From Bolinopsis microptera (taxonomy: Eukaryota; Ctenophora; Tentaculata; Lobata; Bolinopsidae), in the NCBI RefSeq assembly GCF_026151205.1, contig NC_087077.1, positions 8,485,983-8,549,982 of the forward strand: DNA of 64,000 bases, read 5' to 3'. This document shows, piece after piece, positions 1 through 64,000 of this stretch. Each line of letters begins with the position of its first letter. The first letter of the stretch is position 1. The position numbers and the translations under genes are program-made. The notes under the pieces were generated by a model. It was not told the origin of the DNA. It saw only the letters and a program-made list of their open reading frames with translations, and ran no database searches.

Positions 1-2534
1 TTAATAGTGACACAGTAGTCTGATATGCGGAAGAAAAGTTCGGCAGCATCTGTCGACATATGAAGAGGCAGCAGTTCGTGAAACTTTTTATTAGGCCAGG
101 CCACCAGTAACCCATATATCCAAACTTTCTGAGCGTAGCAGACCAGGTATAGCATAGCGAGGTAGAATATTGTTTTGGATTGGCCGCTCACAATTTTTCT
201 GCCTGCAAGACTCTTTGCTCTGGTCTCTATTTTGGTTACCCTCCGTTTGAACTGTTGAGACACGCTGGGTATGTCTATTCTCACTTGACTAGCGGTTGAT
301 AAGCGGTTCTCAATCACTATGGAGTCCTCAGGAACCGTGCCAAGGTTGCCTACTGTTTGGTTTCCAATGACCGATGCCATGGGTATTGATGGTCTTCTAG
401 CCCGAACTCTTGACGGCTTCATGAGCTTGCAGACGATCCAGGTGTTTGTTACGATGATCACTATCACGGAGATTATTGTTGGGAGGAAGTTGAAGATCCA
501 GCCGTAAACTTGTGCCGCTAATAAACTTCTCTGAGGAATGTCAAAGTGTTAAAACAACAATTCTGAATGTTTTTCTGAAAACGAAATCAAAGCTATCGAG
601 TGTGCAAATAACTAAATAGTCATTTATAAGCCTGTCAGACTCTGATACCCTGCCATTGCAATTGCAATGATAACTTGTAATGATAGCTTAATGGAGAAAT
701 GTTTGGAGTAACAAACCTGTGTAAGATCGAATATGCACATGGCTTGTTGGGGTATCTTCATGAAACCCCCACAGAATATGGGGTATAGTGCAGCAGCTGA
801 AGAGAGTGCTCCTGACACTAACATCGCTAGCATGACGTGCTTCGATTTCATCCTGAAAATCTAACGTGAGATTCCTGGTTTGCTATTCATGCCTTCAGTT
901 GCTGAGATGTAGCTTATCCGATGTATTTGTAGTTTTGTAGCTGAAATCTTGAGTTTGAAATCTACTGATTTGATAACTCACAGGTTAAATTTAAGAGGAA
1001 TGACCACTGCCACAAAGCGTATGATACTGATAAGAGGAACCAGTTGGGTGGTAGCAAAAGTGCAGCACAACCACAGCATGGGCCACAGATAACACATTAT
1101 CTCATCTAGATACCTGGAGATATGAATGGGCATGATGAGCGGGTGACAGATCGTGCAGTTTAATTGAAATACGTACTTTGTCATTCTCAAAATATAAGAT
1201 TTTATAATTTGTTTCCAAATAAGATTGTACCTCTTAACGATTGAACCAGTATGATATTATTTAATTAGTATAACTAATTATTTATAAATCAATATATTAC
1301 CACGTACCATGTATCGAACCAGCAGCGTTTAGCAGCCAGCAGATAGATCCCAACATACAGCCCCACAAACCCTCCTCCTACGTCAGATAGCGTGATACAG
1401 AACATCGCTCTATTCCTGGAGGGGGATTTGTTTAAAACATATAACTATATATAAGTGATACGAAAAGTTTGTTTTAGCAGGAGCTTTCAAAATACATGTG
1501 TAAATCGTCTGCAGCTCTATTCCTGTCAGGGAAATAGGGAGTCACAATATAATTGTGAAGTTATAAAGTTGAACGTAGAATATTTGGTTGAAACTTTTTT
1601 TGGAAAGCATTGTACTCTAATTGCTAATATGATGGGACGATATCACATACGGCTGGAAGATTGAGGTAGAACTAGGTTCTCGAGTGATAGCTGGGGCATA
1701 AAATTAGATTGTAGGGATAAGGATAAGGTGAACAGGTTAACGATCTTATAGTTATAGTCGTATTGTTGCACTGATCTGAATCTAAGCTGAACTGATGGTG
1801 GTGAAGTGAGAGTGATGTGAATTGTGAGCGCATCTACCGTATAATTATATATGCACTCACAATTCACATTTACCCTGCAGAATAATCTGTAGGATTTACA
1901 ATTAGGCGAGGTTTGATGACAAATCCAACTTATTATCGCAGTCGAATATCTCTCAGTCGTGGGATTTAGAAAATAGAAACTTTGAAAAGTTTGTAAATTT
2001 ATAAAAGATAGAGGAATTTCTAATGCAATCTTAACCTTGAATGAAGGATGAATACTTTCACACCTAGAGATTAAAACTTACGTCGGTTTTCCAAATCCCC
2101 TAATTTTGTAGACAGCAGCCATGACGAAGTTCAGTACAATAGTTGCTATGCCCACAAATGTGAATACAATACCCTGGACTAGGTCGGTTCGTTTGTTCCA
2201 GTCGAAACTGTCGGGTGTTGGACACTTCAGCGCCTAAAAATAAGCAGATAAGTTGAATCGACATAACCATACCATAGCATTTTACTGATTAGTGCATCTT
2301 AATAATTGGTAATATTAAGATGCACTAATCAGTAAAATGCTATGATATGGTTGCTGGCATAAGAATTTATTGGGAATATTAAGCAAACAAGAGAGTGATA
2401 ATTGGTAATACATAACCATGGTAATTTAGGCCTTTGGATTTTTGTGGATCGTTGAGTATATTTCTACTGAAATGAAATTTAAGTTGAAGCTAGAATTTTA
2501 AGCTTACCGCGAATGTTAGGTTGGTATCAGGCAT
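1..2534 (-). CDS. Class A (rhodopsin-like) GPCR, six exons, 3' end beyond window
   Basis: Six minus-strand exons join in frame at GT..AG sites: 2534-2508, 2233-2082, 1415-1308, 1113-982, 852-717 and 530-1. The start is MPDTNLTFA, whose NLT is an N-glycosylation site. TM1 carries the LNF of the 1.50 asparagine. TM2 (exon 3) has LSDVGG with the conserved Asp. Exon 4 opens TM3 with YLDEIMC, and the TM3 cysteine lies exactly 25 residues before the Arg of IIRFVAVVIPLKF, the usual spacing to the DRY arginine. TM4 is MLAMLVSGALSSAAALYPIF, with a further cysteine in the second extracellular loop. Exon 6 holds TM5 (GWIFNFLPTIISVIVIIV), a basic third intracellular loop of about 95 residues, TM6 and the start of TM7. 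The DRY aspartate is replaced by Ile (IRF), and TM6 lacks a clear CWxP. The ligand cannot be told; a peptide or orphan receptor is possible. The rest of TM7 and the tail lie left of the window. Confidence 0.82.
2265..2352. repeat. 40-bp inverted repeat (hairpin) in GPCR intron 1
   Basis: Arms 2265-2304 and 2313-2352 are reverse complements with a single mismatch around an 8-bp loop. It lies in the intron between coding exons 1 and 2 of the GPCR. It could be a tiny foldback/MITE relic. Confidence 0.85.
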
Positions 2535-5500
2535 TTTCGTTAATCGCACTCAAGTTTTTGATATTTACCGGAATCTCTTTTGTGTCATCTTAATGTTCAA
2601 TAAGCTGGGCAGATTAGGTTGGACATCAGTATAAATTCGGTTAAAATGCCTCGTAAGTGTTAAAATCGTAAACAACACAAATGGCATCATTAATTATAAG
2701 GTGTTAAAAATGTGATAACAAGCTATGGGATCCCGCGGAAGCTATGATTCGAGAATACGAAAAATGGGATTTCCTAACAGTAACCATCCACAGAGCAGTG
2801 CTAAGACTCCTGATCCCTAATGATCAGTTTAATTAACACAAAACATATTCGGATTCCTATATTAAGACTCCCAACACCAGGTTATTAGTGACGAGGCGTT
2901 AAGTTTGGTACTTGTTTATGTTCAATTATTGAATATGGGATTACTATTAGCCACTTAATTGACGCGAATCACCGTATTAAATGTCGCCAAAATCTTTGTT
3001 ATAGATTTTAATCCCTTGATGGCCTGGCATACTCAGGACATAAAATTAAATGTTTCGATTGACGTATAATTCGAGGTTTAATTTGTAACTTGTTAAAAAA
3101 GTATAGCGCATTGATCAGTGATCAGGGTCGACAGGTGTATTTTACTCGAGGATCAATAGATCTGCAATGCAAGGTGTGGCAAACTGGACAAGGAGTTTAG
3201 AAACACGCAGAGTGTAAAGCAAACGAAACTGGAAACATCTGATTAACGGATTGTGGTCACACCAAACACGGATATGATACAAATGTTCTGGCCATTAAAT
3301 AGTAAGAAAAGTTTAATTTCTTTAAATTGTCTAAATATCAGCAATCAAGTCGTTGGCCATAAAATAATGTACCCTCTGTAATAGTTCTCCTAGTTGTGCA
3401 ATGTACTATGGCTTTGGAGATGGCCGATGGGTGGAGTACCCTTCTTGGGCCTTAAAATCACGAAGAAATCATTTTGAAATTTTGTATTAACCCCAGAATT
3501 GAACACTTGTAAAACTCCATTTGGTCGTGAGACTTGTGACTAATGATACAAATCAGCTGTTAAACGGGTTTTTTAGCCTGTGTACTTAACGGGTGATACT
3601 CGTAAAATATTTGTTCCAAATATTAACAGGACCGTCGACGAGTCCAACTCGGCGTGCGTCCTGGTAGGTTAAAAACCTACAACCTGTGTACCAGTGTACC
3701 CGTGATAAATGACAACAAGCTTGACTCTTGAGCTAAAACTAAATGAACCACCGCCACACATTACCAATTTTTATAGGCTCTGAAACAATTTAATCGCCGC
3801 ACCTGTGAAATGACCAGCTTATTATATCAGTATCACACAAATAGTTGAACATGACTAATGACACTGATACTAAAGAACTCTAAATAGTTGTTACTGTTAC
3901 ACAACAAAAAACAAATATCAATGACAATGATCTCGCTAAAAGACTCAGCACTGCACACAGCAGCACACAAAACGAATGTCTAGTTAAAATGGCTCCCGGC
4001 TTTCAGACACAGCTAGCCGCTTTGTTCCGATTGGAGTTTCGTAATCTTAGCTCCATTATAGCTACCTTATCCCTCTATCCCTCAAAACAAGTTAAATTCG
4101 TCTTGGAGACAAAAGGTAGGGTTTGGTCGTTGACAAAATGCTGGATATTTTGTTGTGAGCTGAAATGATTCGTGACAAATTTGGATCGTAGGAGTAAACT
4201 GAAACAGTGAAAAGCTTCTCTGTTTTGTGTTTATTATTAGCAACAATAACAAATAACAGATATGGTCTCCAGCGAAATGCCCCCTGCATCGACTTCACTT
4301 TCACAACAATGGTAATTGTAGTTATATGACGTTTCAGTGGACTCTCTGTCGATAACATCGGATCATAAACAGTCAATTAAAAGATGCTTGGTACGACATA
4401 ATTGTAAGTACGTATAATTGCCAAATAAGGTGCAGTGTAGCTCGATCAGAGCTTTCAATCTCTGCAAAAGAAACGGCTACCTCATCGGACCTCATCAATA
4501 ATGTGGCCACAGCCTTACAGCCTACTAAGTCTGGGTTATATCCTGTTGGCTCCTAGCCGCTAGGTAATGGTATTTACAATGACGATAATTATAACCAGTA
4601 TGCAATTACTGGCGGGTAAAACTTTTAATATGTTGTTAATTGTTTCCATGGCAAAAACCTCTCCAGACGAAGTTGGACAATGGTAACTGATAATGATAAA
4701 ACTAATACCTTAAAGTTTCTCGGGGTTTACAGACTAGTTTGGTGGTCAGATATAATTTCAGATAAGAGGAACCAATATCGCTTCTGATCTGGGTGCAGTT
4801 TATATCGACAATTTTTCAAGAAAAATTGCTAGCAACGTTGCTTTATTGGTACCTTAGTGACTTTTAATTGTCACATGATACGCGTTGAAAATTGGCCTGG
4901 GTCATATCATTTTTGAAGAATATTCCTGCGACCTGCAATTATCTCACTTCCGAAATTTAATAAGTATGCCCTCGGCGGGGTGGCGGCCCAAAGGAATGAA
5001 CTTTGCCGAGCTTACCGACTGTCGGTAGTCGGTACTCATCGGTTTATAGATCAGTTGGATGGTCAGATATAATTCAAAATTAGATGAGCCTATAATTATA
5101 TGTCTAAAAAATTGCCAAAAAGTGATTCAATAATATTTAAACGATCCCCGAAACGATGTCCATTGAATCAATATCATTACTAGCCATATTTATAATTGAA
5201 AAGTTGTTGATCTTAACTGTCCACAGTAGATTAACTAAAAACAAATATTGACATGTCATCTATTATTTATTATTTATGACAAAAATTACGGTATCTGTGC
5301 AAATCATTCTGTTCGACAAATTTTCGGCTGATTGAGCTAGAAATATACAATTACATAGTTAAGAAGAAATATGAAAATTATAGTTCATATTAAATCTCGT
5401 GTTCTGATTACGGCTGATTACGTAATATATGTGAACGACCCCTTATGGTATGCCTTAAAGTTAAACTTTCCCTCACTGTGTCGTGTGTCAATGCTTTTGG

Positions 5501-6679
5501 CCTTCAAACCAAATTACTTACACACTTTGGGCCGATGGAACTTTTCAACTCAGATTTGAACAGTTTAGCTGTATAACGGTTTTAGCGTTAACTTTAAAGC
5601 TATCCGCCATAAAAATAATAGAATATGTGGGAAAGTTACTGACGACAGTTTAAAAGTGAATCTGATCAGTCAAAAGTTCATACATTCATTAATGATTAAA
5701 CAGTTCGAAGTAAACAAAGCACTAAAACACACAGTATAGATGTTATCACAGCTGAAGTTTATAAAGGAAAAGCGAGTTAAGCTGTCTATACAAACAAAGC
5801 ATTTTATATTTACATCGAGATGCAAATGATTTCTGACACGTTGTTACCAACTTGAACTAACGTAGGCGCAGCATGTTTTGATGTTTTGTCAAAGTTGCAA
5901 TTCTGATAAGTATACCATCGGCGGACGATCGCCGATCGCGATGAACATGAAGCCGAAGGGTTGAAATTTGAAAATCAATATGGGGGAAGCCATAATTAAA
6001 ATGAGGTGACTGCATGGAATAAATTAGAATTTGAAGAGTAGTATAATTATGCATATGTAACCAAAATATCCCTTGATAAGAAAAGCATAGAAGTTACAAA
6101 ATTTAGATTTAACATTTATTATTATATGCGTCATTAAAATTAAATAAATGTGAACTAGGCTTAAACATAAAAAATTAAATTTCCAGAGCTAAAACTAAAA
6201 GTAAAAGCAATTAATATTAATAACCACTTGCTTTAAGTTTAAAAACGAATAGTTATATCCCATAATATCACGGATCTTAATGTTGTTTCGCACATGTTTG
6301 TAATTTCACAAAGCTCAGAGCTGCTTATATTGTCTACCGCCTGGAACAGTGTGGACAGTGGACAGTGCCATTGTTTGCAATTTCACTTACGCCCAGTTGT
6401 AATGTCGTATGGTTCCTAGCTGTGGTGCATCGTGTCTAGACTCTAATGTTTCTTAGGTGAGGCATGGTAAGAAATATAAATTAAGTTTAAGATGGCAATC
6501 GGTAGGCTATTAAATTTAAAAGCCTAACAAAATCCGCATTATTTTAAAAGATACTCAGTGAGTGTGACAGTAGCACAGTAGCCACCATAGGTTTTATTTC
6601 TATATCACGTTTTTTCTTTCTTTCAAACATTCCAGTCCATTGTGCAGAAAGTTGGAAATTTAAACTTTGGAAGCATTTG
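2535..6679. other. No supportable gene
   Basis: AT-rich DNA upstream of the GPCR start, so 5' UTR exons and the promoter may lie here, but none can be fixed. Only short random-looking ORFs are seen. A 59-codon plus-strand ORF at 3988 (MAPGFQTQ...) has a fair start context but nothing else to support it. Near 3630-3662 a GC-richer hairpin (CAGGAC...GTCCTG) stands out. Confidence 0.5.
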
Positions 6680-6790
6680 TCATACGTTGTATGACCCGCC
6701 GCGCACGAGTGCGCGGCTCCCCCTGTATCGGCGAAACTCTACAGTATACTATAGTGAAGCGACCGTGGGGGTCACCACGTGATACAAGGA
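6680..6790 (-). repeat. Dispersed element terminus, inverted copy of 41,610-41,707
   Basis: Holds GACCCGCCGCGCACGAGTGC followed by GCGGCTCCCC. On the opposite strand it continues into GCGATACAG and GTGACCCCC, in the same order as at 41,610-41,707. The GC-rich CGCGCACGAGTGCGCG core is itself palindromic, and so is the flanking CATACGTTGTATG. It looks like the conserved end of a DNA element whose other copy follows the FLYWCH duplication. Confidence 0.7.
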
Positions 6791-8983
6791 AGCATGTAGT
6801 GATAGAGATCTGATATCGATCGTAAATACTAAAAATAATCTAGCACAATTGTAACTGCAGTTTCACAGAACTCTAAATGCTTAATGAACACACATGCAGG
6901 TACCACCCGTATTCACACTCAGAACTGAGTTAAAATATTTTCCGATACTAGATTGGGGACGGGTTCTATAAACAAACAAACAAACAAACAATTATTCAAT
7001 TTAAATGAACAATTATATCTCATCGTGCAATATGATGAGAGCGTAAAGAAAAAGCTTCCCGAAATCATCATAATCAATAATGAACAGAACAACTGCAAGA
7101 TGCTGTAGGAAGGTTGAGAATGCATCCTCCACCGGTAGTCCTTACTGTTTTAGGCATAATCAGAATCCTCTATTGAACGAACAAGATCAGCTCCCAAAGG
7201 GTGCTTGCACACAATTAGTGTTGGTACCCAGTACATGGCTGTAATTGTATAAACTGTACAAGCTGATATGCGAATGGACTCAATAGTGTAACTATTGTAA
7301 TTATAGTGACTAAAGTCATGCAGTGCAGGAACCCGAATTAATCCTCGAAAATCGTTCAATTCATTCTTTTCCTATAAAGCCTTTTACTAAGGCTTTAAAA
7401 ACTGTCATTTTTAATGTGTAATGGAATTTTAATGGAATCCACATTGAACTCTCACGAACTGCTTTTGGGAAGTTACTTTTCTTGCTAAAAAGCTATAAAG
7501 CGTTCTAAAAATTACCACCATGGATTACTTGGAGTGTTTTTCTGGCTGAACTGGTTCTGGGACGATCGAGTCACAAACACAAAACGCACAAGCAGCTTAC
7601 AAGTAGAAACACGACAATCTTTTGGCGGTGACTACAATATACAGAGATTACTAAATCGTCACCTATTAATCAGTAAACCAACTTTATCTTTGTGTGCAGC
7701 TGTTCGAGGATTCAATCTGAAATGGGCAATTTTATGTTTTAAATCCTTTTTGATCGTAAAATAACACGCAGAGCAAACTAACGTTCTTAGGCTATAATTT
7801 ACAAAATATCCAGACAAATCGTTGAATTTATAATTTAATATCTGTACTGCTGTCCGACCGATAACAATATTGAAAACAATTTGTTTACTTTATCCTACAA
7901 TACAGTTTATGATTCTTGGAAACCGAGACAGTATTCAGTAGAACGATCAAACAGAACCTTACTATAATAGTAACAAAGTCCAGCAGACCAATGAACAGTT
8001 TATTGAAAAGCTGGCGTTATATTAGATGTTATAGTGGATGCTATATTAAATGTTATAGTAGATGTTGTATTACTATTAGTGCAACAGCTGCTTTGTGCTT
8101 CTAGCACTGATTCTGATAAGATCTCAAATGTTATTAATGGTCCACTCGTATTAAGTGACAGGAGGTATTTAGTTTTTGATTAACAAAGAACTAATTGGTG
8201 GTATCTAGCTATAGCTTCTAGAATGGGCAGGTGTTTCAAGTTTATATTTTTGGAATGTAGAATAGCGCGCGGCAAATAGCACGTTAAGCACTTGTATAGA
8301 AAGTGATAGGTGTTGGGTGGACAAAGATCACCTTTGTACTTATATTATTAGAAGTACATCAGCTACAATATAACTAAATATAATAATACAATTTAAAACT
8401 TTATTTAACTGATGGATTTAAATACGGATAAGATATAGAAATTAGCAGTATCCAAGAACTAGAAGAAGTCAATTAATGCTAATCGTAACTAATTGCATCC
8501 AAGATACAATTCTGGTTGCCATCATGTCATTCATATTACTATTACTATTAGTATTTATTTATGTTGTGGAATGATTCAATTTAATGTTTATTTAAAAAAG
8601 GAAAAATCATCAATTCTCCATCACAGATATTAGACTAATGGCAAAAACAGGAGAAATAATGAAGGAAAAAAACAAATGAGGCTACATGATGTCTCGCGGT
8701 CCTTTGTAGTGTTGTCAATGAAATTGGAGCTTCATTTCAAGATTAGGGATCGTTCACATATTACTTTAAAATTTAAGGCTTCACAATTCACATGTACGCC
8801 CTCCGCCGGCACCAGCTATCTTAACACCAAACTGTTAACCGATAAGATAAAATGATGGTTTGGGCAACGTCTGAAAACATATTATGTGAAATTTCTACAC
8901 ACTAGCGGTAGCTATGTTTTTAATAATCTGAAATAATTCGCGCAGCATGTGAATGATCTCTAATTACTGAAACTAATTCAAAC
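6791..8983. other. No supportable gene
   Basis: AT-rich, with only short ORFs lacking domain features. Nothing recognised apart from a short (AAAC)n run near 6971-6990. Confidence 0.5.
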
Positions 8984-9028
8984 ATCTCATCTTTTACATG
9001 TTATAGTATAACATGTAAAAGATGAGAT
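8984..9028. repeat. Perfect 45-bp palindrome
   Basis: Two 22-bp arms (ATCTCATCTTTTACATGTTATA and its complement) around a single central G. The match is perfect, so it would extrude a cruciform or form a stem in RNA. Confidence 0.9.
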
Positions 9029-9778
9029 ATAACTTATACGACAAGAAAACTCTACATGCAACTAATATTACGAGCATCTCAGCATCTCTCCCTAGTAGTA
9101 GTACTACATAACAGTAGAGAACCAGTGCAATAGTTAGTCCTTTAGATGCGGCCGGTGTGATTTTCTTGAACATAAATCATAATAACGATTGCTAAATGCA
9201 CATTTACTCTTGACTCCTCAGCTCAACACGTGTAGTCAAATGGGCATGGATATTGGATAATGGGTAATGCGTATACCAAACTACCCCCTCCCCACCCCCA
9301 TGCCAATTATGATAATGTTTGAATCATTGATTAATAAAATTACAACAGAACTATACAATTACATTTCAATAATTCAAAAATGGACAATATCGTGGAATGA
9401 ATCTGATCACCGAACTTCTTATATTACTTACCTATATTACTATATTACTTATATAAAGGTAGACCAAAGTTTTACTACGCAGATTATAGCAACTTAGCGC
9501 AAGGCCAAGATGGTATGAGATCCTTGCCGCCATGGCCCATTCCACCACAACAACTACTAAAACCGCATAACATGTTCTCTCAGACATGAATTTGATGGGA
9601 AATTGAAGTTTCTGGCGAACGTAATGCGGAGCATGGTTAACCGTTTTCATGTTTTACTTTTACGCGAGTAGTACTAGGGTAGCTGACTCTTTTGTAACCA
9701 GTTGTGTCTTTGACGTCGTTGATGCTTAGATGCTAATCAATGGCGTAACTTTGCCTGTTGGCGCCACCAAAATGAAGG
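9029..9778. other. No supportable gene
   Basis: Unique-looking AT-rich DNA; the overlapping short ORFs on both strands show no motif. Confidence 0.5.
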
Positions 9779-9838
9779 CTGATTTTGACTGATTTTGGCT
9801 GATTTTGGCTGATTTTGGCTGATTTTGGCTGATTTTTA
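9779..9838. repeat. 10-bp minisatellite (GATTTTGGCT)n
   Basis: About six tandem copies of GATTTTGGCT with one variant (GATTTTGACT) at the left end. The minus-strand translation (QPKSAKISQ repeated) is a by-product of the repeat. Confidence 0.92.
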
Positions 9839-10235
9839 CCGGGAATGAGCCGGGATTCCTGTCCATCCTTGAGTATCTCAATCTGTATAATCAAAAATGC
9901 CGAGTGATAATAACTAAAGTTTGTATTACAGCAGAGAGAATCAAAAGACAGAACGGCAATAGAATTAGAACACGAATAGAACGTGAAATCGGTATACAAA
10001 CTTGACAATGAAACAGGATACAATATCAAATTAACAGTAGTAGTACATCTGTCTTGAGGAAATGTAATCGTGTATAGACGACATCTCATAATCACAGGAT
10101 TAAGTACGGGATCCTGTGGCGGACAAATTATACCCAGAGCTCACCTCTTATTTCATCGTGGGGGGACCTCATTATAACTGCATTAAGTTAAACTGTATAT
10201 GAACCTCATATCCTGCAAGTATATCACGTCATGCA

Positions 10236-10680
10236 TAAGAAAGAATATTTGAAGTATAATTTGAGTGGCCAAACATAATGTATTAAAATTTTGATCAATC
10301 TAATCATTAATGAATCTTTGTTCGAAAAAAATGAACTTCGTTATTATTTTATTTGACGGATTCTTCGAATGAGTGATGACTGATGATAGTGAGTCATGAT
10401 ATCAAAAAGAATTACTTCAATCGGGCACTCAGGGACTGAGCTATAAGCTATAAGACCAGACGTTTGCACAAACTGATCTATGTACTGCACCATTGCCACC
10501 GCCCACCATGTATCACTATCAGTGACAGTATATGTGCATTGTGCGACTGCGTGCTCCTCCCACAATTCAAGATTTTATCGCTTTATCTGACAAAAATGGT
10601 GTGTCACCAAGCCTCAGAGGCACATATTAGGTGCGGTAAAAAGATCGAAATTATGCGGCACCGCACCCGACTATGTCGGT
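10236..10680 (+). repeat. Dispersed repeat 'A', left copy
   Basis: About 445 bp nearly identical, with small indels, to 34,669-35,103 in the same orientation. A shorter related piece lies at 59,486-59,590. It carries GTGCGGTA and TGCGGCACCGCACCC motifs near its right end and has no coding potential. The two long copies bracket the giant inverted repeat. Confidence 0.85.
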
Positions 10681-10896
10681 GGTGTGCCCACCTACGAGTG
10701 GTATTGAAACGTAGCGCGCCTGAAACGTAGCGCGCCTGAAACGTAGCGCGCCTGAAAGCATGACAATGTCAGCCGCGCCGTAAGCTTTCATTAGGTTTTA
10801 GGTATCGCGTCCGCGGCAAACAGAAGATAAATCGGAAATTGTGGAACCAGATGATACGGTTTTTGAGGCATTTTGATACGGTCATTTTAGTCTGTT

Positions 10897-10900
10897 AAAG
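10897..10900. repeat. Target-site duplication AAAG, left
   Basis: The AAAG next to the left terminus is repeated at 19,596-19,599 next to the right terminus. It occurs once in the uninterrupted homologous site at 34,451-34,465 (GTCTGTTAAAGGGGC on the minus strand). The duplication is 4 bp as read; a 5-bp one would need a base lost on one side. Confidence 0.75.
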
Positions 10901-10913
10901 CACAGTGGAAAAT
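10901..10913 (+). repeat. Left terminal inverted repeat CACAGTGGAAAAT
   Basis: Perfect reverse complement of 19,583-19,595. The first seven bases match the RSS heptamer consensus. Confidence 0.9.
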
Positions 10914-10928
10914 GTTGGCCATTTCGCA

Positions 10929-10943
10929 GATTTTATTTTTGCA
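10929..10943 (+). promoter_or_regulatory. Conserved subterminal block, left (GATTTTATTTTTGCA)
   Basis: A 15-bp block with one mismatch to its partner at 19,563-19,577. It starts 21 bp inside the heptamer here but 11 bp inside it at the other end. By analogy to the RSS nonamer it may be a second transposase-binding element; that role is inference. Confidence 0.6.
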
Positions 10944-11122
10944 GCGATAATCGCACTCCCTCGCGATTATCGCGCGATAATCGACTCCTTGTGCGATTAT
11001 CGCCTCATTTTGCGATTATCGCGCGGTTATCGCCTCATTTTGCGATTATCGCCCCCCCTTGTGCGATAATCGCCTCATTATGCGATTATCGTGCGATTGT
11101 CGCCTCAATTTGCGATTATCGC
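10943..11122 (+). repeat. Left subterminal array of GCGATWATCGC motifs
   Basis: At least ten copies of GCGATTATCGC / GCGATAATCGC, separated by short CTCATTTT-like spacers. The motif is its own reverse complement apart from the central A/T. The same motif clusters at the right end. Such subterminal arrays are usual transposase-binding sites in EnSpm-like elements; here that is inferred. Confidence 0.85.
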
Positions 11123-12634
11123 AGTATATAACGAGAACCTAGCTGCCACATCTACAGATCTACTGGAGCCATTTCAGATTTTCAGTGGTAACATAAGTTT
11201 ATAATTAAAGTTAAAAGATTAACAGCAGTCGAATATTTAGAGTTGACAAATTGACAAAATGCTGCGTTGACAAAATGGCTACGTCAAATGATCAAATAGT
11301 TACTCTATATGATTCAATTGTAAGCCCACATAATTTAATTTTGGTCAACGTTGATTAGCGGGTTTTCATCTTTAAGTTAATATATGATTCATCTCATGTT
11401 CGTTGACTAATTTACCTATTTCTAGCTAGAATCCAGAATTCTTCCAAAATATCGAGAGCTCAGATTAGACTGAGAGGGGACTTTTTGTTGTGACTTCCCT
11501 AGTCACCGCTTATTGTGCGGCCGGGCGCGTCATGCCCGAACCTCGACAGCCATCATCCCGAACCGTTTATATTATCTGACAGCCGCTTTCAAATGTGTTT
11601 AACTTAACGATTAGATTTATATTTTTAGAATACTTTTCCGTTAGGCTTATAGCATGTGATCACCTCTAGGGCTCAGGTTACCATTTTGACAGTTAATTCA
11701 ATGCTCATAGTATGTCCTGGCCTTATCGTTTAACTTAGATCTGATTGCTTGTGACGAGATGATGTATTTCGTTTGTCTCTATCCATCCCGGTTACGAGGC
11801 CTATCGAGCTGGAACTGTTACTTAAGGGTGCCCCAGTGAGGCACACTTTATATATATAATAATGATAACATATACACTAATTTGATCCATCGGATATTAA
11901 TATTCACGTCTAAGTATTACTGCTATGAGTATGACATAGTGTATTCCTGCTCGCATCAGAGTTATTTCCGATGTCATCCCAATTCAGTTATCTAAGGTCT
12001 AATTTTTACCGGAGAAATTGTCAGCTCAATCGTTATCTTCGATTCAAGTGATTCCTTGCGCTCAAAATTGTCCCGCACTCGTCAAATTACATCCTCTGAG
12101 AATTATGGCGAAGTGGACAAAATTGAATCACCCTCGCGCGGCGACAAAAACTTGCGTGATGCGCGGTTTCAGTCGCAGTCACTACTATAACGAAAAAATT
12201 TTAATGGCAAAACATAAGCGGCGTTTTACATAATATGTGGCGAATATCATTATTGATCAAGTAGAAAATATGAACAGAGGGTGAAGCATCACCAAATTAA
12301 CAATCTTTCAATTTTAGGCATATAGCAGATTGTCCCAAACACTAAATCCATCATGATTGACCCATTTCAGTCACACAGCTTGGATTTCACTTTCAACAGG
12401 TATTTCCGTGTTGCTAGCTCGCACTTTTTCACAACTCGGTCTTCGTCATTACGAACATGGTCTGAAAATTTATGTTGCTTACATTTCTGTATTAAAGTGG
12501 TGGTCGTCCACATATTATGTACTCCCCCTCACCTTCGATGGTTAAGTAATATATGAACGACCCCTTACACACTACTATTCAACGTGTGGAAATCAAAATT
12601 TGATCTCAAACTCAATTAATTCTAAAAGCCCAAG
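11123..12634. other. Transposon interior downstream of transposase stop
   Basis: No second gene seen. Short ORFs (for example 12,018-12,233 plus) lack motifs. The transposase 3' UTR and terminator should lie at the right edge of this stretch, read leftwards. Confidence 0.5.
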
Positions 12635-15600
12635 TTATTTCTTACTTGTCATGTGTTCGTGATTCTTAAAAAGGGAGTGAGTACTCTCACCACCTTGCTC
12701 ATTGAAAGATCCAGAAAACATCCCCCAGAGCTGTATCTGCTCCAAAAAGTGGTCTTCAAGGAGATGTATCTGGTGGAGGTGGTGTTGAAATGATGTTGCA
12801 ATTTTAAGAGTTCGGTTGGGCCGGAGTTTCTTATAAATATGTCATGAAAATAACTTTCTTCCAGGCTATTTAGGGGTTGGAGACAACAGGTAAAGCTATA
12901 AGAGATAACAACAATACCTTCACCGATGTGGACTGACCAAACTTTCGGTACTCTGCCAAGAAGAGGTCCCTGGCCTTGACAAGAGTTTCGATCTCACGGG
13001 GACTCTTCACTTTCCCACTTTTGCCACCGAGAACTAAGAGATCTCTATACGAGGACTTAATGCGATCCAGTGCAAGGAGCCGTTGCTGAAAGTGCAGCTT
13101 GTCCTGTGGTCTTATCTTCCTGTCAACACAGAATCGGTCAGTCACAGAAGCTCGTTATCAATACAGAATTTTAGCCTTCAATCACAAGTAAAAAGTGGTA
13201 GTTATTTCACTATAAACGACAACCATTAGTAACATGAGTTAAATCGCACTGATCTCACAGAACTTACTCGTTTTTATAGAAGTGGTCTGTCCAAAATTGA
13301 GTGTGATTGGCTTTAACCAAATATCCTGCTCTCACGCCGGTCAGGGACACACCATGGTATGCCTCAGGAGTGACATTGATGCCCCTCAAATATTGCTCAT
13401 ACTTCGAGGAAAGGGGCCCACTGTTGCACTTCGAGGCCACACGGTTACCTAAAATGTACAGTGCCACACTTATTTTCTTCAACTCATTATATATCAGTTT
13501 GCAAAGCCTCCAATTTTTCAATAATGAAGTGATACATTCATCGATGAATCTACATTACCTTGTTCGATGCGCAGAATCATGGCTCCAAAGTCTGTCGTAC
13601 TGCTGTAGCTGTTGGGAAGAAACCCGTCTGCCACATTGCAAGCGAGTACAAAGTCTATCTCCTCGCACAGTTTACCGTACTCTGTCCACAGAAAAGTCCC
13701 GACTTTGATGTTCTAAAGGAAGTATCAAGAGTCATGACAATCAGTCAAATAATTCTAGTACCTAGTTCTATTTGCCACATATCAGGAACAGCATGAGCGG
13801 TGTTCGAATAAAAAACTGTGAGCTTCGATCACTTACTATGTGCAAGAACGGAACAGCGACCCAGTTTATGAGATAATCAGAATCCTCCCCGAAACAGTCT
13901 GTGATGGGTCGTGAAGCAACATTCATAAACTGGGCTTGGGATCTCGGGTTACACTGAGTCATTCTGATGTGGAAAAACTCGATACTAACAGTTTACAGAA
14001 ATGGTATACATCTATCGAAATACATACATGGTATACAATATACATCGAGATAAATGTTTGTACTTTGTGAAATGAAGGAGCTGCAATCAGCGAGTTAATG
14101 ACTGGTATTATAAGTTTATAAGTACCTCATATTAGCATCAAAGTTCTGCATAATTCCCGCAAAAGTTCGGGGCTTGCAGAGAGCTCTCTGGCTTCTGGGT
14201 ACTTGCATCAGGTCTTTATGTACCTCGCACAGTGGACAGGGGAACGTCCCATTGCTGCCCATACCCAGCATAGCCCACAGTGCCTTTGTGTCTGCACAGA
14301 GAATCATCTTCACATGTGCTCCACAGAAGACAAAGTTCTTGAGCTGTGGTAGGTCCCGGTTAACCACCTGTAATGTTATCTGTCTCATGCCTGTCCAGTT
14401 TTTAAAGTGTAAGCTGTTAATACAAATAAGCTCAAGTTGAAGTCTAGATTTCATGAAGAAATACCTTAAATATGACCTCCATGTTCCTGCGATGGTCCGG
14501 AGCTTCGGTGTACACCAGCATTGGGTGGGCATACGAGCTGTTACACGAAGGCTGGTTTAGCACATTGACTGCCACTTTAGTGGAGCTCGTGTCTGCGTCT
14601 ACAAACAGCTTAACATGTATAGTTTTGTCAGTTCCCACATCTAACTGGCCTGGAATATATAGAATTCAGCTGGCTGTTAATGAACTATGTGATAAAAACC
14701 GCTAAAAGAACTGCCCACCTTGACCTATTTAAATCAAATTAATTTTTTGTAAACAGCTCTATAATCTCTAGAAATTTGAAATACCGGTATTCTTCAAGGT
14801 TATAAGTGTTTTGGTTAGCAGTTCCTGTCCATCACAGTAGGCTACTGGGGTACGTCTTGCTAACAGCTCACCACTTTTAGTTTCATTTTTATCATGTGCT
14901 GCAGCTTTATGGGAAAGAGAAACCATTGCACTCATATAGTTCACCTTAAAACATGAATGATGTTAATTTTTGATGTACAATATATTCTATATTTCAAAAT
15001 CTGGGTTGTGCTATGCTATATGCTAGTACGCCATGACACCAAAATGATATATAATTGGTTTTGAGTTCAACTGAGCACTCACGGTGTATAATTCTTCCAT
15101 TGACTTGATTTCCTTCTCTGATTCCATTTTTATATCATATTTTTTTAGCAGTGGCCGCAGGTTGTTTCGTACATTGGCTGTCCCCGTGTTAGCTAAAAAT
15201 TGAGTCAGCATTTAATTTATTGCGATGAAATCTATTGCACACTAAGAATTAACTTTTCCACCCGCTAAGTTGTAATGATAATGACAATTTGTATCGTTCT
15301 TAACAACTTACATTCAGCTTTGAACATAGCAACATGAAGAGCATCAATTCGTTTCTTACAGTCAACGCCAGCCAACGCCTGTACATACTCCCGCTGCTCT
15401 TTAGAGAGTGATGTTAACTCCGCAGTTCGGATCCGTTTGGTCACTGATTCGATATCAGAGTCATTAGATTTTGAACAGCTTGACTCAGCCTGCAAATATT
15501 CATGTTGATTGAACTAAATTGCCTGTAGGGATTCGTTCAGTTTCAGTATGGCTATGATGGCAAACTGCGGAAGTGATATACAGTTTAACTTATTACCGAT

Positions 15601-18112
15601 AACGTTATTCAGGATACCTGGCTCTCTACTATATCCTTGAAGACATGAGTGTGCTTCCTTTTAACACTGTCAGCAGGAGTTTTTATTTCCTTGTGCGGCT
15701 TAATGATAGTGGTGATGAGGAGGGGTTTTCCCTGTGAACCCTTCACCTCAAAGGTTGCTCCCTCTTCAAAGCACTTATCTAGTAACGACCTGCAGGATTA
15801 CACGGATGATCACCTTCAGATGTTTAATATTCACAAGTTCAGCTCTTAAATATCCTTTTAAAGTGCTACACTCAACCCACTCTGATCCTACTCAAGTTAC
15901 GACTGATGATGTTTTATAGTCAAAGATGCAGACAGCCTGTGTCTTATTAGTAAATTACCTCAGCACGTGGTGAAAAAGTTTGTCTCCCGGATCGGTATGT
16001 TTGATAAAATCAGCCAACAGTGTTTTCTTCATGTGACCGAATGAGAGCAGATGTTCCTTTACCGTACGGTCGGACAATTCATTCTCTTGTTGACAGAGAA
16101 CACACGGGCAAAGCATTTTGTTACTATAATGTCCGTGAAGGTTAAGTTCTTGAGGCTAAACTTTACTTGAAAACATTTCAAATGTTGGGATGTGATAATT
16201 GATGAAATATCGAGAGAGGGGGAAGGGTGAAAAGAAAGCGAGCAAAAAGAATTAAAGAATTATTAGTATAAATCAAGAGGCTTTCATATGAACATATTGG
16301 CACGGGTGTAGAGTTGAGCCTGTACGGAACCTAGTAGTTTCAGATCCTTGTTTAACTTGCCGTACAGCAAGGTCATTCACTACTTTAGCCCTGGCGAGGC
16401 ACATAGCTCACTCTACAACTCCGTGTCAAATGTTTCATATATACCAGCCAAGTTCACAAGATATATCCTTGTGTTTGAGAAGAGCTCGTTAGAACTGCTT
16501 CTTTTCCCTTCAGTATCCCACAGTCTATCAAAATTAGTGTCACAAAATTGGTATCATAAAATTAGTTAATAAATTAGTATCACAAATAGAGTTAATGAAT
16601 TAGTGTCACAAAAAAAAGTTAGTATCACGGAACAAACATCACATAATTTTTCAAAAATTAATAATAAATTCAGTGTATTTACAAGTTTTATAGTTAAACT
16701 GAACCTCCCCAACGCTGTCGGAAAATCTCAGTCGCAGTGAGCTTCTTTTGAGAGGCCTTTTTTTTCCTCTCAGCAGCCATGCGGACTCTGGCTTCTATGA
16801 CAGATTCGGGCCCCCAGTTGTCCGCACTGATACTGAAATTAGAATGAGTGAGGCAGGGACAGGGAGGGAGGGCCAGGGAGGGAGGGCCAGGGAGGGAGAG
16901 CCAGGGAGGGAGGGCCAGGGAGGGAGAGCCAGGGAGGGAGAGCCAGGGAGGGAGGGCCAGGGAGGGAGAGCCAGGAGGGGGGTTCACTGCCTAATACCTG
17001 GATGCTGCTGAATTAATCCGTGATCGTGGTTGCACAGCACAGACTGGTGTACCGTGACTGGAACGGGACGGTCTGAAATAAATATGGTGTTAAGATTTCA
17101 TCACAAATGATATAACGCATCGCCAATCTTCATAAGAGTCCTTTCTTATCAATAAAATAACTAGTTGACTTACCAAAACACCACATACATTAACTCATTT
17201 ACTTTTATGGCTTAAAAATTTACCCTGGCCCATTTGAACTGACGGAGGGAGTTCGCGAGCGAGAGCGGATGGGGTCAGGGGTTCTGATCAGGATACTGCT
17301 GCAATATTTAGATGTGTTATATATCAGTTTTAAATTTGACTAAATATTGTTAGCCTGGGTACAAACATATTACATAACCCTGGCAATAACATTACAATGG
17401 AATTAAACTGCATACTAAATGACGATTTTCAACCATTTCAAAAACATTGGACACCGGGTCATATTTATTCTGCTATGCTACCTGACGGGTGCTGGGGTCG
17501 GAGAGGGTGCTTGGTGGAGGAGGAGATTGGTCCTCATCTCCGCAATTTCCGCCGCCTTTTCGTCCAGGACATGCCGCATGGCATTGGTCACACAATCCTG
17601 AATATCACTATTTTAACAGCTTTGTTTCAACAGGGATTCAGTGGATCTCATATCATGACAGATGAAATTTGATTGTTCATATGTGATACAGGTGCAGCTT
17701 ACCTTGCAGTGCAATGCGTGCAGTGGATCTGTCTGGGTACCAGCAGCAGTAACTGGGGGATGATCCGATGCTGCTCTCTGCTTCACTGCTGCCCCCTTCC
17801 TCTTGCATTTCTTGTCAACAGCATATTTCTTATATCGTAGCTGGACCTCCCTCACCCAATCAGAGTGTACGCCACTTTCTGAAATGTATTCATCTCCTTA
17901 ATGATTAAAGAACGATTTTTACAAAAGATATATCGATCAGAGTTGTCATTTGTTAAGCCATGATGTTTTGCGAGAACTTCTCTAGTTCCTAATAAGAAGT
18001 GAGGCAATGGCAAGTGATAAAAACTTATTTACCCTCGATATGGCAGAAACGTGCCACAGCTCGTTTTATTTCGGGAACCGCTTCGAGAGTAGGGAACCTG
18101 GCTCTCATGTGC
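12635..18112 (-). CDS. RAG1/Transib-like DDE transposase, 18 exons, one frame break
   Basis: Exons (minus): 18112-18033, 17878-17703, 17597-17482, 17283-17224, 17072-16998, 16832-16705, 16148-15959, 15789-15618, 15489-15312, 15192-15083, 14944-14785, 14649-14465, 14413-14126, 13963-13837, 13712-13559, 13448-13268, 13119-12924 and 12769-12635, about 900 codons. The order is a basic Ser/Arg-rich N-terminus, then a zinc finger near residue 265 (CPCVLC...HLLSFGH), then a DDE core. Its first Asp is in VKLFVDAD (about 499). The second is in CADTKALWAMLG (about 584), followed 18 residues on by CPLC. HLLEDH precedes FNEQGGE near 883, close to the stop. In mouse RAG1 the triad is D600, D708 and E962, with zinc ligands C727/C730/H937/H942. 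D708 is 19 residues before CxxC, the two His are spaced x4, and Glu lies in an NExG context; all of this is mirrored here. All exon phases fit except 14465/14413, which is off by one base: an error or a dead copy. The start is uncertain: either Met in the first exon listed or MASAGDVG at 18,370-18,346, whose phase does not fit. The acceptor at 16,148 is weak. Confidence 0.8.
16851..16977. repeat. 15-bp G-rich minisatellite in transposase intron
   Basis: About eight copies of CCAGGGAGGGAGRGC in the intron between exons 16998 and 16832. The plus strand is rich in GGG runs and could fold as G-quadruplexes. Confidence 0.9.
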
Positions 18113-18127
18113 CTGAAGAGTAAAATT

Positions 18128-18153
18128 TGGGGGGGGGGGGGGGGGGGGGGGGG
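18128..18153 (+). repeat. Poly(G) tract
   Basis: A run of about 26 G immediately upstream (in transcript sense) of the first confident transposase exon. It is followed by TATTAAAGTATA direct and inverted repeats to 18,235. Confidence 0.9.
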
Positions 18154-18235
18154 CCAACCATATTAAAGTATATTAAAGTATATCCCCGGGTCAAAATCGG
18201 AAAAAATCCTACATTTTAATATACTTTAATATACC

Positions 18236-19397
18236 TACAATTAGAAGATTTATATAATTTCACTTACAACTCGTGCAGATTGCAGGTCGAGTCAGCAAAA
18301 ATGTAGGTAAGAGGAAACAAACAAGTTCGATGTATAATAACTTACAACCAACATCTCCTGCGGAAGCCATCGGAACCAAGTGGTCTTAACTGTCGTGTTA
18401 CAGTTAACCCTGCGAACATTTCTGTCCTGCTTCCACTCATGTTCTCACTAATGTGATAATCGATATGAACGTGCTTAATTTCGTTCTTTATAACAACAAA
18501 TGCAATCATTTAATTCGATCGAGCTGTCAAGCAGATTACGGTATTAGGTGAATAGTGTGGCCATTGGTAACTACAATAGACAAGTCACTTGGTGACATGA
18601 TTACCGCACGTGTGTAAGTTGTAACATCTTATACACTCTTACAGAGATATATCTATATTCGATCCAAGCACTCTCACTTTTGAAAACTGAAGTCGAAGAA
18701 AATATTCTGATCCAGGTCACACTAAGAGGTACAAATCATAACAAGTAAAGTTGGCTGGTAACTAAGCGCTAAGTGAGCGCCCTAGTAGCGCTCGATTCAT
18801 AATTTGATTTTCGTATAGTTCAAATCCAACAAAAGTGCGCGGCTCACCGCGCGTGTCAAACTTGAAATGCAGTAATGAACTCCGTGTACTATTTGAATAT
18901 AATATTGATATAATTGCCATCGGCAGACAGAATGAACAATATGTATTGATTCAGATTCTTATTCATGTATAAGATTTATTTCCATAACGGAATTATGAGA
19001 TAATTTTCGAATTACAAATTGAATAGAAGTTTATGTTTATGGTTTCGGGTTTGTCGTAGGGGCCCAGGGGTCATTCGTAAATAGCGTTTGCGTCCGTTAA
19101 ACAGGGGGAAGAGGAATGAAATTGGAAATATGAAATGTTGATGCTTGTGTTTACTTTCGCCTTTGAAGGTTATAGTTTGATTGTAAAATGTAATTCTGAG
19201 GCCAGGGTCAAACTCAAAATGAAAATGCAGGATCCGCTGCGCGCGGCGTCAGGCACAAGGTTTAATATATATATCAAATATAATATTTTTTATTGCTGTT
19301 CAACCATAATTTTGATTCAGTGCAGTGTTGAATGTTGATGCAGTATATGACTCACAGTATGTCAAAATTAACTCATCATTTCACTATTGCATTATCA
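18236..19397. other. Transposon 5' region of the transposase gene
   Basis: Must hold the promoter and any 5' UTR. A possible first exon (MASAGDVG, 18,370-18,346, donor GTAAGT) lies here, but its reading phase is one base off the next exon. A GTGCGCGGCTCACCGCGCG stretch at 18,836-18,854 resembles the element end at 6,680/41,655. Confidence 0.4.
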
Positions 19398-19560
19398 TCG
19401 CAGATTTTAGCGATTATCACTATTTAATGGCGATTATCGTGCATTTAGCGATAATCGCCAATGTTAGGCGATAATCGTGCGCAATAATCGCATGTTAGGC
19501 GATAAACACGCGATAATCGCATATTGGGCGATAAACACGCGATAATTGCATTATCGCTTT
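19398..19560 (-). repeat. Right subterminal array of GCGATWATCGC motifs
   Basis: Repeats of GCGATTATCGC and the degenerate GCGATAAACACGCGATAATCGC, mirroring 10,943-11,122. Confidence 0.85.
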
Positions 19561-19562
19561 TA

Positions 19563-19577
19563 TGCAAGAATAAAATC
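19563..19577 (-). promoter_or_regulatory. Conserved subterminal block, right (GATTTTATTCTTGCA on minus)
   Basis: Partner of 10,929-10,943. Only 11 bp separate it from the heptamer at 19,589-19,595. Confidence 0.6.
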
Positions 19578-19582
19578 CAGAT

Positions 19583-19595
19583 ATTTTCCACTGTG
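19583..19595 (-). repeat. Right terminal inverted repeat
   Basis: ATTTTCCACTGTG, the exact reverse complement of 10,901-10,913; AAAG follows at 19,596-19,599. Confidence 0.9.
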
Positions 19596-19599
19596 AAAG

Positions 19600-21097
19600 G
19601 GGCTGCAGAGTGCTGCAGATGATTGTACAGTGTAGGGGGATGTGTTTACTAACTATTTTGACGTCAAAATTGTCGCCAGAGGCTCCCTGAGTCATGGAAT
19701 GAACGGAATGAACAAAAATGAATTTTTTTTCTAAAACTCGTCGGATGGCCCCAAAACAGGTCGGAATCGTTTGGTATTGACCCTAATAGTGTTCCTACGA
19801 AGTTTGGTGGCCCTAGCACTCCCAGAACACCCATTATACCCTTGGCTGGATTCAAGAATTTAGAACCAGTTGAGCAGATAAAACGGATTTTGAGAAATTT
19901 TGTCTGCTTGTGTTGTTGCAGAGAGTTGAATTTGGTTCAACAGTATTCAAACAAGATGTGTTCCAACTTAGTTTTGTAGCCCTACCATTTTCAGCCTTAC
20001 CATTTTCAGAACGTCCAATAGAATCCGGTTCCATTTTCTTCCAAGAAGCCGTAGACAAGGTTGTTTGAATACAACTCTGGTAATACAACTTTTTACTTGG
20101 ATGGATTTCAATAATTAAAGAGAGCAGAGTTTTAAAAATTTGCCAGTATTTGGCACAATTTCTTTAGCTATTTCTTCGGACAGTTTTGATGCATTTACAG
20201 TGACTAACCACGCCTTTTGTTATATTTAACGGAACGTAAGATTGTGTATTCGTCTGAACCACCAGATATAATGACAACAAGATAAACGGTGACTGAAATA
20301 TGGCGAAAACTTGTTTAGCCCACAGCTATTGAAAATGTCGAGTTTACGAAGCTTGATGTCTAAATGATAACACAATTCTTTTAAGCAGATAAGATATTAA
20401 ATCTAATACATGAAAACATAGCACGGCATGATAATCAAATGAACATTATGTTAACCATCAGTCTTAGTTTGTTCGTTTTTATGTGATGTACAGCCTGCCA
20501 GCATCTTAAGATCATCATAGCAGTTCACGCAACATTGGTCGTCTGAACTGCTTGTCACTTGCGGAGGACATTTAAAAGACATCCGTAGTAGATGATATGT
20601 AGGGGGCCTGGTAGTGTGAACATAAGTCTTCGAAGGGACCATATGTGTGACAGAATCGCGTCGTGCACAATAGCAGAGGCCGCTTCGTTGATATCACGCT
20701 CTGAAACAAAAGTTGTTAGCGGTAAAAATGAAAACCATTCAAGTTCTGGGGTTATGTAATAGAAAGAAACAATGCATGAGATCTAGAATCAGGCCTCTAT
20801 CAGAAGTCAAATATCAAATCTCACAGAATTGGTAATCATTTCGCTCCTGAAATTGAAACGAGATCTTGTCGCCGATTATAATTATTAGGAGGTCACGAAA
20901 AGCAGCTTATTGGGGTCCATGACTGGAGTACACACAAACATGGAATGATTTCAGAATAACCCCAATGTTGGGATTCACTCAACACAGTAGGGTAAGCGTG
21001 CAAAAATGATTATAAAATATCAGCACCGAGATAATATAAGTTGTAAATTAAACTTAAAGGACTGTGTAAATATATTCAATGTGAATCGTTTAAATTA
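19600..21097. other. Left-arm DNA without a gene
   Basis: Mirrored at about 33,000-34,450 in the right arm. Short ORFs are not preserved between the arms, so none is believed. Confidence 0.55.
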
Positions 21098-21510
21098 AGG
21101 GGGGGGGGGGGGGGGGGGGGGTAGGGGGGGGGGGTGGCAGGGGGGGTGGGGGGGGGGGGGGCTGGTGGGGGGCTGGGGGCGGGGGGCGGGGCGGGGCGGG
21201 GGGGGCGGTGGCGGGGGTGGGGGGGGGCGTGGCGGGGGGCGCGGGGCTGGCTGGGGGGGGGGGCGGGGTGGGGGGGAGGGGGGGAAGAGGGGGGGGGGGG
21301 GGGGGGGGGTTTTTGAGGGCCCCCCACCCCCCCCCCCTCGCCCCCCCGCCCGCACGCTCCACCCCCCCCCCCCCCCGCGCCCCCGAGCCCCCCCCGCCCC
21401 AGCCCCCCCCCCCCCCCCACCCCCCTCCCGCCCCGGCCCCCCCCGCCCCGCACCCTGCCCCCCCCCCCCCCGCCCCCCCCCACCGCCCCCCCCCCCCCCC
21501 ACACCGGCCA
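21098..21510. repeat. Poly(G) block followed by poly(C) block (fold-back)
   Basis: About 210 bp nearly all G with scattered T/C, a TTTTTGAGGGCC hinge at 21,310, then about 190 bp nearly all C. The homologous place in the right arm (32,693-32,884) has only one homopolymer block. The Gly/Pro-rich ORFs over it are meaningless. Confidence 0.9.
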
Positions 21511-21585
21511 CGGGCGCGCAGGGGGGTCTCCGCCTAGAAAAGAAGGGTCCGGGCATACACGCCCGCTCCCCTAGACGTGTGCGTC

Positions 21586-21956
21586 GGTTACACTTGGATA
21601 GTGGGTCTAGCAACAGAATGGGGGTCTCGCCGAGAAGAGTGGAGATATGGCAACAGAATGGTGGGTCTGCATTCTTAGAATAGTGGGGTTTCATATAGAG
21701 AGTGGGTTGTGCAAACCAGATATTGGGGTTATTAAAATAAAATATATGGAGTATGGTACCACCCCCCAGAATTTGTGGTCTGGACTTAGAAAGGGGGTTG
21801 GTAACGAATGGTGGGTCATCCACTCTAGAAGAGTGGTTTGGAACAGAATGGTGGGTCGTCACTTAGAAGAGCGGGTCTGAGCAACCAAAATTGTAGGTCT
21901 ACATCTAGAAGAAGTGGGTTGGCAACCAGAATTGGAGTATAGGGTTAGGATATAAA
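21586..21956. repeat. Minisatellite of GTGGGTCTGGCAACCAGA family, left block 1
   Basis: Degenerate tandem units of about 36 bp built from GTGGGTCTGGCAACCAGAAT and a CTCTAGAAGA half. The same array recurs at 22,740-23,720 and, inverted, in the right arm. Confidence 0.85.
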
Positions 21957-22042
21957 AGGATTCAAGGATACAAGGATACAAGGATACAAGGATACAAGGA
22001 TACAAAGTATACAAGGATAACAAGGATACAAGGATAAAAAGT
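21957..22042. repeat. (AAGGATAC)n short tandem repeat
   Basis: Eight to ten copies of an 8-9 bp unit. The inverted counterpart (TATCCTTG)n is at 32,166-32,285. Confidence 0.9.
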
Positions 22043-22739
22043 GATAATTATTTTATTGAATTCACAAGTGTATAATTCTGAAATAATTTAAGGTTACAAT
22101 TTAGTTATTATAAATGTGTAGTGATAAATAGAAATGTTTTATAATACTCAATCTTTTCTAATTAATAGATCGGATTTGTAGATTTCGATCTTATTTTGAG
22201 GTCCACAGGTCGTTACAGAGAGAATTGACTGGGGATGTGCTTGCTGTTGGCAGTACATTTGTAGGGTTAATGTTTTTCGGATAGAAAACCTAGCTAGGTC
22301 GTAATATTTGTGGGATTGGAAGTTTAAATTTTTCTCTAACTGCGGGTAGAGAAAACAGTCAGTTGAACTTATTTGGTTTTGGGGGGTTTCGTAAAACGGC
22401 CACTCTCAATGTAAAGATGTCGAGCATACCGCACGAGAATTCTTAACCACTCCAAGTATGAGTTTCTGGTTCTAAATCATGTTTAATTTGATTGTAAAAT
22501 CTCTAATTTAGGTGAGGATTGCCTTGGCAGATTTCAGTATCCACAAATTCTTCTCTGTTGTGACTGATGTTGGGTTGAGAGCTTGGAATTTTGAAGAGGA
22601 TGAGTGGGGAAAGTTTATTTGGTTATAAGATGGAGATGTTGGCGTACCAAGGAAGAGCCCTGCTCTGTTCTTTTCCAATGTCAATATTAGGGGACAAGAA
22701 ATTGGAATTGTATATGAGCTATTGGAGTCTATTATAAAC

Positions 22740-23720
22740 TTAGAATTAGGTGATATGGCAACCGAATTGTGGGTAAACTGGACTCTTGAATAGGGGTTGG
22801 CAACCAGAATGGTGGGTTACACGTGGAATAGTGGTCTGCTACCGAATGTGGTGTCTTCGCTGAGAAGAGTGGGTCTGGCAACCAGATTCGGGGTCTATAA
22901 CTAGAATTAGGTTGATATGCAATCCATAATTGTGGGTTGGACTCTAGAGAGTGGGTCTGGCAACCAGAATTCGGGGTATATAAAACTAGAATATAGGAGA
23001 TATGGCAACCATTATTTGTGGGTTGGATCTAGAAGGTGGGTCTGGCAACTGAATACGGGTCTATAAATAGGATTATAGGTGATATGGCAAACCAGAATTG
23101 TGGGTCAGGACTTTGAAGATTGGGTTGGCAACCAGAATTCGGGGTCTATAAAAATAGATATAGGAGATATGGCAACCATATTGTGGGTTGGATCTCGACG
23201 AGTGGGTCTGGCAACCAGAATTCGGGGTCTATAAAACTAGAATATAGGGATATGCAACATAATTGTGAGTCTGGACTGAGAAATAGTGAGTCTGGAAACG
23301 AATGGTGGGTCATCACTCTAGAAGAGTGGTTCTGGCAACCAGAATGGTGAGTCTACACTCTGGAATAGTGGGTCTGGCTACCAGAATTGGTGGTCTTCGC
23401 CCTGAAGAGTGGGTCTGCAAACCAGAATGGTGGGTCTGCACTCTAGATGAGAGGGTCTGGCAATCAGAATGGGTGGGTCTGCAATTAGAAGAGTGGGTCT
23501 GACAAAGGAATTGTGGTTGGAATCTAGTATAGTGGGTCTGGCAACAGAATGGTGGGTTACACTCTGGAATAGTGGGTATGGCAAACCAGAATGGTGGGTC
23601 TTGACATCTGGAAAGTGGGTCTGCACCAGAATGGGGGTCTCCGCGTATTTAGAAGATTGGGATTTTTGGCAATCAGTATGGTGGTTCTGCAATCTAGAAG
23701 AGGTGGGCAGAGGGAGATTC
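22740..23720. repeat. Minisatellite of GTGGGTCTGGCAACCAGA family, left block 2
   Basis: About 25 units, of two alternating types: one with ...GGGGTCTATAAAACTAGAAT and GATATGGCAACCAT, the other with ...GGTGGGTCTACACTCTAGAA. Numerous one-base gaps interrupt any reading frame. Confidence 0.88.
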
Positions 23721-24399
23721 AGGGGTAGATAGAACGTGGTAATTGTCGTGTTGGGAGGATAATATTTTTAACATAGACTTAGAACATTGAATAGAGGTGG
23801 GAAGTTGCTTGAGAATCTTTGCAAAGGTAGACAAAGCCAAATTATCAAATAATAACGTATGAATTTTAATAAATTAAGAATATATTAAATTGAATGGCAA
23901 CCTCAGTTGGATTTCATTTTTTAACCAGAATGAAAGTTGACTTTAGCGTCTTCAGGATTATTCCTTTTTTTTTGGCTCTGAACATTTTTGCCATTCTCCA
24001 TGATGTTTAAAAGCAGGTGTTTCCTTTATAGCTCCTGAGCTCCTGGTTCCTAAACATTTTGATTGAGCCAAGACAGTTAAATAAAAATTTTTGGATCTAA
24101 AATTAAAGTATGTCACAGTTAAACATCCAAAAAATTAATCATAAGTAGGAAGTATGGGACCGAATCAATGACAATAATAATAATAACTTGCGCTTAAGAA
24201 CAGCCACTTTATTAAAGTAAACGTTTTACTCAGCAGTGTTTAATCTACAGAAACAATATGATAAAAGTTAGGACTGGTCATGGTATCTACTATTATACTT
24301 GAAAATATTTATTAAAATGAAAGGGGGAGCTTTTAAAAATTGAAGAATCACATTTATAACTAAAGAACCTAACACTATAATATGTAGGCCAACATCAAG

Positions 24400-24642
24400 T
24401 CAATGATAAAGTTTTTCAAGTTCATGCTGAGACAATTTGCAATAAGAATATTTCTTTTTTAATGTACAGTTTGTTATTTTAAATTCTTTGTCGAGTATGA
24501 AATACGTCCAATAATGTTTGCCATGTTTACTCTCATCTCCCTTTCTAACTTTCCTCAGCATACAAAACTCTTCCATTGAACGAAATTGTGAAGTGAAAAA
24601 GCTTCTTGAAGAAAGTTGTAGTTTTTTAATCTTTTTCACATA
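24400..24642 (-). pseudogene. Unrecognised protein-coding remnant in left arm
   Basis: An open minus-strand stretch of about 80 codons (YVKKIKKLQLSSRSFF... to ...HELEKLYH stop) with coding-like composition but no ATG. The right-arm copy (about 29,510-29,770) is broken by indels. Product not recognised; it could be the tail of a transposon ORF. Confidence 0.3.
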
Positions 24643-26985
24643 GTCAAGTGTGGTTTGTTTTCACAATTCAAGTGGTTTCATTAAAGTGGTTATTTTAAAG
24701 TAATGTGTAACAATCTAGCTAAATTTTAGTTACTGAGTGCGTGGTTCTAACGTACAAGAGAGACATGTCGCGTAGATAGATTCTCGATCTCCAAAAATAC
24801 GAAATCATAAATTTCACGATTGTTGTTGTTAAAAGTACTTGAAAATCAGAACATTCCCTAGAATTAAAAGGTTTTGATGAAAAGTTACATGTTTGATCAC
24901 AATTACTAGGTAAGTTACGATTGCTAACATGTAGGATTACAAACTAGTCAGTCAAATTCCACATTATTTAAATCAAGTTTAGCTAGAAAGCCCGAAAAGG
25001 GTTCCTTTAATTCAGTACAGCTGTTAATGCAATGTAAAATCATACACATTCAAGTACATGAAGACTGAAGAGGTCTCTCGATTCTAGTGTGGAGTGGCAT
25101 GCATCACACGCACTCGCGTTGGGCGCGTAACTTATGTCTCCACGGTATCGGTTGGTAGCCAAAGGTTTGTTGTGTTGTTGTCGATGTTTTCAAACCTGTA
25201 ACTTGCGCAGCATCTTTGTGTACGCAGGTCTTTCCAATTCTTCGGGGGTAGGCACCTTGTCCTCTTTCAGATTTTTGTTCAGTTAAAAGAAACCTCGTAG
25301 CAGAAGAAGCAGCTATGGGAGTGGGGGCAGTTTTGTTGGGGGTCCAATCGATGGGACGGGGTGGGGGGGGTGGGGGGGGGGTGGGGAGGGGTTTGTTGTG
25401 GGAGCGGCTCAAGCTTGGTTTCCCTACCAAAATACGATTACATTTAGCACGCTGGGCCTTGTTATATGTAATGTGTAACACTTTACAGGCGACAGCAAAC
25501 AAAAACAAAAACTTATGTTTGTTTTTTTTTAATAACATGGTTGAAACAGGACACCACAAGTGTACGATTTCTCAGCGCGCTGTATTTCATAGCAGTCAAT
25601 TAGTTCAAACTGCAAAGGGTCCTGGACCCTCAAATTGAGGCAAAATCAATAATTAGATTAACCTGGAGTGGGATGCCAGAAGGGGCTTTGTAACGTTTTA
25701 CAATTAAATATGTGTTAAAAACTGCGCGGGCGGAGATGTCCGATGGTAGGGTTGATCCCTAAACAAAATTTCTCGTAGATCATTGCGTGGCTTACTATTT
25801 AAAACGTATGATAGTGAATAAAGAGCTTTATATTGCGATTTGTCATTTGCCTAAACTATTTCTAATTTACTATTTCTAATTTTAAGCACAAGCAGATTAT
25901 AATTTTTAGGCGTCACGGCACGCCTGGAGCCCTAATTAGCGCCTCTGCTCGGAGTCTAGGTTGGCATTCTAATACATGTCCTACAACGTAGCTGGCAGAG
26001 TACTGATAAAGTGGTCACATGAAAGAAACCTATCACTAAGGATACTTTCTCAAGGAGGTCTGATGGAAAACTTGAGCGTATCATCTGCTTTTTGGTGGTG
26101 TTTTGAGACTTAGCTCCATAAAAGATGGTGGGAAGCAGCCTTTAGATCCTGATTTGGTTGGAGTTTTATAGTTATGTATTCCAAATGTTCAGAGCTGATG
26201 AATGGCGCTTTAGCCTTCTGGAGACGGCATTCCAAGGTCTCTGTTGCGTGTCCATCCACTGATCGTTCACACAGGTAGGACAAAGTTTGCTTACCTGCTC
26301 CAACGGGTTCACCTCAACGAAGCTTTCAAACCCAGAAACAAGGTAAAGCGGCATTGGTCAGTGTTCATAACAAACTTTTCCTCTACTGTTAAACGTCTTA
26401 TCAAATACTAAATGGATATTACAAATCAGGATCTCTTCATGACCAAATGTGTGATTTAGTGGTAATCATAGAATAAATTATGAAATATCTCAATGCTCTT
26501 GCAAGGATGCCTTTCGGTACACGTATAGAAGGGATTGTTAAAGATAGGCTCCATTAAAAAATCGTTTTCATTACTGTTAAAAACATTCGAGATGGCATTT
26601 AGTGCTTTAGAAAGTTTACTGAGCTCAGCAGGACGGATTTGTTAGCAGTCAAGGCCCTCGATAAGAGGTAATTTTGGCTAAGATTGGATATATACATGAA
26701 GTTTTAAACCTTTAGGATATTGCTATCAACTTGCAAGCAAAAACTAACAAAATAACTCGAGGTAGATCAAGTGAAGTCAAGGATTCTGCAGTCACCCCAA
26801 ACAATAATAATTCAAAATCTTACATAGCGCTCGATTGAATTTTATTTGCATTGAGGGAGGCCGCCGCATCTAATAATTCAACGGAAAGCTAAAATCCATA
26901 AATATGAATTATTTTGTACTTTAAAAATTTATAAGTCATTCAAAAATCTTTTTTATCGCAAATATAACAAAATTAAACAATAATA

Positions 26986-27361
26986 GTGTGTACTTGAAAA
27001 CCGCAACTTTGAACATGATTTTAAACTAAATCGGTTTTTATTTTCGGTGCGCGGCTTTGCTTTATTTTTGAATTGCTCGATGATTAATGAAAAGTAATTA
27101 CAGTTAAAGCTAACTGCAAAAAGATTTGCTTTTCAGAATTCAACAAAATCATAAACAAAAAGGCGGCAAAAATAAAAAATATTATGTAATAGTGATATTT
27201 GGTTGACGATTGTTCAACCATCGAGATCGTGCTTATGCGAAGCAAGAATGTTGTTTCGGCGCGGCGCGTCGAAGCGGCGAAAGTCTCCAATAGTGAAATG
27301 AGCGAAAATGAAAATTGTTAAATATAATTTTTTATGTTTGTTTTCATTTAAATGCAGAAAT
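26986..27361. other. Spacer of the giant inverted repeat
   Basis: About 375 bp with no partner in either arm. Around 27,215-27,290 the minus strand (GGAGACTTTCGCCGCTTCG ... CGATCTCGATGG) matches a sequence at 42,088-42,190, so the spacer holds a piece of a repeat family also found beside the FLYWCH duplication. A 68-codon minus ORF (27,290-27,084) with one hydrophobic stretch (YYIIFFIFAAFLFMILL) spans it, with no other support. Confidence 0.6.
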
Positions 27362-28119
27362 TATTATTTGTTAATTTCGTTACATTTTTTGCGTTGAAAA
27401 AAAGATTTTTGAAATGACTTAAAAAATTTTTCAAGTACAACATAAATTGATATTTAGAATTTTAGCTTTCCGTTGAGTTTTTTTCATGGCGGCTCCTCAA
27501 TCGCAATAAAATTCAAAATCGAGCCTTACGTATGATTTGTGAAATATACTGTATGGCACCTGCGGAATCCTGGTGAATTCTTGATCTACTGAGAGGTTTA
27601 TTTCGTTAGTTTTTGCTTGAAGTTGGATAGCAATATCCTAATGGTTTTAAAACTTATGTTCTAGTTCGCAATCATAGCAGAATTTCCTTTATCGAGGGGC
27701 CCTGACTGCACACATCCGTCTTGCTGAGCTCAGTGCATTTTTTAAGGACTAAATGGGCCAGTTCTCGATAGGTTTGTAAGCGTAATGAAAACGAATTTTT
27801 GGAAGAAGCTATCGATTACAATCCCATGCGTTTTATTGTGCTGGGTGATAGAGCTGTCAGGTTGAGGGTGACGTTGAGGAGGTTTAGCAACTTGTTACTG
27901 TGTGCAACAATTCAGTAGGGATGGGGACAATCGACCGAGACTGGATGTCGTTCTCAGAATGCTAATGGCGCCTTTTATCGCTTGAACATTGGAATAGCAG
28001 AATATAAAGACTCAACAAGATAAGGATCTATAGGATGATTGTTCTCACATCTTGTTGTATGGATTGAAGTTCATCTCAAACACCACCAAACAAGGAGATG
28101 AAACGTTCAAGGTTTTTCC

Positions 28120-28302
28120 ATGACCTCCTTGGATTGTATGGTTCTTTTCATGTTGACCATTTTATTCAGTACTGCCAGGCTACGTTGGTATGGACATGTA
28201 GTTAGATGCAGGACTCTTGACTACCGAGCGAGGCGGCTATTTAGGGCGTCCAGGGTCCGTGGACGCCCTAACATTATTATTTGGTTGGTTGTGCTTACTT
28301 AA
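28120..28302 (+). pseudogene. LINE (non-LTR retrotransposon) ORF2 C-terminal remnant
   Basis: Translation contains ARLRWYGHVVRC ... RRLFRASRVRGRP. This is the RxRWxGHVxR ... RGRP signature found after the reverse transcriptase domain in many LINE ORF2 proteins. The mirrored left-arm copy (about 25,925-26,010, minus) reads the same LRWYGHV-like stretch with different indels. No intact reverse transcriptase is seen upstream. Confidence 0.6.
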
Positions 28303-30469
28303 ATGAAATTGTAATTAGTATAGTGTTAGGAATTGAAAATCGCTATTTTATAAAGCTTCTTATTCACTGTCATTACGTTTTAAAGTAAGCGCACGAATGA
28401 TCTACGTGGAAATTTTGTGTTGTAGGGCGCCAACCCTACCATCGGAATTCTTCAGCAGCGCGTTTTAACACATAGTTAATTGTATACGTTACAAGCACTT
28501 CGTGGGCATTCCCACTACAGGTAATCTATTTGATTGCCTTCAATTTGAGGGTCCAGGACCCTTTGCAGTTTGAACTATTGATGCTATGATACTGGCGGCG
28601 GAGATCGTACACTTGTGGTGTCTGTTTCAACCATGTATTAATAAAAAAAACAAACATAAGTTTTGTGTTTTTGTTTGCTGTCGCCTGTTAAGTGTTACAC
28701 TTAAATATTAACAGGCTGCGTGGAATGTAATCGGTTAGTTTGGAGTAATCTGCTTGAGTCGCGCTCAGACCCCTCCCCCCCCCCCCCCCCTGGTCCATCG
28801 ATTGGACCCCAACAAAACTGCAGCAGCTCCCATGAGCTGCTTCTGCTACCGAGGTTTCTGTTGAATGGATGCCAAATTAAGGAAAGAGGTCAAGGGGCAG
28901 ACCCGGAAGAATTGGAAAACGACCTGCGTATCAAAGTGTTGTAAGTTTACAGGGTGTTGAAAAATCGGACAACAACACAACAGACGTGTGGTACCTAAAC
29001 CGAGTACAGTGGGACATATGTTACGCCGCCAACGCGATGTGTGTGATGCAGGCCACTCCAACGACTAGGATCGGAGGGGGAGGAGAACTCTACAGTCTTT
29101 ATGTAGCATGACGTGTATGATTAACATGGCATTACAGTGTCTGGAATTAAAGGGAACCTTTTCGGGTTTCTTTAGCTAAACTTGTTTTATAATATGTTGA
29201 ATTGACTGACTAGTTTGTATGCCTAATGTTAAGCTATCGTAACTTCATAGTTATTGTGTTACAAACAATGTTACTTTTCATCAAAACCTTTTTTATTTAG
29301 GGAATGTTATGAAAGTTCAAGTACTTATTACAACAACAATCTTGATAGTTGTGATTTGTATTTTGTGGAGATAGGAGAATCTATCTACTCGACATGTCTC
29401 TCTGTGTTGTAGAACCATGCACTCAGTAACTAAAATTATGTTGATTGTTACACATTACTTTAAATATAACCACTTTAAATGTAACACTCTTAATTGTGAA
29501 AAAAAAAAAACACACTTGACTATGATGAATCAAGAGGTTAACACTTTCTGGGCAAGAAGCTTTTACTTCACAATTTGTTCAGATTGGAAGGAGTTTGTAT
29601 GCTAGAGAAGAGGTTAGAAGGGAGATGAAGAGTTAAAACATGGCAATACATGTATTTGGACAGTATTTAAGCGCGGACAAAGGTTTTAAAATAACTACTG
29701 TATCATTAATTAATAAATTTTTATTCAAATTGTCCTCAGAATGAACTTGAAAAAACTTTTTCATTGACTGATGTTGGCCTACATATTTTGGGTTAGTTCT
29801 TTAGTTATTTAGTGTGAGTTCTTCATTTTTAAGCTTCACCTTTCATTTTAATATAATATTTTCAAGTATATTTTGATACATGCCAGTCCTAAACTTTTAT
29901 CATGAGTGTTTCTGTAGATTAAACTGACTGAGTATAGGTTTATCATTAAAAATAGTGGTGTTCTTAAGAGGGCTATTTATTATTTTTATTGATGCATTGG
30001 ATTCGTCCCATACTTCATACTTTAAGATTAGTTTTTTGAGATTTTGTGTTTTAACTGTGGGACAACTTTAATTTTAGATTCCAGAAAATTTTATTTAAAT
30101 GTCTTGTTCAATCAAAATGGTTTTAGGGATCAGGAGCTTGGAGCTATAATATGAAACACATGTTTTTAAAACATCATGGAGTAGGGCAAAATGTTCAGAG
30201 CAGAGAAAAAAAAGGGAATATACTGAAGACATAAAAGTCAAGTTCAATTCTGGTTAAAAGATTGAAATCAAACTGAGGTTTTGCCATACAATTTATATAT
30301 TCTTAAGTTTATTAATTTCATAAGTAATTTTTGATAATTTGGCTTTGTTCTTTGCAAAGGATTCTCAAAGCACTTCTCTCCTCTATTCAATGTTTCTAGC
30401 TATGTTTATAAAATATTATCCTCCACGTCGCAATTACACTGTTTTCTTTCTATCTACCTGAATCTCCCT

Positions 30470-31440
30470 CTGCACGTCTTCTAGATTGCAGAAACACCAT
30501 TTGATTGCAGGACCCAATTCTTCTACGGGGGAGACCCGCTCTGGTTGCCAGACCCACTTATTCAGAGTGTACGGACCTCCAATTCTGGTTGCCAGACCCA
30601 CATTTCCAGTGTGTGACCCACCATTCTGGTTGCCCAGACCACTTATTCTAGAGTCGACCACAATTCTGGTTGTCGACCCACTCTTCTAGAGTGCAGGACC
30701 ACCTTTGATTGCCAGACCTCTCATCTAGAGTGCAGAGTCCACCATTTGTTGCCAGACCATTTTCTAGGGGAAGACTCACATTTGGTTGCCAGACCCACTA
30801 TTTCCAGAGTGTTAGATCTCACCATTTGGTTGCAGAAACTTTATAGAGTGATGACCTCCATTCGGGTTGCCCAGGACCACTAGTCTAGAGTCCCAGACCC
30901 ACAAATTATGGTTGCCATATCTCCTAGTATTTAGTTATAGACCCGAATTTGGTTGCCAGACCCACCTTTATAGGGTCCTGGACCACAATTATGGTTGCCA
31001 TATTCCTATATCGGTGTATAGACCCGTATTCTGGTTGCAGGACCACCTTCTAGAGTTCCAGATCCAAATTCGGAGTTGCCATATCTCCTATATGATAGTT
31101 TATAGACCCAAATATGGTTGCTGACACTCTTCTAGAGTCCAGGACCACATTAGGGTGATATTCCTATTTTCTAGATTGATAGACCCGAAATTTGGTTTGC
31201 CAGGACCTCTATTCTAGGAGTCCAGACACATTATGGTTGCCATATTCCTATATTCTAGTTTATTAGTCCACGAATTTTGGTTGCCAGTACCCACTCTTCT
31301 AAGGCGAAGACCATTTGGTAGGCCGGACCATATACAGTGTAGACCCACCCATGCTGGTTGCCAGACCCATATTCTAAGAGTCCAGTTTACCACAATTGGT
31401 TGAATTCTCCTATATTCTAGTTTATAATAGACTCAATAGC
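30470..31440. repeat. Minisatellite, right-arm counterpart of 22,740-23,720
   Basis: Same units in reverse orientation (TCTGGTTGCCAGACCCAC). Confidence 0.88.
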
Positions 31441-32165
31441 TATATACAACTTTCCAATTTCTCTGTCCCCTAATATTGAATTGGGAAAAAAGGAACCAGA
31501 GAGGGCCTTCCTTTGTACACAACATCTCCAATCTTATCACCAAATATAACTTCCCCCACTCTTCCTCTTCAAAATCCATGCTCTCTACCCAAATCGTCAC
31601 AAACATGAGGAAGAAATTGTGGCTACCTGGAAATTGCCAAGGCATCCTCAACCTAAATTCGTATTTTCAATCAAATAAAAAAAAAAATTTAACATGATTT
31701 GAACAGAAACATACTTGGGAGTGGTTAAGGATCTGATGCTCGGGAAAGTTAACAAGGTTTTGTATTAGCTGCCCACATCTTTACATTGAGAGGGGCGTTA
31801 CACAACCCCTAGAAACCAAATTTGTTCTAACTGACGGTATACTCTACTCCTCAATTAGAGTAAAATTTAATACCATAAAAAATAAACCCAAAAATATTAA
31901 TGACCTAGTAGGTTTGCTATCCGATAAAACTTTAGTCCTACAAATGTACTGCACAGCAAAGAGAAAAGCCATTCAATTCTCTCTGTGAACGAACTGTGGA
32001 CTCAAAAAAGATCTCGAATCTACAAATCCGATCTATTTATAGAAAAATAGTTATTATAAAAATTTCTATTTTTCCCTACACAGTTATAAGTAACTAAAAT
32101 TTTTGTAACCTTAAATTATTTCAGAATTATATCTAGTGTGAATTCAATTAAATAATTATCACATT

Positions 32166-32285
32166 TGTATCCCCCCTTTTTTTGTGTTATCCCTTGTATC
32201 CTAGTATCTGTATCTTGTATCCTTGTATCCTTGATATCCTTGTATTCTTGTATCCTTGTATCTTGTATCCTTTTATCCTTTCCTA
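32166..32285. repeat. (TATCCTTG)n short tandem repeat, right arm
   Basis: Mirror of 21,957-22,042; longer here (about 13 units). Confidence 0.88.
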
Positions 32286-32692
32286 GACTCCCAATTCGGT
32301 TGCCAGACCACTTTTCTAGAGTTGTAGACCTACAATTTTGGTTGCAGACCGCTCTTTAGAGTGATGACCCTCATTTGGTTGCAAGGAACATCTTCAGAGT
32401 GTGGTACCACCATTCGGGGTTACCAGTCCCCTATTCTAAGAGTCCAGGACCACAATTCTGGTTTCCATTCTCTTATATTTTAGTTTATTAGACCCTATTC
32501 TGGTTGCAGACCACTCTCTATAGTGAAGACCCACTATTCTAGAATTTGCAGACACCATTTCTGGTTGCCAGATCCACTCTTCTACGGCGAAGACCGCCAT
32601 TCGGTTCGCTCTAGACCACTATTCAGGTGTGTAGACCATTTTTGTTTGCCAGACAAACCTTTTTTCCCTTCTAGGGCGGAGACCCACCCTCG
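32286..32692. repeat. Minisatellite, right-arm counterpart of 21,586-21,956
   Basis: Degenerate GGTTGCCAGACC units; the end (CCTTCTAGGGCGGAGACCC) matches GGTCTCCGCCTAGAAAAG of the left arm at 21,525. Confidence 0.85.
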
Positions 32693-32726
<34 letters not shown>

Positions 32727-32737
32727 ACCCCCCCCCC

Positions 32738-32817
<80 letters not shown>

Positions 32818-32832
32818 ACCCCCCCCCCCTCC

Positions 32833-32884
<52 letters not shown>
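32693..32884. repeat. Poly(C) block with sparse A/T
   Basis: About 190 bp of C interrupted by a few A and one T; right-arm counterpart of the poly(G) half at 21,098. Confidence 0.92.
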
Positions 32885-34668
32885 ATTATTTAAGACGATC
32901 ACATGTGTTATATTTTGGCTGCAGTCCGTTAAGTTTAATTACATCTCTATTATTATCTCGGTGTGATATTTATAATCATTTCGACAGGCTGTACCTCGGT
33001 GGGTTGAGGTGAGGTCAATACTTTGGGGGTTTAGTTTCTTGAAATCAGACTTCGATGTTGTGTTACTCCAGTCATGGGTTCCCAAGTAAGCTGCTTTTCG
33101 TGACATCCTACAATATTATAATCGGCGACAATATCTCGTTTCATTTCATGAATCGAAATGTTTACCAATTCGTGTGATATTTGATATTTGATTCTGATAG
33201 AGGATCCTGATTCTATATCATAGCTTGTTTTGTCTATTACATACCCCAAACTTGAAGGTTTCTTAGGTTTTTACAGTTAACAACTCGTGTTTTGTTTCAG
33301 GAGCGTGGTGATATCAACGAAGCGGCCTCTCTGCCTTTTGTGACGGACGCGATTCTGTCACATATGGTCCTTCGAAGACTTATGTTCACATACCAGGCCC
33401 CTATAACATCTACTACGGATGTCTTTTAAATGTCCTCCGCAAGTGACAAGCAGTTCAGACGACCAATGTGGCGTGAACTGTATGTGATCTTAAGATGCTG
33501 GCTGGTGTACAGTCACATAAAAAGAAAAATAAGATGATGGTTAAATAATGTTCATTTGATTATCATGCGTGCTATGTTTTATGTATTAGAATTTATTCTT
33601 ATTGCTTAAAAGGAATTGTGTATCATTTTGACATCAAGCTACGTAAACTCGAATTTTCATTAGTGTGGGCTGCTAAACAAGTTTTCGCATTATTTTCGTC
33701 AGTTTTCTTGTTGTCATTATATTGGTGGTTCCCCAGAAAACGAATACACAATCTTACGATCGTTATAAATTAACAAAAGGCTCCATGTCCTGGTCAGTGA
33801 GAACCCTGTTCTATGTCATCAAAACTGTCCGGCAGAAAATCTTGCACCGCATAAAGAATTTGTGCAAAATACTGCGCAAATTTTTAAAACCTGCTACCCT
33901 CATCTCTAACTTATCTGCACATCTACTACACTACATACCCATCTGTCGCGAACATACACAGAGTGCTATTACCATCACTCTACCCCAATCATCCTAGGTA
34001 CTAGCGCTACCCTGGATCGAATATGGAATCGGATTTCTATTTGGCGTTTCTGAAACTGTAAGGCTCCCCCAAAATGGTGGCTACAAACTAGTTGGAACAC
34101 ATCTTGTTTGAATACTGTTTGAACCAAATTCAACTCTCTGCCACAACACAAGCAGGACAAAAATTGTCAAAAATCCGTTTTATCTGCCTAACTGGTTCTA
34201 AATTCTTGACCAGCAAGGGTGTATAATGGGTGTTTCTGGGAGAGTGTAGGGCCACCAAACTTGTAGGAACTATAGGGTCAGTACCAAAGATTCCGACCTG
34301 TTTGGGGCCAGCCGAGGAAGTTTTAGAAAAAAAATTCATTTTTGTTCATTCCGTTTCATTCCATGATCAGGGAGCCTTGGGCGAACAATTTTGAGTCAAA
34401 ATAGTTAGTAAACACCTCCACTACATGTACAATCATATGCGAACTCGGCAGCCCCTTTAACAGACTAAATGACGTTTCTAATGCCTCAAAAGAAACCGTA
34501 TTATCTTGGTTCTCCAATTTCCGATTTATCTTCTGTTTGACGCGGACGCGTACCTGAAACCTAATGAAAGATTAGGCGCGGCAGACATTGTCATGCTTTC
34601 AGCCGCTCGCTACGGGTTTCCAGTTTCAGGGCGCTACGTTTCATTACCAGCGTAGGTGGGCCAACCAG

Positions 34669-35103
34669 TGTAAGAAAGAATATATGAAGTATAATTGAAG
34701 TGGCCAAACATAATGTATTAAAATTTTGTATCAATCTAATCATTAATGAATCTTTGTTCGGAAAAAAAAATGAACTTCGTTATTATTTTATTTGACGGAT
34801 TCGTCGAATGAGTGTGGACGATTGTAGGGGAGTTGATATCAAAAAGATTTACTCAATTCGGGACTCAGGGTCTGAGTATAAGGATAAGACCAGACGTTTG
34901 CACAAACTGATTATGTACTGCCCATTTGCACGCCCACCATGTATCACTATCAGTGAAAGTAAATGGCATTGTGCGGATGCGTGCTCCTCCACAATTCAAG
35001 ATTTTTTGCTTAATCTGACCAAAAAATGGTTGTGTCACCAAGCTCAGAGGCACAATATTAGGTGCGGTATAAAAGATCGAAATTATGCGGCACGCACCCG
35101 ACT
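34669..35103 (+). repeat. Dispersed repeat 'A', right copy
   Basis: Direct copy of 10,236-10,680; starts GTGTAAGAAAGAATATATGA and ends at CGGCACGCACCCGAC. Confidence 0.85.
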
Positions 35104-35645
35104 TTAAAGGTAAATGTGCGGTAAGGGTGCGGTAAATTTTTTCCAATTACTGCGGCAAATGTGCGGCGGATTTTTTTGTCATTTTGTGGGGAATTGTTGC
35201 AGTTTATGTCTTTTGCATTTTCACTAGGACTTGGGAAATTCTAACGTATTTTTAACCGCCGATTTATCAAAATGGTCTGTTTATGTGTTACTGAGGGTGT
35301 TGTATTTTTACTTGCTCTTGTGTTTGAGGATGACTGTTTTCCGAGGCGTGATCCAAACTGATATTATGCTGGAGGACTGAAAACAGTTTCCTCCCAGATT
35401 CGTAAAATGTGAACCACCCTCTGAGCTCGATGCTTGCTGAGATATCCCTTGTTTTCTGTGGTGGTATCTTCTGTTTTTGTATGGTGGAGTTGATGATGGC
35501 GTCACTGTCGTAAGATGTTCGTTCTTAGGAACGGTCCATGACGTTGTGATGTGCTATAGAGTAATCTGATGATGTGGTGAGTTCGAATGATAACTGATAC
35601 ACTAGAATCGAAGAACGGTTAACGTCGGAGGGTTCCATAGCGGAT
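35104..35645. other. No gene; TGCGGTAA-rich stretch
   Basis: Begins with several GTGCGGTAA-like words, then unique AT-rich DNA. Confidence 0.45.
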
Positions 35646-36083
35646 GGGTCCCGGTGTCCGAAAGGGCCTGGGTCACGGTCACGAAAGGGCTGGGTTCACG
35701 GTCCCGAAGGATGTGGTCACGGTCCGAATGGGCCGGGAAACTGTCCCGAAAGGGCATGGGTCACGTCCGAAAGGGCCTGGGTAAACGGTCCCGAAAGGGC
35801 TGGGTCCACGGTCGAAAAGGCCGGGGTCACGGTCCGAAAGGGCCTGGGTGGGTTAACGGGTCCCGAAGGGCCTGGGTACGTGGTAAACGGGTCACGTGGC
35901 TAGGCATGAGTTTCTAACGGGACTGGGTCACGGTCCGAAAGGGCTGGGTACCTGGTCCCAAAGGGCCTGGGGTCCGTGTAATGAGTCAGTCGGCTAGGTT
36001 TGTGTTCCAAAAGGGCATGGTCACGGTCCCGAAAGGGCCTGGGTCCAGGTTCCCGAAAGGGCCTGAGTCACGGTCTAAAAGGG
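35646..36083. repeat. Minisatellite, about 24-bp unit (GGTCACGGTCCCGAAAGGGC)
   Basis: Some 17 degenerate copies with indels. Each unit contains the palindrome-like CCCGAAAGGG. The plus-strand ORF across it is a by-product. Confidence 0.9.
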
Positions 36084-37871
36084 CCGAACTTTTAACATTA
36101 TTTTGGTTTTACACTCGAAAACGTTAAACGCGGAGAAAATTCAAAAAATATGCGAAAATTACGCGGGAAAATGCTCTAGAGTTTAGGCACCGAAATATGC
36201 AGTCAGCAGCGAGGAAGAGAAAATTACAAAATGTGCGGGGTAAACAATAAATTATGCGGAAATTTGCGGGAAAACAGGTAAATTGTGCGATCCCGCACTT
36301 ATCGCACTTATAAGTGCCTTGCGGCAAGCCTTAGCAGAGACGATTTGTTCGGTGAGATATCGTGTAATTTTTTAATAAAAGTAAAAAACGTGACGTCACA
36401 GTCGATATAAGACACGAGCGCGACCCTCGTCTTGATCTATATAAGGTGAGACTTCTTATAGAAGAGTGAGATTATTAAGGTGGAGAATTTTAACGTTGGT
36501 GCAAGTTTGTCCGGTATCTAAATGAGCTGCAGCTTTGAAAACTTGAAAAAGTTAGTCGAAAACCGAGGTCGATATATACAAATTTCGTAAAGGTCAAAAA
36601 TCACTATATGCTTGCTTTGATTTTGAGGCACTATATGCTTGCTTTGATTCTGAGGCACATGAACCAAGAATAGAATGAGAGCACACGAAAACTAAAAAGA
36701 ATCAGGTTAAAATAGGCTTCAAATTTTTTGATCTCTGCCCAAAAACGTTCACAAGATTTCAAAGCAAAACTCTATTTAATTAGGAACTTGTTCATTTGAT
36801 TTTGGTAATTGGTGCTTTCATTTTTCTTCAAGATTGGATTTCTTAAAGAGCTTATGGAGCTGTTGCTGAGCACACGTCACCGTATTTATTTAATACATTA
36901 TATTGATAATCTAAACTGTAGTGAAGCCAAAAATGTTCAATGGCCTTCAAACGCATTCTCAGGATCTGTCGGACGATGATGTGATTGACATTGGCAACAT
37001 GAACTGAGTGAGTAGTCAGCTGGTGGGGGCAACCTGGAGGCAACTCTCATGCTGTATGTACTAACAACTTAACAAGGTGCACGTGAACTGACGTGAAGTC
37101 AGGGCCATCGTACATCACGTAGACCACCAATATGAATAAATATTCATTCTCAAAGTTTGAAGACTTACAAGATGCACTAAAGTTAATGATCGTGGCGAAT
37201 TTTGTGAGCTCAATTACAAAATAGTAGACGCTTTTAATGGAATACAACAGGAATTGAAGTGTTCGTCAGAGCATTAACCGTGGGAACAATAACATAAGAA
37301 GGTAATGAAACAACAAATCAAGAATGAGCAGCTTGCTGACTGGCCCAAACTACAATCTTGCGAACTGTGGGTCAATTTCGTAAGAGTGAGTTTAAATTAT
37401 CTAAGGTATGTCTATGGTTCGAAAAAAGGTTAGCTTTATGATTGACTCCTCCGTGCATTTTATCCCTTAACACTTAAAGGTCTCCCTTGCGAACAGCTGA
37501 CATGAATGCCATTAACAATCTCCGTAACGAGTGTGGTGTTAGTGTGAACAGTGTCAGTGTTTTTCTTTTTGAATGTTTTTAAAACATTAAAACCTGAAGT
37601 CCCCAGATAAGTGTGATGGGAACAAAATTCTGCGATCATCAAGTAATTTAAATCAAAGCAGGGCAATTTAATTAAGTTTCTTCTATTGCTCTATTATTAT
37701 ATCATGACAGTCTAATATTATATTTTTACTAAAATATTCTCTTATTCGAAGGAAAATGAAAAATTACTGTGATTGGTGATATTGTACAGAAAATGTAAAA
37801 GAAGCGGCTTTGGAGAGGTTGATGGTAATTGTCAAAACCTTAGCTGAAGAAAAGGGTATAAATAAGATTCT
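36084..37871. other. No supportable gene
   Basis: 36,124-36,330 is rich in TGCGGGAAA/TGCGAAAAT words related to repeat A. A 30-bp direct duplication (CTATATGCTTGCTTTGATT...) lies near 36,607-36,655. Otherwise unique AT-rich DNA. Confidence 0.45.
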
Positions 37872-39771
37872 GGTTGTTTTTCGATCTAAAGAAGAGGAAG
37901 AAAAAAATATGGTCAGCGATTATATTCGACTCGTTGGGATTGTACAGCTTATATATAAGAGGATAACCGAGGGTTTATGAAAAATAGTCTGCAAGCTGAA
38001 TTAAATTAGTGCTTTAGAGTGTCTATATTAGGTCCTGATCGTTAGAAAGAGGCGGCTAGGGGTAAGCCAGTGAAAGTATGTAAGTTGGAAAGTATTACGT
38101 AAGTTTATTAGTATGTAAGTAAGAAAGGTGAGGAGGGAAAATAAAAAGGACCTAATTTTACTCTATCAAAACAAATACGATCGATTTAATAAGTGTCTGT
38201 GTCTGTGTAGTTAGAGATTCAGAGAAAATTTAGCATCCATTTTGAAGTTATCTTTCTCGGATCTTCAAAGTGTGCAATTACATTTTATCGAACGGAATTT
38301 TAAGGTTTATTAGTTAATGTTATGGTGCTATAGGTGATCTGGCTATATTTTGTACCCTTTTTAAATTTTTTTTTTTTTCCAGGGGCGTGTGCACTGACAA
38401 CACAACTAATAGCGTGGTACTAGTTGTGGATCTGGTGGGGAGGTGAAACAATTTGTTTACGTTTGAAGTGGGCCTCTATTCAGATGTTGAAGGGTGATAC
38501 ACATTTTGGTTACGTTTTTATGTGCGCTCTATTCAGCAGGTTGAAAGAGGTGATACACATGTTGTTATTATATAGAAGGCTTTTTTAACATTGTAAACGC
38601 TTTCTTTTTACCCCCCTTTGAAGGCCCGAATTATTTTCTGAACGAAAGTCAAAAATAACGAGAAATCGATTTTATTATCATTTTGATGACCGTTTTTAAC
38701 TAACATTGCACGAAAAATCGATTTAGCTAGGTTTCAGAACCTATATGCTAATGCTTAAAAACACTTCTTATCCTCAAATCTCGATATTTTATAGTTTTTA
38801 GAATGCGAAGCAACAAGATATATTGGTAATCGTATGTAGTGGACACGTACTTAGTTGCGAGTCGCAAACTAAAAAACACCCTCTGTCGCATCTACAGTAC
38901 GTGTCGCATACGATCCTTGTGCGTACTTAGTGCGACAAATATCCTGACTTATTTCCATGTTAGGTCGCATCCTATCTTTCTTATGGACCATTAAGTGATT
39001 GTAGGGTCGGTTCAAGTCACTTATTTCGAAAGTAAAGTAATTCTTGCGATCCGATTGTCGGTTCAAATCACGTGTTTCGAAGTTATCACTGATCATAATT
39101 CCCTTCGGGTCAGTGTCTAGAGAGTATTTCAGTGTGTGATCTTGGGTACTCTTAAGCAGATATGATCCTAATTCCTTTCCACGCATTGTATGAAGTATAT
39201 CTCGATTGGGATACAAGTTTCATTTACTTGGCCATAATTAAGGTCACGATGATTCTACCAACGCATCGAACGACATCAACCTGTCTTCTTCTAATTCACC
39301 TTCATTCCTGGGACGCACTACTGGTTCAAGAACGTTGTCTCGTCGGATAAACCGCTCCTGCTGGCTCAGAATCGCGACCCGCCAAGACCTCCTGGCGATG
39401 TACTGAGAAGACCTGCGCCGGTCCGTCTCAGTCTGCGAAACAACACTACTGTGAACTATGGACGCAGGGGTGCCTTCGGCGGCGCGCGCTTCGGCGTCGC
39501 GAAAAAGTGGCAAGCAACGTAAGTCAAGGCTTTCTCACGGCCTCTTTTAGTCGGCGAGAGATTGCGCTACTGTGCCGCGTCGAGCTGAGATTGGAATTGA
39601 CATCGTCATATTAACATGGGCGCTCCGAAGCTACGATCAAGAATTGACATATGACTCGGTCAAAAGAACGCTGGGGGATTGTAAAAATTAATGAGTTTTT
39701 ATATTAATATGATTTGCTTGTATTACGTCGGACCCCCATGGTCGTTGCTCTTTACGTCTGGCGATACAGTG
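37872..39771 (+). repeat. 1.9-kb tandem duplication, copy 1
   Basis: Starts GGTTGTTTTTCGATCTAAAG and ends GGCGATACAGTG. Homologous throughout to 39,772-41,650, differing chiefly by indels and by different runs of (TACACATTTGTTTACG)-like units. Confidence 0.9.
39281..39550 (+). pseudogene. Broken FLYWCH zinc-finger ORF (copy 1)
   Basis: Homologous to the ORF at 41,179, but the initiator is CTG instead of ATG and several single-base insertions and deletions shift the frame. Some could be sequencing error. Confidence 0.6.
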
Positions 39772-40720
39772 GGTTGTTTTTCGATCTAAAGAAGAGGAAG
39801 AAAAAATATGTATGCGATTATATTAGACTCGTTGGAATGTACAGCTTATAACTATAAGAGATAAACCGAGGGTTCTATGAAAAAAGTCTGCAAGCTGAAT
39901 TAAATTAGTGCTTTTAGAGCTGTCTATATTAGTCCTGATCGTTAGAAAGAGGAGTAAGCCAGTGATAGTATGTAAGTAGGAAAGTAGTACGTAAGTTAAT
40001 AGTATGTAAGTAAGAAAGGTGAAGGAGAAAATAAAAACGGACCCCTAATTTTTACTATATCCAAAACAATACGATCGATATAATAAGTGTCTGTGTCTGT
40101 GTAGTTAGAGATTCAGAGAAAATATAGCATCCATTTTGAGTTATCGTTTCTCGGATCTTCAAAGTGTGCACATTACCATTTTATCAGAACGGATTTTAAG
40201 GTTTATTAGTTTAAACGTTATGGTGCTATAGGTGATACTGGCTATATTTTGTCCCTTATCAGGGAGCGTGGGCACTGACAACACCAAATAATGCGATGGC
40301 TAATAGATGTGGATACTGGTGGGGAGGTGAAACACATTTGTTTACGTTTTAAGTGGCGCCTCTATTCAGCATGTTGAAGAGGTGATACACATTTGTTTAC
40401 GTTTTAAGTGGCGCCTCTATTCAGCAGGTTGAAGAGGTGATACACATTTTGTATTATAGAAGGCTTTTAACACTTGTAACGCTTTCTTTTTACCCCCCTT
40501 TGAAGGCCCCGAATTATTTTCTGAACGAAAGCTCAAAAATAACCGAGAAATCGACCTTCTTATTAACTCATTTTGATGACCGTTTCTAACCTAACATTGC
40601 ACGAAAAATCGATTTAGCTAGGTTTCAGAACCTATATGCTAATGCTATAAACACTTCCTTATCCCTCAAAATCGATATTTTATAGTTTAGAATGCGAGCA
40701 ACAAGCAACATATATTGGTA

Positions 40721-40830
40721 ATCGTACTGTAGTGCGACACGTACTCTAGTGCGAAGTCCGACAAAAACACCCTCTGTCGCACTACAGTACGTGTCGCACT
40801 ACGATCCAGGTAGCGTACTTTAGTGCGACA
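40721..40830. repeat. Palindromic cluster of GTAGTGCGACA motifs
   Basis: ATCGTACTGTAGTGCGACAC and, about 60 bp on, its near complement GTGTCGCACTACGAT. Four to five copies of TAGTGCGACA alternate in orientation. The same cluster, more decayed, is in copy 1 near 38,830-38,940. Confidence 0.75.
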
Positions 40831-41178
40831 AAATATCCTGACTTATTTCCAAGTTCAGGTCGCATCCTATCCTTCTTATGGACCATTAAGTGATTCGTTG
40901 GGTCGGTTCAAGTCACTTATTTCGAAGTAATCTTGCGAATACGATTCGTCGGTTCACATCACGTGTTTCGAAGTTATCCACTGATCATAATTCCTTCGGG
41001 TCAGTTCAAGACGAGTATGCAGTGTGTGATCCACTGGGTAACTCTTAAGCAGCATATGATCCTCATTCCTATCACACGCATCGTATGAAGGTATATCTCC
41101 GATTGGGATAACAAGTTCATATACTTGGGCCATAAATAAGGTCACGATGATTCTACCAAAGCATCGAACGACATCAAC

Positions 41179-41436
41179 ATGTCTTCTTCAATCACCTTCA
41201 TTCCTGGACGCACTACTGGTTCAAGAAACGTTGTCTACGTCGGATACCGCTACTGCCTGGATAAGAATCGCGACGACAAGACCTACTGGCGATGTACTGA
41301 GAAGACCTGCTCCGGACGTCTCAGTCTGACGAACAACACTACTGTGACATGGACGCAGCTGCCTTCGGCGGCGCGCGCTTCGCGCGCGAAAAGTGGCATG
41401 CAACGTATGTCAAGGCTTCTCACAGCCTCTCTCTAG
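41179..41436 (+). CDS. FLYWCH-type zinc-finger protein fragment, 85 aa
   Basis: ATG-initiated ORF. Residues 7-48 follow the FLYWCH pattern: F in ITFIPG, VVYVGYRY, then YWRC about a dozen residues on, and CSGRL. The final His pair of the finger is not evident; the frame runs into an Ala/Arg-rich tail and stops after 85 residues. FLYWCH fingers are common at the N-terminus of Mutator-like (MULE) transposases and genes derived from them, so this is most likely the remnant of such an element. No MULE catalytic domain follows. The sister copy 1.9 kb upstream is broken. Confidence 0.65.
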   Translation: MSSSITFIPGRTTGSRNVVYVGYRYCLDKNRDDKTYWRCTEKTCSGRLSLTNNTTVTWTQLPSAARASRAKSGMQRMSRLLTASL

Positions 41437-41609
41437 ATCGGCGAGATGCGCTACTGTGCCGCGTCGAGCTGAGATGAATTGACATCGTCAATTAACATGG
41501 GCCGCGCCGAGCTACGATCAAGAATTGACATATGACATCGTCAATAAAGTAAGCTGGGGGATTGTAAAAATGAGTTATATATAAAATATGATTTGCTTGT
41601 ATTACGTCG

Positions 41610-41707
41610 TGACCCCCATGGTCGTTTCACTTTACGTCCTGGCGATACAGCTGGGGAGCCGCGCACTCGTGCGCGGCGGGTCATACAACGTATGACAATG
41701 ATTTGCT
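41610..41707 (+). repeat. Dispersed element terminus (GC-rich palindromic end)
   Basis: GTGACCCCC...GCGATACAG...GGAGCCGCGCACTCGTGC...GGGTCATACAACGTATGACA. An inverted copy is at 6,680-6,790. Confidence 0.7.
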
Positions 41708-41879
41708 ACATAACACGTTGTATACCTAAAAATCTAAATGACTCTTATCTTAAATTTTTGTTTAACTGAATAATTTTAAAATAATCGACTGAGCGGTTAA
41801 TTATAAATTTTAACTCTTAAAATGGCTTCATGATTCGTACCGTACCAGTTTTTACCATCAATCCAAAGTTTATTAATGA

Positions 41880-42430
41880 ACTTGTAGCGCGATGCGTTAC
41901 TGTGCCGCGCCGCGCACTCAATTGTCAATGAGGCTTCTCACAGCGAAATGCGCTACTGTGCCACGCCGAGCTGCCATGAATTGACATCGTCAATTAATAA
42001 TGAACTTGATATCAATATCGATAAAGTGTTTCAAATGATTGAAATAATGCCTTTCGAACATTGTATTAGATGTTGGTAGGTTCTTGGAGACTTCGCCGCT
42101 TCGTCGTGCCGCACAAACTAGCATTTTTGCTTCGTATCGTCGATCCCATCATCGATCGTTGCTCTGCTTCGCAGAGCAACGATCTCGATGGGTTGACACC
42201 GTCAATCAAATAGGTTCTTTTAACAATGTCTTTCTCATTTAACCTCAGCAGATTTTCCGATCATACGGCCGGCTAAGCCTTTTCCATGTTAATGGACTAA
42301 CCTGGCGCGCATTGTAGCGCGATGCGTAACTGTGCCGCGCCGCGCACTCAATGAGGCATCTCACAGATCGGCGAGATGCGCTACTGTGCCGCGCCGAGCT
42401 GAGATAAATTGACATCGTCAATTAAGGCGC
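41880..42430. repeat. Scrambled fragments of the 1.9-kb unit's right end
   Basis: Three further pieces of ATGCGCTACTGTGCCGCGCC ... ATTGACATCGTCAATTAA (around 41,885, 41,950 and 42,310-42,425). Between them is a stretch (42,088-42,190) matching the giant palindrome's spacer, with a perfect hairpin CGTTGCTCTGCTTCGCAGAGCAACG. Confidence 0.75.
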
Positions 42431-43645
42431 GCACTACTTAGTAGCACTTGCCTCAGGCTAACAATTCAAAAAGAAAGTGACGCATGCTACTTCGAAGAAA
42501 TTTAAACGAGTATCATCCGGCTAAGCCTTGCATATCACACCACAAAAATTTACCTAGGACCCCAGGTTGTAATGTTCATAAACAATTAAAGCTACGGCGG
42601 AATGAAAGGCTAAGTGCTGCCCTGTGCCCAGTAAAAAATAAATGAACCTAACAAAGTCCTCAAGCTCAGGGCACAATTTTAGTTATTGTAGGTTCATAAC
42701 CTTTACGACTCATCAACAATGTTGCAGATATTTCAAACAAATATTGTACACGTTTCACCCGTTAAAAATGCTCAAGAGGGCGAAGAAGAAATTCCAGAGA
42801 GATATGGAAATTAACCTTTTTCCTGGACAATGAGGGAAAGAGTTTTGTTAAAGGCTGTTTAATGAGAGCTAAGGGGCCAATATGTGAGATACCTTGGGAG
42901 TGCACACATAGTGCACACATTATAGTGCACACATAGTATAGGAATATGTTGACGGTGGTGAAGATGTTTACATTCTGACTAGAGGCTGATAAATAAAAGG
43001 TCAAATAGTGATCAAGAGAGTCATAACACATAAGACTTATAAAGAAATGTCTGAGGTGGAGAAGAATAGGCCCAAGGCCGGAGAAAGTGAGAACCACAAA
43101 GCAAAAGGCACAAGTTCGTGAGGATTGAAAGATTTACAGTGAGATGCCGAAGAAAGTGTGAATTGAGAAGCTTGAGAAGTTAGGGAATGAAATTTCAGTG
43201 AGGAAGAGGTTGAAGAGTGAAAGTCCGAGAGATAAAGAGATCTTGGAGTATTCTCAACCTACAAATGTGGCTTTTATAGATAATTTTATAAAGAGTATGA
43301 CATTGCCCACTTGAATGGGATGGTTAATAATTAGCTAAATTATTAGCTATTTCAGATTTAGTAATGTGCATATTTTTTGAATGAGTTATACAGGTGTATC
43401 TTCAACTAATTCATAAAGATGTAATCGAAGTGCTAGAAGAATCATGTCGAATCAAATTTTGTTTTACTTAATCACCTAATTTGTTCAATTTTACACTTCT
43501 ACTTTGTTAAGGGTAAGGGATGCCTAAAGAGGGGCACTATTGGCACAGGGGGCGCCAATGTAACATTGAAGCACCGTATTTTCACATGAATATGAGTCGT
43601 ATTAGTTATTATTTATGAGCAATATATATTGTCTTTTTGTTATCC
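42431..43645. other. No supportable gene
   Basis: Three copies of AGTGCACACAT lie at 42,899-42,935. A short Lys/Glu-rich ORF (MSEVEKNRPKAG..., 43,048-43,122) is the only coding-like patch and is too short to call. Confidence 0.4.
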
Positions 43646-43658
43646 ATAAACAGGAGAT
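43646..43658. repeat. 13-bp direct repeat flanking Penelope-like element, left
   Basis: ATAAACAGGAGAT, repeated exactly at 44,495-44,507. Read as the target-site duplication. Confidence 0.7.
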
Positions 43659-43703
43659 ATCAAATAACGGAGTAGTTCGCTGTTTATTAGTCTCATGATT
43701 GAA

Positions 43704-43920
43704 ATACTGATATCTGGATATTATCCGGTTGGAAGAGACAAGGACAAGTGAAACAAGGAAGTTAGGAGTAAGGGCAAATTTTCGGCGTCAACGCCATCTT
43801 CAGGCTAAAATTGTTATAAATGTTAATATATAATAAATGCTTCTATACTAGTTAAAATGCTAAATTGAAATTACACACACTGAATACAGGTTACATCAAA
43901 TGGTATTATACATTACAATG
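43704..43920 (-). repeat. Inverted terminal block (pseudo-LTR), left
   Basis: Matches 44,279-44,496 in reverse complement with essentially one single-base gap near the inner end. Confidence 0.92.
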
Positions 43921-44199
43921 TGCTGTAGAACAGCACACGATAGATTTTCAGAGCATCGAAGAGCAGTCAACAGGCCTTTAACCTATCCTGATGCTTTGGC
44001 TGCTCATTATTCAGAGTTTCACAATAACTTAGAACCAGATATTTCCTTCGATATTTTAGAAATTAACTTATATAGCACCATTAAACGTAAAGTGACAGAA
44101 GCTTACTACATTAATTTATTTAAACCTAGCATCAATAACAAAGAAGAGTGCGAGAAGCTTAAGGGATTTCTTTTACAACATATTCAAAGACAAATTTAA
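43900..44199 (+). pseudogene. GIY-YIG endonuclease C-terminal fragment of a Penelope-like element
   Basis: The open frame gives DRFSEHRRAV ... DALAAHYSEFH ... RKVTEAYYINLFKPSINN. In GIY-YIG domains the catalytic Arg region (RFxEHxR), a conserved His after Ala-x-H, and the Glu of RxxxEaxxI..LxPxxN appear in this order. The GIY and YIG strands themselves are missing because the frame starts inside the left inverted block, so the enzyme is not functional here. Confidence 0.72.
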
Positions 44200-44278
44200 A
44201 CAAATAGCACACGACCCTTATGTTCAGTAGATATTATGTACTTGGACAGAGTGTAAAACGTGTGTACATCACTATTTT

Positions 44279-44496
44279 CATTGTAATTGTATAATACCAT
44301 TTGATGTAACCTGTATTCAGTGTGTGTAATTTCAATTTAGCATTTTAACTAGTATAGAAGCATTTATTATATATTAACATTTATAACAATTTTAGCCTGA
44401 AGATGGCGTTGACGCCGAAAATTTGCCCTTACTCCTAACTTCCTTGTTTCACTTGTCCTTGTCTCTTCCAACCGGATAATATCCAGATATCAGTAT
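44279..44496 (+). repeat. Inverted terminal block (pseudo-LTR), right
   Basis: Partner of 43,704-43,920. Confidence 0.92.
44397..44420 (+). ncRNA. Hammerhead-ribozyme-like core
   Basis: CTGAAGA, then a GGCG-TTGA-CGCC stem-loop, then GAAA: the two conserved strands of a hammerhead core (CUGANGA ... GAAA) around a perfect stem II. A copy in the other orientation is at 43,780-43,803. Hammerheads are known in Penelope-like elements. A convincing stem III and cleavage triplet were not identified, so activity is unproven. Confidence 0.4.
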
Positions 44497-44743
44497 AAAC
44501 AGGAGATGTTTTGATAAACAGACAAATCTGAACTAGTATTTTTATTTTCATCTGATCATCAAAGAAATCTTTATTCGATCACTGAAAATGGTTACAAATT
44601 ATTGAAATAGTTCTGAACAGTGTGGAGGGGATGGCCAAGAATAAAGAGTTGTTTAGTTTACTACAAACTTGGCTTGATAAGTTAAAATAATTAAAATGAT
44701 TTAAGAGGCAAAAATATCTCGATTATCCAAAAACTTTTTCTAG

Positions 44744-44987
44744 GATGAGCTCAGTTGATAGAGGAAAGAAGAAAAAGGTTAGTCTTTAATACCTGCACAA
44801 TAGATGTTTTTACCTTTGTAACTTTTTCTTTGATATGAAACTGAATAAAGTTTATATAATGTCAGTATGCCTGTTTTTGATTTGCATTTGAAGTACATTA
44901 AATTTTAATTATTAAACCCTAGTGTCAAAGTGGAGTCCACTGTTGTAGTAGCAACTCAGCAACCGCCTCCCTGATGCACACCACCAG
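44744..44987 (+). CDS. Two spliced exons of an unrecognised gene (5' part)
   Basis: Exon 44,744-44,777 follows TTTTTCTAG and ends AAAAAG/GTTAGT; it contains ATG and reads MSSVDRGKKKK. Exon 44,923-44,987 lies between AACCCTAG and GTATGG and joins in phase as CQSGVHCCSSNSATASLMHTT. Both have canonical borders, and the upstream acceptor implies a 5' UTR intron. A 24-nt microexon candidate with good borders (GTTGCAG/GTGAGT) is at 47,392-47,415, and a distant good exon is at 60,610; whether they belong together is unknown. Product not recognised. Confidence 0.35.
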
Positions 44988-47900
44988 GTATGGATATTTC
45001 AATTTACAATTTTGCTAGAAGACAAGAATCTTGTCCAGATCAATACTTAGAAATATCTTGTTCCATTGTCTTGTAGCAAAATTCTAATTCAATATTGAGT
45101 TCCTTTTCAGATCAACAATTATTATTGATATTGAAAAGTCTCAATTGATAAATAAAAGTTCTCTTAATTTGCTGTATTATGCAGTTCAGATTAAACTCCA
45201 CTTAACATGTTTTACTGAAAAAATAATAAAATACAATCATTAAAAATTTTCAAGTTATAGTGCGGAATTAAACCCTCTGATGAAGAATTTTAGCACTGTG
45301 AGAGTACCTTAACATTTCATGTTCAGTATTACTGTGCTAAATATTTGTTGGGTCTAAATGCCCGACTTCAGCTTTGAATCACAAGCATTAACCAATCACA
45401 AAGCGTTTAAAAATAAAACCCTCCAATGATGTAAAAGTTTCTAAATGTGACTAAAATGTCAGCAAAGTTGTGTGAGTAGTTAGTGGACGCTTGGAGGAAA
45501 TATCCCCTTTAGAGAAGATAATATCCCAATGAAATGATCCTGATTAATAGTGAGTAGAGTGTAGCACTGTTGTCAAAGTTTCCTGTCCTCAAGCAAACGT
45601 CATTAACTCATTTAATGAATACACATAGTTATTGCTTTGTTGAATAAATTACTATGAATGGCTCTAACAAAGTGTATTATTGCTTTGTGTTTTTTGGTAC
45701 ATATTGTTTTACATCTCATTTGTATTTCTAGTTATTCACTGTTCCTTAAATCATTATGTACCGTATTATTTAAAATTTTCAACAGTTGATCAACAAAATA
45801 TCTACTCAAATTTAGAAAAATGCCACAATCAAGTGACGATACATGATTCAGCGATTCTCGAAACATCTGAAATATGTTCCGATATTGCACAATGCATAAT
45901 TACGTCACAATTAGCCCAACATAATGCCTCTCCAAGTCTTTGTGCTCTTCCTATATCCTTTACCGTAGACCCATTGTGTGCTACAGACCCCCAGTTATGC
46001 AAACTGCATCTGTGCGATATTGATTCTGTCACTGTCATTATATGTATTACCTTTGTAACTGGTCGCTGCAAACTAACTGACTCCGTTTTTAGTGTGCCTA
46101 TCTGGATATAATCCTGTCGTAGTTTTATCTATTTTGTGATTTGGCTGTTTGTTTGTAACCTATTATATTTGCGAACATGGTTGACATTGATGAACTTATG
46201 TATGCTTACAGGGAAGCATATCGACAAGGTGTTTTAAAACCATAAGTATGCGATAAACGATTTGAAAATGCATGGGTTGGCATTCCTCTAACCAGCGAAT
46301 TTAGTCCTCAGTAACAAGATACCTGTTACTACCCTGAGTATTCATCCTATTTAACCAGTATTGTTAACAATACAATAATAGCATAATACATGATAACACG
46401 AAGATGCTAGGAGTTTTAACATTGTATAGCTATGTAGAACTTGCATGATTTTAATTTAATACTTTTTTATGAAGTTGTGATGTATCTTCCAATTTCATGT
46501 TACCCAAATTTCATAGTTCAGATAGACAGTGATTTAAAGAAATGCTCCCCCCTCGCCCCCGATGAATATGACTGGGGTTTATGTCAAGGGTTTCAGTCTG
46601 CAGTGACCTCAATTGCACGAACAAAACTCATCCGAACAGTTGAATCACTGACGATAAAATGACACCTTATATTACAAACCAAAAAAACCTCACACCCTTT
46701 CGACTTCTGTTGAATGGGTGATATTATTGTCAATATGCTCTTACTCGGCTGGTGATATTTACTTTTTCTTATCTGCGGTTATAATACATCACCAGCTTTG
46801 CTGCAAGTGCACAAGTTACGAAATGTCGGCAAGAGTTATTAAGCAATCCTAAAATATCACAGTGCCGTCAATGCTTTCAACGATATTGGACTAGAGCCAA
46901 CATCCGGACTCACCTCACAGACAACCAGGCCTTTTACAATTGACATGCGCCCTCAATTCCTTGACTACATAATACGTAGGTTCAACTGTTAGCAAGGGGC
47001 TATTCATGTAATTCCACATTTATCTTAAAACAGAATTTACTTGTTGTAAACAAGCTGATATCTGTTGTTTCAGTTTGATCTCTGTGAAGTGTGAAATTAC
47101 CGACTCCATTAAATATTCCTTGTTGCTCTGCCGTTGTCCATTAGTCAGTTCCACTATTTAAGCGCTACAGTACACACGTCACACGCTAGCTCTGGTTATA
47201 TACAATTTAGAGCTATTTAAGACGAATAAACAATTCCCAAACTTCTAGACCACATATTCTGTAATTAGACCACCTATGGAGATTGGAGGCGGAACTTACT
47301 TACATCTTACCTACAGTCGAGAGTTGTAACTTAAGTCGAGAGCCGTCGTGGTTCCGTGGTTCTTAAACATCTATTTTGATTTATGTTGCAGGGTTTGGAT
47401 CGTTCAAATTTCAGCGTGAGTTCTCCTTTTATAAATTAAGAAGAGTTTCCAATCAGCCAATGTTTTGCAATATTTTTCTCCCAGTACGAGATCCGCAAAT
47501 TATATAATCGTTTCTTTCAGCTGTGTATCTAAGTGAAAACTGAAAAAGGCAGGCTCTTACTCGTTACACTATAATATAAGCAGTCTACTAGACAGTCGCG
47601 GATGAGCAGGAAACGAGTATAAACCTGATAATTGCCAGTGCTCAGCTTTGTACTAGTTTAGTAGACAGTAGCTTAGTGGATGTTTTAAGGTCCTTTGTTC
47701 ATTCTACTTGAGTTTAATGATCTGTACTACTTGGTGGTTTGTTTGCGTTTTCGTTTGATATAAGTAACTTTAATATAACTTTAGTTATATAAGTAACTTT
47801 TCTTGATACGTACTTTGTGTGGTTGTTACTTTTAGGGCAAATAAATATAGACATCTGGTGGTCGAAAGCTTTCAACACTTTTAACACTACTATATTATAG

Positions 47901-49579
47901 CAAATACTTAGTTAATACTTACTAGTTCATTAGAGAATAATTTTGAAATAACTTTGAGCTTTCTGATCCACTAATTTCTTTGACACCAAATTTGTTCGGA
48001 CTGCCATTTAGGAATTTCAAGATTTGTTACACGGTCGAATTTTCTTTGTACAATTACAATTACAAAAGAACCCAGCCAATTTCCAGTAATTTCTTTTTGT
48101 TCTCTTGATGACAGCCCAATAAAATACATGGAAACCTGGGGGTTGTGAATAATATACAAACGTTTCTTCTCACCCGTAAACTGTACTCTGTTATATATTT
48201 ACTCTGTTATATATTTATACTCTTCGTGCACATTATATTGTATAAATTCAACTCCTGGCTCCTCTTCTTTTTTCTCTTTTATCCGCGTGTATTAATGTCC
48301 AGTGATGATGTGACTATTTGCGTTCAGGTTGGACCGTGCTGTTTACTTGTTTATCGCATACCTGCATCTTTATTTGAGTTTGTTACTTGCTACGATTTGG
48401 CAGATTTTCAGGACGAATATTATCTGTATATCATTGAAGGGTACTGGGGAGGTATGTGACCACCTCGAACAGTATGCCGTTTATTATTATATGATAGTGG
48501 ACCCACGTGATAATCTTATTTTCAGCCGTCTCTGCAATTTTATCGTTTATTGTGAAAATGTAGACAAACTTGTTCACCACTTTACAATTTACATGGAATT
48601 TGTTGTGTTAAAATAACCGGTGTCTTCTGTAAGTAAAACCGAGCGATGACAGGTTCAAAAGCTATACAATATAATAGTTAATACAACGCTACATAGTACT
48701 GCACTAAATAATGAGCGCGTGTTTTGTGCGATACAGATAGATAGAGCTGATTTGTAGTGCTTCAATACTGCTCACTTAATCAGCAGACATGTTTTTAGTT
48801 TTGTCAACCACCACATTTTTATACCGAAAATTGCGTTATTTGTTCTATTGTGTTGAGTGTTATTTTTATGCACCAAATGTCTTGACAATATGCCAATTCT
48901 TGGCATACACACAAGTTAAAAAAAGAAAGGAAAGATCTAGTGCCAGTAAAGTTTAGTGAAACCATCGTGGTGATACAATTATTATCAGTTACCGACACTG
49001 CATTGCTGCAGCACTCTGGAGATCTCCCTTAGTATTATAATAATATGTATTATATTACAGCTCATTAGTTATATTATATATTACAGCTCATTAGTTATAT
49101 GTATATCAATCATTGGTAAGAGACCCAACTTCTAGAATTAGTGCAGAATTTACATTTCAGATGTAACTTTAGTTACGTTACCTGACTTCAGCAGTGTTGG
49201 TATCGTTAATGCTAGTTGTTGTGTATATCATTTGTTACGTATATTATGTGAGGTATGTTTGAGGTTGTTTAAATATATAATGGGTTTCCGCAGATATTTT
49301 AAATGGCTGTTTAGTTATGCAATGGTTATCTAGATTTTGTTTATATATTCGATCTTCTCATTTTTACTAGATTTCGCTAATTCTTGATATAAATAGGAAA
49401 TGTGGTTTGAAAGGTCCCTATGTTATATAGTACAGGTTACTTCTTTACTTCATAAGACCGTTTGCAATTTTCAGTTAACAGACCAAACTTGAATATGGCC
49501 GAATCGTATCACAAAGTTTGTCCCATACAATTAAAATATGAGCATAATTATACACACTTGCACATATTGCACTTTAAAT

Positions 49580-49580
<1 letters not shown>
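44988..49580. other. No further supportable gene
   Basis: The longest ORFs (45,680-46,111 and 48,145-48,616, plus) lack recognisable domains and splice context. A 29-bp duplication (ATTACAGCTCATTAGTTATAT) is at 49,040-49,095. Possibly a long intron of the gene starting at 44.7 kb. Confidence 0.4.
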
Positions 49581-49621
<41 letters not shown>

Positions 49622-50187
49622 CAGGTACTAAGTTCCGTCCTAAGTCGACGTCATGTACGCAACTAAGTGGGTGTAACTTTGGAATTTACAAAAAAGACCC
49701 ACCCACCCCCTTCGCGGTACTAACTGTTTTTTCGGATAATAATTAAGACACCCACCCCTTTTGACGGCTTTTGTGGTACTAACTGTTGAGAAATCACGGT
49801 ACTAACTGTGTCTTGGTATATAAAATAAGATACCCAACCATAAATTGCTTTAAACAGCTCATTAAACATTGGGAAATGGGCAAATTATACCCACTATTTA
49901 GTAGGGGTTTTGTTTTCAATGTAGTCGAATTAGATAAAAAGTTACAAAAACAGGAAAAAAGTTCAAAAAAACCCAAAAAAAACTCAATAAAACCTCAAAA
50001 CCCAAAAAACCCATTCCCAAAATTGAAATTTGAGGTAAAATGGGTTGGGTTGGACACCCCCCTGAGTACCATGTACTTACGGTTTTTCTGGGAAATGAAC
50101 CATGTTCTAACTGTGTTTTGGAATAAAATAATGACCCCCCCAACGTCAGGTTCGATTCTGATTTCTGACGTGATCCCCCCCCCCCCC

Positions 50188-50240
<53 letters not shown>

Positions 50241-50247
50241 TTTAAAT
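49574..50247. mobile_element. Element-like segment bounded by poly(G) and poly(C)
   Basis: TTTAAAT-C-G(40) opens the segment at 49,574 and C(about 60, with one A)-G-TTTAAAT closes it at 50,247. The termini are thus inverted repeats of homopolymer flanked by a 7-bp TTTAAAT direct repeat. Inside, GGTACTAACTGT recurs at about 49,717, 49,772 and 49,798, with a variant TTCTAACTGTGTTTTGG near 50,105. No convincing ORF. Confidence 0.45.
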
Positions 50248-50517
50248 TAGAATAATTAACTAGGAGATATACCCTGCATATTAATAAGTTAATAAGACCA
50301 GCCTCTGAGCCTGAGTACTGGCCGCTGTTTCAGAGAGTGGAGCAGCCATATCGCGTATTGTAATCAAATTTTCATGTTTACCCCCACACTCTCTCTCTCT
50401 GATAAGAGTTACTCGTAGTGATGGTGTGATCACTGCTCAGTCAGTGTGGTGATAGTGGTAAGGCTGGAGAGCATATTTTATACCTTGTTACTTGTAAGAG
50501 TTGTAGGTCATCATTTG

Positions 50518-50770
50518 GCAGTGTCACGGGTCAGGCACTCATTTTGTTGGGTCACGTGCCAGGCAGTCATTTTGTTGGGTCACGTGCCAGGCAGTCATTT
50601 TGTTGGGTCACGTGTCAGGCAGTCATTTTGTTGGGTCACGTGTCAGGCACTCATTTTGTTGGGTCACGTACCAGGCACTCATTTTGTTTGGTCACGTGCC
50701 AGGCACTCATTTTGTTGGGTCACGTGTCAGGAAGTCATTTTGTTGGGTCGCGTGTCAGGCAGTCATTTGG
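50518..50770. repeat. 28-bp minisatellite with an E-box in each unit
   Basis: Nine head-to-tail copies of GGGTCACGTGYCAGGCASTC plus ATTTTGTT. Most units contain TCACGTG. The unit length is not a multiple of three, yet all plus frames stay open, so the ORFs here are by-products. Confidence 0.93.
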
Positions 50771-51807
50771 GGACTAATCTTCTGATGACTGATCTCCCCC
50801 CGTTCTTGGGGGTTTCCTGATTAGTATTGGTTGAGGTTGTATGACAGGTCGACAAGTTTAACATGTCATATCTCCCACACTGGCTACTAGGCTTGTATTT
50901 TTATCTAGCAGTGAATCTAGGTCATGTACCTTTTATCCGCATTATTCCACACCAGGCAAAGTTTCAAATTATATTGCTTTTCTGTATTTTCACAGCTTTA
51001 TCCGTTGTAAAATAGTGTCACGTGAGTTTTATGAATATCGTGGTAAATTTGCAAAGTCGATTTGCAAGCAGCCACTTTCCTTAATGTTAGCTTGATTCTT
51101 GTTGTTGGGTTTGCTGAGCTATTATCAAATTTGAGCGTAGTATTTTGTGTTGCAGTCTGTGACTGTTACGAGTTCATTTATGTTAGTTTCCATTCTTTAG
51201 GATAACTCTTGAACTTAACCTTGATTCACGGTACCACTGTGGTACTGGTAATAGAGGTAGAAAGGTATAGTTTCTATACTAGTTTACAGTTAATTGCTGT
51301 CAGTTAATTTGCTTTCTGTTTTTGACCAGTACCTACTGGCACTTGGCAGTACCATATAGTTTACACCTGCTGCAACGTATAATTAACAACTGCAAGCTTG
51401 CTCTGAACCCGCCAAACTGACATCTAGTAAATTCTCAAATCCATCAAATTGTCCTTTGATCTTATATTGACAAATATTGACAAATTCATGGCAGCTTTCC
51501 CCAAAGCATGGTTAGATCCGGATTAAGGAATCGTGTTAGTTTAAAACTGTTTTTATGTTTAACAATTGAACGTTTAATCATATCTTCTACCTCAGAAGAT
51601 GTAAAAAATGTTCAACTTATTCAATGTGGCTAATAAACAATAGTTCAACATGATGACCTCAACATTATATGTTTAAAGTGTTAAGCCACATGAGGCAATG
51701 TAAACACTTAAACAAACACTTCCGTTTAACCTTTTATTATTATTGTCGCATTCATCACCTATCTTTGTATAGCTGATTTAACGTATAACATATCCAGCTT
51801 TGCTATT

Positions 51808-51942
51808 CCTTGAGCTGTTTCTCGCACCACAATCACTCGTATTCCCGCCAGAATCATCTGTTTCTCGGGCCAGAATGACCCGTTTTTCGCGCCGGAATCT
51901 CTCGTTTTCCCGCCAGATTGACCCGTTTTTCGCTCCACTATT
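51808..51942. repeat. Degenerate minisatellite, about 27-bp unit
   Basis: Five copies of a CCCGCCAGAATGACCCGTTT-like unit ending in TTCGC. Confidence 0.8.
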
Positions 51943-52227
51943 GACTGTTATGACGAGCAGCACCCCGCCACAATACCCGCCCTAATAACACATGCAGAAT
52001 AATACATACCGATATTCCGGCCCAAGTTGACATAGCACTATCAGAGATATGGAGCGGGCTTTTGTTCCTGTACTTAGATCACAATGGCCAATAACGTGCA
52101 CGGTAAAATTCATGTTGTAGTCAGTGGCTTCTTTCTTGCTGTGAACAGTGGACTGTTCATTGTTGAGCTGGTCACTGGTGTGTAGTTATCATGTACTGTT
52201 AAGTAGTCGGTCTTGTACGACGTTTTG

Positions 52228-52286
52228 ACTTTCATTAGTAACCGTTACTTTCATTAGTAACCGATACTTTCATAAGTAACCGTTAC
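52228..52286. repeat. 21-bp tandem repeat, three copies
   Basis: CTTTCATTAGTAACCGTTA, AGTAACCGATA and AGTAACCGTTA variants in tandem. Confidence 0.85.
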
Positions 52287-52629
52287 TTATCGCTCTCTTA
52301 ATTTGGTTTTATCGTGCTGATTTTTGACACAGTAACTGCTGGATTGTATCTAAATGTACTTAATCTCTACAAGTTATAAAATGGTTAGTCTCACTACTAA
52401 GCTAGGATACTTCAAACTAGGTCCTTTTTTAATAGAAAGAGGTTTTCAGATTATCTAAGACTAGGATATTCTCCAGTTGAAACGCTCAAGTACCACAATG
52501 TAGGGTAGGTACTCACCGACCGAGCCCTTTTCTGAACAGCCCCCCGAAATGAATTCACAAATTAGTCATTATCCCGTATATAGATGTAGTACGCCTCCCA
52601 GGGGTGGTTATAAGCTGACTACATTATAT

Positions 52630-53430
52630 AGTGCTACAATATATTGCTATATATTGCTATATATTGCTATATATTGCTATATATTGCTATATATTGAAAT
52701 ATATTGCTATATATTGCTATATATCACTATATATTGCTATATATCGCTATATATTTCCAATATATTCTGCCAATATAACAGATGGCATCATATAGCTCAA
52801 CATATTGCAATCTATAGCAATATATATAGCAATATATTATAGCAATATATTATAGCAATATATAGCAATATATAATAACAATATATAGCAATATATATAA
52901 CAATATATAGCAACATATTGCTATATATTGCTATATATTGCTATATATTGCTATATATTGCTATATATTGAAATATATTGCTATATATTGCTATATATCA
53001 CTATATATTGCTATATATCGCTATATATTTCCAATATATTCTGCCAATATAACAGATGGCATCATATAGCTCAATATATTGCAATCTATAGCAATATATA
53101 TAGCAATATATTATAGCAATATATTATAGCAATATATAGCAATATATAATAACAATATATAGCAATATATAACAATATATAGCAACATATTGCTACATAT
53201 TGCTATATATTGCTATATATTGCTATATATTGCTATATGATGCCATATATTACCATATATTTCTACATAAAATTACTATACATTATAACTATTATATTAT
53301 GTTGCTATCATATATGATATTGTTATAATATATTGCAATTATATATTGCTATACATTGCTATATTAATTATAATATTGCTACAATATATTGCTATACATT
53401 GCTATATATTACTATAATATATTCAATATG
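52630..53430. repeat. ATATTGCT microsatellite with 274-bp duplicated palindromic unit
   Basis: Runs of (TATATTGC)n turn into (GCAATATA)n, giving a hairpin-shaped unit centred on CAGATGGCATCATATAGCTC. The unit from about 52,641 recurs 274 bp later, with matching rare variants such as TTGAAATATATTG at 52,695 and 52,969. Confidence 0.93.
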
Positions 53431-55386
53431 AGGAGGATAGCTGTACCAAGGAGTTCAGCTTACCATCTTTGATGTGACTAAGGGATGGGAGGCATCACAA
53501 AGGTGTACATATAATATAATATCTGGTCACATTGTGTACATTTCAGTCACAATTATGACTGGAATCTGTTGTTGTCAGGGTAGCTGATAAATATGCTACA
53601 GAGTATAGATTATAATTCGGTTTGTCAGTGTATTGGGCTATAATTGATATTTGTAATCGCATAACAACAAGATCATTGCCTTGCTTTAACTATGTAAGCT
53701 AGGTTCCTGTAACTTGTTGCCCTTGTTAATTGAGGTATTGATAGTGGGCTATCTGGGGGATATGATCTACGAGGATCTATTGAAACACGCCAGATGTATT
53801 AGATGATTTATTGAGTTTGGCGGACTGCGAGCCACCATGTAACTTATTGTGTTAGTAATTTACTGTGTAACTTACCCAACGTATCTGCTTGGTTAAGTTG
53901 CTGGATGCTACTAATCTGGACCATACTTTCCGAGTGCAAGCTCCTTACCTGTACACATTGCATCTGTGTTTTTCCAGCCCTTCAGCCTTCATAATAGTTC
54001 ATACAACTACAAGATATTGAGAGATGGTTTTTATTTGATAATTCGCATAATTTGTTTTCTTATATGTTTAATTTGAACATTTTTTCAATAAAGAACCTGT
54101 CTGGCGGGCCTGTAGATTGTTTGAAAGTGTTGGATCTTGTATACTTATAGTAAGTACAGGCGTAAGTACGGGCGTAAGTACATGCGTAAGCACGGTACTT
54201 TGTTAAACAATAAACTTGCTCGTCAGATAAGTATCATGTAAGGATTATGTTAAACTGATGAGTGATGAATGATTCAGACTAAAAATAACTTTTGTCTCGA
54301 AATTTGCATATTGTCAATCATATCAAAACGTGCGTCTGTGTATTTTGTTTTGTTTTGTTTTATCCGGCACTATGTCTATGGTTATCCACCGATGTTTGAT
54401 TAATGTGATTTGTGATACACGATATTCATGGCACAAGATAATTTCCCTAACCTTGAAGTAGGGAAGTAGCAGGTTTTTATCTGCAACTTTGCCCCCCGAT
54501 ATTATCACCGCTCTATGAAGTGTGAGTGGTTTGTATGAAGTGTGAGTGGTTTGTATCCAGTGTGCGTGGTGATACCCAGTGATACCCGGTGATACCCGGT
54601 GATATTGACAGTACACCACCGTGTAGTTACGTCAGTCCCTCCCAAATCAGGCACCACCAGATCCTTAACACGGTGGTAGAGGTAGCAGGTGTCTCCTCAT
54701 ACCAGGTACTAATCCTGGCGGCTACTACCTGCAGTTACCGTCATCACTTGGTTTATTTGACTGATTGCTGCACCCTCCTCGTCAATACTACCCGCCACTT
54801 TGTCAATACTACCCGCCACACTTGTCCTTTACTTGCAGTTATTGACCTGCCTAATTCTTGTTTTTACCCTTCTTTGAGACGGTTGCTGGCTGTGGACAGC
54901 CGACACATGTCTGTCTTTTGGACTGCCGCCAAAATTCAGTCGTTTGGATCCACAAGCTGGCACGTGTGTTGTGTCCCGAGGAACAGTTGCCGCGTAAATG
55001 ATAACGAAGTAATGATTCTGTTGGCAGTTTAAACACGTTGCGTTCCCTTGGGGATTAGTGTATATTACTCGTCTGTCACGCGCATTAAGGTTTCTTGTTC
55101 TTCTCCTTTTCTCGTGTCTGTTTGGTAGATGATATTCAAATTCCTTGTAGCTGAAAAGTTGAATTGTCCTTGGCGTTGAACTTAATATGATGGAAGCCTT
55201 TGGAAGTTTAACACAACGTGTTATGGACGAATGATACGCTAAGTGTAAAAGGCCGGTGTTTTTAGAGACTATTTATTACGCTTAGTTCAGCTTTATTGAT
55301 TACATTATTTACATTGTGAACGTGTCTTTTTGTGTTAGTTTTCGCAATGATCGGTTTATTGTGGAGTCGATGTTTCTGTTTAAATG
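53431..55386. other. No supportable gene; small tandem repeats
   Basis: Four copies of CGTAAGTAC-like words at 54,150-54,200; GAAGTGTGAGTGGTTTGTAT twice and GTGATACCCGGT three times at 54,515-54,605. The plus ORF 54,589-55,032 has no domain and starts within the repeats. Confidence 0.45.
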
Positions 55387-55522
55387 TTCGATTTTGCAAT
55401 ATTAAGTTAAATGTGGCGGTATTTACTATTGATTTTGCAATATTAAGTTAAATGTGGCGGTGTTTACTATTGATTTTGCAATATTAAGTTAAATGTGGCG
55501 GTGTTTACTATTGGTTTTGCAG
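55387..55522. repeat. 43-bp tandem repeat, three copies
   Basis: GATTTTGCAATATTAAGTTA followed by AATGTGGCGGTGTTTACTATT, three times with single-base changes. Confidence 0.92.
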
Positions 55523-58500
55523 TATTTTAATTAATGAGCATTGTCCTCTTGGAAATACTGCTGGAACGAAATTGTTATCTTTCTCAATATTTTACCATAG
55601 CAACAACAACGTACTTTCCTCTAACTTTCTAACTTCAGCTAGCTAAGTGTGCAGAATTTTAGTTTCCCTCATCTGAAATAAGTATTGTGAATGGTTACTC
55701 TTTATTCTCAGCTCTTTATTCATGTATACTTTAGTTGGTTACTACATGAAATATAAAACACGCATAGGAATATAATGTATTTATTATATTACTGAACTTA
55801 CATAATATCATTTGTTTTAAATATTATTCATATTTTATTTATATGCAGAGAAATTGTAATTTAAGCACAGGCCACAGACGCAAATTTAGTGTGGTATGGC
55901 ACCCTTGCTTAAAGTCTCATCATGTGGCGATGATAATCGCGAGTTATTTAGGAAAAGTGAGACAAACTTTGTAGCAACTATGCAGTTAATTTCATGAAAT
56001 TGTTCACCTCTCTGATCATGATTTGCATGTGGTGTGACTCTTAACCATGGGTATGAAACAGTCCCATCAGGGCCAGGGTTACATTTTGACGCTTCTTTGT
56101 CAAATATGATGAATAAACCATGCAGGTCAGATTTATTAGGTGTCTTATTGTAAACTTCAGTCCCGAAATGTCCAGATCATGGTCCTCAAATGTCTAATCC
56201 ACAGACCCAAAACGTTGAAACTTGTCGTTAACAACAAATTATGCAAAAAAAAAAACATGCGGTTAATTATACGCAACGTATTCACCGCATCTAATTCATA
56301 AATGGAAATGTTACCTCTGTTTTGTAGCAGACTCTAGCTGCATCTCACTCTGCAGTGCTCCATCAACACCTTCTCACATTTAAATGAGGTGCCAGGTACC
56401 AACAATTCTCCTATTTCAACAATTCTTCATGTGATGCAGTGCCTAATTGTGGGGCTGGGTCGGATCTCAGATAGTAACCATGAAATTGACCAGACTCTAT
56501 AAATAGCCCCTACATCTGCACCCAACAGGTGCACTGGAACCTTGCACTAGTTCCACTACCAGAGTGCTCCACCACACAGCTACAATGTGACCACATCATG
56601 TGTCCTAATACACTAACACATCATGACGACTGTGACGAAGTGTGTAGTCTTTCTGTACGTACTACGTTCGAGACTGCCCTGTGCTGTGTAGTACGGGCTC
56701 TTCATCTTCCTCAAGAGGTCATTTGTCTGTGTACACATCCTTTATTTCGTGTGTGTTGTTTTATCATACGTTGTAGTGTTTTTCATTTGAGTAATTATAG
56801 TTCTGTGTGTAGAGTGCAGTTCAGCGCCGTTGCTGCTAAATTTCCGAGCTAATTTCTCTCTGGCTTTGGTATGCAATCTTGCTGATTATAGTGCAGCTTT
56901 GGTAAGGTTGCGTCCAATTTCACGAGAATACTATTTCTCGAACTAGGTCACGAACCTTATGTACGCGTATGAAACCAAAAGAATGAGATGCATTATATAT
57001 TATACTGGTACAACATCGTGTGCAGTATAAATAGTCGCTTGTTGTTGTGCCTTCCCCCTCGGCCCTCAGTCACTTCAAATTGTGATGTGTGTAGGTTTAA
57101 AAAAGTTTAGAATAAACCCTTCTCGCAGCTTATAATAGCGCAATCTGACCTTGCACGAGAGAGCACCAAGTTAATCTTCGTCAATCTTAATTAACCGCTC
57201 GCCCCTAAGTAAAGCAGGTAAACTGCTATTGTTAGAAAGCACTCTCGCTAGCAACCCTTTTCAGCCTGAATTATGTAGAAATTTTCCCGTCCAATATCTA
57301 GATTGTTTAGCTGAAGCTGTGGGTTGTGACGTCACGTCTTTATATCGCCGCAACCAACCTTGTGAATATAATTTGCGTGATCATATTAGTTGTAATTCAG
57401 CTGTGTGGTTCTGGGTGTTCGCCCCTGGTGAATCTGTGATGATAATCGGGAAATTATTTTTTATATATTATTGTGCCTACTATAAACGATTTTTATATCC
57501 CTTTTTTATTATAACATAATAAAAGTATAAAATGTATTGAAAATGGTTTTCATTGTATAACGTATTGTTGTACTGTATTGTTATTTGATGATGAGTAGGG
57601 AAGATAGATTGTTTGATTATGTTGGTACTTGTATCTTTTGTTGCATCGATATTGTGATGTTGATGAGCCAAATGAACATATAATTACAGTTTGATTCGAA
57701 ACAGTCGTGGCAGAGTGAGCTATGTCAATATTACAAACATGTAGGTCAATAGTATACACGAACAATAGTAAAGAAATGTCGGCTGTTGCCGATAATAATG
57801 CTTAGAAAAAGTAAACTCTCTTGCCTTTCATTATGACCACGTACCAGTGCGTTTTGTTTGAAGGCAGTGCGTTTTGTTTGAAGGCAGGTGGCTTCTTCTT
57901 CGTTCGGTTCACCGCATAAATATTTGGCTGAGTAAATTGTGGCACTACAATCTAAAAAATCCTACAAAGTCCTGAACTAGAATTAAAGCAAGATTTGGGC
58001 AACTTTCCTTTGTGAGCCTCGGCCTTGTTTAATGTTTATATTGGAACACGGTTCTTTCGAACCACAAGTGATTAAATCGGTAGTTTGTTATAATTACAGG
58101 CAGACCATTTTCCAGGAATTTCATTGTTGACGAACGATATGGTGCTCTAATTACTCACGTGACTGCACTGTTTACGTGCTGTTCACATCTGAAGCAAAAG
58201 CAATTAATTAATTACTTTCAAAGATTACTTTTAGTGTCCTGTTCAAGACAAGTCTATCAAATTAGAATAATTTAAGGCCTTATGACTTTAAGACAATGTC
58301 TTGTTCTCATTATCGCTGTACCAACATATTGGTAATTGTTATTAAGGAGTCATCGTAATTATATTTATATAGAAATGACTCTCTAACTGGCGCTGAGATT
58401 CACACCTGAGAGCAAAGTTGCGAAGCCTAAACATGTTCCACCACTTTTTCTGCACGATACAAATTATTGCAATTAATACATAATCGCTTGCCAATTTGGG

Positions 58501-60609
58501 TTTGATTGGGATGAAAGATAATTGATTCTGACTTAGCCGTTATATATTTGAGCAGCCTTTTTTGTCTCCCGTCTGACCATTATTCTTGATTAGATATGCC
58601 GCCGGATTGTTCAACTGTTTGGCATGGCCTGCATGCCATTGTCCTACTGAAAATCTACCTCTTTTGTGTTCAGAAAATACGAGAAATACTCTCCACTACA
58701 CTACCTAGTCCTTTATTTGCAACCCACATTTGGCACATCAATACTTCATTCTCTGGGAAGAGTCTATAAGCGTGTGTTATTGTGTTTATTGGGTGTACCA
58801 ATAAGTTCTGATTTACTTTCCTTTGTTTTATGTTAAGTTAAAATATGCTATCTTGTATTATAATATTTAGTTGTTGATAACGTCAGGCGTTGTTAGTGTC
58901 TTCAAGTTCTATTATTTTGCTTTTGGCTACGGCTTTATTCATGCATTCTGCTGTACATTCAAAGTTAATTGAACCTCGCGCTGGTAAAAGAGTCTTCAAA
59001 AGCAGAATTTTATGCTTTTATTCAGTTTTGGTTTGTATTAAATACGTGGCTCACACTCTCTTCGTCTTTGTCAAATTAAAATTTATTCCAACCATGACAG
59101 CTGAGACTTTCTTTAGTAAAATTCTAATCATCCATGCCATGTAGTTATTGAATCTAGCTCATAGCTGTTGCGTGTTAATGAAACATGATATATAGTCTTA
59201 CCCTTGCTAGAGTTGCAGTCCTTACTCAATAATAAACACCACATCTATGCTACAATATTTAAACTTAATCTCCCCGGCAACGGCCTGAAAACGCCCTCGT
59301 TATGCTTGATATCTTAGTCATCTGAGTAGCTAGAGCTTCCATTTTCAGGACTAGTGTTGTAATTGTAAAATGTAAAAGACCAAACACAATGCAATACAGT
59401 TTGACTCGTTCCAATCATTCAAAATATCTAAAATCCTCAAAATTGAACGTTCATTAGGTAAAAATTAACATCTTTCCTATTTAATTTGGTATATTTTTTC
59501 GAATGAGTAATAATAGCAAGTCATATCGGAAAGAATTATCTCAATCCGGCACTCCGTGACTGAGAAATAAGCCCCAACATATTATGTATACTGACTTTAT
59601 ATTACTAGTGTAACCCGTGCCTACGGCCGGGACTTCACGATCGCAGATGAAATACAAAAGTATAAACCCGCCTATTATATTCGAAAAAACAGATTACGTT
59701 TTCGTAGTTAAACCAGCGCGAAAGTATGAAGTCGCTCAGTAGAAACAGTAGAAACAGTCCGCAATTTAATTCTAATTGCCCGTTACGTATCTAATAGTAA
59801 TACTTGATAGGCAATCTTGAGGTCCCCTGCGGTTCTAAAGGGTGAGGTGAAAATATCCAGCAACAAACAAATAGATATAAATTAAGCCCGCTGGTGGATA
59901 AAAGTTATATATTAATACGATATAATATATAATATATAATATATTATATATTATCACACCATTCAAAGTGTTTTCAAAAGTTTCAACATTAGATATTGAT
60001 TGACTCACTTCTAGCATGATTGCTGCTGTTCCGCGTTATCTTCTTATTATGCCCTAAAAGGTTTCCGATTCTGGAATATAATTTTATAAACTGTAGTATA
60101 GCTGGAAGAATACGTCAACTGTTCATTATCTGGTGGATCGGAGGTCAAGCTTGGTAAATAGCTTGTAGATTGCGTAAGAGGAGGGATTGGTTGTTTTATT
60201 AGAGTGTTGTTCTGAGATGTTGCTTGTGGTATTTTTAAACCGAGCGATCAGTGTTGTGACTTACGTTGGCAATGCAAATGACGCTACGGTAACAGGCTGA
60301 ACGTTTCATCTAAATATCCAACATATCACAACGATTCAATTATTAACCAACATGTAAGTAATGATACTGAGGTGTGGTCAATGTAGCAAGCTGTGTATGC
60401 AGCACCTAGCCCATAAATTTATAATATATTTATCTATACCATTACCTCTGTTCGTGGCCTGTTTTTTCTTCGTCTTTCATCTCCCAACCCTGGGGTGCAG
60501 CTACTTGGAAGCAAGTTTTATTGTGTATAATAATTATGAAAACTAACAGTGCACATGTATCTTAGCAAGATCAGGTGATAGAGATATAAGACCAAGTGAC
60601 GGACTGACC
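55523..60609. other. No firm gene; candidate fragments only
   Basis: A 21-bp duplication (GTGCGTTTTGTTTGAAGGCA) lies at 57,848-57,888. A third, partial copy of repeat A is at 59,486-59,590. An AT palindrome is at 59,917-59,955. The plus frame at 58,890-59,144 has a hydrophobic signal-like stretch followed by EPRAGKR but no ATG. Confidence 0.4.
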
Positions 60610-60905
60610 ATGTCCAGTATCCCCACCACACCTACCAGCCCCCACCTCTCCGTCACTAAGTCTGACTCCGACCCCCTTAACTGTTCTGAGCGCACCAAGA
60701 TGACAAAACAAGAGGCGGATGACCACAGGAGGCTGCTCGAGGAGAAGCTCCTGGGTATAAAAACAGATAAGAGCTGCTTTGTTGCGAGCATGTCCGCCAT
60801 GGCAATGGTTATGGCAGGGGCGGAGGGGGATCCGCTCGAGGAGCTCAATCTGGAGAAGAAGAAGCCCGTGGGAAGAACTCTCAGTTTACCCAGTAACTCA
60901 TCAAC
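60610..60905 (+). CDS. First coding exon of an unrecognised intracellular protein
   Basis: A GC-richer stretch with clear codon structure: ACCATGT start context, 98 codons, then donor GTGAGT at 60,906. The protein begins with a Ser/Thr/Pro-rich segment (MSSIPTTPTSPHLSV), then a charged helix likely to form a short coiled coil (TKQEADDHRRLLEEKLLG), then SMSAMAMVMAGAEG, and ends in KKKPVGRTLSLPSNSS. RTLSLP fits a mode-1 14-3-3 site and a basophilic-kinase (RxxS) site. No signal peptide or membrane segment. The frame stays open a short way upstream of the ATG, so this might instead be an internal exon. The next exon was not found in the remaining 3 kb. Confidence 0.6.
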
Positions 60906-63480
60906 GTGAGTTTATTTATGTAACTTATAACTTTCTGTGATTAAACATTGTTTTAATGAGGTCTGATTTGTAAGTTTCTATATTTTGAGTAATATATGGG
61001 ATATACGCGTACACTTATACACAATACACATTAGTACATAGAATTACAACGCTGATATAATTGCGATTCATCGGCGACTGACTAAAATCCAAATATGGGA
61101 TCCAACGCTTTAGTCTGTTTAAGTTCTTACTGTTTAAGTGCTTACTACCAGCTATACCTCTATTTGGTTGTAGTTCTGCTAGTAATACATCCATACACGC
61201 ACACAAACATGGTCCTTACGTTTCAAGACACTTTGTACGCTTTCAGATGTTCTGATTTGTTATAAAAAAGGTGCATTATAATCTTATAATTCTTACTATG
61301 ATAGATCAAGAAAGTAGTGTAGCGATTTTCAGAAATAGTAGTTCGTAATTTCGGGGCAATTTTACTAGCCTGTTTTACAATTTTTGATGTTTTTATCACT
61401 TTCACTATCATGGTAGAAGAATTAGTAATTTTTTGACGTCTCAAATGTTCTAAAAAATGTTTTCCGACAATTTTGAAATTTCGGGTGCTTTCGATGACTT
61501 TTGACGTATAGGTTCACTAGAATTGAAGTCACAATTGGTCAAACATGCTGACCCCAATGAAACTATGGGGGCATTGTAACGGTCTTGCTGTGCACTAAAG
61601 GAGCATTGTGGAGGGTTTCTCTCGAGCAAATTACTTTTTTTCAATTAATCATAAGATACTGCCGTTAATATTGAGATGCAGTGTATAATATATTATAAAC
61701 ATTAGAGATATACTTTAAACCATACTGTAAACCATACTATAAACTATTAATATAGCTATAAACTACCCCGGCCCCCCCCCCCCCCCCCCCCCCCCCCCCA
61801 AACCTCCCTACGACTTCATCGAGATCCGACAGCTTGGTCTCCCAAATAAATTGACCAACATGCAAACAATCATAGCTAATTCAACCCTGATCTTATGACT
61901 CATTTAATTATGACTCATTTAATTGCATAGATAATGAGCAGAGATAACTGTAGGTAATAATCTTATTATCAAACCTATCCACTCATTACCCGATAAATAT
62001 TGTGTTGTTGTTTGGTCTCTGCGTTCAGTTAAACTTAATTGCTCTATGTTAGTATGCGTAGGTCTATTGTGATTGCCTTCTGCGTGGTTTGAGGAATTAT
62101 AGACCGTAGTGTACTTGTAATCTTGTAAAGAAAGCGCTATTTTCGCGTTTTGAAATGATATCGTAATTTATAGAGTTTTTCTATGGATGATGGTTTCTAG
62201 TTTTTGAAATTTTCGATATGAAATCGTGGCGTAAAATATTTTTTTTGTTTTTAGAAGCTTATTCCACAAATTTGTTCGTCAATCTTAATTTCAAAACTTT
62301 AGCCTTTTTAGAGGAATTATGGTGCGCCAGTATGACCAGTAAGGCTCAAAGCCTATTTAAGCCTAGCGTCGCTTTTTCAAAGAGCTTAAAAAGCACTTAA
62401 ATATCTCTCGCAAACCGAATGATCAAAATATAAAAGTCTTTGATATCAACTAAATACTAAGGTCAACTTAGTTTATTGAAACTTTCTAAACCGAAATAAG
62501 AAATCATAGTGTTCAGATATGCATGAAATTTATCTAAAATTCAAACGCGTGACACAAAATACGTGACGTCATCGATTCGACAGTGGATCAATATCATGAA
62601 TTCCGCAGACCTACGATTAAATGATTAGGATTATGTTTGAAAGTTATGTCCTAAATTATTATTGCATGAACTCTCTGAATTATTATTGCTTGAGCTGTCT
62701 GAAAACTGGAAGGACCGATTATTGTGTTTAAGGTATCGCCACCTTGAACCACGTGACGATAATATAATGTCTCAGACATGTTACTTAAGAAATCATTTTT
62801 GTAGCTTTTATTTTTATTTTGTACTCTTTTTGACGTCAAGGTTTCAAAGTTTTCTGACCTCTAACCTCAGATAACTGCATTACCATCAGTCAAATATTCG
62901 ATACAATAATAAAATTGATAACATCGCAGGTGGTCCATTAACCTAAGGTGCTTTATAAAGTTATCAAAGTTTCAATTAATATCATAAGTTCTTTAAGATA
63001 TAAAAGTTTCTTAACGCCCCCCACGTTGAACTTCAATGCCGTGCTTCCATAGTTCTCAAACAATAATATATCACACACACTACACAAAACTGAAAATTCA
63101 ATATATTCAGAGGTCCATAAAGTTGTGATCTCTGTAAACCTTACCACTACACTTTAAGTGGTGGACGTGGTTCAGGGGTACTACCATGAAATACAGAACA
63201 ATAGTGTGCGTGACCCTCCAGTTAGCGGACTATAAGTTGAGTAATGACCGCGTGTGTACGGTCTGGGTTCATAATTATAACATTATATTATGCAGCCGCG
63301 CAGCTGCCATGAGCACTGTGGATATATTATATCCAATATCATTCAGGGTATACGTATACAGCTAGAGTTCCATCATTTCATCCAGCCGTTCAGCTATATC
63401 CAGGGTCTTGAGTCCTGCCTCACGACCATACTACCACATGGCCTTGTTTATATATCGTAATGGTTGTAGATTTATATGAT
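60906..63480. other. Probable intron; nothing else identified
   Basis: AT-rich; a 28-bp poly(C) run at 61,772-61,799 is the only striking feature. Short ORFs (for example 62,218-62,400) lack support. Confidence 0.45.
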
Positions 63481-63585
63481 ATTTAGGTATATCACGTGAT
63501 ATAAAGTCAAGGATCTAGATTTATAAGTATCACGTGATATATTGAGGTTCTATATTTATATCTACATCACGTGATATATATGATT
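63481..63585. repeat. Three phased ATCACGTGAT palindromes
   Basis: Perfect 10-bp palindromes with a CACGTG E-box at 63,491, 63,529 and 63,566, spaced 38 and 37 bp apart inside diverged tandem units. They could be bHLH-binding sites or just a decayed minisatellite. Confidence 0.75.
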
Positions 63586-64000
63586 TATTAGATGGTGCTC
63601 AGTGAAAGTACTCTCTCCCTGGTACGACTAGTGAGATTGTCCATGTCATTGTCTTGGCGTGTGCTGGTGAACTGTCATCTAGCTTATCTAACTATGTTAG
63701 TACTCAGCCCACCTTTGTTCCTGGCATTCTTATCTCCTACTTGTTGATTTGTATCTAGTGCTTAGTAGTTTGCGGTGTGCCCATCATGAATCACTTATCT
63801 CATATCTTCATGGTACTCCCTAGATTGGTAAGCTAGATTGTTTGAGGCAGAGTGTTTTTCATGGGAATACAACTCGTGCGCCCGGTAATGGTGCTAAAAA
63901 CTTGAGATTGAGGGTTTTCCCGAAATAACTTGCGTTGTAAGGTGTTCAAAGGAGTAGGTTTAATATCCATTGAAATATAATATAATCTTGTGGAACTTTG

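Follow-up and report, generated by a model that had tools for sequence, protein, structure and literature searches.

A complete two-gene DNA transposon with CACAGTG termini in the ctenophore Bolinopsis microptera, very probably a divergent Chapaev family

A transposon in the genome of the ctenophore Bolinopsis microptera starts with CACAGTG, the heptamer of the V(D)J recombination signal sequence (RSS), and a preliminary description of the locus named it a RAG1-like transposon. Does the element belong with RAG1, or with another lineage of DDE transposons? The window analyzed here, the whole stretch of 64,000 nucleotides, contains a complete transposon with exact ends. The features of the element are collected in Table 1.

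Table 1. Coordinates of the transposon and its components, counted from the first nucleotide of the window.
Feature	Position	Strand	Detail or basis
Complete transposon	10901..19595		8,695 bp; termini, empty site, genome copies, duplications
Left target-site duplication copy, AAAG	10897..10900	+	AAAG single in empty site
Right target-site duplication copy, AAAG	19596..19599	+	AAAG single in empty site
Left terminal inverted repeat, CACAGTGGAAAAT	10901..10913	+	13 bp
Right terminal inverted repeat, CACAGTGGAAAAT	19583..19595	-	13 bp
Paralogous empty site	34263..34643	-	343/397 columns identical
Left subterminal array	10945..11121		9 copies of palindrome CGATWATCG
Right subterminal array	19431..19519		4 copies of CGATWATCG
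Gene A	16694..18440	-	7 exons, 251 aa
Gene A exons	18440-18346, 18112-18033, 17878-17703, 17597-17482, 17298-17224, 17072-16998, 16832-16694	-	
Gene B, transposase	12370..16116	-	13 exons, 695 aa
Gene B exons 1-7	16116-15959, 15789-15618, 15489-15312, 15192-15083, 14944-14785, 14649-14465, 14367-14126	-	
Gene B exons 8-13	13963-13837, 13712-13559, 13448-13268, 13119-12918, 12769-12646, 12461-12370	-	
D277 codon, preferred D1 candidate (FVDAD)	14597..14599	-	against: one profile alignment pairs D244 with Transib D1
D347 codon, catalytic D2 (CADTK)	14290..14292	-	alignments, model
C365-x2-C368, C(2)C motif	14227..14238	-	alignments
H625-x4-H630, H(4)H motif	12749..12766	-	alignments
E651 codon, proposed catalytic Glu (GGES)	12686..12688	-	alignments

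The limits, direct repeats, and empty site that had been proposed for the element are all correct, the ends to the exact nucleotide. Its movement as a unit is borne out by the empty site and by copies elsewhere that have matching termini and their own duplications. A genome-wide search for the terminus, which the preliminary description had suggested, returned 40 exact matches and none for a reversed control; 15 of the 16 convergent terminus pairs are flanked by an exact 4-bp duplication (chance, about 1e-35), so the pattern is not fortuitous. A second full-length copy differs by two substitutions and is identical in all 20 exons, and seven sister copies are internal-deletion derivatives. In addition, a second subfamily retains the transposase, at 75% identity and under purifying selection (dN/dS about 0.11). 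For four diverged loci, no ends were located within the stretches of DNA examined. The palindrome CGATWATCG occurs 13 times in the element, always subterminally, and nowhere in the remaining 55 kb of the window; in a type B copy (L048) it occurs eight times, never more than 160 bp from an end. At the four ends of types A and B, no RSS nonamer was found at either spacing from the heptamer, 12 or 23 bp (1 to 6 of 9 positions match), and none of the matching positions is common to all four.

Two minus-strand genes, rather than the single 18-exon transposase gene originally proposed, make up the coding part of the element. Their separation follows from distinct predicted Bolinopsis proteins, P0002 for gene A and P0001 and P0003 for gene B, and from the recurrence of both genes in the second subfamily; a model joining all 20 exons into one gene is ruled out by P0002 and P0001. 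One splice acceptor of gene B was set from P0001, and one predicted isoform lacks D2. Protein searches retrieved only Bolinopsis proteins. Gene A, which runs in the same direction as gene B, has no kelch or PHD match; the plus strand contains 20 open stretches of 60 or more amino acids, none of which matches either domain, and no RAG2-like gene was found on either strand of the element.

The motifs first noted in the transposase (VKLFVDAD, ADTK, CPLC, HLLEDH, and FNEQGG) are all present, with 18 residues between D and C compared with 19 in mouse RAG1, and an LH motif accompanies the DDE, C(2)C, and H(4)H motifs (as defined in PMC4079192). The catalytic Glu had been placed within FNEQGG, at E647; judging from the alignments, it is more likely E651 (GGES), which aligns with RAG1 E962, although both residues are invariant among the five sequences of alignment A3. 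The H-to-E spacing is 21 in gene B and 22 and 20 in Transib and RAG1. Of two candidates for D1, the Asp in FVDAD, D277, is preferred: the diverged family L097 lacks an acidic residue where D244 stands (compared by eye), all four aligned families retain F.D.D, and the structure model locates D277 in the first strand but D244 immediately ahead of a helix. Conversely, hhalign pairs D244 (CDGQE) with the Transib D1 for types A and B, and neither hhalign nor MAFFT with more sequences placed D277 on the D1 of Transib or RAG1. The D1-D2 spacing is 70 with D277 and 103 with D244, compared with 102 in Transib and 108 in RAG1.

In the profile searches that had been suggested, the core of gene B aligns as a homolog of Transib and RAG1, and its best Pfam match is DUF1280 (PF06918), the family of Chapaev transposases. 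DUF1280 ranks first in three of the four families (types A, B, and L097), at 22, 18.7, and 18.5 bits, each below the Pfam cut-off of 25 bits; L098 has no Pfam match. At E ≤ 10, where the HMMER filters remove most matches above about 0.1, the RAG1 profile (PF12940) matched none of types A, B, L097, and L098, Transposase_21 and DUF1258 gave no match, and zf-RAG1 and RING gave none in types A and B. A separate Transib-like ctenophore protein (L064) matches the RAG1 profile at 2.7e-13; inverted-repeat searches around it and around L065, also Transib-like, yielded no clear termini. The N termini of types A, B, and L097 contain a zinc finger resembling Transpos_assoc (E = 2.9e-4, 0.028, and 3.2e-5, all below the cut-off).

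Profiles of fewer sequences scored weakly, types A and B reaching a probability of 3.5 with RAG1 on its own and 0.5 with just the two Transib proteins. An hmmsearch of the PDB ranked RAG1 first, at an E value of only 0.35, and no relative was retrieved from the PDB when the query was type A alone or types A and B together. The best fold matches of the transposase model are HzTransib and RAG1; they come from a single segment of a weak prediction, whose mean pLDDT is 39 and whose ten-residue averages exceed 60 only at residues 241 to 290 and 331 to 340; modeling of P0001 alone gave a mean pLDDT of 34, and Foldseek returned no match at E ≤ 0.001. A tree separates the gene B core from Transib and RAG1 with 100/100 support, subject to a long-branch warning. 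The core is homologous to those of the RAG1/Transib/CMC (CMCT) clan, and the weak model suggests an RNase H-like DDE fold with a C2/H2 insertion.

We conclude that the element is very probably a recently active cut-and-paste transposon, autonomous by its gene content, in the Chapaev superfamily within the CMC group. It would represent a new, divergent two-gene Chapaev family, with sub-threshold similarity to DUF1280. Of the earlier label, the complete DNA transposon and the DDE core of the RAG1/Transib/CMC clan stand, whereas the family name was overstated: "RAG1-like" holds at the clan level only, and the element is a distant cousin of RAG1, not a RAG transposon. Membership in the ProtoRAG/RAGL or Transib groups would fit the RSS heptamer, the matching order of the D, C2, H2, and E motifs, the profile and fold similarity and, if D1 were D244, the Transib-like spacing. 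Nevertheless, it is very improbable because the duplications are 4 bp and not 5 bp, the RAG1 profile that detects L064 finds no match here at E ≤ 10, and there is neither a RAG2-like gene nor a nonamer; the tree, with its long-branch caveat, points the same way. That the sequence is instead a domesticated, immobile host gene with repeats around it by chance has next to no probability: the many introns, the host-style gene models (P0001 to P0003), and the purifying selection on gene B would suit it, but it is refuted by the empty site and by the many copies with matching termini and their own duplications, including the deletion derivatives and the nearly identical copy.

A position elsewhere in the CMCT group, in CACTA/EnSpm, Mirage, or another lineage (ESTA and Lanisha of fungi, for example), is distinctly unlikely, even though the sub-threshold N-terminal finger and the subterminal arrays, which resemble those of En/Spm, speak for it. 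The C(2)C and H(3-4)H motifs also fit it, being described as common to the whole CMCT clade (PMC12730594). Against it, DUF1280 is matched and, at E ≤ 10, Transposase_21 and DUF1258 are not, and the same source gives duplications of 3 bp for EnSpm and TA for ESTA, compared with 4 bp here. Also unlikely is a branch of the CMC/Transib/RAG1 clan confined to ctenophores, with two genes and 20 exons, in which a Chapaev-type core, a CACTA-type finger, RSS-heptamer termini, and arrays of palindromic binding sites occur together and transposition depends on an accessory protein. Should such an element use a RAG-like flank-hairpin mechanism, a two-component, heptamer-using design would be older than RAG1-RAG2 or of separate origin.

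For the Chapaev-type element, a mechanism can be proposed. Gene B encodes a DDE transposase whose catalytic residues would be D277 (candidate D1), D347, and E651. Its core is predicted to be RNase H-like and carries a C2/H2 insertion of the zinc type, and a CACTA-like zinc finger lies at the N terminus. The protein most likely binds both the 13-bp termini, with their CACAGTG start, and the subterminal CGATWATCG copies, would cleave adjacent to CAC, possibly through RAG/Transib-like hairpins, and would join the ends to staggered target DNA, producing the 4-bp duplications. Imperfect repair of donor gaps from a sister copy may generate the internal-deletion derivatives, and gene A could supply an accessory protein that perhaps binds the ends or has a regulatory role. 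With two copies that match in every exon, precisely defined ends, an empty site, and a divergent sister subfamily under selection, the family offers a practical system for asking how DNA is cut by Chapaev transposases and whether hairpin formation of the RAG type is an ancestral trait; no CMC transposase is among the solved structures in the matches listed. The second gene and the intron-rich layout call for explanation by specialists.

Compared with known systems, the element shares with Transib, RAG1, and RAGL the CAC-starting termini, the identical order of the DDE, C2, and H2 motifs, and the closest predicted structural match. It differs in its shorter duplication (the 5-bp length is reported as invariable in protostome and almost always found in deuterostome RAGL [PMC7204232]), in the missing RAG1 match, RAG2-like gene, and nonamer, and, if D1 is D277, in the D1-D2 spacing. 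In RAGL/ProtoRAG, the RAG2-like gene (kelch, PHD) is convergent, whereas gene A lies on the same strand as gene B. Arrays of subterminal repeats and multiple genes are features of En/Spm elements, which the present element resembles in both respects; it also shares the Transpos_assoc-like finger and the C(2)C and H motifs with CACTA/EnSpm. Conversely, its CACAGTG termini, 4-bp duplication, and lack of a Transposase_21 match set it apart, as do the 13 exons of gene B, compared with 1 to 6 in the 64 plant CACTA transposases covered in PMC4158355. RAG1 has already been grouped with DUF1280/Chapaev (PMC3985635), and among the papers listed by searches of the open-access PMC literature, no title or abstract concerns a ctenophore Chapaev. 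Compared with Chapaev itself, the differences are the sub-threshold level of the DUF1280 similarity, the presence of two genes with 20 exons in all (the transposases of Chapaev3 are mostly single-exon [PMC4079192]), the CACTA-like finger with no recognized Chapa/RING part (Chapaevs are described with a Chapa domain in PMC4411706) and, relative to the Chapaev3 subgroup, a 4-bp duplication in place of the 3-bp TWA. The likenesses are the 4-bp duplication (3 to 4 bp in Chapaev), the CAC..GTG termini, the C(2)C, LH, and H(4)H motifs alongside DDE, and DUF1280 as the best, though sub-threshold, Pfam match in three of the four families.

The element is a member of a transposon family. Its terminal sequence CACAGTGGAAAATRT has 40 matches in the genome, compared with none for the reversed control, and these resolve into 16 convergent pairs and 8 singles. 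An exact 4-bp duplication is present in 15 of the 16 pairs, the window copy included. The pair at G000:C11:5192622-5200178, the only one without a duplication, is perhaps a rearranged copy. Sorted by their ends, 9 pairs belong to type A, the window-like subfamily, and 7 to type B. Two type A copies are full length (the window copy and C6:17683528-17692221); only 2 substitutions and 17 gap columns separate them in an alignment of 8,703 columns, and all 20 exons are identical. The remaining 7 are internally deleted, with break points that differ. At G000:C6:17679872-17692221, two copies separated by 7 bp each have their own 4-bp duplication (CAGA and ATAC).

In the window, AAAG flanks the element on each side, and in the empty site, a copy of the surrounding repeat, AAAG occurs once and the sequence runs continuously through the site (343 of 397 columns identical). 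A related copy of the host repeat that holds the element lies ∼14 kb past the right end, with some of its sequence in the same direction and some inverted; its main pieces are 83 to 89% identical to the flanks.

Features of the element and its surroundings (window positions unless a locus is given)
Feature	Position	Strand	Description
Window	G000:C6:8485983-8549982		within the 264.65-Mb Bolinopsis microptera assembly
Element	10901-19595		13-bp inverted repeat CACAGTGGAAAAT at both ends
Gene A	18440-16694	minus	7 exons, 251 codons before stop
Gene A, intron 1	∼18129-18153		poly-G run, with 9 bp fewer in the second full-length copy
Gene A, intron 6	∼16860-16980		G-rich tandem repeat, 14-bp unit
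Gene B	16116-12370	minus	13 exons, 695 aa
Host repeat	10301-10900 and 19596-20195		flanks of the element
Related host-repeat copy	34019-35103		
Empty site	34643-34263	minus	repeat copy

The element contains 13 copies of the motif CGATWATCG (9 in the first 221 bp and 4 in the last 165 bp), and the rest of the window has none; in L048, a type B copy, it occurs 8 times, always within 160 bp of the ends. These arrays, retained although the termini of the two types are alike over only 13 to 18 bp, suggest candidate binding sites. The first seven terminal bases are identical to the recombination signal sequence (RSS) heptamer, which is the sole RSS feature found because the 12/23 layout is absent at the ends.

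Gene B, the DDE transposase gene, has all 13 exons in L048, and its 12 introns there are all GT-AG, in the same place and phase as in the window. The two versions share 519 of 693 aligned residues, with dN of 0.156 and dS of 1.40 by LWL85 (dS by NG86 is saturated). Two predicted proteins, P0001 and P0003, together cover all 12 exon junctions. P0001 (LOC134816823 isoform X2) is gene B minus exons 7 and 8 (123 aa), an in-frame skip that removes D347, the second catalytic Asp, and the zinc-type C(2)C motif; if real, this isoform would be catalytically dead. P0003 (LOC134814667) comprises the first 502 residues and stops before reaching either H(4)H or the catalytic Glu. It is probably encoded by the copy at G000:C5:1310610-1317238, probably derives from a deletion derivative, and could be an inhibitor. 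Gene A is also conserved in type B, less strongly than gene B, and is identical to predicted protein P0002 (LOC134817720) over 231 of the latter's 240 residues, differing thereafter. No convincing Pfam match was obtained for gene A (none for P0002; sub-threshold DUF5538 in type B).

A genome search with the gene B core gave at least 135 exon-level matches, among them a third close subfamily (L100) and three diverged families (L097, L098, and L099) with 33 to 39% identity. The motifs F.D.D, C.DTK, CP.C, P..H, LEDH, and EQGGE are common to types A and B, L097, and L098. When these four were aligned by hhalign with two ctenophore Transib-like proteins plus mouse RAG1, the score was 48.0 (probability 77), compared with a mean of 16.1 (sd 2.7, maximum 27.5) for 100 column-shuffled targets. 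Types A and B by themselves scored 33.4, compared with a mean of 17.6 and a maximum of 26.9 for shuffles; the reversed target gave 19.9. They scored 21.5 (probability 0.5) when the target was reduced to the two Transib proteins, and their core scored 26.2 (probability 3.5) when it was RAG1 alone. The best BLASTP match to RAG1 in a three-sequence comparison had an E value of 0.035, and a PDB hmmsearch with the profile of a five-sequence alignment found 9 distinct sequences with E ≤ 10; every one of them is RAG1, and the lowest E value is 0.35. A tree of eight proteins, none of them a named Chapaev, split five Chapaev-like rows from Transib plus RAG1 with support of 100/100, with a warning that long branches meet.

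Within the aligned core, D347 falls on the second Asp of Transib and E651 on RAG1 E962. The distance from the second Asp to the Cys is 18 residues in the element, 15 in the Transib-like L064, and 19 in RAG1, and that from the second His to the Glu is 21, 22, and 20, respectively. For the first Asp, hhalign with types A and B places D244 on its Transib counterpart, D244 gives a RAG1-like spacing of 103 to the second Asp, and in larger alignments FVDAD falls downstream of the first Asp of both Transib and RAG1. D277, in FVDAD, is retained across the four families and sits on the first strand in the structure model; L097 has no acidic residue at the D244 position. D277 is thus our preferred candidate, based on sequence and model. 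Its spacing of 70, versus 102 in L064 and 108 in RAG1, is not counted against a RAG/Transib relationship because the choice is a preference only.

The best Pfam match of the transposase is DUF1280, below the cut-off in every case (E values of 1.4e-4 for type A, 1.4e-3 for type B, and 1.6e-3 for L097); L098 has no match in Pfam. None of these four families matched RAG1 (PF12940), whose cut-off is passed at two genome loci, neither of them the element; for L064, E is 2.7e-13. L064:1468-3183 (G000:C2:19700416-19701534) is a separate Transib/RAG1-like transposase with a 571-aa open stretch and no stops, for which termini were not found, and L065 is a second such locus, split over two open frames. 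The family search of the genome yielded a single DUF1280 match, L066:4703-4927 (G000:C3:20135699-20135878), with 35.3 bits, above the Pfam cut-off, and one internal stop.

Because of the ends and duplications, the transposase would be expected to cut adjoining CAC and then join with a 4-bp stagger. The flanks might form hairpins as with RAG and Transib, gap repair may give rise to the deletion derivatives, and gene A may act as a helper.

This kind of element is already known, and ctenophore Transib-like proteins are in print (PMC9435367). As far as open-access titles and abstracts show, what is new is that a ctenophore family carries two genes split into 20 exons and has both complete ends and copies that are nearly identical. 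According to PMC7204232, RAG-like transposons have 5-bp duplications, invariably in protostomes and almost always in deuterostomes, and RAG2L; the element has 4-bp duplications, and a RAG2L was not found, with no kelch or PHD match in its 20 plus-strand open stretches of ≥60 aa. The CMCT clade is defined in PMC12730594, and PMC3985635 equates DUF1280 with Chapaev transposases and assigns it to the same clade as RAG1. The Chapaev hallmarks and the TWA duplication of Chapaev3 are defined in PMC4079192; the element lacks the TWA duplication and displays the Chapaev hallmarks.
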